Assembly (NCBI GenBank): GCA_027488965.1
Contig: JAIYAO010000172.1
Span: 1 to 40,351 of the forward strand
Source of the DNA: Alphaproteobacteria bacterium
GTDB lineage: Bacteria; Pseudomonadota; Alphaproteobacteria; Caulobacterales; Aquidulcibacteraceae
Direction: 5' to 3'
Length of the DNA: 40,351 nucleotides
Shown here piece after piece: positions 1 to 40,351 of the stretch. The stretch's first letter is position 1; each line of letters opens with the position of its first letter. The notes beneath the pieces were generated by a model that saw only the letters and a program-made list of their open reading frames with translations, was not told the origin of the DNA and made no database searches. The position numbers were made by a program, and so were the translations under genes.

Positions 1-458
<458 letters not shown>

Positions 459-491
459 GGCAGCCCGAAAACACTCCCCCCGGGGACGATG

Positions 492-524
492 CAGGCGCGC
501 CACACCGTGGCGCGCCTGTTTCTT
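492..524 (+). terminator. Rho-independent terminator after ctrA
   Basis: A perfect 12-bp stem (492-503 paired with 507-518, arm CAGGCGCGCCAC) with a 3-nt loop is followed by TTTCTT. It starts 33 nt past the ctrA stop and ahead of the next gene, as expected for an intrinsic terminator. Confidence 0.8.
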
Positions 525-588
525 GGGCGTCTTGCCAGGGACCAGTATTACAAATTAGTGAAAATCCGAAGGAGCGCCCGAGGAGCCA

Positions 589-1101
589 ATGACCGAGGCC
601 CCGCGCATTTCGGCCCTCATCGTGGACGACAATGCGCACATGCGCACCATCGTCTATACCCTGCTGCACGCGCTGGGGGTGGGCGACATCCGGCAGGCGT
701 CGGACGGGGGCGACGCCCGGGCCCTGCTCGCGGAATGGCGGCCCGACCTCATCATCGTCGACCAGAACATGCGCCCCGTGAACGGCACGGAGTTCGCCCG
801 GGCGCTGCGGCGCACATCGGAAAACTGCTTCGACACGCCGATCATCATGCTCACGGCCCACACCGAGCGCAGCGTGGTGGAATCGGCCCGGGATGCGGGG
901 ATCGACGAGATCCTGGCCAAGCCCATCTCCGCCAAAGCGTTGCTGGTGCGGATCAATGCCGTGACCCACGAGCGGCGGCCCTTCGTGCGCAGCGCCAGTT
1001 ATGTGGGACCGGACCGGCGGCGCCGGAACGACCCCCACTACAGGGGCCCCCGTCAGCGCGAGACGGACGTCTGGGGCGAGGACACCTATTCCCTGGAATA
1101 G
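589..1101 (+). CDS. Single-domain response regulator with GPDRRRR tail
   Basis: A 170-residue CheY-like receiver with no output domain. The acidic pocket is D13/D14, the phospho-acceptor is D58 in LIIVDQNM, the switch Thr is T89 and the conserved Lys is K111 (KPIS). After about residue 130 comes a basic tail with YVGPDRRRR. This tail motif recurs in many alphaproteobacterial stand-alone receivers and has no assigned job that I know of. The start is supported by a GAGGAG ribosome site a few bases upstream of ATG 589 and by an AT-richer promoter-like stretch at 540-575. It is convergent with the M23 peptidase (8 nt between stops). Partner kinase and output are unknown. Proximity to ctrA suggests signalling but does not prove a link to the cell cycle. 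Confidence 0.85.
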   Translation: MTEAPRISALIVDDNAHMRTIVYTLLHALGVGDIRQASDGGDARALLAEWRPDLIIVDQNMRPVNGTEFARALRRTSENCFDTPIIMLTAHTERSVVESARDAGIDEILAKPISAKALLVRINAVTHERRPFVRSASYVGPDRRRRNDPHYRGPRQRETDVWGEDTYSLE

Positions 1102-1109
1102 GGATCAGA

Positions 1110-2516
1110 TCAGCGGAAACCGCCCTTCAGGCCGCCCTCATCGGCCGGCGCGCGCGTGAACGAGGCGGTGATCACGGGGGTCGGGGTCAGGCCGCCGCGC
1201 AGGTCGGCTGCACGCTGGTGGTTGACGCGCAAGGCATCGATCCGCGCCCGTTCGGCCTTGAACGCCACGAGATCTCCCCCGTCCAGGTTGCGCCCGGTGG
1301 GCACGCGCAGGCGCATGGGGTTGGTCTGCTGGCCGCGGTAGAGCACCTCGTAATGGAGGTGCGGGCCGGTGGAGCGGCCGGTGGTCCCGACGTAGCCGAT
1401 GATCTGCTGCTGGCGCACCCGGGCGCCGGCGCGCATGCCGCGCCCGAACCGCGACAGGTGGGCATAGGCCGTCTCGTAGCCGTCCGAGTGGCGGATGCGG
1501 ATGTAGTTGCCGTAGCTGCCGTTGCCCCCGGCCCGGACGACGACGCCGTCTCCGGCCGCCATGATCGGCGTGCCCGTGGGTGCGGCGAAATCGGCGCCCT
1601 TGTGCAGGGCGGAGTAGCCCAGGATCGGGTGGCGGCGGAAGCCGAAGCCCGAGGACAGCCGCGCCCCGTTGATGGGCGTCTTCATGAGAAACTTGCGGGC
1701 CGTCTTGCCGGTTTCGTCATACCAGTCGATGACGCCGTCCGCGGGGCGCTTGAAGCGGTAGAAGGACTTGGCCGCCCCCCGCGCATCCAGCGACACGAAC
1801 AGCAGATCGCCCGTCTTCACGGTGCGACCCTCGTCGTCGCGGAAGCGCTCGAACACGATCTCGAAGGCGTCGCCGGGATGAATGTCGCGCTGGAAGTCGA
1901 TGTCATAGGCGAACACGTCGGCCAGCTGGCTGACTTCGCGATCGGTGGCGCCGCCGGCGATGGCGCTGTCGTACAGCGAGGTTTCGACCTTGGAGGAAAT
2001 CCGCGCCACCTCGAAGGTCAGCGGCATCAGGACTTCGCGCGCCTTGAACTGGCCGTCGAAGGTGCGGTTCACCGTCACCGCGGCCCCGGGTTCGGAGCGG
2101 AAGGACACGCCGGTGAGGCGCGCGGCCGCGCCGGCGCTTTCGAAATAGACGTCGATCTCCTGCCCCGGACGGATGCGGCGGGCGTCGAAGATCTTCGAGA
2201 CGCCGTCGAGGACGGCCGCCACGTCGGCCTGGTCCGCCCCGGCCCGGCGGACGGCGGAGGCCAGGGTCTCGCCGCGGGCCACTTCGATGGTGCGGTCCTC
2301 CCGGACCCCGATGGCGCCGGTGAAGGCTTCGTGCTCGGCCCGGACGGCGGCGGCTTCGGCCTCCGCCATCAGCCGCAGGCGCTGTTCGGGGCTGAGCGCA
2401 CCGGGTACGCCGCCGAGCGCCCACAGGCCCACTGCAGCCGCGGCAATGGCCATCGCCGGCCAGCGCAGGCCGCGCGGCGCAGTTCCGAGCACCATGGGAC
2501 CGGCGCCTGTGATCAT
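1110..2516 (-). CDS. M23 family metallopeptidase (envelope, peptidoglycan)
   Basis: A 468-residue LytM/M23-type zinc peptidase predicted to act on cell-wall cross-links, or to serve as a regulator of such enzymes. An N-terminal hydrophobic segment (about 20-38) is a membrane anchor or signal sequence. Residues 76-125 form a LysM/OapA-like module (VARGETLASAVRRAG and RPGQEIDVYFE). The C-terminal M23 domain (about 283-410) has the metal ligands H305 and D309 in HKGADF and H386/H388 in HLHYE, so it looks catalytically intact. The ATG at 2516 was chosen; an internal Met at residue 22, just before the hydrophobic stretch, is an alternative. It is transcribed divergently from ydbH across a 205-nt AT-richer gap. 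Substrate and role (division, sporulation-like or general remodelling) cannot be told from sequence. Confidence 0.9.
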   Translation of the reverse strand: MITGAGPMVLGTAPRGLRWPAMAIAAAAVGLWALGGVPGALSPEQRLRLMAEAEAAAVRAEHEAFTGAIGVREDRTIEVARGETLASAVRRAGADQADVAAVLDGVSKIFDARRIRPGQEIDVYFESAGAAARLTGVSFRSEPGAAVTVNRTFDGQFKAREVLMPLTFEVARISSKVETSLYDSAIAGGATDREVSQLADVFAYDIDFQRDIHPGDAFEIVFERFRDDEGRTVKTGDLLFVSLDARGAAKSFYRFKRPADGVIDWYDETGKTARKFLMKTPINGARLSSGFGFRRHPILGYSALHKGADFAAPTGTPIMAAGDGVVVRAGGNGSYGNYIRIRHSDGYETAYAHLSRFGRGMRAGARVRQQQIIGYVGTTGRSTGPHLHYEVLYRGQQTNPMRLRVPTGRNLDGGDLVAFKAERARIDALRVNHQRAADLRGGLTPTPVITASFTRAPADEGGLKGGFR

Positions 2517-2721
2517 GCTTTCGGCCTTGGTGGCTGTCCGGGTGAAAGCCTTGTAAGGTTTTCGGAGCGGCGGGAATACGTCATCACACTACAACGTCGC
2601 GCAGTTTACTTAAAAAGCTTCAATGACACGTCAGTTGTTTCCAACTCGACTGACTCCGATCTATTGAAACCCACGCCAACGCCTTGGCGACGCTGGAGCA
2701 TACGTCGTTGGCTTTAACCAT
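2517..2721. promoter_or_regulatory. Divergent promoter region between the M23 peptidase and ydbH
   Basis: This 205-nt gap is clearly AT-richer than its surroundings and must hold both outward promoters. It contains GCCTTGTAAGGTTTTCGG at 2548-2565, nearly repeated at 27703-27719 in another divergent promoter region. A TTAA followed seven bases later by CAAT at 2610-2624 is a poor CtrA half-site. I see no clear -35/-10 pair. Confidence 0.5.
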
Positions 2722-5700
2722 GTGTCAAGGGCCCCAAGGGTGACCGGGGCGACCGACGCCCCCGGCCCCGGCACGGTTGCGCCCCAACGGAAACGGGGCC
2801 GGCTGGTGCTCGGGGCGGCGGGTCTGGCGCTCGCCACGCTGGTGGGCGCGGCCTGGACGTTCCGCCTGCCGCTGGCCGACGCCGCCGTCCGCGACGCCTT
2901 CCGCCGGGCCGGCATAGACGCCGATTTCGATCTCGCCCGCGTCGACTTCGGCGGCGCGGCCCTGACCAACGTCCGGGTTGGACCGGAGACCGCCCCGGAC
3001 GCCGCCGCCGCGCGCGCCGAAGCGCGGATCGGCTGGGGGCTGACCGGTCCCCGCATGGCCGGCGTGCGCCTGCGGGAGCCGGCCCTGCGGGTGCGGATCG
3101 ACGGGGACGGCGTATCCCTCGGTCAGCTCGACAAGCTGCTGACCCAGGGCAAGGCCGGCGGCGAGACCCGTCTCCCCGACATGGCCATCGACATCGCCGA
3201 TGGGCGCGCCCTGCTGCTGACCCCCGCGGGCGCCATCCCGGTGACATTCTCCAGCAGCGGCCGGCTGACCCGCGACTTCGCCGCAGTGGCCGAGATCGCG
3301 CCCGTGACCCGCAGCGACGCGGGCGCGACCATCGCCAACCTCCGGGGCGCGGGGCGCGCGCGCACCGAGAACCGCGCCCTGATCCTCGAACTGGACGGCG
3401 CCGTGGACGCGTTGCGGGCTGCCGGGTTCGACGGCAAGGCGTTGCGGATCACCGGCCGCGCCGCCATTCCCCGCGGGATCACCGGCGCCGAGGGCGTCTT
3501 CAACGCCTCCGGCCAGACCCTGCTGCTGGGCGGGATCAGCGCCACCGGGCTGCAGCTCGACGCAAACCTGGCGCCTGCCGCGGACCAGCAATGGCGCCTC
3601 GGGGCGGGCCTCAAGGTGGCGACCGCTTCAAGCCCTGCGGGCGCCCTGCGGACCGCGGAGGTCACCCTCAGCGCCCTGGGGGACCTGCGCCAGGCCCACG
3701 GCGAGTGGTCCGTCCGCAGCGCCGACAATGCGCTGGGCGGGCTTTCGGCGCCCGAGGCCGCCGCATCCGGCGCCTACACCTTCGATGGCCGCGCCGCCGA
3801 TGGGGCGGTGATCGCCGCCACGGGCCGGATCACCCTGGCCACCGCCGGGATGGACGCCGCCTCTCGCGCCCGCGTGGTGGGGGCGATCCCGGGCATGGGC
3901 GGTTCGCCCGTGGCGCCGCTGATCGGGTCCGGCAAGGCCGCGCTCGACCGGGCGCTGACGAAGTTCTCCGCCGCCGCCGCGGTGCGTCTGGACTGGCGCG
4001 GCGGAGCGGGCAGGGTCGCCGCGCCCGGGCCGTTCGTGGCGGAGGCCGCCAGCGGCGCCCGGATCACGGTTTCGCCCATCGAGGCCGGCCGGCCGGCGCT
4101 GATGGCGCTGCTGCCCTCCGGGGCCATCGAAAGCGGCGCGCGGATCGCTGTGGAAGGCGGCGGCATGCCGCCCGCCACCCTCACCCTTGATCGTTTTTCC
4201 CTGCAGGCCGGAAAGCTCGCCGCGGCCGGTGCGCTGACCATCGACGACTGGCGCGCGGCGGGCGGACGCCTCGACCTGCAACGCACCGCCTTTGCGCTGG
4301 CCCGCGACGGCGAAGCGGGCACGTTGTCCCTCGACGGGGCGCTTTCCCTCGACGGGCGCACCGACGCCATGAGCGTGGCGGATTTCCGCAGCCCGCTGAA
4401 GCTGGACGCCGCCTGGGGCGGCGGATTCCGCGTGACGCTGCCGGACCGCTGCATTCCCGCCACTGTCGGCGCGCTGGGCATCCCCGGCCACCTGTTCGGC
4501 GGCCGCGCCATTTCGCTCTGCGCCGGGGCGGACAAGGTTCTGGTGGCGGCCGACGCCGGCGGGCGGCTGTCGGGCGGATTCGCCGTGGACAAGCTGGCGC
4601 TTTCCGGGCGCACGGCGGACGCCTCCGGCAAGCCGGTGACGCTCGCCGCCGACCGCATCGTGGGGCGCTTCACGGGGCCGCGCAGCGACAACCACCTCCA
4701 GCTGGAAGCCACGGCGCCGAGGTACGCCATCGACTTTGCGCCCGACCGGCGCATCCGCTTTTCCGGCGACGTGGTGACCGCCCGCACCGCGCCCCGGGGC
4801 CGCGTGACGGGCGCGTTCCGCGGCGGCCAGCTGGAGGATCCAGCCCTCCCCGCCAACGTGGCCCGCATCGACGCGCGCTGGACCGCCGGGCCGGAGGGCG
4901 GCCGCACCGTCGTGCGCATCGCAGACGGGCAGGCGCGGGTCACCGACAAGCTCACGATCCCCGTGGCGGAGGGCTCCGCAGAGGCCGACGATCCCACCGC
5001 CAAGCCGCGCCCGCGCTTCAACCCGCTGCGGATCACCGGGGTCAACGGCGCGCTGGCGGACGGGCGCATCGACGCCGACGGCGCCATCCTGCTCGAAGAC
5101 AAGGACCGCGAGATCGCCAGGTTCACCGCCCGCCATGATCTGGCCAGCGGCGATGGCTCCGCCCACGTGACGAACCCGGCGCTGCAGTTCTCCAGTGCGC
5201 TCGACCTGTACGAAATCACGGAGCTGGCGCGGGGCGTGGTGGACGGAGTCGAGGGGCCGATGGGCGTCGACCTGACGGTGGCCTGGGACAGCACGTCCAT
5301 GACGTCGCGCGGGCGCATCTCGCCGCGGCACGTCAACCTCCTCGCGGTGGCGCTGGGGCCCGTGGAGGGCATCTCGGGCGACATCGATTTCGACGACCTG
5401 TTCGCCCTGACCACGCCGCCCGGACAACGCGTGGCCATCCGCCGGCTGAATCCCGGCGTGGTGGTGGAGGCCGGCGAGATCGCCTTCCAGGTGCTGGGAC
5501 CCGACCGCGTGCAGATCGAGGGCGCCACGTGGCCGTTCGCGTCGGGGGAGCTGTCCATCGCGCCCCAGATGGTGCTGATCGGCGAGGACGAGTTCCGGAT
5601 GAACCTCACCCTGCGCAACGTGGACGTGCAGAAGCTCATCGCGCAGCTGGAGCTGCAGGACCTGACGGCCACGGGGCGAGTCGAGGGCTCCTTCCCCCTC

Positions 5701-6168
5701 GTTTTCGACAGCACCGGCGGGCGGATCGTCAGGGGCACCCTGCGCGCCGCCCCGCCCGGCGGCGAGATCCGCTACACAGGCGCCGCAGGAGACGGCCTGG
5801 CGGGCGCCCCGCAGATCGCCTTCGATGCACTCAAGGCCTTCGCCTACACCGACCTCGTGCTGGAACTGGACGGGGAGCTGGAGGGCGACATCGTCACCGC
5901 CATCCGCTTCGAGGGGCAGAACGTCCAGCCCATCGGCGGCATCGTGGCGCCCGGCCTGATCCCGCTGCCCGGGATGGACCGGCTCAAGGTGACGGGATGG
6001 CCCTTCAAGTTCACCGTTTCCGTTCGGGCCCCGTTCAGGCGGCTGGTGCGAACATCCGACAGCATCAATGACGCCCGTCCGCTGGTGGATGAGGCCATCC
6101 GCACCGAAGCAGAGGGCGCGCCGGCGCCGCGCCCGGACGTTGACCCGCCACAGCCGGCGCCCCGATAA
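2722..6168 (+). CDS. ydbH: YdbH family intermembrane (AsmA-like) protein
   Basis: A 1148-residue protein with one N-terminal membrane span (about residues 28-48) followed by a very long periplasmic region rich in beta-strand repeats. This is the architecture of AsmA-like bridge proteins. In E. coli, YdbH works redundantly with TamB and YhdP in moving phospholipids between inner and outer membrane, and acts with YnbE and YdbL. The C-terminal part (about 880-1110) carries family-like text such as RRLNPGVVVEAGEIAF and GATWPFASGELSIAP. The next two genes encode the expected partners, which strengthens the call considerably. Translation probably starts at GTG 2722; another GTG six codons later is possible. 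The length is larger than the E. coli protein (about 880 residues). Confidence 0.88.
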   Translation: MSRAPRVTGATDAPGPGTVAPQRKRGRLVLGAAGLALATLVGAAWTFRLPLADAAVRDAFRRAGIDADFDLARVDFGGAALTNVRVGPETAPDAAAARAEARIGWGLTGPRMAGVRLREPALRVRIDGDGVSLGQLDKLLTQGKAGGETRLPDMAIDIADGRALLLTPAGAIPVTFSSSGRLTRDFAAVAEIAPVTRSDAGATIANLRGAGRARTENRALILELDGAVDALRAAGFDGKALRITGRAAIPRGITGAEGVFNASGQTLLLGGISATGLQLDANLAPAADQQWRLGAGLKVATASSPAGALRTAEVTLSALGDLRQAHGEWSVRSADNALGGLSAPEAAASGAYTFDGRAADGAVIAATGRITLATAGMDAASRARVVGAIPGMGGSPVAPLIGSGKAALDRALTKFSAAAAVRLDWRGGAGRVAAPGPFVAEAASGARITVSPIEAGRPALMALLPSGAIESGARIAVEGGGMPPATLTLDRFSLQAGKLAAAGALTIDDWRAAGGRLDLQRTAFALARDGEAGTLSLDGALSLDGRTDAMSVADFRSPLKLDAAWGGGFRVTLPDRCIPATVGALGIPGHLFGGRAISLCAGADKVLVAADAGGRLSGGFAVDKLALSGRTADASGKPVTLAADRIVGRFTGPRSDNHLQLEATAPRYAIDFAPDRRIRFSGDVVTARTAPRGRVTGAFRGGQLEDPALPANVARIDARWTAGPEGGRTVVRIADGQARVTDKLTIPVAEGSAEADDPTAKPRPRFNPLRITGVNGALADGRIDADGAILLEDKDREIARFTARHDLASGDGSAHVTNPALQFSSALDLYEITELARGVVDGVEGPMGVDLTVAWDSTSMTSRGRISPRHVNLLAVALGPVEGISGDIDFDDLFALTTPPGQRVAIRRLNPGVVVEAGEIAFQVLGPDRVQIEGATWPFASGELSIAPQMVLIGEDEFRMNLTLRNVDVQKLIAQLELQDLTATGRVEGSFPLVFDSTGGRIVRGTLRAAPPGGEIRYTGAAGDGLAGAPQIAFDALKAFAYTDLVLELDGELEGDIVTAIRFEGQNVQPIGGIVAPGLIPLPGMDRLKVTGWPFKFTVSVRAPFRRLVRTSDSINDARPLVDEAIRTEAEGAPAPRPDVDPPQPAPR

Positions 6169-6195
6169 GGGCGCCAGAGAGATCGAGGAGACGAT

Positions 6196-6384
6196 ATGGG
6201 CCCGACAAGGATCTGGACGGCGGTCGCCGCCGTGGCCGTGGCGGCCTGTGCGCCGACCATAAAGGTGCAGGCGCCGGACAAGCCCATCGAGATCAACCTG
6301 AACGTGAACATCCGCCAGGAAGTGATCGTGAAGCTGGAGCGCGAGGTGCTTGAAACCCTCCGCCAGAACCCCAGCATCTTTTAA
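6196..6384 (+). CDS. ynbE: YnbE family small lipoprotein
   Basis: A 62-residue outer-membrane lipoprotein. The signal peptide ends in a lipobox (VAAC, lipidated Cys at residue 19), followed by the family core KPIEINLNVNIRQEVIVKLE. In E. coli, YnbE is an outer-membrane partner that docks the C-terminal end of YdbH and forms a beta-stacked multimer. A GAGGAG site precedes the ATG, and the gene lies 27 nt after ydbH in the same operon. Length and motif match the family well. Confidence 0.92.
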   Translation: MGPTRIWTAVAAVAVAACAPTIKVQAPDKPIEINLNVNIRQEVIVKLEREVLETLRQNPSIF

Positions 6385-6402
6385 GCGCGAAGGATCCACA
6401 CC

Positions 6403-6795
6403 ATGCCCCCCCGCAGCTTCCTCCTCGCCGCCATCGCGGCCGCAACGCTCGCAGCGGCAGGCCCCGCCGCCGCGATCGAGGACCCGGTGCTCAACGCCGC
6501 CATCAACTCCGGCCGCGTGGGCGAACAGGCCGACGGCTACCTCGGCGTCGTCGATGGCGCGAGCCCCGCCGCCGATGTGCGCGCCCGCCTGAGCCAGGTG
6601 AATCTGCAGCGCCGCGAGGCCTACATCGCGATGGCGCAGCGCACCGGCGTCACCGTCGACGAATTCAGCCGCGCCACCGCGTGCAAGCTGCTCACCAAGA
6701 ACACCCCTTCGGGCGCTTCCTGGCGTGACGAAAACGGTTCGTGGCGGCGCAACACCTCCGGCGTGACCCTGCCGGCCTACTGTCCCCCCGCGTGA
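6403..6795 (+). CDS. ydbL: YdbL family periplasmic protein (DUF1318)
   Basis: A 130-residue exported protein with a signal peptide (about 1-22, ending AAA) and a DUF1318 domain. Family features seen include AAINSGRVGEQADGYLG near the mature N terminus and the region VNLQRREAYIAMAQRTGV. In E. coli, YdbL limits YnbE multimerisation in the YdbH-YnbE bridge. It lies 18 nt after ynbE, so the three genes form one transcript and probably one complex. The extension with CKLLTKNTPSG and the C-terminal Cys-containing end is longer than the E. coli form. The next gene overlaps its stop. Confidence 0.9.
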   Translation: MPPRSFLLAAIAAATLAAAGPAAAIEDPVLNAAINSGRVGEQADGYLGVVDGASPAADVRARLSQVNLQRREAYIAMAQRTGVTVDEFSRATACKLLTKNTPSGASWRDENGSWRRNTSGVTLPAYCPPA

Positions 6796-7025
6796 AGACC
6801 GCAGCCCTCGTCGCGGTGCTGGGCGCATTCCTGATCGGCGCCGTCGTCGCGGTGATCTACGCCTGGTCGTCGGCCGGCGTGCAGATCAGCCTGTTCGGCT
6901 GGATCGTGATCGGCCTGGGCGCCGTCGTCTCCGTCATGCTGGGCGGCGGCCTCATGGCGCTGTCCTTCTACAGCGCCCGGCGCGGTTTCGACGACCGCAT
7001 CGACCACCCCGACCACGAAGCCTGA
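6792..7025 (+). CDS. Small two-span membrane protein, coupled to ydbL
   Basis: A 77-residue protein starting at a GTG whose last two bases begin the ydbL stop (GTGA overlap), implying translational coupling. Two hydrophobic helices are visible (about 3-25 and 32-56), with a basic-acidic tail SARRGFDDRIDHPDHEA. I do not recognise a named family; short proteins of this shape are common in alphaproteobacteria. Position suggests a link to the YdbH bridge operon, but this is inference only. A start further upstream, inside ydbL, is unlikely because the extra residues are not membrane-like. Confidence 0.7.
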   Translation: MKTAALVAVLGAFLIGAVVAVIYAWSSAGVQISLFGWIVIGLGAVVSVMLGGGLMALSFYSARRGFDDRIDHPDHEA

Positions 7026-7114
7026 GGTCCACGCCCGATCGGGCGGCTCGCGGCCCGGCAGAATCGGCTAGGGTGCGCTGCTCGACGATTCTGTCCGACG
7101 CATGAGGGATCACC

Positions 7115-7765
7115 ATGATCGAAGGTCCGCGCCTCGCTGCGCTTGTCGCATCGCGCGTCTGTCACGACATGGCCGGGTCGATGAATCCGCTCATCCAGGG
7201 CCTTGAGATGCTCAAGGACAGCGACGCCTCCGGCAAGAACGCCGACGCCATCGCGCTCATGGAGCACGGCGTGGCCAACGCGTGGGCCCGGCTGGAGTTC
7301 TTCCGGTTCGCCTTCGCGGGCGGCGGCGACGCAGGCGGCGACGGCGAGGGCCGGCTGGAGGAAGCGCGCGCAGTAGCCGAGAAGCTCTACGGTTCGCTCA
7401 AGGCCGCGCTTGAATGGCGTGCGCCCGCCGTGGCCATGCCGCGGGCGACGCTGAAGGTATTCATGAACGCGCTCTTCATCGCCAACGAGTGTCTCCCGAA
7501 GGGCGGGGTCGTGATCGTCGATGCGGGCCGCGACGGCGAGACCGTGGAGCTGCGCATCACCTGCACCGGCCAGCGCGCCGGCATGCGCCCGGCCACATGG
7601 GCCGCCCTGCAGGGCGACCTGCCGGAGGACGGCTATCCAGGCCCCGTGGCCCAACCGCTGCTGACCGGCATCCTCGCGCGCCAGACCAACGTGGAGATCC
7701 TTACCCGCCAGGGCGAGGGCGCAGTGGACATCGTGCTGCGGTCGCCGTCCTTCGCTCTCGCGTAG
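7115..7765 (+). CDS. chpT: Histidine phosphotransferase ChpT
   Basis: ChpT relays phosphate from the hybrid kinase CckA to CtrA and CpdR in alphaproteobacteria. The 216-residue protein begins with the DHp-like helix containing the phospho-acceptor H17 in SRVCHDMAGSMNPLIQGLE. This is followed by a degenerate ATPase-like fold that lacks ATP-binding boxes, as known for ChpT. GAGGGA lies just before the ATG. Known ChpT proteins are about 210-250 residues, so this one is full length. Finding it 6.7 kb from ctrA places two relay members in one region. Downstream are cheY and cheR, which read the same way after a 94-nt gap. Confidence 0.9.
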   Translation: MIEGPRLAALVASRVCHDMAGSMNPLIQGLEMLKDSDASGKNADAIALMEHGVANAWARLEFFRFAFAGGGDAGGDGEGRLEEARAVAEKLYGSLKAALEWRAPAVAMPRATLKVFMNALFIANECLPKGGVVIVDAGRDGETVELRITCTGQRAGMRPATWAALQGDLPEDGYPGPVAQPLLTGILARQTNVEILTRQGEGAVDIVLRSPSFALA

Positions 7766-7782
7766 CCGCCCGCAAGGGTGCG

Positions 7783-7797
7783 TTAACCCTCCCTCAA
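7783..7797 (+). promoter_or_regulatory. Candidate CtrA binding box
   Basis: TTAA, seven bases (CCCTCCC), then TCAA. This matches the CtrA consensus TTAA-N7-TTAA at 7 of 8 fixed positions. It lies 63 nt before the cheY start codon, inside the gap after chpT. CtrA is known to control chemotaxis and motility genes in this group. One site of this length can occur by chance, though it is less likely in such GC-rich DNA. Confidence 0.45.
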
Positions 7798-7859
7798 AGA
7801 CTTGGCGTCAACGCTCCTGCGCGTCCCGTCCGATTCGGATGGCGCACAGAGAGATTCCG

Positions 7860-8240
7860 ATGAAGACCTGCCTCATCGTCGACGACAGCCGCGTCATCCG
7901 GAAGGTGGCGCGCCGCATCCTTGAAGACCTGCGTTTCCAGGTGGAGGAAGCCGGCGACGGCCTCGAAGCGCTCACCGCATGCCGCAAGTCGATGCCCGAC
8001 GGCATCCTGCTGGACTGGAACATGCCGCTGATGAACGGCATCGAGTTCCTGCGCGCGCTGCGCAAGGAGCGCGGCGGCGACACCCCCATCGTGGTGTTCT
8101 GCACCACCGAGAACGACGTCGAGCACATCTCGGAAGCCATCAAGGCCGGGGCCAACGAGTACATCATGAAGCCGTTCGACGGCGACATCCTGCAGTCGAA
8201 GTTCGTCGAGGCCGGCCTGATCAGCTACGAGGCCGCGTGA
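7860..8240 (+). CDS. CheY-like single-domain response regulator
   Basis: A 126-residue receiver protein: acidic pair D9/D10 in LIVDDSR, phospho-acceptor D52 in LLDWNMP, T82/T83 and K104 in MKPFDGDI. All catalytic residues are present and there is no output domain. The ATG at 7860 gives the standard CheY N terminus; a Met seven codons earlier would add a tail not seen in the family. Its stop overlaps the cheR start (TGATG), so the two are translated together. No cheA, cheW or cheB is present in the window. It therefore belongs to an orphan chemotaxis-like pair, as seen near chpT in related bacteria. Target could be the flagellar motor or a c-di-GMP-type effector role; not decidable here. Confidence 0.9.
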   Translation: MKTCLIVDDSRVIRKVARRILEDLRFQVEEAGDGLEALTACRKSMPDGILLDWNMPLMNGIEFLRALRKERGGDTPIVVFCTTENDVEHISEAIKAGANEYIMKPFDGDILQSKFVEAGLISYEAA

Positions 8241-9079
8241 TGGCGACGGCGATGGCGGATGCCGACTTCGCCTTCGTCGCCCGCGAGGTGAAGGCGCGGT
8301 CGGGCCTCGTTCTGACGGCGGACAAGTCCTACCTCCTGGAAACCCGCCTTGCGCCCATCGCGCGCAAGGAAAGCCTCGCCAGCGTCGCCGAACTCGCCGC
8401 AGCCGCGCGCCTGCGCCGCGACGAACGGCTGATCTGGCAGATGACCGACGCGCTCACCACCAACGAGACGCACTTCTTCCGGGACCGAAAGCCCTTTGCG
8501 CTGCTGCGCGACCGGATCATCCCCGAACTCCAGCAGGCGCGCCCGGCGGGTCGCTTGCGGATCTGGAGCGCGGCCACCTCCACCGGCCAGGAGGCGTTCT
8601 CGCTCGCCATGCTGCTCGACGACCTGCGCGCCGGCGGGCGCGGCGTGGACGCCGAGATCGTCGCTACCGACCTGTCGGAGCGCGTGCTCGAGAAGGCCCG
8701 CGCGGGCCTCTACACGCAGTTCGAAGTTCAACGGGGCCTGCCGGTGCGCACGCTCATCCGCCATTTCGAGAAGGTGGGCGAGTTCTGGCGCATCGCCGAC
8801 CGGATCCGCGCCATGGTGCGCTTCCAGCGGTTCAATTTGCTCGACGACCTCGCGCCGCTCGGCGTGTTCGACGTCGTGGTCTGCCGCAACGTGCTCTCCT
8901 ACTTCGCGCCCGAAACGCGCCGGCAGGTGCTGGAGCGCATCGCCGCGCAGATGACCGACGACGGCGTGCTGCTGCTGGGCGCAACGGAGTCCACCGTGGG
9001 CGTCTCGGACGCCTTCGTGCCAGAGGGCGGCTACTATCGGCGCACCCTCGTCCGCGAGCAGACGGCGAGCGCCGCGTAG
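8240..9079 (+). CDS. cheR: CheR-type protein-glutamate methyltransferase
   Basis: A 279-residue S-adenosylmethionine-dependent methyltransferase that methylates chemoreceptor glutamates. Seen: the N-terminal helical domain, NETHFFRD at 75-82, the SAM-binding loop SAATSTGQEAFS at about 110-121, then VVCRNVLSYF (the CheR RNVLIYF motif). The ATG at 8240 shares its A with the cheY stop. Family length is usual. With no receptors or CheA nearby, it either serves receptors encoded elsewhere or has a specialised role with the adjacent CheY. Confidence 0.93.
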   Translation: MATAMADADFAFVAREVKARSGLVLTADKSYLLETRLAPIARKESLASVAELAAAARLRRDERLIWQMTDALTTNETHFFRDRKPFALLRDRIIPELQQARPAGRLRIWSAATSTGQEAFSLAMLLDDLRAGGRGVDAEIVATDLSERVLEKARAGLYTQFEVQRGLPVRTLIRHFEKVGEFWRIADRIRAMVRFQRFNLLDDLAPLGVFDVVVCRNVLSYFAPETRRQVLERIAAQMTDDGVLLLGATESTVGVSDAFVPEGGYYRRTLVREQTASAA

Positions 9080-9142
9080 GGCGACAAGCCGCCGATTGCC
9101 CGCTAGACACAGCCGCTGGATCCAACGGGCTGGCGTTCCTTC

Positions 9143-10381
9143 ATGCTCAATTCCCTCAGCGCGCGCGTGCTCGTGGCGCTTGTTCTCGGCCTGACGGCAG
9201 GCGCCGCGATCCAGGCGGGCGACGCCCCGGAATGGCGGAGCGCCGCGACCATCGTGGAGGCGCTGGGCGGGCTGTGGCTCAACGCGTTGCGGATGACAGT
9301 CATCCCGCTGATCGTGGCGCTGCTGATCACCGGCATCGCGTCCGTGGCGGATGCGGCCGCCACCGGCAAGCTCGCCACCCGCGCCATCGCGCTGTTCACG
9401 GTGCTTCTGGTGTTCGCCGCCATCTACAGCACGCTGGCCACTCAGGGCCTGCTTGCGCTCTGGCCGGTGGATCCCGACGCCGCGCGCGCCTTCATCGCCG
9501 GATCGGCGCGCACGGACGCCGACGCGATCACGCCGCCCACCATCGCCCAGTGGCTGCAGTCGCTTGCGCCGGCGAACCCCGTGCGCGCCGCCGCCGAGGA
9601 TCAGATCACGCCGCTCGTGGTGTTCAGCTGCTTCTTCGGTTTCGCCGCCACGCGCCTGCCGCCGGAGTTGCGCACGCCGCTGATCGCGTTCTTCAAGGCG
9701 GTGGCGGAGACGATGATCGTCATCGTGCGCTGGGTGCTGTTCGTGGGGCCGCTCGGCGTGTTTGCGCTGGCGCTCGGCGTCGGCGCCAATGCGGGCTTCG
9801 GCGCAGCCGGCGTGCTCGCGCAGTACGTGGCGATCGTGAGTGCGGTGACCATCGGCATCACCGTTGTGGCGTACCTGCTGGCGTTCACCTGGGGCGGCGT
9901 GCCGGTGGGGACGTTCCTGCGCGCGACGGCGCCGGCCACGGTGGTGGCGTTCTCCACGCAATCGTCCCTCGCCACTTTGCCCGCGATGCTGACGGCGGCG
10001 CGCGAGGGCCTCTCCATCCCCGCCCGCATCACCGACGTGATCCTGCCGCTGGCGGTGGCGGTGTTCCGCTTCACGAGCCCCGTGGCCAACCTGGCCGTGG
10101 CGTACGTGATCGCGCACCTCTACGGCATCGACCCCACGCCGGTGCAGATGACCACCGCGGTGGTGGTGTCGTTTGCGGTGAGCGTGGGCGCGGTGGGCCT
10201 GCCGGGGCAGGTGTCGTTCTTCATCTCCATGGCGCCGATCTGCGTGGCGCTGGGGGTGCCCATCGAGCTGCTCGGCATCCTGCTCGCGGTGGAGGTGGTG
10301 CCAGACATCTTCCGCACCGTGGGCAACGTGATGGGCGACATCACCGCCACCGCCATCCTGCGCCGCCACGAGAAGGCTTGA
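9143..10381 (+). CDS. Dicarboxylate/amino acid:cation symporter (DAACS family)
   Basis: A 412-residue multi-span inner-membrane protein of the glutamate/dicarboxylate sodium or proton symporter family. The family's two re-entrant hairpins and the final helices are visible. FSTQSSLATLPAML corresponds to the serine-rich HP1 motif, and ITDVILPLAVAVFRFTSPVAN to the conserved TM7 region (NMDGT is replaced here by FRFTSP). VSVGAVGLPGQVSF matches HP2. The altered TM7 motif suggests a substrate different from classical glutamate or C4-dicarboxylate carriers. Start at ATG 9143 gives the first span directly. Monocistronic by spacing. Confidence 0.87.
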   Translation: MLNSLSARVLVALVLGLTAGAAIQAGDAPEWRSAATIVEALGGLWLNALRMTVIPLIVALLITGIASVADAAATGKLATRAIALFTVLLVFAAIYSTLATQGLLALWPVDPDAARAFIAGSARTDADAITPPTIAQWLQSLAPANPVRAAAEDQITPLVVFSCFFGFAATRLPPELRTPLIAFFKAVAETMIVIVRWVLFVGPLGVFALALGVGANAGFGAAGVLAQYVAIVSAVTIGITVVAYLLAFTWGGVPVGTFLRATAPATVVAFSTQSSLATLPAMLTAAREGLSIPARITDVILPLAVAVFRFTSPVANLAVAYVIAHLYGIDPTPVQMTTAVVVSFAVSVGAVGLPGQVSFFISMAPICVALGVPIELLGILLAVEVVPDIFRTVGNVMGDITATAILRRHEKA

Positions 10382-10436
10382 CGTCCGCGCCGTCACGGCG
10401 CGCACTCTCGCGTCTTGCAGACCAGGGAGCGCGCCG

Positions 10437-10823
10437 ATGGCGAACCTCGCAGACTCCATGCCCTTCTCCGCGCTGATGGGCGTGGAGGTGACCGACGCCA
10501 CCAGGACGAAGGTGCTGGGCCGCATGGTCGTGCGCGCCGACCTGTGCACCGCCGGGGGCATCCTGCACGGGGGCGCGATCATGGCGTTCGCCGACGCGCT
10601 GGGCGCCGTGGGCGGCTTCCTCAACCTGGAGCCCGGCGCGCGCACCACGACGCTGGAGAGCAAGACGAACTTCCTCGGTGCAGCGCCCGAGGGCGCGGTG
10701 GTGATCGGCGAGACCACCCCCGCCCACATCGGCAAGCGCACCTCCGTCTGGCACACGCGCATCACCCGCGAGGCGGACGGCAAGCCCGTGGCGCTGGTGA
10801 CGCAGACGCAGATGGTCGTCTAG
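10437..10823 (+). CDS. PaaI/YdiI-type hotdog thioesterase
   Basis: A 128-residue acyl-CoA thioesterase of the hotdog fold. The motif GGILHGGAIMAFADALGAVG (about 39-58) carries the HGG signature, and the acid within the following helix is D53. Hotdog thioesterases of this kind hydrolyse aryl- or acyl-CoA esters as tetramers. GGGAG lies ahead of ATG 10437. The gene stands alone, 55 nt after the symporter. Exact acyl group unknown. Confidence 0.88.
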   Translation: MANLADSMPFSALMGVEVTDATRTKVLGRMVVRADLCTAGGILHGGAIMAFADALGAVGGFLNLEPGARTTTLESKTNFLGAAPEGAVVIGETTPAHIGKRTSVWHTRITREADGKPVALVTQTQMVV

Positions 10824-10916
10824 CGCCGGGCCACGGGGAACACAGGGCGCGCGCCCGCGTCCGCAGAAGCTGATCGCTTTTGCGGCGCTCCAGAACATCA
10901 AGCGCGACAGCCGCCG

Positions 10917-11432
10917 CTACGAGGAATCCACGCACGCGCACACCGGCGCACACAACGCCGCAGGCGGCTGTGCAGGCGGCGCCACAGGGGTCAGCCGCGG
11001 GCTCACGCCCGGCTGCGCGATGCGCCGGCGCATGGCCGCCACATGCATGCCGAGACGCGCGAGCACCGCGCGCACCCGCGCGATCCGCGCCGCAATGCCG
11101 CCGCGACGGTGCATACGCACGCCGCGCTGCATCATCCGCGTGTCGGCGCCCTGATGGCGCACGCGGCGAAATCCCGGCGGACACGAACGCGGCCGCATGG
11201 CGCCCCGCATCTCCGGCGGCGGCGGCCCCATCCCCGCCACGGCGACGACGAAGACCAGCCGCCGCGTGTCGATCTCGGCGGCGCGCACCAGCGCCAGCAG
11301 CTCGCGCCGCCACATCCGGGGCAGCACGCCTTCGAATTCCGCCAGCCAGGCGGCGAGCGCCAGCACCCACGCGCGCAACAGCGCGGCGAGGATGTGGAGG
11401 CGTTCGGGATCGGGGGCGGCGGGTGCATTCAT
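10917..11432 (-). CDS. Hypothetical protein, Arg/Ala-rich C terminus
   Basis: A putative 171-residue protein. The N-terminal half reads as an ordinary helical protein: RLHILAALLRAWVLALAAWL, then FEGVLPRMWRRELLALVRAAE and DTRRLVFVVAVAGM. The C-terminal half is rich in Arg, Met and Pro and ends VCACVDSS. I do not recognise a family. The start at ATG 11432 is chosen because upstream in-frame sequence runs into the inverted repeats at 11497-11609. No signal peptide is clear. Real coding is favoured over the competing frames because its N-terminal half has a natural hydrophobic/charged pattern, but support is moderate. Confidence 0.5.
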   Translation of the reverse strand: MNAPAAPDPERLHILAALLRAWVLALAAWLAEFEGVLPRMWRRELLALVRAAEIDTRRLVFVVAVAGMGPPPPEMRGAMRPRSCPPGFRRVRHQGADTRMMQRGVRMHRRGGIAARIARVRAVLARLGMHVAAMRRRIAQPGVSPRLTPVAPPAQPPAALCAPVCACVDSS

Positions 11433-11496
11433 GCGCAGCAGTATGCGCCGGGCTTCAAACCCTCCGGATTGGGATGGCGAAGAAAATTGCGCAGCC

Positions 11497-11575
11497 GTAC
11501 CGCCGGCTTCAGCCGGCCCCTTGTGCGCCAAAGAGTCTGCTGCGGAGAAAAAATGCCGGCTAAAGCCGGCGGTAC
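11497..11575. repeat. REPIN-like inverted repeat
   Basis: Two 21-nt arms, 11497-11517 and 11555-11575, are reverse complements at 20 of 21 positions and are separated by 37 nt. Each arm begins or ends with GTACCGCCGGC and itself contains a small palindrome, GCCGGC-TTCA-GCCGGC in the left arm. Two REP-type palindromes in opposite orientation are the structure of REPINs mobilised by RAYT transposases. No RAYT gene is in the window. Confidence 0.7.
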
Positions 11576-11586
11576 GGGAAAAGTGT

Positions 11587-11609
11587 GGGATAGGCGGGGC
11601 GCCTATCCC
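11587..11609. repeat. Hairpin next to the REPIN-like element
   Basis: A perfect 9-bp stem, GGGATAGGC with GCCTATCCC, and a 5-nt loop GGGGC, 11 nt after the REPIN-like arm. No T-run follows, so it is unlikely to be a rightward terminator. It may be part of the same mosaic element. Confidence 0.6.
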
Positions 11610-11757
11610 CCTATTCTGCGCGCACGCCGCCACCTAATCCCGGGAACGCGTGCGCCGCCCGCGGCGGCGCGCATGGCTCCCGGCCCCGTGGCCGGCGCGA
11701 CGATCCGGGAATGGGTGGAGAGCGGCGCAGCGGGTTCCGACGCGCGGCGACCCGTCG

Positions 11758-11994
11758 CTACTCCGCCGCGACCGCCCGCGTGCGACGGGCATCACGATCG
11801 GCGTCGGTGGTCGCGCGCAGCGCCGCCGCCTCGACATTCTCCACCGCGACGGTCTCGCCTGCGCCATTGAAGAACTCGACCTCATACGAGGCGCCGTTCC
11901 CGTAGACTTCGACCACGGCGCCGCCGTCGCCGGCCTTGAGGCCGCGGGCCGGCAGATCACGCACCAGCGTCACAGAGGCGAACATCGCAAACAT
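11758..11994 (-). CDS. DUF4926 domain protein
   Basis: A 78-residue small beta protein. The core VTLVRDLPARGLKAGDGGAV followed by GASYEVEFFNGAGETVAV matches the DUF4926 pattern (D-x-P-x-x-G-L-x-x-G-x-x-G-x-V-V, then Y-x-V-E-F). Its start codon shares a base with the stop of the upstream DUF6883 gene (TGATG). DUF4926 genes commonly sit next to DUF6883 genes, and the pair has been suspected of being toxin-antitoxin-like. I know of no proven biochemical role, so no function is assigned. Confidence 0.75.
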   Translation of the reverse strand: MFAMFASVTLVRDLPARGLKAGDGGAVVEVYGNGASYEVEFFNGAGETVAVENVEAAALRATTDADRDARRTRAVAAE

Positions 11995-12335
11995 CAGCGC
12001 CGTCTCCGGGGAAAGGCGGTTACAAACCGGGGAACGCTCTCGCCGTCGCGGACCTGCCACACCGTCCTTACGCGCGGCGTTCGCCCGTCAGGCGTCGAGA
12101 TCGGCCCGGTAACGACATAGACTAGCGCATTTGGCCGCTGAGATACAGTCGCTTCCAGTCCCTCTGCATGGGCCACGAGCGCGGCGGCGAGCGTTTCCGG
12201 GTCGTCGGGTGAAAACCCAAAACGCAGAAAGAAGCGCGCCTTTGCCCCGCCTTCCGGATGATGAATGTCCAGAAGATAGCCAGACAGTTTTTCCGGGGGG
12301 ACGACCGCCCCCGCAATTCCTGGAATGGTTGGCAT
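11994..12335 (-). CDS. DUF6883 domain protein
   Basis: A 113-residue protein. Recognisable DUF6883 features: KLSGYLLDIHHPEGGAKARF (the L-x-x-Y-L-L-x-x-x-HP-x-G-x-x-KA-x-F motif), then DPETLAAALVAHA, VYVVTGPISTPDG and VRTVWQVRDGESVPRFVTAF. It is translationally coupled to the DUF4926 gene by a 1-base overlap and follows the GNAT gene by 24 nt, so the three probably form one transcript. The pairing looks like a small two-component module; whether it is toxin-antitoxin, immunity or something else is unknown. Confidence 0.75.
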   Translation of the reverse strand: MPTIPGIAGAVVPPEKLSGYLLDIHHPEGGAKARFFLRFGFSPDDPETLAAALVAHAEGLEATVSQRPNALVYVVTGPISTPDGRTPRVRTVWQVRDGESVPRFVTAFPRRRR

Positions 12336-12359
12336 TGGTCCCCACCTGCGCGCGCAAAC

Positions 12360-12908
12360 CTAATCCGACGATGCAGACGCCCCCAACCCCTTCCCCAGCA
12401 CCACAAACACAAGGTCCCGCCGCTTCGGCAGACCGAAGCGCGTATCGTCCATGGGGAACGGTCGCGTCTCGCCCGTGAGCGCGTATCCGCGGCGTTCGTA
12501 CCAGGCGATGAGTTCGCCGCGGCCGGCGATCACCGTCATTTCCATCGTCCGCGCGCCGAAGCCGCGGGCGGTGTCTTCCGCGGCCGCGATGAGCCGGCGT
12601 CCAAGCCCGGCCGACTGGAGCGCGGGGCGCACCGTCAGCATGCCGAGATAGCCGGTCACGCCGCCGTCGCCCCGCTTTTCGGCGACGCACACGCACCCGA
12701 CGAGCGCGCCGTCGCGTTCAGCCAGCAGGATGCGCTGGGCGGGGTCTGCGATGATCTCGCGGAGTTCCTCGGCGTCGGTGCGCTGGCCGTCCAGCAGGTC
12801 GGCCTCGTGCGTCCAGCCGGCGCGGGCGCTGTCGCCGCGATAGGCGCTCTCGATGAGGGCGTGCAGGGCGGGAATGTCGATGGGCGTGGCGGGGCGGAAG
12901 CTGGGCAT
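12360..12908 (-). CDS. GNAT family N-acetyltransferase
   Basis: A 182-residue acetyl-CoA-dependent acetyltransferase. The N terminus FRPATPIDIPALHALIESAY is typical of GNAT proteins. The acetyl-CoA pyrophosphate loop is in LTVRPALQSAGLGRRLI (Q/R-x-x-G-x-G/A). WYERRGYALTGETRPFP is the usual C-terminal strand-helix region. The substrate cannot be predicted. It is divergent from the aminopeptidase gene and leads the small DUF6883-DUF4926 string. A GNAT upstream of a suspected two-gene module is notable because some GNATs act as toxins, but this one looks like an ordinary metabolic GNAT. Confidence 0.88.
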   Translation of the reverse strand: MPSFRPATPIDIPALHALIESAYRGDSARAGWTHEADLLDGQRTDAEELREIIADPAQRILLAERDGALVGCVCVAEKRGDGGVTGYLGMLTVRPALQSAGLGRRLIAAAEDTARGFGARTMEMTVIAGRGELIAWYERRGYALTGETRPFPMDDTRFGLPKRRDLVFVVLGKGLGASASSD

Positions 12909-12999
12909 GGCGGCGACTATGCCCTCGCCTGCGGGGGCTGTGAAAGGCCGCGCGGGCTACCCCTTGACCCCGCACCCGGCGCGTCGCCAAGTCCTGTCC

Positions 13000-14814
13000 A
13001 TGTTCCAGACTTTCGAAAGCCCGGGCGGCCCGGACATCGGCCGCAAGAACCTCCCCAAACTCCGCCGCGCGCTGGCCCAGCGGGGGCTCGACGGCTTCGT
13101 CATCCCGCACGAGGACGAGTACCAGAACGAGTATGTGCCGGAGGCGCTCGACCGGCTGGCCTGGGCCACGGGGTTCACCGGCTCCGCCGGCGCCGCCGCC
13201 CTGCTGGGCGACAAGGCCGCGGTGTTCGTGGACGGGCGCTATACGCTGCAGGTGCGCGCGCAGGTGGACGGGCGGCTGTTCGCCTATGAGGACCTCGTGG
13301 ACCTGGGCCTTGCCGGCTGGATCCGGCGCGAGGGCAAGCCCGGCCAGAAGATCGGCTACGATCCCAAGCTGTTCAGCCCCGACGCGCTGGACCGGTTGAA
13401 GTCCGCCGCGAAGGACGCAGGCGCGGAGCTTGTGGCCGTGTCGCCCAATCCCATCGACGAGGCGTGGGGACAGCAGCGCCCGCCCGTGCCCGCCACGCCC
13501 GCCGTGCCGCATCCCGAGCAGTATGCGGGCGAAAGCGCAGCATCCAAGCGCCTGCGCCTCGGCGCCGATCTCGCGGCGGGCGGCGCCGACGCCGCCGTCA
13601 TCACGTCGCCCGCGTCGCTTGCGTGGCTGTTCAACATCCGCGGCGCCGATGTGGCGCGCTCGCCGCTGCCGCTCGGCACGGCGATCCTGCACGCGGACGG
13701 ACGCGCCGATCTCTTCATCGCGCCGGAAAAGACGAGCGGCGCGCTGCGCTCGTGGCTCGGCAACGAAGTGGCCGTGAAGCGCGAGGAGGACGTGGCGGAA
13801 GGGCTCGCGGCCCTCGCCGGCAAGCGCGTGCGCGTGGACCCCGCCGCCACCTCCGCGTGGTTCTTCGAACAGCTCGACGCCGCGTGCGCCCTCACCCTGC
13901 GCGGGCCCGATCCCGTGATGCTGCCGCGGGCGTGCAAGAACGCCGTGGAGATCGAAGGCGCCCGCCAGGCGCACGCGCGCGACGGCGCAGCGCTGACGCG
14001 CTTCCTCCACTGGCTCGCCACCGAGGCGCAATCGGGCAAGACAGACGAGATCGAGGCGTGCGGCGTGCTGGAGCAGTTCCGCCGCGAAAGCGATGCGCTG
14101 AAGGACCTCTCGTTCGATTCCATTTCCGGCGCGGGGCCGAACGGCGCGCTGCCGCACTACCGCGTGAACGTGAAGACCAACCGCAAGCTGAAGCGCGGCT
14201 CGCTGTTCCTGATCGACTCAGGCGGCCAGTATCTCGACGGCACCACGGACGTGACGCGCACGGTCGCCATCGGCCGGCCCACGCCGGAGATGAAGGACCG
14301 CTTCACCCGCGTGCTGAAGGGCCACATCGCGCTGTCGCGCGTGCGCTTTCCGAAAGGCACCACGGGCTCCGCGCTCGATGCGCTGGCGCGGATGTCGCTG
14401 TGGGAAGCGGGCTTCGACTATGACCACGGCACCGGCCACGGCGTGGGCAGTTACCTCGGCGTGCACGAGGGCCCGCACCGCATCTCCAAGCTGCCCAACC
14501 ACGTGGCGCTGGAGCCGGGCATGATCGTGTCCAACGAGCCGGGCTACTACAAGGAAGGCCACTACGGCATCCGCACGGAGAACCTGCAGGTGGTGACGCC
14601 GCCCGCGCCCATTCCCGGCGGCGAGCGCGAGATGCTGGGCTTCGAGACGCTGACGCTGGCGCCCATCGACAGGACGCTGATCGACAGGAAGCTGTTGACG
14701 CGCGAGGAGCGCGACTGGCTCGACGCCTACCACGTCCGCGTCCGCGCCGTGATCGGCCCGCAACTCACGGGCCCCGCGAAGGCGTGGCTGGAGGAGGTGA
14801 CCGCCAAGCTCTAG
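13000..14814 (+). CDS. M24B aminopeptidase P family protein
   Basis: A 604-residue Xaa-Pro aminopeptidase of the long form: two creatinase-like N-terminal domains (about 1-150 and 165-320) and a C-terminal pita-bread catalytic domain. It removes N-terminal residues preceding proline. Metal-binding regions are visible: LIDSGGQYLDGTTDVTRT (two Asp), HGTGHGVGSYLGVHEGPH (His), NEPGYYKEGHYGIRTENL (Glu) and the final family GFETLTLAPID. The start at ATG 13000 (MFQTFESP) matches family starts. Its TAG stop overlaps the TAG stop of the opposing Usp gene within a single CTAG. Likely cytoplasmic and housekeeping. Confidence 0.93.
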   Translation: MFQTFESPGGPDIGRKNLPKLRRALAQRGLDGFVIPHEDEYQNEYVPEALDRLAWATGFTGSAGAAALLGDKAAVFVDGRYTLQVRAQVDGRLFAYEDLVDLGLAGWIRREGKPGQKIGYDPKLFSPDALDRLKSAAKDAGAELVAVSPNPIDEAWGQQRPPVPATPAVPHPEQYAGESAASKRLRLGADLAAGGADAAVITSPASLAWLFNIRGADVARSPLPLGTAILHADGRADLFIAPEKTSGALRSWLGNEVAVKREEDVAEGLAALAGKRVRVDPAATSAWFFEQLDAACALTLRGPDPVMLPRACKNAVEIEGARQAHARDGAALTRFLHWLATEAQSGKTDEIEACGVLEQFRRESDALKDLSFDSISGAGPNGALPHYRVNVKTNRKLKRGSLFLIDSGGQYLDGTTDVTRTVAIGRPTPEMKDRFTRVLKGHIALSRVRFPKGTTGSALDALARMSLWEAGFDYDHGTGHGVGSYLGVHEGPHRISKLPNHVALEPGMIVSNEPGYYKEGHYGIRTENLQVVTPPAPIPGGEREMLGFETLTLAPIDRTLIDRKLLTREERDWLDAYHVRVRAVIGPQLTGPAKAWLEEVTAKL

Positions 14815-15638
14815 TGTGAGAGGAAGACGGGAATGTCGGCGTGGTCCATCACGTGCTGGGTGAAGCCGCCGAACAGCATCTCGCTCATCCGCCACCGGCC
14901 GTAGGCGCCCATCACCAGGAGATCGGCCCCGACCGTTCTGGCTGCGTCCAGCAGCGCCTCGCTCTGGTGGCTCTCCACCCGGGCCACGACCGCATCGCCC
15001 ACGGCGATGCCGCGTCCGCGCAGGCTTTCCATCATGCGGTCGAGCGCGCGCTGCCCGTGGTAGGCGCGGTCGCCGTGGACGGCGAGGAAGCGCACGGACT
15101 CCGCCTTGTGCAGCAGCGGCAGCGCATCGTGGATGGCGCGCGCCGCCTCGCGGCAGTCCTTCCACGCGATCGCCACCGTACGGCCCACCGTCGCGCCGTT
15201 CCGGGACAGCGGCGCCATCAGCGCGGGACTCCCGGCGCCGAAGACGGCGGCCTGGAACATGGCGTCGTCCTGGCCTGCCCCGTCCGGCCGCGGCGGCGGC
15301 AGCACCGTGAGGTCCACGCAGCGCAGCCAGCTCGCCACGTCGATGAGGGTGCGGTCGCCCGTGGTCTCGACCACGTGCGTCGGGATCTTCTGGGCGGCGT
15401 CGACGGCGTCGGCCACGGCCTTTGCCTCCACGTGCAGGCGCTCGATGATGGTCGCCCGCATGGAATCGAAGGCGCTGGCCAGCACGACGGCGCCGGGCCC
15501 GTAGGGCGGCAGCGGCGTCACGTTGACCACGAACGCCTCGGCGGTCCCGCCGTGGGCGCGGGCGAGTTCCGCAGCGATCTCCACCCGGATCAACGCACCG
15601 GGGGTCGCATCGGCGTGGACGGCGATTTTTCTGAGCAT
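14811..15638 (-). CDS. Universal stress protein, tandem Usp domains
   Basis: A 275-residue protein with two Usp folds. The second has the ATP-binding motif in LLVMGAYGRWRMSEMLFGG (G-x2-G-x9-G). The first domain is degenerate. Usp proteins bind ATP and modulate stress survival. Start at ATG 15638 is fixed by GGAGGAG 6-12 nt upstream; a Met nine codons earlier lacks such a site. It is divergent from the amidohydrolase (97 nt between start codons), so the two may share a control region. Confidence 0.9.
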   Translation of the reverse strand: MLRKIAVHADATPGALIRVEIAAELARAHGGTAEAFVVNVTPLPPYGPGAVVLASAFDSMRATIIERLHVEAKAVADAVDAAQKIPTHVVETTGDRTLIDVASWLRCVDLTVLPPPRPDGAGQDDAMFQAAVFGAGSPALMAPLSRNGATVGRTVAIAWKDCREAARAIHDALPLLHKAESVRFLAVHGDRAYHGQRALDRMMESLRGRGIAVGDAVVARVESHQSEALLDAARTVGADLLVMGAYGRWRMSEMLFGGFTQHVMDHADIPVFLSH

Positions 15639-15735
15639 GGCGGGTCTCCTCCATGAGGATGGCAAGCCCGCGGGTCACCGCATTGACCTCACTCAAAGGA
15701 GTCGTCGCACGCATGGCGGGCGGCTACAAGGACGC

Positions 15736-17400
15736 ATGATCCGCACTCTCCTGCTCGCCCTCGCCCTCGCCTTCGCCGGCGCCGCCCACGCCCGGCCCGC
15801 AGACACCCTCCTCCTCAACGGCCCGATCTACACCGGGGAGGCCCGCGTCGAGGCGCTGGCCATCTCCGGCGGCAAGGTGGCGTACGCGGGCGACAGGGCG
15901 GGCGCGGACGCCCTGCGCGGCCCCCGCACGCAGGTCATCGACCTCCGCGGCGCCGCCGCTTTCCCCGGCTTCACCGATGCGCACGCCCACCTGCGCGGCA
16001 TCGGCGAGCGGGAGATCACCTTCAACCTCGAGGGCACGCCGTCCCTCGCCGCCCTCGTGGACTCGGTGAAGGCGCGTGTGGACGCAGGCCCGGCCAACGG
16101 CGCGGTCATCGTGGGGCGCGGCTGGATCGAGACGCACTGGCCGGAGAAGCGCTTCCCCACCCGCGCGGACCTCGACGCCGTGTCGCCCGACACCGCCGTG
16201 ATCCTGGAGCGCGCCGACGGGCACGCGCTCATCGCCAACTCCCGCGCGCTGGCCATGGCCGGGATCACTGCGGCAACGCCGGCGCCCAGCGGCGGCGACA
16301 TCCTGAAGGACGCGGCCGGCCAGCCCACCGGCATGCTGATCGACAACGCCATGGCGCTGATGGGCCCCGTGATCGCGCGCGCCGCGCTGCCCACGCTGGA
16401 CGCCGCGCTCGACGCGGCGCTGCGCGTCTATCCCGCACGCGGCTGGGTGGGCGTGCACAACATGAGCGTGGGCTGGGACGAGGCGACCGCCCTGCGCGCC
16501 CGCGCCAACGCCGGCCGCATTCCGCTGCGCCTCTACAACGCCGTGACGCCGGAGGCGGGCGCCATGCTGCTGCGCCGCGGGGCGCAGCGGAGCCGGGACA
16601 GCCGCGTCGTGACGCGGGCCATCAAGTACTACGCGGACGGCGCCTTGGGCTCGCGCGGCGCAGCGCTCTTTGCGTCCTACGACGATGCGCCGGGCGCCAC
16701 GGGTCTCATCCTGATCAAGCGCGACGAGGCGCTGCCGGTGTTCGAGACCGCCCTGCGGCGCGGCATCCAGATCGCCACCCACGCCATCGGCGACCGCGGC
16801 AACGCGGTGGTGCTGGACATCTACGCCGAGGCCTTCGCCGCCGTGCCGGAGGCGCAGCGCCGCATCGCCGCGCCCCGCTGGCGCATCGAGCACGCGCAGG
16901 TGATCCGCCCCGCAGACATCCCGCGCTTTGCGCCGATGGGCGTCATCGCCTCAATGCAGCCGAGCCACGCCATCGGCGATCTGCACTTCGCGCCCGCGCG
17001 CGTGGGGCTGGAACGCCTCGTCGGCGCCTACGCCTGGAAGAGCCTGATCGGCACAGGCGCCATCGTGGTCGCGGGCTCCGATGCGCCGGTGGAGCAAGGG
17101 GACCCGCTGATCGAATTCTACGCCGCCGTGGCGCGGCGCGACCTCGCCGGCTTCTCCGGCGCCGGCTGGCGGCCGGAAGAAGCGGTGGACCGCGCCACAG
17201 CACTTCGTTTGTTCACCGCAGGCCCCGCCTACGCCGCCTTCGAGGAGACCACGCGCGGGTCGCTGAAGCCCGGCATGGCCGCCGACGTGAGCGTGTTCTC
17301 CGTGGACCTGATGATCGCACCCGTCGCCGACATCCCGAAGGGACGCGCACTGCTGACGCTCATCGACGGCGCCACCGCCTGGCGCGCCGCCAGCTGGTGA
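15736..17400 (+). CDS. Exported amidohydrolase (YtcJ/Amidohydro_3 type)
   Basis: A 554-residue metal-dependent hydrolase with a signal peptide (about 1-19, ending AHA). Metal and catalytic motifs in order: GFTDAHAHL (H83, H85), IKYYADGALGSRGAALF, THAIGDRGN, RIEHAQVI and GSDAPVEQGDP. The GSRGA segment is characteristic of the YtcJ branch. Substrate unknown; members include amidases of N-acyl or cyclic compounds. The export signal is unusual for catabolic amidohydrolases but common in this branch from alphaproteobacteria. Its stop overlaps the start of the HIT gene (GTGA). Confidence 0.9.
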   Translation: MIRTLLLALALAFAGAAHARPADTLLLNGPIYTGEARVEALAISGGKVAYAGDRAGADALRGPRTQVIDLRGAAAFPGFTDAHAHLRGIGEREITFNLEGTPSLAALVDSVKARVDAGPANGAVIVGRGWIETHWPEKRFPTRADLDAVSPDTAVILERADGHALIANSRALAMAGITAATPAPSGGDILKDAAGQPTGMLIDNAMALMGPVIARAALPTLDAALDAALRVYPARGWVGVHNMSVGWDEATALRARANAGRIPLRLYNAVTPEAGAMLLRRGAQRSRDSRVVTRAIKYYADGALGSRGAALFASYDDAPGATGLILIKRDEALPVFETALRRGIQIATHAIGDRGNAVVLDIYAEAFAAVPEAQRRIAAPRWRIEHAQVIRPADIPRFAPMGVIASMQPSHAIGDLHFAPARVGLERLVGAYAWKSLIGTGAIVVAGSDAPVEQGDPLIEFYAAVARRDLAGFSGAGWRPEEAVDRATALRLFTAGPAYAAFEETTRGSLKPGMAADVSVFSVDLMIAPVADIPKGRALLTLIDGATAWRAASW

Positions 17401-17804
17401 GTTTTGCGCTCGATCCCGGCCTCACGCGCAGCGCTGCGGCGATCCTCGACCTGCCGCTTTGCACTGTGTTGCTGAAGGACGATGCGCGCTGGCCGTGGCT
17501 GATGCTCGTCCCGCGCATCGCGGGCTTGCGCGACGTCGTCGACCTCGGCGCCGAAGACGCTGCGCAGCTGATGGCGGAAACGATGCGTGCAGCGAAGGCA
17601 GTCGCGGCGGAGCATGGCGTACAACGGACCAATGTCGGCGCGCTCGGCAACGTCGTGCCGCAGCTGCATGTGCACGTGATCGGCCGCTGGTCGGGCGACG
17701 CCGCATGGCCGGGGCCGGTGTGGGGCGTGGACGGCAAGGTGGCCTACGCCGACGACGCGCGCGCGGCGCGCGTGGCGCGGCTGACGGCGCGGCTGGCGCC
17801 GTAG
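17397..17804 (+). CDS. HIT family nucleotide-binding protein
   Basis: A 135-residue histidine-triad protein. The triad reads Q89-L-H91-V-H93-V: the first His of the usual H-x-H-x-H is Gln, while the catalytic middle position (H91) is kept. ALGNVVPQLHVHVIGR and DAAWPGPVWG mark the alphaproteobacterial subfamily. HIT proteins hydrolyse nucleoside phosphoramidates or related nucleotides. The GTG start overlaps the amidohydrolase stop, implying coupled translation, though a functional link is not evident. Confidence 0.9.
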   Translation: MSFALDPGLTRSAAAILDLPLCTVLLKDDARWPWLMLVPRIAGLRDVVDLGAEDAAQLMAETMRAAKAVAAEHGVQRTNVGALGNVVPQLHVHVIGRWSGDAAWPGPVWGVDGKVAYADDARAARVARLTARLAP

Positions 17805-17808
17805 CGCC

Positions 17809-18597
17809 CTACGCAATCTTGCCCGGCACCACCGGGTGCGAACTCGACAGCCCGCCATCCACCGCGATGGCCTGGCCGTTCACGTAGCTCGCGGCGTCCG
17901 ACGCGAGAAACAGCGCCACTTCCGCAATCTCCTCCGGGCCCGCCGCGCGGCGCAACGGATTGAGCTGGCCGATCTTGCCTTCGCTGCCGCGGGCGCGCGC
18001 CATGTCGAACATCGGCTGCGTCATCCCGGTCTCTGTGAGGCCGGGGCAGATGGCGTTGATGCGCACGCCTGTGCCCGCAAGCTGGTTGGCGCCGGTCTGG
18101 ACGATGGAGATGACGCCGGCCTTCGACGCCGAATACGGCATGCCGCCCGCGCCGGAGCGCAGACCGGCCACGCTCGCCGTGCAGATGATCGACCCGCGCT
18201 TGCGCTTGGCCATCTCCCGCGCCGCCGCCTGCACGGCGATGAACACGCCGACAACGTTGATGCGGAGCAGCTCCGTCCAGTGCTCCGGCGTGAGATCGAA
18301 GAGGCCCGCGAGGCCGCCGGAAACGCCGGCGTTGGCGAACATCACGTCGAGCCCGGCGCGGTCGGCCTCCGCAAACTTCACCGCCTCGTCGATCAGCGCC
18401 TGCGTCGCGGCATCGCCCACCATCGCCCGGCCGGCGCCGCCCGCGTCCTTCAGCATCTCGACGGTGGCGCCCACCTCCGGCGAGAGATCGACAGCGATCA
18501 CGTACGCGCCTTCGCGCGCGAACAGGAGCGACGCTGCGCGCCCGATCCCGCTGGCGGCGCCGGTGACGATGGCGGTGCGGCCTTCAAGGGTTTTCAT
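17809..18597 (-). CDS. SDR family oxidoreductase
   Basis: A 262-residue classical short-chain dehydrogenase. The NAD(P)-binding TGAASGIG is at 12-19, the structural NAG at 89-91, and the catalytic set is S142, Y155 and K159 (YSASK). D37 after the second strand favours NAD over NADP. It ends with NGQAIAVDGGLSSSHPVVPG. It follows the crotonase gene by 9 nt, so the pair may act in one acyl-CoA or 3-hydroxyacyl pathway. The stop lies 4 nt from that of the opposing HIT gene. Confidence 0.93.
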   Translation of the reverse strand: MKTLEGRTAIVTGAASGIGRAASLLFAREGAYVIAVDLSPEVGATVEMLKDAGGAGRAMVGDAATQALIDEAVKFAEADRAGLDVMFANAGVSGGLAGLFDLTPEHWTELLRINVVGVFIAVQAAAREMAKRKRGSIICTASVAGLRSGAGGMPYSASKAGVISIVQTGANQLAGTGVRINAICPGLTETGMTQPMFDMARARGSEGKIGQLNPLRRAAGPEEIAEVALFLASDAASYVNGQAIAVDGGLSSSHPVVPGKIA

Positions 18598-18606
18598 GGC
18601 GCCGCC

Positions 18607-19416
18607 TCAGGCCACGTCGGCGAAGTTCGCCGTGCGCTTCTGCAGGTTCGCCATCACCGCTTCCACCTGGTTGGGCGTGCCTATGAGGGCCGTCTGCTCC
18701 ACCGATTCAAGCTTGAGGATGGCGTGCTGGTCGCTGTCGGCGATGGCGGCGAACAGGCGCTTGGCGCCGCGGATCGCGTGCGGGCTCTTGCCGGCGATCT
18801 CGGCCGCCACGGCGAGCGCTTCGGCGCGCGGATCGGCGCACACGCGGGTGGCGATGCCGATGTCCTTGGCTTCGGCGCCGGTGAACATGCGGCCGGTGTA
18901 GGTGAGTTCGCGCGCGATGTCGTCGCGCACGAGGCCGCGCAGCAGCACCATGCCGCCCATGTCGGGTACGAGGCCCCATTTGATCTCGAGGATGGAGAGC
19001 TTCGCGTCCGGGGCGATGAAGCGCATGTCGGCGCCCAGCATCACCTGGAAGCCGCCGCCGAGCGCCGCGCCGTGCACCGCCGCGATGACCGGCACAGGCT
19101 GCTCGCGCCACACCATGACGGCGTGCTGGGCGCGGTTGGCGCCGCCGGGCGTGCGGTCGTCGGTCACCAGCCGCCCTTCGCCGTTGCGCTGGCCGGAGGC
19201 CATCTTGCCGAAGTTCTCGGTGTCGAGCCCGGCGCAGAACGCGCGGCCCTCGCCCGACAGCACGATGGCGCGCACGCCCTTCTCCGTCTTGAGACGCTCG
19301 CCCGTCTCGATCAGCGCACTGAACATGGCGTCGTCGAGGGCGTTCATCTTGTCGGCGCGCACGAGGCGGACGTCGGCGACGCCGCCCGAAATCTCCACCC
19401 GGATCCGGTCTTCCAT
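18607..19416 (-). CDS. Crotonase/enoyl-CoA hydratase family protein
   Basis: A 269-residue crotonase-fold protein. The oxyanion-hole motifs FCAGLDTENF (about 60-69) and GAALGGGFQ (117-124) are present. The glutamate matching rat E164 is E144 in ILEIKWGLVPD. The other catalytic glutamate, normally after GGG, is Gln here, so a standard hydratase mechanism is doubtful. Isomerase, hydrolase or dehalogenase-type chemistry is possible. Start at ATG 19416 is set by GGGAGAG just upstream. It heads a two-gene operon with the SDR. Confidence 0.9.
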   Translation of the reverse strand: MEDRIRVEISGGVADVRLVRADKMNALDDAMFSALIETGERLKTEKGVRAIVLSGEGRAFCAGLDTENFGKMASGQRNGEGRLVTDDRTPGGANRAQHAVMVWREQPVPVIAAVHGAALGGGFQVMLGADMRFIAPDAKLSILEIKWGLVPDMGGMVLLRGLVRDDIARELTYTGRMFTGAEAKDIGIATRVCADPRAEALAVAAEIAGKSPHAIRGAKRLFAAIADSDQHAILKLESVEQTALIGTPNQVEAVMANLQKRTANFADVA

Positions 19417-19478
19417 GGCTCTCTCCCTTGGGGCCAAAGCACCACGTCCGCCGCGGGATCGCAAGCTTCGCCCCCGAT

Positions 19479-19504
19479 TTGCAATGGGACCCTTGTCTTG
19501 CAAT
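19479..19504. repeat. Direct repeat TTGCAAT in a divergent promoter region
   Basis: Two copies of TTGCAAT, at 19479-19485 and 19498-19504, are spaced 19 bp start to start, close to two helical turns. They sit between the crotonase operon (left) and the APH-like gene (right). They are candidate regulator half-sites only. Confidence 0.35.
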
Positions 19505-19585
19505 CGTTCCGGGTGCGGCCGATGCTGACGGCGATCGCGCCCGTCCCCTGACGATGGGGAAAGAGCGCGCGACGGAGGAGACCGC

Positions 19586-20671
19586 ATGGCTGCCGCTGGC
19601 GACGTTCCAGACATCGTGCGCCCGGAGGCCGTCAGCGCCGACTGGCTCACCCGCGTCCTGCAGGCCGGCGGCGTCGATGCGGTGGTGCGCGGCTTCACGG
19701 CGAAGAACGTGGGCACGGGACAGATCGGCGAGAGCGTGCGTTTCACGCTGGACTACCTGCGCGCGGGCGACGATGCGCCGGCCACCCTCGTCGGCAAGTT
19801 CCCCTCCCCCGGCGACACGAGCCGGGCCACCGGCGTGATGCTGGGCAACTATGTGCGCGAAGTGAACTTCTACCGCCACCTGGCGCCCTCGGCGCTCATC
19901 GCCACGCCGCGCTGCTTCTTCGCCGACATCGACGAGGCCACGCACGAGTTCGTGCTGATGATGGAAGACCTCGCGCCCGCGACGCAGGGCGACCAGCTTG
20001 TGGGCGTCACACTCGCGCAGGCGCACGCCGTGCTGGAGGAGGCCGCGAAGCTGCACGCCTCGCACTGGGGCGATGACGGCCTCGACGATCTTCCCTGGCT
20101 GCAGGGATCGAAGCACGCGCCTTCGCCGGTGACGAAAGAGATGGTGACGGCGGTGTGGGCCGCCTTCCGCGCGCGGTACGGGGACCGGGTGAGCGCGCTG
20201 GCGGTGGAGATCGGCGAGGCCATCTGCGCGACGTTCGGCGCGCCGGTCGAGCACCTCTCCCCCCGCTGCCTGACGCACAACGATTTCCGGCCGGACAACA
20301 TGATGTTCGCCACGCCGGCCGGCGGGCGGGCGGTGACGGTGCTGGACTGGCAGACCGCGGGCTACGGGACCGGGGCAACGGACGTGGCGTACTTTCTCGG
20401 CGGCGCCGTTCCGTTCGACGTGCGTCGGGCGCACGAGGCGGCGCTGCTTGACGGCTACCTCGGAAAGCTCAAGTCGCTCGGCGTGTCCGGCTATACCCGA
20501 GACGCGCTGTTGCGGGACTACGCGGCGGGATCGTTCCAGCTGTTCCTCACCGCATTTTTCGCCGCCGTGATGGTGAACCAGACGGCGCGCGGCGATGACA
20601 TGTTCTTCGTGATGCTGAACGGCGCCGCCGCGCAGATCGACGATACGGGCGCGCTCGCCCTGCTCAAGTAG
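19586..20671 (+). CDS. APH-family (ecdysteroid-kinase-like) phosphotransferase
   Basis: A 361-residue small-molecule kinase of the aminoglycoside phosphotransferase fold. The phosphate-binding Lys is K71 (LVGKF), hinge MMEDLAP is at 125-131, Brenner's motif HNDFRPDN is at 231-238 (H231, D233, N238) and the metal-binding Asp is D254 in VLDWQ. Catalytic residues are intact. The pattern resembles the ecdysteroid kinase/DUF1679-like group often found near acyl-CoA genes in Actinobacteria and Alphaproteobacteria. GGAGGAG precedes ATG 19586. Substrate unknown; there is no reason to call it a resistance gene. Confidence 0.88.
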   Translation: MAAAGDVPDIVRPEAVSADWLTRVLQAGGVDAVVRGFTAKNVGTGQIGESVRFTLDYLRAGDDAPATLVGKFPSPGDTSRATGVMLGNYVREVNFYRHLAPSALIATPRCFFADIDEATHEFVLMMEDLAPATQGDQLVGVTLAQAHAVLEEAAKLHASHWGDDGLDDLPWLQGSKHAPSPVTKEMVTAVWAAFRARYGDRVSALAVEIGEAICATFGAPVEHLSPRCLTHNDFRPDNMMFATPAGGRAVTVLDWQTAGYGTGATDVAYFLGGAVPFDVRRAHEAALLDGYLGKLKSLGVSGYTRDALLRDYAAGSFQLFLTAFFAAVMVNQTARGDDMFFVMLNGAAAQIDDTGALALLK

Positions 20672-20673
20672 CC

Positions 20674-21675
20674 TTACGCCGCCTTCGCAGCATCGAGCGT
20701 GGCGCGAACGTCGGCGGCGATCTCGAAGGACTGAAGGCGCGCGGCGTGATCGAAGATCTGGGCGGTGACGATGAGTTCATCCGCGCCGGTGCGGGCGATG
20801 AAGGCGGCGAGCGCGGCCTGCACCGTCTCCGGCGCCCCCACCGCCGCGCACGAGAGCAGCCCGTCGAGCATGGCGCGTTCCGCCGGCGCCATCTCCACGT
20901 GATCCACCGGCGGCGGCAGCGGCGCAGGCCGCCCGCGGCGCAGGTTGAGGAAGGCCTGTTGCAGCGAGGTGGACAGGCGCTGGGCCTCCGCATCGGTCTC
21001 TGCGGCGATGACGTTGAAGCCCAGCATCACATACGGCTTCGGGTGCGCGGGCGAGGGCTTGTAGCGTTCCCGGTAGAGCCGGAGCGCCGGCATCAGCGCC
21101 TGCGGCGCGAAGTGCGAGGCGAAGGCGAACGGCAGGCCGAGCAGCGCGGCAAGCTCCGCCCCGAACAGGCTCGATCCCAGGATCCACACCGGCACATCGA
21201 GCCCCGCCCCCGGCACCGCCTGCACGCGCTGGCCCGGTTCGGCGGGATCGAAATAGCTGATGAGCTCGAGCACATCCTGCGGGAAGCGGTCCACGTCGCC
21301 CACCAGGGTGCGCCGCAGCGCCAGCGCCGTGGGCTGGTCGGTGCCCGGCGCGCGGCCGACGCCGAGATCGATCCGCCCCGGAAACAGCGCCGCCAGCGTG
21401 CCGAACTGCTCGGCGATCACGAGGGGTGCGTGGTTGGGCAGCATGATCCCGCCGGCGCCGACGCGGATCGTGGCGGTGGCCGCCGCCACATGGCCGATGG
21501 CCACCGCCGTCGCCGCGCTCGCCACGCCCGGCATGTTGTGGTGTTCGGCCAGCCAGAAGCGGTGGAACCCAAGGCGCTCGGCGTGCACCGCGAGATCGCG
21601 GGAGTTCATCAGCGCCTGCCGGGCGTCCCCGCCCTGCAGGATGGGGGAAAGATCGAGGACCGAGAACGGGATCAT
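20674..21675 (-). CDS. LLM class flavin-dependent oxidoreductase
   Basis: A 333-residue luciferase-like monooxygenase, single chain. Typical landmarks: [19 protein letters not shown] near the start, [40 protein letters not shown] and [17 protein letters not shown]. These match the MsnO8/YhbW-type branch. It uses reduced flavin; substrate unknown. Convergent with the APH-like gene, 2 nt between stops. Confidence 0.94.
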
Positions 21676-21739
21676 GGCCCCACCTTAGCCGTTCTGTGCG
21701 CAACGCGCACGCCCCGGCAGGGGCCGCCCGCCGCCGCGC

Positions 21740-22491
21740 TCACGCCTTCAGCCGGTAGCCCGTCCTGAAGATCCACCACACCGCCGCGGCACACGCGGCA
21801 AGAAACGCCAGCGTGCCCGCGAGGCTCACCCACACCCCCTCGCCGCCGTAGAAGGCCCAGCGGAAGCCGCTGACGAGGTAGTACACCGGGTTCATCTGCG
21901 TGATCGTCTGCCAGACGGGGGGCAGCATATCGATGGAATAGAAGCTGCCGCCTAGGAACGTAAGCGGCGTCACGATCAGCAGCGGCACGAACTGGAGCTT
22001 CTCAAAGCTGTCGGCCCAGATGCCGATGACGAAGCCGAACAGCGAGAACGTCACCGCCGTCAGCACCAGGAACCCCGCCATCGCCAGCGGGTGCAGCACG
22101 TCGAGCGGCACGAACAGGCGCGCGGTGGCCAGGATGATGAGCCCGATGATCACGGATTTGGTCGCCGCCGCGCCCACAAACCCGATCACGATCTCCAGCG
22201 CCGAGATGGGCGCCGACAAAAGCTCGTAGATCGTGCCCGAGAACTTCGGGAAGTAGATGCCGAACGAGGCGTTGCCGATGCTTTCGGTGAGCAGCGACAG
22301 CATGATCAGGCCCGGCACGATGAACGCGCCGTACGGCACGCCGTTCACCTCCGCCATGCGCCCGCCCATGGCCGAGCCGAACACGACGAAATAGAGCGAC
22401 GTGGTCAGCACCGGCGACAGGATGCTCTGGAACACCGTGCGCCAGGTGCGCGACATCTCGAACACGTAGATGGCGCGGATCGCGTGGAGGT

Positions 22492-22495
<4 letters not shown>
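21740..22495 (-). CDS. ABC-2 type transporter permease
   Basis: A 251-residue inner-membrane protein with six predicted helices and the ABC-2 signature ([13 protein letters not shown] near the C terminus; [15 protein letters not shown] before it). It is the YadH-type partner of YadG ATPases. Its ATG overlaps the ATPase stop by four bases (ATGA), so the two subunits are co-translated. Exported substrate unknown. Confidence 0.94.
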
Positions 22496-23433
<938 letters not shown>

Positions 23434-23663
23434 GGATCCGCGCGGGATGGGCGCGGCCTGCACACGATCGGCGCCGGCGCCGTTGCGGAAACCGCTGTGC
23501 GCACGGGCGGACGGGCGCTGGCCAGCCGGGTTTGGATGAGGACCGCCTTTTCCCACGCGTCACCGGCGCATGTCCACCCCGGAAGCACGCTGCGCCCGCT
23601 TCCGTCGCCGCCGCGCATGGCGCTAGGGTGGCCGCACGGCACAAGAAGGAAAAGAGGCCCGCC

Positions 23664-24431
23664 ATGATCGCGACCAACTTCAGCACGGACCTTTCCGGCC
23701 AGACGGCCCTGGTCACCGGCGCATCCTCGGGCCTCGGGCGGCGCTTTGCGGAAGTGCTGGCCGCCGCGGGAGCGAAGGTTGCGCTGTGTGCGCGGCGCGC
23801 CGACAGGCTGAACGAACTCGCAGGCGAGATCGCCGGGCGCGGCGGCGTGGCGGCGGCGATCTCGCTCGACGTCACCGACGCGCAGCAGCTTGTCGATGCG
23901 GTGGCGCAGGCGGAGGACACGCTGGGCCCCGTCACGATTCTGGTGAACAACGCCGGCATTCCCGACGCGAAGTACGCCACCAAGATGCCGCTCGATCTCG
24001 TCGACCGCGTGCTCGACATCAACGTGCGCGCGCCGTGGGTGCTGTCGTGCGAGGTGGCGCGTCGGCTGATCGCGGCAAAGACGCCGGGGCGCATCGTCAA
24101 CATCGCGTCGGTGGCGGCGTTCCACTACGGGGGCGGAGGCGCTGCGCTCTACTCGGTGTCGAAGGCCGCGGTGATCCGCATGACGGAGGCGCTCGCGGTG
24201 GAATGGGCAGCCTACCACATCAACGTAAACGCCATCGCACCCGGGGCCTTCGCCTCAGAGATGATGGACGGCATGCTGGCGCGGATGGGCGACATCAGCC
24301 AGCACTTTCCGCGCAAGCGCATCGGCGATCCCGCGCAGCTGGATTCCACGCTCCTTTATCTGGTCTCGCCCGCGTCCGCATACGTCACCGGGACGTTCAT
24401 CAAGGTGGACGATGGCCAGGGCGCGCGCTGA
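23664..24431 (+). CDS. SDR family oxidoreductase
   Basis: A 255-residue classical SDR with TGASSGLG at 18-25, NNAG at 95-98, and S149, Y163, K167 (YSVSK). Residues after strand 2 (CARRADRL) favour NADP. The C terminus [16 protein letters not shown] is the usual SDR end. AAGGA and GAGG lie before the ATG at 23664. Substrate unknown. Its neighbour downstream has a different character (secreted CotH-like), so no operon function is inferred. Confidence 0.93.
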
Positions 24432-24521
24432 GCCCGCGGGCTTCTCCCCCGCCGGGTGGCCGCTTCTATCCGGCAGCGCCCTGTGGCAATCTGCTGCGAA
24501 ACGAGTGTGCGGGAGCAAGGC

Positions 24522-25565
24522 ATGTGGAAATCGATGTGGTGCGGTGCGGCGCTGCTGGCGGTGGCGATGGCCGCTACGCCCGCCCGCGCGGACGCGCCGC
24601 TGTTCGCCGAAGAGGGCGAAATCGCATTCACGCTGCACGCGCAGTTCGGCAAGCTTGAACGCGCCGCCAAGCGCAGCGTCGATCCCGTACCCGCGACGCT
24701 CACCCTGCCCGGCGGCGCCCAGGACTACGCCCTCCAGATCGCCCCGCGCGGCTTCTCGCGGCGCACCGGGGAGATCTGCTCCTTCCCGCCGCTCAAGCTC
24801 GACCTCGACAAGAAGGCCATGGAAGGCACGCTGTTCGACGACCAGAACAAGCTGAAGCTCGTCACCCAGTGCCGGCCGCAGTCCAGTTACGAACAGCTGC
24901 TGCTGCGGGAGTACACGGTCTACCGCCTCTACAACCAGCTCAGCCCGCTGAGCTTCCGGGTGCGCCTGGCCCGCGTGACGTACCACGACACCGACGGGCG
25001 CGGCCCCGGCGCCACCCAGTACGGCTTCCTCATCGAGGACGCCGACGCGATGGCCAAGCGCAACGGCCTCGTGGAGATCGAGGCCCAGCCCCGCCAACTC
25101 ACCGCCGGACAACTCGACCCCCAGCGGGCGGCGCTGTTCGCCATGTTCGAGTTCGTCATCGGCAACCTGGACTGGGAGTACTTCGCCGGCCCGCCGGGAG
25201 ACTTCTGCTGCCACAACGCCAAGCTGGCGGGACCGAAGGACGCGACCTCCGGCATCTTGCCCACGCCCTACGACTTCGACTTCTCGGCCCTGGTGGACGC
25301 GCCCTACGCCACGCCGCCCGAAGGCCTCAACGTGCGCGACGCTCACGTCCGTTACTACCGCGGCCACTGCCGGTTCAACGCGCAGGCGCCGGGCGCGCTC
25401 GCGTTGTTGCAGGAGAAGCGGCCCGCCTTCGCGGCGATCATCGCTGGCGAGACGCGCATCAGCGAAGCCAACCGGCGCGAGATGCAGGCCTATCTCGACG
25501 AGTCGTTCGAGATCCTGGCGGACCCGCGCCGCTTCGAACGCGAGATCATCGGGCGCTGCCGCTAG
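24522..25565 (+). CDS. Secreted CotH-like protein
   Basis: A 347-residue exported protein (signal peptide about 1-23, ending ARA). Conserved blocks in order: LLREYTVYRLYNQLSPLSF and RVRLARVTYHDT (about 128-156), YGFLIED (167-173), FEFVIGNLDW (209-218), CCHNAKL (229-235) and PYDFDFSALVDAPYA (249-263). The N-x-D, HN and D-F-D arrangement resembles the catalytic and metal-binding residues of kinase-fold CotH proteins, some of which phosphorylate extracellular proteins. I infer a distant CotH relative rather than a confirmed kinase. Start at ATG 24522 places the signal peptide directly at the N terminus. Its 3' end overlaps the opposing phosphatase gene by 20 nt. Confidence 0.75.
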   Translation: MWKSMWCGAALLAVAMAATPARADAPLFAEEGEIAFTLHAQFGKLERAAKRSVDPVPATLTLPGGAQDYALQIAPRGFSRRTGEICSFPPLKLDLDKKAMEGTLFDDQNKLKLVTQCRPQSSYEQLLLREYTVYRLYNQLSPLSFRVRLARVTYHDTDGRGPGATQYGFLIEDADAMAKRNGLVEIEAQPRQLTAGQLDPQRAALFAMFEFVIGNLDWEYFAGPPGDFCCHNAKLAGPKDATSGILPTPYDFDFSALVDAPYATPPEGLNVRDAHVRYYRGHCRFNAQAPGALALLQEKRPAFAAIIAGETRISEANRREMQAYLDESFEILADPRRFEREIIGRCR

Positions 25566-26736
25566 GGATGGCCGTGGCGCCGTTGGGGGCGCCGCAGGTC
25601 TCCACCAGCCGGCGCGTGGGCGCGCCCTCGGGATCGAGCGCGGCGATCTGGGCGAAGTAGGCGCACCGGCTTCCGCGGGTGGACAGATCAAGCGGAACCC
25701 GCTGGCCGCGGTGCATCACCGAAAGGGCGCCGCGCTCCGCGATGAGGAAGGCCCGCGGATCGGGATACCGCGCAGGCACCGCTACGTCCGTCACGATCAC
25801 CCGCCCTTCGAAGCGCGGCAGCACCATCGACGCGCGCTTGGTGTGGCCCACCACGATCCGCGCCACCTTGTGTGTGGCGAGCAGCGCGCGCAGGTGCGAC
25901 GCCTCCGTCACCTCCGCGTTGAGCGCCAGCCCCCGGTACCAAAGGGGGCCCTCCTCGGCATGGGTGATGTCGGGCAGTCGGGGATCGGGGAGGCCGTCGA
26001 GCGCCGACCGGACGGCCAAGTTGATCGCCTCGCGCGGCGTGCGGCGGTACAGCGGGCCAAGGCCCGCGTGCATGTAGAGCGTATCGTTGATGCGGATCAC
26101 GGCGTCGTGGTCCGCGATCCAGCCGCCATAGAGACCGTTGGTCCGCCACGCCTCGCGGTGCTCGACGAAGCCCAGCGGGTGTTCGGCGTTCCAGCGCGCG
26201 CGGTGCGCCTCGTCGAACACGGGCAGGCCCTCGGGCGGCGGGGTCTCGCGCAGCTTGCGCACCACCTCTGCGTAGTACGCGTCCCGCCGGGCCGGCGAGT
26301 CCGCATCCACGAACGCCGCATACTCGCCGGCGCTGACGTAGCGCAGGTCGCCCTCGATGTTCATGGCCTCGTGATTGCCGATCAGCGCGTGCACGCGCCC
26401 GCCCGCAATCGCCGCCTGCGGTTCGATGCGCATCAGGTGATCGAGGATCTTGCGCGTGTCGGCGCCGCGATCGGGCACATCGCCCAGCTGGACGAAATGC
26501 GTCTGGCCGCCGATCCAGTCGCCGTTGGCGTCGATGAGACCGGCCTGCGTGGCCATGTCGACGAACTTGGGATAGTCGCCGTGCAGGTCGCCGATGGCGA
26601 CCACGCGGGCCACGTTCTCCCACGAGGACACCGCCGACGCCCCCGCCGGCGGCTGCGCATCGGCCACGGTGGGCGTGGCGCACGCGGCGGCGAAAGCGGC
26701 GATGGCGGAAATGGCGGCGCTGAAAAGTCTAGTCAT
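25546..26736 (-). CDS. Calcineurin-like (Shewanella-like) metallophosphatase, exported
   Basis: A 396-residue metallophosphoesterase. Metal and catalytic motifs: GDLHGD, LGDVPDRG, ALIGNHEAMN and VVGHTKR, all in the expected order, plus the SLP-type insert LRYVSAGEYAAF. The N-terminal hydrophobic segment ends FAAACATP, a signal peptide with a possible but weak lipobox, so the enzyme is probably periplasmic. The ATG at 26736 overlaps the stop of the upstream propeller gene by 8 nt, giving an operon. Substrate may be phosphoproteins or small phosphates. It faces the CotH-like gene, with which it could form an opposing kinase/phosphatase pair (speculative). Confidence 0.88.
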   Translation of the reverse strand: MTRLFSAAISAIAAFAAACATPTVADAQPPAGASAVSSWENVARVVAIGDLHGDYPKFVDMATQAGLIDANGDWIGGQTHFVQLGDVPDRGADTRKILDHLMRIEPQAAIAGGRVHALIGNHEAMNIEGDLRYVSAGEYAAFVDADSPARRDAYYAEVVRKLRETPPPEGLPVFDEAHRARWNAEHPLGFVEHREAWRTNGLYGGWIADHDAVIRINDTLYMHAGLGPLYRRTPREAINLAVRSALDGLPDPRLPDITHAEEGPLWYRGLALNAEVTEASHLRALLATHKVARIVVGHTKRASMVLPRFEGRVIVTDVAVPARYPDPRAFLIAERGALSVMHRGQRVPLDLSTRGSRCAYFAQIAALDPEGAPTRRLVETCGAPNGATAIPSGSAR

Positions 26737-27694
26737 TGCGGCGGGCATACCGGGTGAGCTGGGCGCTGGAGTTCTTGGTCGCTTCATCGGCGATCACGAG
26801 CGCGCCGTCGGGCATGACCGCGGCCCCTTCCGCCTGGTCGTGGCGCCCGCCGAGGCGGCGGCCGGTGACGATGGCGCCGTCCGGGCCAAGCTCCACCATC
26901 GCCTTTTCGCGCGCTGCGAGCAGCACGACCCGACCGGACGCCGGGTCGATCTCGACGGACGAGGGATGGAAACTGTCCACCCGCGCCGCGGCGGCGAGGT
27001 CCGCCACCGGCAGGGTGCGCCAGGGTCTGGCGTCGAGACGCCCCGTGCGGCGGGACCACGAAAACAGGACGACTGAAGACCGCATCGACCGACCAAGCAT
27101 TTCCTTGCAGGCCACAATAAGGCTGTCGGCGGCCCGCAGGTACGCAAGCCCCTCCACTTCACAGACAGTGGCGAGCCGCGTCTCCACCGCCGTGTACGGC
27201 ACGTGTGCGCCGTTGGCCCCTTCCCGGAAACGGTAGAGGGCGCCGGTGCTGGTGATCAAGTAGATATCCCCGCCGTCCGCCACGGCGATGCCTTCGAAGT
27301 CCCCCTTCACCACCGGATCGCCGATGGCGAAGCTCCGCACGATTTCCCCTGTGGCGGGCGCGATTTCGCGAATCACCGCACGCTCGTCGTCGTGCCCCAG
27401 CAGCCGCCCGTCCGCCGTCACCGCAAGGCCGGAAATCTCCGGGATGGCGCCCGACAGCGGGACGCGCGCGGAGGCTGCGGCGGCGAACAGCGATTCGCCC
27501 GCGGCCGGCGCCTCGGCCTTGCGCTGCCCCGCCGCCGGCGCGGGCGCGCCGCAGGCGCCGATGAGCGCCACCGCGGCGCACGCCTGTACGGCCCGACGGA
27601 GAAGTCGATTTTCGCGTTTCAGGTGAGCGCTCCCTGGCAGACCCAGACGCCTTACAGGCGGCCGGACGGAATTGCACGCCCGCCGGTCACACAC
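26729..27694 (-). CDS. Lipoprotein beta-propeller (phytase-like/SdiA-regulated type)
   Basis: About 322 residues. The leader VQACAAVALIGACGAP gives a clear lipobox (IGAC), so the mature protein is membrane-anchored. The mature part has repeated strand motifs: PEISGLAVTADGRLLGHDDE, GDFEGIAVADGGDIYLI, CEVEGLAYLRAADSLIVACK, SFHPSSVEIDPASGRVVLL and AEGAAVMPDGALVIADE. These are typical of SdiA-regulated/esterase-like phytase propellers. The start is uncertain: GTG 27694 is given, TTG 27730 is possible, and a non-ATG start closer to the signal peptide would look more natural. It is operonic with the phosphatase. Enzymatic activity is not established. Confidence 0.72.
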   Translation of the reverse strand: MCDRRACNSVRPPVRRLGLPGSAHLKRENRLLRRAVQACAAVALIGACGAPAPAAGQRKAEAPAAGESLFAAAASARVPLSGAIPEISGLAVTADGRLLGHDDERAVIREIAPATGEIVRSFAIGDPVVKGDFEGIAVADGGDIYLITSTGALYRFREGANGAHVPYTAVETRLATVCEVEGLAYLRAADSLIVACKEMLGRSMRSSVVLFSWSRRTGRLDARPWRTLPVADLAAAARVDSFHPSSVEIDPASGRVVLLAAREKAMVELGPDGAIVTGRRLGGRHDQAEGAAVMPDGALVIADEATKNSSAQLTRYARRND

Positions 27695-27702
27695 GGGGAG
27701 GC

Positions 27703-27719
27703 GCCTTGTAAAGTTTCGG
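27703..27719. promoter_or_regulatory. Shared promoter-region motif
   Basis: GCCTTGTAAAGTTTCGG lies between the divergent propeller and DUF4956-like genes. It matches the motif at 2548-2565 except for one substitution and one extra T. GGCGCC flanks it on both sides (27700-27705 partly, and after 27717), making a loose dyad. Candidate regulator site. Confidence 0.4.
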
Positions 27720-27771
27720 CGCCTACGCAACGTTGCGCGACGCTGCTTCGGGGCGGCAAAGGATTCGCTGG

Positions 27772-28572
27772 ATGAACAAGGGCACTTTCGGGCGCGCCGG
27801 CCTCCTCTTCGTGTGTGCAGCGCTCCTCTCCGTGCCCCTCCTCCTGCTGGGAGCCGCAGGCGCGTTCGCCCAGGACGTGCCGTTGTTCGCCGCCGCCGGC
27901 GGCGCCGACACCAACGCGCTGGCGAGCATCGGCTGGCGCGGCTTCCTCGATGTGAACTCGCTGCTGGAGGAGCTGGCGGCCCTCTCTCTCGCCACCGTGC
28001 TCGGCGCGCTGATCGCCTTCCACCCGCTGACGCCGCGCAGCGTCGATACGCTGGAGGAGGCGGAGCTCCCCAAGGTCTACATCATGTACGCCATCGTGGG
28101 CGCCGTGATCGGCGTGGCGGTGCTGCAGTACGGTATGGTGGTGGGCATCGTGGTGTTCGGGCTGGGCGGCCTGATGCGCTTCCGCACCAGCGTCGATTCC
28201 TCGCGCGATACGGGCCGGCTGATCGTGGTCACGCTCGTGGGCCTGATCGCAGGCCTGAACCTGCCGCACTTCGCGGTGCTGGCGACGGTGTTCGTGTATG
28301 TCCTGATCTTCCTGCTGGACGCGCACCCGATCTGCCGCATCGTCATCAAGGAGCTGCCCGATGCGCGCGTCAGCGCCGCCGCCGAAGCCTATCGCGTCGC
28401 CCTCGTCCACCTGAAGTGCAAGGTGCTGAGCGAGCGCAAGCACTTCGCCAAGCCCCGCGTCGACTTCGTATTCCGCGCGCCGCGCGCGGCCACGCCCGAA
28501 ACCCTGCACGCCGAGCTCTTCCGCCTCGTGCCGCCTGAGGTGCGCGGCGAGATCGACTGGGAAGTGGACTGA
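27772..28572 (+). CDS. DUF4956-like integral membrane protein
   Basis: A 266-residue protein with four to five hydrophobic helices (about 10-33, 60-78, 103-122, 122-140 and 157-185) and a cytoplasmic C-terminal domain of about 80 residues. The loop GLGGLMRFRTSVDSSRDTGR fits the DUF4956 signature (G-x-x-RFRT-x5-RDT). Such proteins are often encoded with CotH and VTC-type polyphosphate polymerase genes. AAGGA precedes ATG 27772. Function is unknown; MgtC-like proteins are an alternative, but their motifs are missing. Confidence 0.7.
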   Translation: MNKGTFGRAGLLFVCAALLSVPLLLLGAAGAFAQDVPLFAAAGGADTNALASIGWRGFLDVNSLLEELAALSLATVLGALIAFHPLTPRSVDTLEEAELPKVYIMYAIVGAVIGVAVLQYGMVVGIVVFGLGGLMRFRTSVDSSRDTGRLIVVTLVGLIAGLNLPHFAVLATVFVYVLIFLLDAHPICRIVIKELPDARVSAAAEAYRVALVHLKCKVLSERKHFAKPRVDFVFRAPRAATPETLHAELFRLVPPEVRGEIDWEVD

Positions 28573-28634
28573 GCTTGCCTGCGGGCGGTCACGGCCTATC
28601 GTAGGGGCATCGGCTTCAGGCGACGGCGGGGCGC

Positions 28635-29405
28635 ATGCGCGTGAGACAGGTCTGCATCGGCGCGCTTCTGGCCCTCGCGTGGTGCCTGCCGGCACAGGTC
28701 CAGGCGCGGACGCTGCAGATGGAGTACGACGGCGCCGCGTACGGCGTAATCCAGCTTGGCCGCGCCCGCATCGAGGCCACGGTCTCCGGCGCGACGTACG
28801 CGGCGCGGGGCGATCTGGAGACGGCGGGCCTTGCGGCGCTGTTCTCGGACGCGCGCGCGATCGGCGCCTCCACCGGAGACCAGGCTCCCTTTCCCCTGCG
28901 CGCCCGCACCTACAGCCTTGACCACGCCTACCGCGGCGAGAAGCGCACCTGGCTGGTGGACTGGTCGCAGGCCCCCGTGGCGGTGGCCACCGCGCCGGGC
29001 AACCCGTTCCAGACCGAAGTCCCGCCGACGGAGGCGCAGCGCCGCGAGGGGCGCGACCCGCTCTCCACCATCCTGGCCATGGGCGCACACATCACGCAGA
29101 CCGGCCGGTGCGACGGCGTCTTCCGCGTGTTCGACGGGCTGTACGTGTACGACATGACCATGCGCAGCGCAGGCAACGGCCGCTACCGCCGGCGCGGCAT
29201 CGACTTGCCAGTGGTGAAATGCGCGCTGCGACAGCAGCGGGTGGCGGGCTACCGCTTCCGCGCCGACCTTGAGAAGAAACTGCCGGAGGCGGAAATCTGG
29301 TTCGGGACGCCGCCGGGGGCGCCGTTCGCCGTGCTCGCGCGCTTCAGCTCCCGCCTGCCGCTGGGCGTGGCGACGATCTCGCTCACGTCCTACGGCGAAC
29401 GATAG
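28635..29405 (+). CDS. DUF3108 domain periplasmic protein
   Basis: A 256-residue exported protein (signal peptide about 1-24, ending VQA). The family pattern is clear: MEYDGAAYGVIQLGRARIEA, SGATYAARGDLETAGLAALF, the middle DPLSTILAMG and a Cys-containing DGVFRVFDGLYVYDM block, then PEAEIWFG near the end. DUF3108 proteins form a beta-barrel-like lipid-binding-type fold of unknown role. It follows the DUF4956-like gene by 62 nt in the same direction and may share its transcript. Confidence 0.82.
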   Translation: MRVRQVCIGALLALAWCLPAQVQARTLQMEYDGAAYGVIQLGRARIEATVSGATYAARGDLETAGLAALFSDARAIGASTGDQAPFPLRARTYSLDHAYRGEKRTWLVDWSQAPVAVATAPGNPFQTEVPPTEAQRREGRDPLSTILAMGAHITQTGRCDGVFRVFDGLYVYDMTMRSAGNGRYRRRGIDLPVVKCALRQQRVAGYRFRADLEKKLPEAEIWFGTPPGAPFAVLARFSSRLPLGVATISLTSYGER

Positions 29406-29410
29406 CGGCC

Positions 29411-30973
29411 TCAGACGAAACCGATATTGCGCAGCGTGAAGTTGCGCAGGTTGGGGAAGATGGTGTCGAGGGCGCCGTCCGACACGCCGAACCACCGCCC
29501 CAGCGTGGCGCCGAACTGGTCCACCGACATGGTGGGGATCAGGATGTTGCCCGACATGTCCGGGTTGGTGAACCCGGTCTGGTCGACGCCGAGGGTGGGA
29601 TATTGGCCGTAGACGTTTTGGCCGTTCACTGCGCCGCCCATCACGAACTGGTGGGAGCCCCACGCGTGGTCCGTGCCGTCGCCGTTGGTGGTGAAGGTGC
29701 GCGAGAAATCGGACGCGGTGAAGGTGGTGACGGCGTTGCGCATGTTCACGCCGCCGATGTTGGCGAGCACGCCGTCGAAGTACGACATGGCGTGGCCGAG
29801 GCGGTTGAGCAGCACCGGCTGGGTGCTGTTCTGGATGTCGTGGGTGTCGAAGCCGCCGATGCTGACGAAGAACACCTGTCGGCGCAGACCCAGCATCGCG
29901 TTCGCCGCGATGAGCTTGGCCACCGTCTGCAGGCTGGTGGCCAGCGCGTTGGTCTCCGTGGCGCCGGTGACGGGGTTGACGAGCGTGGTGGGTGCTGGGA
30001 TCGCGGTGACGTCGGCCATGGTGAAGGCGTCGTTCAGCCACACGGCCGAATCCATCGAGCGCACCACGCGCGCGGCATGGTCCTGCCCGAAGTAGCTGCC
30101 GCCGGTGGCGCCGCGGATCACCTGCGCCAGCCGCGCCGGATTGCCGGATGATCCGAACAGAGAGGTGTTGGTGGCCGGCGTGATGCGCACCGCAGGCGTG
30201 TTGTTGCCGGTGGTGACCTGGTACTGCACCACGTCGCGCCCCGACAGGAACACCGCGTTACCCGCCGTGGACACCGCGGTGAACACCGTGTTGGTCCCGT
30301 TCATGGACAAAAGCTGGTCCGCCATCAGCCCGCCCCAGCCGCGCCGCGCGCCTTCGGCGGCGCCCGCCTGCCACGTGGATTGCTGGTCGTTGTGGGACAT
30401 CAGGTTGGCCGGCAGCGGCACGGTGCGGCCGTTGTACTGCGCCTTCGTGGTCGGCACGATCAGCGGCCCCACGTTCGCCGCCACCGCAAGCCGGCCCGCC
30501 GTCCAGATAGGCACGAGCGACGCAAGAAACGGATGCAGCGCGAACGTGCGGGTGGTGGCGTTGGTGCCGGGCGGAATGGGGTTGGGCGTGAGCGGCGTGA
30601 TGGGCAGCACGCCGCCCCAGTTCTCCGGCGAGGCGCGCGAGACCGTCCGCCCGGGCGTGAAGGTGGAGGCGGCGCCGACCGGCTGCGCGGCCGCGCCCGG
30701 CGGCATCAGCGCGATGGGATCATTGCCGGTGTTGCGCGCCGACAGATAGCGCCCGTAGGTGTTGGCGTCGGTGGCGAGCACCGTGTTGTGCGCGTCATTG
30801 CCGCCGAACATGAAGATGCACACCAGCGCCTGGTAGGCGGGCGGCATGGTCTGCGCCGCCGCCGTGCCCAGCGTGGCGAGTTGCAGGCCAAACGTGGAGC
30901 CGGCGGCGGCCACGGCGGAAAGTGCGCCGGAGATCCGCAGCAGTTCGCGGCGTGTGGCCGGTGTCATCGCCAT
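29411..30973 (-). CDS. DUF1501 family protein, Tat-exported
   Basis: A 520-residue protein of the alkaline-phosphatase-like superfamily (DUF1501). The N terminus MAMTPATRRELLRISG is a Tat signal (RR-x-L-L), ending AAA. Landmarks: YQALVCIFMFGGNDAHNT near the start, MSHNDQQSTWQAGAAEG, VFFVSIGGFDTHD and GTDHAWGSHQFVMGGAV. The GGNDxHN and DHxWG motifs are hallmarks of the family and probable metal ligands. AAGGGGA precedes the ATG. It is the second gene of the widespread DUF1800-DUF1501 pair (12 nt apart). Activity is not established. Confidence 0.92.
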   Translation of the reverse strand: MAMTPATRRELLRISGALSAVAAAGSTFGLQLATLGTAAAQTMPPAYQALVCIFMFGGNDAHNTVLATDANTYGRYLSARNTGNDPIALMPPGAAAQPVGAASTFTPGRTVSRASPENWGGVLPITPLTPNPIPPGTNATTRTFALHPFLASLVPIWTAGRLAVAANVGPLIVPTTKAQYNGRTVPLPANLMSHNDQQSTWQAGAAEGARRGWGGLMADQLLSMNGTNTVFTAVSTAGNAVFLSGRDVVQYQVTTGNNTPAVRITPATNTSLFGSSGNPARLAQVIRGATGGSYFGQDHAARVVRSMDSAVWLNDAFTMADVTAIPAPTTLVNPVTGATETNALATSLQTVAKLIAANAMLGLRRQVFFVSIGGFDTHDIQNSTQPVLLNRLGHAMSYFDGVLANIGGVNMRNAVTTFTASDFSRTFTTNGDGTDHAWGSHQFVMGGAVNGQNVYGQYPTLGVDQTGFTNPDMSGNILIPTMSVDQFGATLGRWFGVSDGALDTIFPNLRNFTLRNIGFV

Positions 30974-30985
30974 GGTGCGTCCCCT

Positions 30986-32707
30986 TCAGCGTTGCGTCAG
31001 GTATTCGGGCGACGCCATCGCAAACAGGATGGCGGTCTTCACCCGGTTCAGGCGTGCGGCGTCGATGGCGGTCTGGCCGGTGGCGGGGATCGTGATCGCG
31101 TTCACCGCATCGGTGGTCTGTCCGCGCAGCGTCGACGACATCTGCCCGTACAGCAGGAGCCCGTTGATGCGCTCCACCAGCGCTGCGGCGTCCCCCGCGA
31201 GCGCGAGTTCGGCGGCATACGCGCTGCGCACGTCGCGGCCCGATCCGCCCGGCGGGGTGGCCCCGATGCCCTGGTCGATGGTGGAGGACATGGTGTTCAC
31301 GTAGCCCGCTACGGTCACTTCATCGACGATCTGGAATTCGGGCGCGAGCAGGCCGCGCGAGCCCAGCTCCGTGGTGCCCGGCGGGGTGAACCCCGGCCGC
31401 CAGAAGTTGAACACCGAGGGCGCATTGAGCGCAGACTGGCCGAAGGACTGGTTGCTGCTGGTGGAGTTGATGAGCCAGTTGCCGGATTGCGACGTGGCGC
31501 TGAACGCACGCGCCCAGTTGGCGAGGCGGATGACAGGTTCGCGCAGCTTGCCGAAGCCCGCCGCCGACGCCACGCCCGCATCGCGGGACTCCATGTCGAT
31601 CAGGATGGCCCGCACCACGGCGCCCATGTCGCCGCGCACGCCGGACCCATTGTTGTTGAACACGGCGGCGACACGGGAAACGTAGGCGGGGCTCGGGTTG
31701 CTGGTCACCAGCTGCTGGATCAGCCGCTGCGCGATGAACGGCCCCACGTTGGGGTGATTGTAGAGCGTGTCGAGGGCGATGCGGAGATCGCCCGCCACGT
31801 CCACCGTCACCGACGCGGGGATCGTGCGGTCGAGAAACACCTTCTGCGAGGTGGAATGGAACTGCGGGTAGAAGATCATCGGCCGCACTTCGCGGTTGGG
31901 ATCGCGGTTGCCGCCGAAGAACGTGGAGTTGGTGGGTGTCGGGTGATACCAGCTGATGCCGGTGAACACCTTGGCCAGACCGGCGATGTCGGCCGGCGTG
32001 TAGGCGGGGATCGGCTGGTTGGAAGAATTGAGACGCACCGTGCCGTCGGCGTTCAGCTCGCTGAGGCCGATGGTCATGAGCTGCATCACTTCGCGCGCGT
32101 AGTTCTCGTCCGGCGTGCGTGTACCTGCCGCGTCCTCTTTCTGGTTGGCGAGAAACGTGAGGTAGCGCCCCATCATCGGGTGCAGCGTCACGTCCTCCAG
32201 CAGCGTGCGGTAGTTCGAGAACGCGTTGCGCAGGAGCATGTCGTAGTAGGAGCCCGCGCCGCGCACGTCGATGCTGGAGTCGGCCAGCGAAATGACGAAA
32301 ATCTGCGAGTACGCGAAGGCCACGCGCTGGCGCAGCTCGTCCTGTCCCGTGGCCGCACCGCGCCACCAGGCCTCGTAGAAGTGGTTGGCGTTGAGGGAGG
32401 CGGACGGGTTGGTCGCCTGCAGGCCCTGCAGGCGCGCCTCCAGGTAGGTCTGCAGCGGCAGGCTGTTGGGCACGGCGATCTGTTGGGTCACCCAGCCGTT
32501 CATGCCGGCGGCGCGCACCGCCTCGATGCCGGCAGGGGTGGGGCCGAAGGTGGCCTGCGTCATGAGGCGCGCGGCTTCCGCCGCGGTGGGGGCCGCCACG
32601 CCGGGGATCGGCGGGCCTCCGCCACTCCCGCCGCCGCCGCCACCTCCCCCGCCACCGCCGCAGGCCGCAAGGACCAAAAGCGCCAGTGCCGCCAAGACGT
32701 TTCGCAT
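30986..32707 (-). CDS. DUF1800 family lipoprotein
   Basis: A 573-residue protein. The signal peptide ends LVLAAC and is followed directly by a run of 11 glycines, then the DUF1800 domain: AARLMTQATFGPTPAGIEAV, DENYAREVMQLMTIGLSEL, ADIAGLAKVFTGISWY and LANWARAF. NYAREVMQLMTIG is the family's most conserved block. DUF1800 and DUF1501 are encoded together in many Gram-negative phyla and are presumed to form an exported pair; the biochemistry is unknown. Start at ATG 32707 puts the lipobox at residues 13-16. The poly-Gly run is encoded by a GGN tract prone to length change. Confidence 0.92.
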   Translation of the reverse strand: MRNVLAALALLVLAACGGGGGGGGGGGSGGGPPIPGVAAPTAAEAARLMTQATFGPTPAGIEAVRAAGMNGWVTQQIAVPNSLPLQTYLEARLQGLQATNPSASLNANHFYEAWWRGAATGQDELRQRVAFAYSQIFVISLADSSIDVRGAGSYYDMLLRNAFSNYRTLLEDVTLHPMMGRYLTFLANQKEDAAGTRTPDENYAREVMQLMTIGLSELNADGTVRLNSSNQPIPAYTPADIAGLAKVFTGISWYHPTPTNSTFFGGNRDPNREVRPMIFYPQFHSTSQKVFLDRTIPASVTVDVAGDLRIALDTLYNHPNVGPFIAQRLIQQLVTSNPSPAYVSRVAAVFNNNGSGVRGDMGAVVRAILIDMESRDAGVASAAGFGKLREPVIRLANWARAFSATSQSGNWLINSTSSNQSFGQSALNAPSVFNFWRPGFTPPGTTELGSRGLLAPEFQIVDEVTVAGYVNTMSSTIDQGIGATPPGGSGRDVRSAYAAELALAGDAAALVERINGLLLYGQMSSTLRGQTTDAVNAITIPATGQTAIDAARLNRVKTAILFAMASPEYLTQR

Positions 32708-33117
32708 GCCTTGTCCCCGCAGTGATCCGCAACACATCGAACGCCCCCCGCGAGACATTCCGTCGCAAGCGCCGCGTGTGCGGAAAGGCCGTCTACATGG
32801 CGCCTGCGAGGCCCGGGTACGGCCATTCGGGGGCGAAACGCCAGTGGATAGTGGGTAAGGCGGGGTCGCGGCCTGCGCGCGCCGCAAGCGCGCTGCTTTG
32901 ACACGTCGGCATCCCGCTGGTCCGCGAGGGACAAATGTGCATAAACCCGGGGTGCCGGCGGGAGGCAACGTCGGGGCTTTGGTCGGAAGCGGTCCGACCC
33001 CCAGCCCTGCCGTTCATTTGCTAGCGAAGCAATCCTCGCTGGACGGACTTTGCGGACACAATGTAGTGTCCAGTTCAATGACCGCATGAAGAGTGCGCGT
33101 GTATTAGAGGGAGCGTC
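32708..33117. promoter_or_regulatory. 410-nt divergent region between DUF1800 and cytochrome c
   Basis: No credible ORF is seen. It is the border between the general chromosome and the photosynthesis cluster. It must hold promoters for both flanking genes. The only clear element is the dyad at 33054-33071, next to the cytochrome gene. Confidence 0.55.
33054..33071. promoter_or_regulatory. Operator-like dyad upstream of cytochrome c
   Basis: GGACAC-AATGTA-GTGTCC: a perfect 6-bp dyad with a 6-nt spacer, ending 46 nt before the start codon. The inner GACAC-N6-GTGTC is identical in layout to the dyad before bchG at 38515-38530, suggesting one regulator. Confidence 0.6.
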
Positions 33118-33660
33118 ATGAGGACCACGAAATCACTGATGGGGGCGATCGCCCTGCTGGCGGTTGTCGCCGCCTGCTCGCAGTCCGAACAGAAGGCTGA
33201 GGCGCCGCCGGCCGCCACCGAAGAAGCGGCGGCCCCCGCCGCCGAAGCCCCCCCGGCTGAAGCCGCGCCCGCGGCCCCTGCTGCGACGGCGGCGGCACCC
33301 CCGGCCGGCGGCATCGCGCTGGACGTGAAGGACGCCGCCGGCGCCACGCTCACGGGCAGCGTCGAAGCGGGCGCGCGGATTTTCCGCCAGTGCCAGACGT
33401 GCCACGTCACCACCGCGGGCGTGAACAAGGTCGGCCCGTCGCTGCACGGCATCATCGGCCGCACGGCCGGCACGGTGCCCGGCTTCCGCTACTCCAACGC
33501 CAACAAGAATTCCGGCATCGTGTGGACCGAGCAGGAGCTTTACAGCTACCTCGAAAACCCGCGTGCGAAGATCCCGGGCACGATCATGGCGTTCGTGGGC
33601 CTGCGGGACTCCCAGCAGCGCGCCGACGTGATCGCCTACCTGAAGGAAAACACCAAGTAA
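33118..33660 (+). CDS. Lipid-anchored class I cytochrome c
   Basis: A 180-residue lipoprotein cytochrome. Signal peptide with lipobox VAAC (lipidated C20), then an Ala/Pro/Glu-rich tether (about 21-64) and a mitochondrial/c2-like haem domain: CQTCH at 92-96, NKVGPSLHGIIGR at 103-115, NPRAKIPGTIMAF at 147-159 with axial M157. Anchored small cytochromes (cytochrome cy type, though that one has a transmembrane anchor) carry electrons between bc1 and oxidase or reaction centre. Its position at the border of the photosynthesis cluster makes a role as reaction-centre donor plausible; a purely respiratory role is possible. GAGGGAG precedes the ATG. Terminated by a strong hairpin. Confidence 0.9.
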   Translation: MRTTKSLMGAIALLAVVAACSQSEQKAEAPPAATEEAAAPAAEAPPAEAAPAAPAATAAAPPAGGIALDVKDAAGATLTGSVEAGARIFRQCQTCHVTTAGVNKVGPSLHGIIGRTAGTVPGFRYSNANKNSGIVWTEQELYSYLENPRAKIPGTIMAFVGLRDSQQRADVIAYLKENTK

Positions 33661-33684
33661 CGGGTGTTTGAGTTCTGATTGCAG

Positions 33685-33720
33685 GAACCGCCGGATCGCA
33701 GGATCCGGCGGTTCTTTTGT
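33685..33720 (+). terminator. Rho-independent terminator after cytochrome c
   Basis: A perfect 13-bp stem (33685-33697 with 33702-33714), loop GCAG, then TTTTGTTTTG. It ends cytochrome c transcription 25 nt after the stop. It may also block leftward read-through poorly, since only the right side has a T-run. Confidence 0.9.
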
Positions 33721-33739
33721 TTTGCAGCGAGGGCCGGCC

Positions 33740-34276
33740 CTACACGCCGCGGCGGAAGATGATCGTGTTGCGCCCGAGCAGAATCCCGAACTTGGTGACG
33801 CGGGCGCGATTGACGAGCACGTCGGCGTCCACGAGCGTGAACGTCTCGCTGAAGCGCACCGGCAGGCGCCGTGCGCCGATGTTCAGCTGGAACAGATACG
33901 ACCACGCTACGCCCTGCGCCGTGGCGCGGCCTGACGCCTCGCCGATCATGTCGTCGGCGGTGGCGCGGTAGCCGTCGGCACCCACGGGCGTGATGCGCCA
34001 GACGCGATGCTCACGCGCGCCGTCGTCGAACAGGAAATCCTCGTCCAGGTTGAACGTGTCACCGTCCATGTGACCTTGCAGCGTGATCGCCATGCGCCTG
34101 CGCACCGCGCCGAAACGGTCCTCGAACATCCCCACGCCGGTGCTGCGTCCGGCGAAAAACGCCTCGAGGCGCAACGGCGCGGGCGCGAGCGTGTCCGGCC
34201 GCGCGGCGGGCGCATGTGCTGCGCCGTCGGCGAGGCCCGTCGCCAGGGCGGTGATGTGCTTGGCTGTGACGGCCAT
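33740..34276 (-). CDS. DUF3833 family protein, last gene of the bch operon
   Basis: A 178-residue protein matching DUF3833. LEAFFAGRSTGVGMFEDRFG starts the conserved domain, followed by RRRMAITLQGHMDG, LDEDFLFDDGAREHRVWRI, ATADDMIGEASGRA and NRARVTKFGILLG. DUF3833 is a beta-rich, lipocalin-like domain family of unknown function, usually a periplasmic lipoprotein. Here the usual lipobox leader is replaced by about 37 residues (MAVTAKHITALATGLADG) without a clear signal, so this copy may be cytoplasmic. Its ATG overlaps the stop of the 92-residue membrane protein. Its place in a bacteriochlorophyll operon suggests a role in pigment or lipid handling, but this is inference. Confidence 0.82.
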   Translation of the reverse strand: MAVTAKHITALATGLADGAAHAPAARPDTLAPAPLRLEAFFAGRSTGVGMFEDRFGAVRRRMAITLQGHMDGDTFNLDEDFLFDDGAREHRVWRITPVGADGYRATADDMIGEASGRATAQGVAWSYLFQLNIGARRLPVRFSETFTLVDADVLVNRARVTKFGILLGRNTIIFRRGV

Positions 34277-34554
34277 CAGAGACGCCTCCGCATGAGATCG
34301 ACCAGGTGGAACGGGAACGAGGCGGCGAGCCAGAACGCACACGTGGCCCAGCCGCCGCCGGTCAGCGCCGCACGCAGCGCCAGCAGGATGCACGCGCCAG
34401 GCGCGAGTGCAAAGACGAGATCGACCGCACGCGCGCGCCGCGCGCCCGCCGTGGCCATGGCCAGCAACGCTGCAAACTCGAGCACGATGACGCCGAGCAC
34501 TACGTCCACGGCGGCCCCACTGGCGAACAGGCGCTCCATGGCGTCCACCCTCAT
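34276..34554 (-). CDS. 92-residue membrane protein in the bch operon
   Basis: A small protein with three hydrophobic helices (about 12-35, 45-63 and 67-85), ending FPFHLVDLMRRRL. The ATG at 34554 overlaps the tspO stop (ATGA), and its own stop overlaps the DUF3833 start (TGATG), so it is translated within the chain. An ATG five codons on is an alternative. I do not recognise a named family. It lies between tspO and DUF3833, which argues for a joint membrane function. Confidence 0.75.
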   Translation of the reverse strand: MRVDAMERLFASGAAVDVVLGVIVLEFAALLAMATAGARRARAVDLVFALAPGACILLALRAALTGGGWATCAFWLAASFPFHLVDLMRRRL

Positions 34555-35042
34555 CCAAACGGGGCGTTGAGATCGACGACCGCACGGTTCAGTACGGCGG
34601 CGAAGGACACCCACACCAGATACGGCGCGAGCAGCCATGTGGACTGCTGCGACCAGCGCCAGACAAACACCGCCAGCAGCACGATGGACGCCCACAGCGC
34701 CGCCACCTCGATCAACGCCCAGTCAGGACGCCTGAGACGAAAGAACAGCAGGCTCCAGAGCACATTCAGAAAGCCATTGAACGCAAACAGGCCCACGATC
34801 CAGTCGCGTGCGGCGCCGCGGGGAGCGGCGCGCCACGCCAGGACGGCGGAGGCCGCCGCCGTGGCATAGACGATCGTCCAGACAATGCCGAAGGCGGCAT
34901 CCGGCGGCTGCCAGTCCGGCTTCACAAGGCCGCGGTACCAGGGCCCCAGGTCGGTGACGGTGGCGCCGAGCGCGGCCAGCAGCAATGCAGCGGCGGCCGC
35001 CACGAGCACCGCGCGCCCGCGCGTGGCGCCGGCGGTGGTCAC
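34551..35042 (-). CDS. tspO: TspO/MBR family tetrapyrrole sensor
   Basis: A 163-residue five-helix membrane protein. Family motifs: WYRGLVKPDWQPPDAAFGIV, WTIVYATAAASAVLAWR, NGFLNVLWSLLFFRLRRPDWAL and the last helices LLAPYLVWVSFAAVLN. In Rhodobacter, TspO binds or moves porphyrin intermediates and dampens photosynthesis gene expression in response to oxygen. The GTG start at 35042 overlaps the bchP stop (GTGA). It takes the place held by idi after bchP in the Rhodobacter cluster. Confidence 0.95.
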   Translation of the reverse strand: MTTAGATRGRAVLVAAAAALLLAALGATVTDLGPWYRGLVKPDWQPPDAAFGIVWTIVYATAAASAVLAWRAAPRGAARDWIVGLFAFNGFLNVLWSLLFFRLRRPDWALIEVAALWASIVLLAVFVWRWSQQSTWLLAPYLVWVSFAAVLNRAVVDLNAPFG

Positions 35043-36238
35043 GACGGCGAGAGGCCGAGCAGGTGTCCCATGTCCTTCATGAAGATGCGCGCGTGGGCGC
35101 CGGGCTTGGCGCGCACCAGTTCCTTGTTCATGTAAGCCTGCCACGTGAGGTACTGCACGTCCGGGTCGGCGCACATCTTCACGAAGCGCTCGCGGCGTTT
35201 GTCGTTGCGGTACCAGAAGTGCTGCATGACCCCGAGGACCATGAACACCTGGCCGTGCGCGCGCATGAACCGCTTGCGCGCGCCGGCGAGTTCGGAGGCC
35301 TTGCCCGTGCGCAGCAGCGCGTCCACGGAGGTCGCGGCCTCGCGGCCGCCGAGCATGGCGTAGTAGATGCCCTCCCCGGACGCCGGCGCCACGACACCTG
35401 CCGCATCGCCGGCGAGCACCACATCGCGGCCGTTGTCCCAGCGCTTGAGCGGCTTCAGCGGAATCGGCGCGCCTTCGGTGCGCACGGTCTCGCACCCCGC
35501 GAGGCCCGCCTCCGCGCGCAAGGTCTTGATGGCGCCGCGCAGGGAGAAGCCCTTCTGCGCACTGCCGACGCCGATGCTGGCGGTCTTGCCGTGCGGGAAG
35601 ATCCAGGCGTAGAAATCCGGCGAGAGGTGGCCCTGGTAGAACACGTCGCAGCGGCGCGCGTCGAAATCGCCTGTGCCGTGGGCCGGAGCGCGGATGATCT
35701 CATGGTAGGCGAACACGCACGGCATGCGCTCGGCCTCCTTCGACATGCCGCGCGCGACCCGCGAGCGCGCGCCATCGGCGCCGATGATCGCGCGGGCGCG
35801 CACGCGCAGCGGCGGCGCATCTTCCGCGAGCGAGTAGTCCCGGTAGCAGACCACGGCGCAGTCGTCGTCGTCGCGGTCGATGCTTTCAAAGCGCCCCTTG
35901 CGCCGCACGGCGCCCGCATCCGCGGCGCGCACGCGCAGCCATTCGTCGAACGCGTCGCGATCGACCATGCCGACGAAGCCGCCCTCCACGGGCATGTCCA
36001 CGCGGCGTTCGGACGGCGCGATCATGCGCGCGGCCTGCGCCCGCGCCACAAGCAGGTGATCGGGGATCGCGAAGTCGCGGATCAGGCGCGGGGGAATGGC
36101 GCCGCCGCAAGGCTTGATGCGACCGGCCTTGTCCAGCAGCAGGACGGCGCGTCCCGCAAGCGCAAGGTCGTGGGCGGCGGTGGCGCCGGCGGGGCCGCCG
36201 CCCACCACCACCACGTCGAAGGTCTCGGTGCGGCTCAT
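35039..36238 (-). CDS. bchP: Geranylgeranyl reductase BchP
   Basis: A 399-residue flavoprotein that reduces the geranylgeranyl tail of bacteriochlorophyll to phytyl. FAD-binding VVVGGGPAGATAAHDLA lies near residue 9-25, then KAGRIKPCGGAIPPRL, GADGARSRVARG and VVLAGDAAGVVAPASGEGIY. The context KPCGGAIPPRLI and FYAWIFPHGKTASIGVGS are diagnostic of BchP/ChlP. The ATG overlaps the stop of the pucC-like gene by four bases. Together with bchG it completes the last steps of pigment synthesis. Confidence 0.96.
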   Translation of the reverse strand: MSRTETFDVVVVGGGPAGATAAHDLALAGRAVLLLDKAGRIKPCGGAIPPRLIRDFAIPDHLLVARAQAARMIAPSERRVDMPVEGGFVGMVDRDAFDEWLRVRAADAGAVRRKGRFESIDRDDDDCAVVCYRDYSLAEDAPPLRVRARAIIGADGARSRVARGMSKEAERMPCVFAYHEIIRAPAHGTGDFDARRCDVFYQGHLSPDFYAWIFPHGKTASIGVGSAQKGFSLRGAIKTLRAEAGLAGCETVRTEGAPIPLKPLKRWDNGRDVVLAGDAAGVVAPASGEGIYYAMLGGREAATSVDALLRTGKASELAGARKRFMRAHGQVFMVLGVMQHFWYRNDKRRERFVKMCADPDVQYLTWQAYMNKELVRAKPGAHARIFMKDMGHLLGLSPS

Positions 36239-37587
36239 CCTTGTACTCCGCTGGCGCGCGCTGGCAGGGCGTCGATAAGGGACGGCGAGGACGCCGGCCG
36301 TTCAACGAGGTCGAGGCGGCTCGCCAGCACGGCAGCAGCCACGAACAACAGCGCCTCGGCGCTGAAGACGATCAGGAAGGCCCGTGGCGCATCCCCGGTG
36401 AGGTGGCGCACAACATCCACGCCGGCCGCGCCAAGGAAGCCGCCGAGGCCGAACGCGATGGCCTGGCTTGCGCCCCACACGCCCATGCGCACGCCCTCGC
36501 GCGATTCGCGCCCTGCGCCCGCAAGGCCCATCATCGAGCCGATGGCGGCGACGGCGAAGATGCCATTGGCGAGACCCAGCAGGAACACCGTGGGCGCAAT
36601 CGGCCACCCGGGCCCCACCAGCGCCGCCGCGCCCAGCGCGCCGAGCGCCAGCGCGGAGCCCACGCAGCCGAAAATCGTCCAGCGCCGCATCCACACCTGT
36701 TTGCCGTCCCGCGACCGGGCGCCGAAGGCGTCGACGACGATCATGCCGAGCAACACGCCGCCGTTCTGCATGCCGGCCATCTGCGTCGACTGGCCGGGCG
36801 TCATGCCGAACACGAGGCCGGCGAAGGGCTCGAGGATGAGATCCTGCGCGCTGTAGGCGAGCATGGCGACGAACACGAACACCGCAAACCGGCGCGCCAG
36901 CGGCTCCGCCCAGATTTCCGCGATGACGGCGCGGAACGCGGGCTTGGGCTCGGGCGCCGCACGCGCTTCCTGTGGGGCCGCCGCCGGTGCGCCCTCCACG
37001 CCCCACACCGCCAGCAGCGCGACGATGAAGGCCACCGCCGCCACGCCTGTCGCCACCATCGCAAGGCGCTGTCCGGAGAACGGATCAAGCAACGCGCCCG
37101 CCGTGGCCGCCGTCACCACGATGCCGACGATCATCATGATCCACGTGATCGACGCGGCGGCCGGCCGGCGCGCCGGCGTCACGCGCGTGGCGAGCAGCGC
37201 GAGCAACGACGTGCCCGAGGCGCCGACGCCGGCGCCGATCATCAGATAGGCGAGGATCGACAGCAGCACGCCCATCACCGGTGCATCCGGCATCATCAGC
37301 GTGGCGTCCGTGGCGAGAATGCCGCCCAGCGCCAGCACGCCCATGCCGCCGATGATCCACGGCGTGCGGCGATGGCCCATGTCCGAGCCGTAGCCCCAGC
37401 GCGGGCGCGAGATCTGCACGCCGTAGTGCCACGCCACGAGCGCCGCCGGCAGCATGGCGGGCAGCGCCATCTCGACCACCATGACGCGGTTGAGCGTCGA
37501 CGTGGTCAACACGACGATGGCGCCGAGCGCACTCTGCACAAGACCGAGGCGAACGATGCCCAGCCACCCGAGCGGCGCAGGTGTCAT
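36235..37587 (-). CDS. PucC/Bch2 family MFS protein (ORF428 type)
   Basis: A 450-residue, 12-helix MFS protein of the BCD (bacteriochlorophyll delivery) family. Features: GIVRLGLVQSALGAIVVLTT, LNRVMVVEMALPAMLPAALV, the loop PRWGYGSDMGHRRTPWIIGG and later FAGLVFGMTPGQSTQMAG. It lies between bchG and bchP exactly like ORF428 of Rhodobacter. Related proteins (PucC, LhaA) help assemble light-harvesting complexes, probably by handing over pigment. Both ends overlap the neighbouring genes. Confidence 0.93.
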   Translation of the reverse strand: MTPAPLGWLGIVRLGLVQSALGAIVVLTTSTLNRVMVVEMALPAMLPAALVAWHYGVQISRPRWGYGSDMGHRRTPWIIGGMGVLALGGILATDATLMMPDAPVMGVLLSILAYLMIGAGVGASGTSLLALLATRVTPARRPAAASITWIMMIVGIVVTAATAGALLDPFSGQRLAMVATGVAAVAFIVALLAVWGVEGAPAAAPQEARAAPEPKPAFRAVIAEIWAEPLARRFAVFVFVAMLAYSAQDLILEPFAGLVFGMTPGQSTQMAGMQNGGVLLGMIVVDAFGARSRDGKQVWMRRWTIFGCVGSALALGALGAAALVGPGWPIAPTVFLLGLANGIFAVAAIGSMMGLAGAGRESREGVRMGVWGASQAIAFGLGGFLGAAGVDVVRHLTGDAPRAFLIVFSAEALLFVAAAVLASRLDLVERPASSPSLIDALPARASGVQG

Positions 37588-38498
37588 GACTGACCTCCAG
37601 TGAGGGACCCGATGGCGAAGGCGCTGACCAGCATGCCGAGGACGTAGAGCGTGGTGCCGGTGGCGTTGTACCAGGGCACATGCTTGAGCGGATCACTGAG
37701 CAGGCGGCGCATCAGCACGCCCTGCGCCAGCAGCGCGACCAGCACGCCGACGGCGTGCCAAGGCTTGCCCCACGCGAAGAGCAGGCCGATCACCACCACC
37801 TGCGGCGCAGCCATCACGGCGCAGGCGAGCCGCGCTGCGTTGGCGACGCCGAACTGCACTGGCAGCGACCGGATGCCGAGCTGGCGATCGCCTTCGATGG
37901 CCTTGAAGTCGTTCAGCGTCATGATGCCGTGCGCGCCGAAACTGTAGAGCGCGATGAGCATGAGATTGCGCACGTCGGGCAGCGCGCCCGTCATCACGGC
38001 GGCGCCGGTGAACCAGGAAATGCCTTCATAGGAGATGGCGACCGACGCCGGGCCCCACCACCCGCTCATCTTCAGCCGCACCGGCGGCGCGCTGTACGCC
38101 CAGGCAAACAGGAGGCCGACCACTGCGGCGACGAATACCCATATGCCGAGCGTCGCCGCCACGAGCAGCGAAAGGCCCGTCCACGCGATGGCGATCCAAA
38201 GGCCCCAGCGGCCGGGAATGCGGCCCGAAGGGATGGGGCGATCAGGTTCGTTGATCGCGTCCACGTGGCGATCGTACCAGTCGTTCACCGCCTGGCTGGT
38301 GGCGCACACCATCGGCCCCGCGAGCACGATGCCGGCGACCGCAAGCGGCCACTTCTCGGCGAGCGGCGCGCCTGACGACACGACCCCGCACATGAACGCC
38401 CACATGGGCGCAAACCAGGTGATGGGCTTGAGAAGTTCGAGCACGGCGCGCGGGTGCGGCGCGGGCGCGAAGCGTGCTGAAACGGACTGCGGATCCAT
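37584..38498 (-). CDS. bchG: Bacteriochlorophyll synthase BchG
   Basis: A 304-residue UbiA-family prenyltransferase that joins bacteriochlorophyllide to geranylgeranyl diphosphate. The two Asp motifs are intact: N72-D-x-x-D-x-x-x-D80 in VNDWYDRHVDAINEPDRP, and ND197-x6-D204 in LNDFKAIEGDRQLGIRSLP. EPDRPIPSGRIP is specific to chlorophyll synthases. ATG 38498 (MDPQSVS) is preferred; a GTG 7 codons earlier at 38519 lies inside the operator-like dyad. With TTGACA about 17 nt before TAGCGT, the likely promoter puts transcription start close to the ATG, so a very short leader is possible. First gene of a six-gene coupled operon. Confidence 0.94.
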   Translation of the reverse strand: MDPQSVSARFAPAPHPRAVLELLKPITWFAPMWAFMCGVVSSGAPLAEKWPLAVAGIVLAGPMVCATSQAVNDWYDRHVDAINEPDRPIPSGRIPGRWGLWIAIAWTGLSLLVAATLGIWVFVAAVVGLLFAWAYSAPPVRLKMSGWWGPASVAISYEGISWFTGAAVMTGALPDVRNLMLIALYSFGAHGIMTLNDFKAIEGDRQLGIRSLPVQFGVANAARLACAVMAAPQVVVIGLLFAWGKPWHAVGVLVALLAQGVLMRRLLSDPLKHVPWYNATGTTLYVLGMLVSAFAIGSLTGGQS

Positions 38499-38512
38499 GT
38501 CGCACGCTAAAA

Positions 38513-38532
38513 TTGACACCCAAAAGTGTCAA
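38513..38532. promoter_or_regulatory. Operator-like dyad upstream of bchG
   Basis: TTGACAC-CCAAAA-GTGTCAA: perfect 7-bp arms with a 6-nt spacer. Its core GACAC-N6-GTGTC equals that at 33055-33070. It overlaps the PpsR-type box by one half-site and the putative -35. Confidence 0.6.
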
Positions 38533-38544
38533 GCCGAATTGACG
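38527..38544. promoter_or_regulatory. PpsR/CrtJ-type box upstream of bchG
   Basis: TGTCAAGCCGAATTGACG fits the PpsR consensus TGT-N12-ACA with the inner C and G also present and only the last base wrong. Arms TGTCAA and TTGACG are inverted. PpsR is encoded immediately upstream, so repression of the bchG operon by PpsR is likely. Confidence 0.65.
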
Positions 38545-38558
38545 CTTTTTGCGTGGTG

Positions 38559-39992
38559 TCAGGCGGGATCGGGATCCAGATTGCCGAGCCCGTAGCGGTG
38601 CAGTTTGGAATAGAGGCTTTGCCGGCTGAGGCCGAGCACTTCCGCAGCCGACGCGCGGTTGTTGCCCGTCAGTTCGAGCGCCGCCTCGATGCACAGGCGT
38701 TCGACGAGGTCGGTGGTGTCGCGCACGATTTCCTTTAGGGACGCGCGCCCCACGAGCTGGCTCATCTCCGCCGCAGAGTGCGGCAGGTCCGGGCGCCGCT
38801 GCGAACCGCGTTCGGCATCGCGCCGGGTGACGCCGCGGATGGAGAAGCCATAGCAGGGCTGGCTGCCGTCGGTGACGGCCACGGCCGAGACCTCCACGTC
38901 CTCCTGGTCGAAGAACTGGGTGCGTACGACGGTGGAGAAGTTGCGCACGACGCCGTGCTTGCGCAGCATGTCCATGAGAATGTTGCGATCGATGCCCGGA
39001 CGGCCGAGGAAGCGGTCAAGGGACTGGCCGCGCGCCTGCTCCTTGCTCGGCAAACGCACAAGATCAAGGAACGACGAGTTTTCGGCGAGGATGTGCAGCG
39101 CCTCGTCGGTGACGACGAACCCGTCGGGCATGCGCTCCAGCACCTCCAGCAGGCGCAGGCTTGCCTCAGGCGCCGCGGGCTCCGCCCGGTCATGGGGCGA
39201 GAGACGGACGAGGAAATGGGCCACGCGGTCCTGCCGGAACAACGAGGCGGAGACCGCATAGTCCCGGCCGTTGACCGTGAGCCGCTCCTGCGAGCCCGCC
39301 GGCCGTGACGACGATTGCGCCACCGAGAGCAGGGTCGCGGCCGATTCCTGGGACTGCACCGCAAAGACCTTTGCGAACGCACGGCCCACGATGGCGCCGT
39401 CGCCGCCGATGAGCCGGTCCGCCGCCGGGTTGGCCTCCACCACGCGGCGCGTGCGCGCATCGACGATGAGCACGGCTTCCGTGGCCATCTGAAACAGCAG
39501 CCGGTAGCGCGCTTCAGCGTCGCGCAGGCGCGCGTAGTCCCTCTCCATGGATTGCTGGGCCTGGACGAGGCGCTGCTGCATCGCCGCCGTGGCGCGGTGA
39601 TCGCGCCCGATGGCGATGATGCGTCCGTCGCGGCCGGCATCGACAGTGACGTAGCGCACCGCCACGGACTCGCCGCGAGCGGTCGGGTGGTTGATCTCGC
39701 GCCAGCGGGACGCGGCGTTGCCGGCGGCGTCGCGCAGCAATTCCTCCACCTTGATGCGGCTTTCGATGGTGACCGTATCGGCCCAGCGCTTGTCCAGCCA
39801 GGATTCGAACCCGTCGAGGTGCAGATCGCGGTTGTTGAGCGCGAGATCGCAGATGACGCCATCACGGTCGATGACCATGGCGACGTCGCTCGCGGCGACC
39901 ACAACCTTTGACGCAACGGAAGCATCGAGTCCGCCGAGCAAATTCCTCTGGAATTGCATCCCGCCGTTGCCGGTATGAATCTCAGTCGCCAT
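38559..39992 (-). CDS. ppsR: Photosynthesis repressor PpsR/CrtJ
   Basis: A 477-residue transcription regulator. Three PAS regions can be traced: about 25-135, 160-265 (LLFQMATEAVLIVDARTRRVVEANPAADRLIG) and 280-390 (LERMPDGFVVTDEALHI). A coiled-coil linker around 135-160 precedes the second. The Fis-type HTH is at 434-470, with NNRASAAEVLGLSRQSLYSK. PpsR represses bch, crt and light-harvesting genes under oxygen. Only three Cys are present: C48, C380 and C434. C434 sits at the HTH start like Rhodobacter C424, but I see no partner near position 250, where CrtJ C249 lies. Start at ATG 39992 gives the usual length (464-480). It is 35 nt after ppaA. Confidence 0.95.
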   Translation of the reverse strand: MATEIHTGNGGMQFQRNLLGGLDASVASKVVVAASDVAMVIDRDGVICDLALNNRDLHLDGFESWLDKRWADTVTIESRIKVEELLRDAAGNAASRWREINHPTARGESVAVRYVTVDAGRDGRIIAIGRDHRATAAMQQRLVQAQQSMERDYARLRDAEARYRLLFQMATEAVLIVDARTRRVVEANPAADRLIGGDGAIVGRAFAKVFAVQSQESAATLLSVAQSSSRPAGSQERLTVNGRDYAVSASLFRQDRVAHFLVRLSPHDRAEPAAPEASLRLLEVLERMPDGFVVTDEALHILAENSSFLDLVRLPSKEQARGQSLDRFLGRPGIDRNILMDMLRKHGVVRNFSTVVRTQFFDQEDVEVSAVAVTDGSQPCYGFSIRGVTRRDAERGSQRRPDLPHSAAEMSQLVGRASLKEIVRDTTDLVERLCIEAALELTGNNRASAAEVLGLSRQSLYSKLHRYGLGNLDPDPA

Positions 39993-40027
39993 CGACAGGT
40001 TGAGTACCTCTAAAAAACTATCTGGTC

Positions 40028-40351
40028 TCAACAGCGACCTTCCAGTTGCCGCACCGCGCCATCCGCCGCGGTGACGGCCCCTTCGCCGGTGGACGCTGTG
40101 ACGTCGGCCCCGACTTCGGCGGCAAGTTCCGGATGCTCGTTGAAAAGGCGTCCCCCGACCATCACCCGGATAGTCCGATTCTTGGACGCCTTGCGTACCT
40201 GCGTGATGATGCCGGCGACGTCCTCGAGATGGCTGTCGCAGCTGACGCTCAGGCCGAAGACATCGAACCACTGGCCGGCGACCATGCCCGCCAGGTCGGC
40301 GCCGGTGGCGCGGGGCTCGCTCCATGTGCGCCAGCCGGCGCGCCGGAAAAA
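40028..40351 (-). CDS. ppaA: PpaA/AerR cobalamin-binding photosynthesis regulator (5' end outside window)
   Basis: C-terminal 107 residues of a B12-binding Rossmann domain protein, open to the window edge. WFDVFGLSVSCDSHLEDVAG and VMVGGRLFNEHPELAAEVGA match PpaA/AerR, which senses cobalamin or light and antagonises PpsR/CrtJ. A FRRAGWRTWSEPRATGADLA segment at the window edge is also family-like. Co-oriented with ppsR and 35 nt upstream, as in other photosynthesis clusters, so antirepressor and repressor are probably co-transcribed. The cobalamin-contact His in the N-terminal part is not visible. Confidence 0.9.
   Translation of the reverse strand, partial: FFRRAGWRTWSEPRATGADLAGMVAGQWFDVFGLSVSCDSHLEDVAGIITQVRKASKNRTIRVMVGGRLFNEHPELAAEVGADVTASTGEGAVTAADGAVRQLEGRC

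Follow-up and report, generated by a model that had tools for sequence, protein, structure and literature searches.

A repeated dyad before bchG and a lipid-anchored cytochrome c gene as the probable core of a PpsR/CrtJ operator

The perfect dyad GACAC-N6-GTGTC, which precedes both bchG and a lipid-anchored cytochrome c gene in the window (the whole analysed stretch of 40,351 nucleotides from an alphaproteobacterium of the Aquidulcibacteraceae), appears with good confidence to be the core of a PpsR/CrtJ operator, through which PpsR would probably repress the cytochrome c together with the pigment genes. PpsR is the repressor that purple bacteria typically use for their photosynthesis genes, and a probable ppsR gene (38559–39992, minus strand; start codon chosen by eye), scoring 428 bits against TIGR02040 (cut-off 275), lies beside bchG (37584–38498, minus strand), which encodes bacteriochlorophyll synthase and matches TIGR01476 above its cut-off. 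Taken separately, a predicted PpsR operator at bchG is close to certain and one at cytochrome c is likely; that PpsR binds and represses here, and that oxygen or light may be the signal, is what we infer from these sequences.

As the initial annotation had claimed, the dyad occurs exactly at 33055–33070 and 38515–38530, with perfect arms and equal spacers, 48–63 bp upstream of the cytochrome c ATG (33118) and 17–32 bp upstream of the bchG ATG (38498, minus strand). The window holds no other copy; 100 shuffles gave a mean of 0.02, with two copies in none (0/100). A search of the 3.28-Mb genome returned one further copy, in the bchC promoter (C32:49305–49320), giving three in all, before cytochrome c, bchG and bchC. 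The i.i.d. expectation for the exact string at 70% G+C is approximately 3.05 for the genome and 0.038 for the window. The initial annotation had asked whether the string is common at random positions: it is neither rarer nor commoner than expected, and because the count equals the expectation, only placement is used as evidence. The genome-wide number is ordinary and the placement is not, as all three copies lie on contigs C31 and C32, which make up 3.1% of the genome (P = 3e-5). Repeated perfect 5-bp dyads form 234 classes in the window versus 181–240 in six Markov sequences, and 17 versus 3–10 when an arm must contain at least two A/T. As a post hoc pattern the repeat is weak, and support comes from tests independent of the dyad's discovery.

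PpsR recognises TGACA-type half-sites at 13-bp spacing and in alternating orientation, with a complete array taking the form (YGT-N12-ACA)-N8-(YGT-N12-ACA). The dyad would then correspond to the inner pair TGACA-N8-TGTCM, the outward-facing junction of neighbouring half-sites across the 8-bp gap, and the outer C/G of GACAC/GTGTC to the frequent half-site extension TGACAC; what had been described as the reverse of the PpsR box is rather two adjacent boxes viewed across their junction. At bchG, the inner pair TGACA-N8-TGTCA (38514–38531, minus strand) holds the dyad and shares its TGACA with a PpsR-type box of the TGT-N12-ACA kind, CGTCA-N8-TGACA on the gene strand (38527–38544, minus strand), which has one mismatch to TGTCAN8TGACA and the best score in the window (18.4) with a matrix of 13 published Rhodobacter sphaeroides ChIP-seq PpsR sites. 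The dyad's right arm is the left half of this box, and the same offset recurs at bchC (C32:49317–49334). A further half-site, TGTCA, follows at 8 bp (38518–38514 on the gene strand), and the fourth half-site of a full array is absent. Judged by eye and by conservation in relatives, the putative bchG promoter (38504–38532, minus strand) comprises a -35 element TTGACA (38532–38527), 17 bases and a -10 element TAGCGT (38509–38504); a strict consensus scan returned no sigma-70-like promoter at bchG or cytochrome c. At both bchG and bchC (contig C32), TGACA would lie inside TTGACA, the likely -35 element, and TGTCM between -35 and -10, so that bound PpsR would exclude RNA polymerase.

Relatives keep YGTC-N8-TTGACA-N8-YGTCM before bchC and bchG, the array being retained in 19/20 bchC and 19/19 bchG promoters (relatives plus this genome). 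YGT-N9-TTGACR was present before bchG in all 19 genomes read, and the YGTCM half-site 8 bp away in 16 of the 19. An outward matrix was built from 36 sites in the relatives' bchC and bchG promoters, excluding this genome and every cytochrome c promoter. Ranking the window with this matrix placed bchG first (25.5) and cytochrome c second (19.1), followed by a next-best score of 9.8.

Before cytochrome c, the outward half-site pair GGACA-N8-TGTCC (33054–33071, plus strand), which has the 8-base spacing, holds the dyad, and a third half-site, TGACC (33079–33083, plus strand), stands out of phase, separated from TGTCC by 7 bases where 8 would be in register. The inner pair is thus present and the inward box degenerate: the promoter in this genome contains no TGT-N12-ACA box, TGT-N11-ACC at most, and under the R. 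sphaeroides matrix no inward box there exceeds 4.4. The promoter was also not found by a 44-bp profile at E <= 10, which counts against a full array there, and, of the 18 phototrophic genomes read, 11 lack a PpsR-like site before the orthologue (eight of one genus plus G009, G008 and G005). These features would suit a reading in which PpsR has an operator at bchG while the pair at cytochrome c is a chance occurrence or a non-functional leftover. We consider this unlikely, however, as a matrix built without any cytochrome c promoter gave the score of 19.1, which none of 5 million Markov positions attained, and relatives have full boxes: TGTCG-N8-TGACA stands at the same distance in G001, G032 and G034, with TGACA at 8 bases where TGACC stands here, and G021 also has a full box. 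The site before the orthologue is strong in 5 of the 18 genomes and only moderate in 2; G002, which has the cytochrome c gene and lacks ppsR and bchC, has no full box before it. Conservation upstream of orthologues, on which the initial annotation had staked its proposal, holds at bchG but is patchy at cytochrome c, and we regard the tie it drew between the cytochrome and late pigment synthesis as likely.

Two further explanations dispense with PpsR altogether. A different regulator might read GACAC-N6-GTGTC as its own inverted repeat, as the perfect arms and equal spacers at both places would allow and as recurrence of the exact string before bchG in 6/18 relatives and before bchC in 2/18 relatives with the site could suggest. 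This is very improbable, since the other relatives show freely varying arms (for example, TGACA-N8-CGTCC), whereas TTGACA and the spacing between half-sites persist; across 31 aligned sites, TTGAC and the following half-site's GT never vary. Moreover, an extra half-site occurs at PpsR spacing at both bchG and bchC. A distinct regulator was set aside on these grounds, and between the two options initially offered it is the cooperative PpsR arrangement that gains support. It is more far-fetched still that the dyads work at the RNA level as hairpins, the one at bchG terminating ppsR transcription and the one at cytochrome c folding in the leader. On the bchG strand, TTGACAC/GTGTCAA can pair and is followed by TTTT, structure prediction gives the dyad at cytochrome c a 6-bp stem, and 12/19 bchG sites retain 5 or 6 of the 6 outer pairs. 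Yet no terminator-like site was found at bchG or cytochrome c, folding was no better than in shuffles (z -0.58 and -0.66), and 12/19 bchC sites retain no more than 4 of the 6 outer pairs. In addition, the ppsR stop lies approximately 105–140 bp ahead of the start of the bchG array in five genomes belonging to one related genus. The hairpin was likewise set aside: what is conserved is the half-sites and not the pairing.

Returning to the PpsR operator, matching sites elsewhere in the genome outline a predicted wider regulon. The exact pattern KGACA-N8-TGTCM occurs seven times genome-wide, five of them at cytochrome c, bchG, crtI, crtD/crtE and bchC (P = 6e-7); of the other two, C101:28003 lies before a PLP decarboxylase and scores 16.4, and C152:221 scores 7.5; both are probably chance. 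The R. sphaeroides matrix ranks bchC, crtI and crtD/E first on C32. The loose inward pattern TGTCAN8TGACA with one mismatch is hardly enriched (19 genome-wide versus 11 for the reversed control) and is thus not specific alone. At E <= 10, the 44-bp profile gave five matches at three places in the genome (bchC, bchG and C121:11853) and missed crtI and crtD/E. Under the outward matrix, chance alone would yield a score as high as that of crtI (12.9) approximately 37 times per genome and one as high as that of crtD/E about twice; the case for both predicted sites draws in addition on where they lie and on the inward boxes they contain.

Turning to the cytochrome c itself, the gene (33118–33660, plus strand) encodes a class I cytochrome c (PF00034 above cut-off) with a linker, a CxxCH motif and a predicted membrane anchor (lipobox assigned by eye), and its nearest solved chains are of the c2 and cy types. 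The gene tracks phototrophy, occurring in 27/32 phototrophs versus 3/168 other genomes, and PufC is rare in the order (2/200 genomes); this cytochrome c may therefore be the reaction-centre electron donor. PF02276 gave no match in this genome, in a run that lacked a responding control, and was positive for G015 in a separate search. A contig scan of relatives gave 12 loci; a search of eight of these (L109–L116, some partial) with ten proteins encoded in this genome matched the cytochrome c alone, so that the gene is not near the queried photosynthesis genes in those relatives, and its linkage to such genes is limited to the other genomes examined.

A PpsR site before bchG is expected; one before a membrane-anchored cytochrome c points to shared control of the pigments and a likely electron donor to the photosystem. 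The nature of the dyad is settled at the confidence given above, and a testable regulon map emerges for a little-studied phototroph, comprising bchG, bchC, crtI, crtD/crtE, and perhaps bchF/ppaA and bchI. Should the cytochrome c step hold, production of an electron donor would be confined to times when the photosystem is being built, and this gene would offer a handle on which cytochrome feeds PufC-less reaction centres. We tentatively raise the further possibility, itself rather doubtful, that the lipid-anchored cytochrome c, encoded alongside photosynthesis genes, was drawn into the PpsR regulon, replacing PufC as donor in the order, with the inner pair GGACA-N8-TGTCC alone sufficing here without a canonical TGT-N12-ACA box; if true, PpsR could work via an inner half-site pair alone.

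In the portions of the literature consulted (PMC5362033, PMC4452267, PMC12700997, PMC5643017, PMC3176799, PMC12654162, PMC4919336, PMC6052148, PMC4344238, PMC10890935), no cytochrome c was found as a direct PpsR target, and the R. sphaeroides table of PpsR targets (PMC4344238), which covers 15 operons, lists none. According to published accounts, the Rhodobacteraceae photosynthesis cluster contains cycA, electrons pass from bc1 to the reaction centre via cy, and cytochrome c2/CycA and the membrane-anchored cy of purple bacteria are class I cytochromes c like that encoded here (PMC6052148, PMC4919336, PMC5643017); the present gene differs in its predicted lipid anchor and in its place, approximately 5 kb away from ppsR and not next to hemA. 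The operon bchG-pucC-bchP is a PpsR ChIP-seq target in R. sphaeroides, with a bchG box, TGTAA-N8-TGACACT, closely similar to CGTCA-N8-TGACACT here (PMC4344238); in the present genome, the visible dyad at bchG arises from the TGTCA half that lies past this box. The published PpsR/CrtJ operator consists of two TGTN12ACA palindromes at -47 to -30 and -21 to -4, 8 bp apart and lying over the -35 and -10 elements. The array that relatives keep before bchC and bchG corresponds to this operator. In comparison, bchG here lacks the fourth half-site, the third half-site at cytochrome c is out of phase, and several half-sites read CGT instead of TGT, whereas the half-site order at bchC is that of the published two-box operator.

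The perfect inverted repeat GACAC-N6-GTGTC reported in the initial annotation was confirmed by an exact search of the window at 33055–33070, upstream of the lipid-anchored cytochrome c gene, and at 38515–38530, upstream of bchG, and occurs nowhere else in it. Across 100 shuffled windows the mean was 0.02 dyads, and none held two. The whole genome (3.28 Mb, 200 contigs, among them C31, which the window spans entirely) contains a single further exact copy, inside the bchC promoter at C32:49305–49320 (C numbers denote contigs of this genome). Base composition predicts about 3 dyads per genome and 0.04 per window; the genome-wide count is thus ordinary, and what is unusual is the placement of the copies. 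Repeated perfect 5-bp dyad classes numbered 234 in the window versus 181–240 in six Markov sequences. As a post hoc pattern the repeat is not striking, and support was therefore sought from tests independent of its discovery.

In the bchG and bchC promoters alike, and at equal offset, a PpsR-type box (TGT-N12-ACA) begins with the dyad's right arm: TGTCAAGCCGAATTGACG at 38527–38544 of the window and TGTCCATTTAGACTGACA at C32:49317–49334. The outward-facing pair at the junction between adjoining boxes, KGACA-N8-TGTCM, has seven exact places in the genome, and a backwards-read control pattern has five. Five of the seven lie at photosynthesis promoters: cytochrome c and bchG in the window, crtI (C32:42034), the crtD–crtE gap (C32:47224), and bchC (C32:49304); the chance of five of seven landing on C32 and the window contig, C31, is 6e-7. 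The crt and bchC names derive from translations and gene order, and for bchC also from homologue retrieval; ppsR and bchG passed the cut-offs of profiles TIGR02040 and TIGR01476, respectively. Ahead of the crtD/crtE array (C32:47211–47254) lies an additional TGTCC-N7-GGACA palindrome (TGT-N11-ACA), its 7-base step resembling an out-of-phase half-site at cytochrome c. A PpsR-like box, TGTTCGTCTAGCTTGACG (C32:38299–38316; scoring 17.3 on an inward matrix from relatives and 10.7 on an R. sphaeroides matrix), lies about 50 bp 5' of a bchI-like ORF at 38351, and TGACAATTAGGCATGTCC (C101:28003–28020), upstream of a PLP-dependent ornithine/arginine-type decarboxylase gene, scores 16.4, close to the chance level of one or two per genome.

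An outward-pair matrix was built from 36 sites in relatives (effective number 18), excluding this genome and all cytochrome c sites. It ranked bchG (25.5) and cytochrome c (19.1) highest in the window, with the next place at 9.8, and bchC (21.3), crtD/E (16.0), and crtI (12.9) highest on C32, with the next at 9.7; none of 5 million Markov positions scored at least 19.1. With a second matrix, from 13 published R. sphaeroides PpsR sites, the bchG box gave the window's top score (18.4) and the top places on C32 were bchC, crtI, and crtD/E; around cytochrome c the best score was just 4.4. When this genome was scanned with a 44-bp profile built from the bchC and bchG sites of relatives, the matches were bchC (E 4.5e-6), bchG (E 1.3e-4), and C121:11853 (E 0.079); the cytochrome c place was not among them. 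The translations flanking C121:11853 resemble BchF and a PpaA-like B12-binding protein, the latter with two Pfam B12 matches, both slightly below cut-off. The intervening sequence (C121:11853–11875; fetched locus L124), CGTCC-N8-TTGACA, is probably a further PpsR site.

Among 61 genomes, including this one, PpsR and BchC co-occur in an identical set of 22. TTGACA-N8-YGTC is present in 19 of the 20 bchC loci fetched, relative G008 being the exception by one base within the gap; a preceding half-site YGT accompanies it in 17 of these 19 and a following TKACR in all 19. Every one of the 19 bchG promoters read contains YGT-N9-TTGACR, followed at N8 by YGTCM in 16 (absent in G009, G021, and G005). 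In an alignment of 31 sites neither TTGAC nor the GT within the next half-site varies; for TTGAC this is partly by choice, the sites having been selected with a pattern that contains it. The exact dyad precedes bchG in 6 of 18 relatives (G033, G024, G007, G035, G028, G016) and bchC in 2 of 18 with a site (G011, G013). In the alignments inspected, TANNNT lies 16–17 bases past TTGACA, which therefore probably doubles as a −35 box; a strict promoter scan of the bchG and cytochrome c places in the window found none. The putative bchG −10 element, TAGCGT, ends 5 bases 5' of the ATG (38496–38509, minus strand), with a similar layout in relatives, so that the mRNA may be leaderless.

The initial annotation had offered either a distinct regulator or a cooperative PpsR arrangement. 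Of these, the PpsR reading is well supported, and a distinct regulator is not needed; we infer PpsR binding and regulation in this organism. Most likely, as demonstrated elsewhere for bchC and bchF, PpsR would keep bchG silent under repressing conditions by occupying TTGACA together with the spacer, and it would probably also repress cytochrome c, via the inner half-site pair.

The cytochrome c gene (33118–33660, plus strand) encodes 180 residues comprising a lipobox (assigned by eye), an Ala/Pro/Glu-rich linker, and a single class I haem domain. Its best solved-structure matches include cytochromes cy (6xkx, 6xkw) and c2 (1co6) at nearly equal E-values, and so cannot separate the two types. 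Upstream, GGACA-N8-TGTCC supplies two well-matched half-sites, and another half-site there is shifted out of phase by one base. The orthologous promoters of G001, G032, and G034 have TGTCG-N8-TGACA with [GT]GACG 8 bases upstream, that of G021 has TGTCC-N8-GGACG, arising via a 7-base gap core, and those of G022 and G004 have moderate sites. A PpsR-like site is absent in 11 of 18 cytochrome c promoters (eight of one genus, plus G009, G008, and G005); G011, with just 15 bases upstream, stands outside this count. Nor does one precede the gene in congeneric G002, which has the orthologue and lacks ppsR and bchC. The eight one-genus promoters (L028, L031, L032, L035, L036, L037, L038, L042) share a block around TCAC-N6-GTGACTCTRGACC at about −90, with the variant AGTCACAGGTTCGTGACT in two.

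An orthologue (at least 60% identity) occurs in 19 of 22 phototrophs versus 1 of 39 others, 4.1–4.9 kb from ppsR on one contig in 15 of the 19 and on separate contigs in four. In an order-wide set of 200 genomes overlapping the 61, matches at E <= 1e-36 were found in 27 of 32 BchC genomes versus 3 of 168 others (G002, G052, G144), an association of 4e-25 by Fisher's test with kinship among genomes ignored. Matches outside the family, at 48–58% identity, may include paralogues; eight of ten phototroph matches there share a contig with bchC, at a distance of about 10–31 kb. In the eight named relatives' loci searched, cytochrome c was not adjacent to the photosynthesis genes queried. PufC was detected in 2 of 200 genomes: G015, a phototroph without this cytochrome c, and G171, which has no BchC match. 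In G171, whose PufC gene lies at 2118–3074 of contig C88, BchC lacks a match at E <= 1e-60 and a close cytochrome c is likewise absent; the photosynthesis cluster may be lost or unassembled, or PufC may be contamination. Four phototrophs (G040, G080, G154, G161) have neither protein at the thresholds used, a G040 copy near bchC narrowly failing (E 2.4e-36); PufC and cytochrome c thus do not split phototrophs cleanly, and few PufC genomes stand behind their mutual exclusion. It is reasonably likely that cytochrome c is PpsR-controlled together with the pigment genes. That it replaces PufC as electron donor and joined the regulon through the inner pair alone is a tentative and rather doubtful proposal. 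Both assessments are set slightly lower because of the gene's position in the eight loci and the four phototrophs matching neither protein.

Close counterparts to the bchG and bchC arrays have been published. In the bchC promoter of R. capsulatus, CrtJ occupies a pair of TGTN12ACA palindromes, −47/−30 and −21/−4, hence with an 8-bp gap; the Rubrivivax PpsR target is (TGT-N12-ACA)-N8-(TGT-N12-ACA), with a redox response dependent on spacing; and altered half-sites derepress Dinoroseobacter shibae bchF. The 15 target operons from R. sphaeroides PpsR ChIP-seq, as far as the source text names them, include bchC, crtEF/crtCD, crtIB, bchG-pucC-bchP, ppaA, bchF, and two hypothetical proteins, with no named cytochrome c (PMC4344238); an operator at bchG is thus expected. 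The two strongest hits among named records are MAGs labelled Caulobacteraceae, so the organism is probably an alphaproteobacterium within or close to Caulobacterales. Phototrophy genes are reported in 35 of 347 Caulobacterales species (PMC12700997), and both cycA within photosynthesis clusters and PufC-less reaction centres fed by cytochrome c2 are known from the literature. Beside these systems, the predicted PpsR operator is ordinary at bchG and mildly new at cytochrome c.
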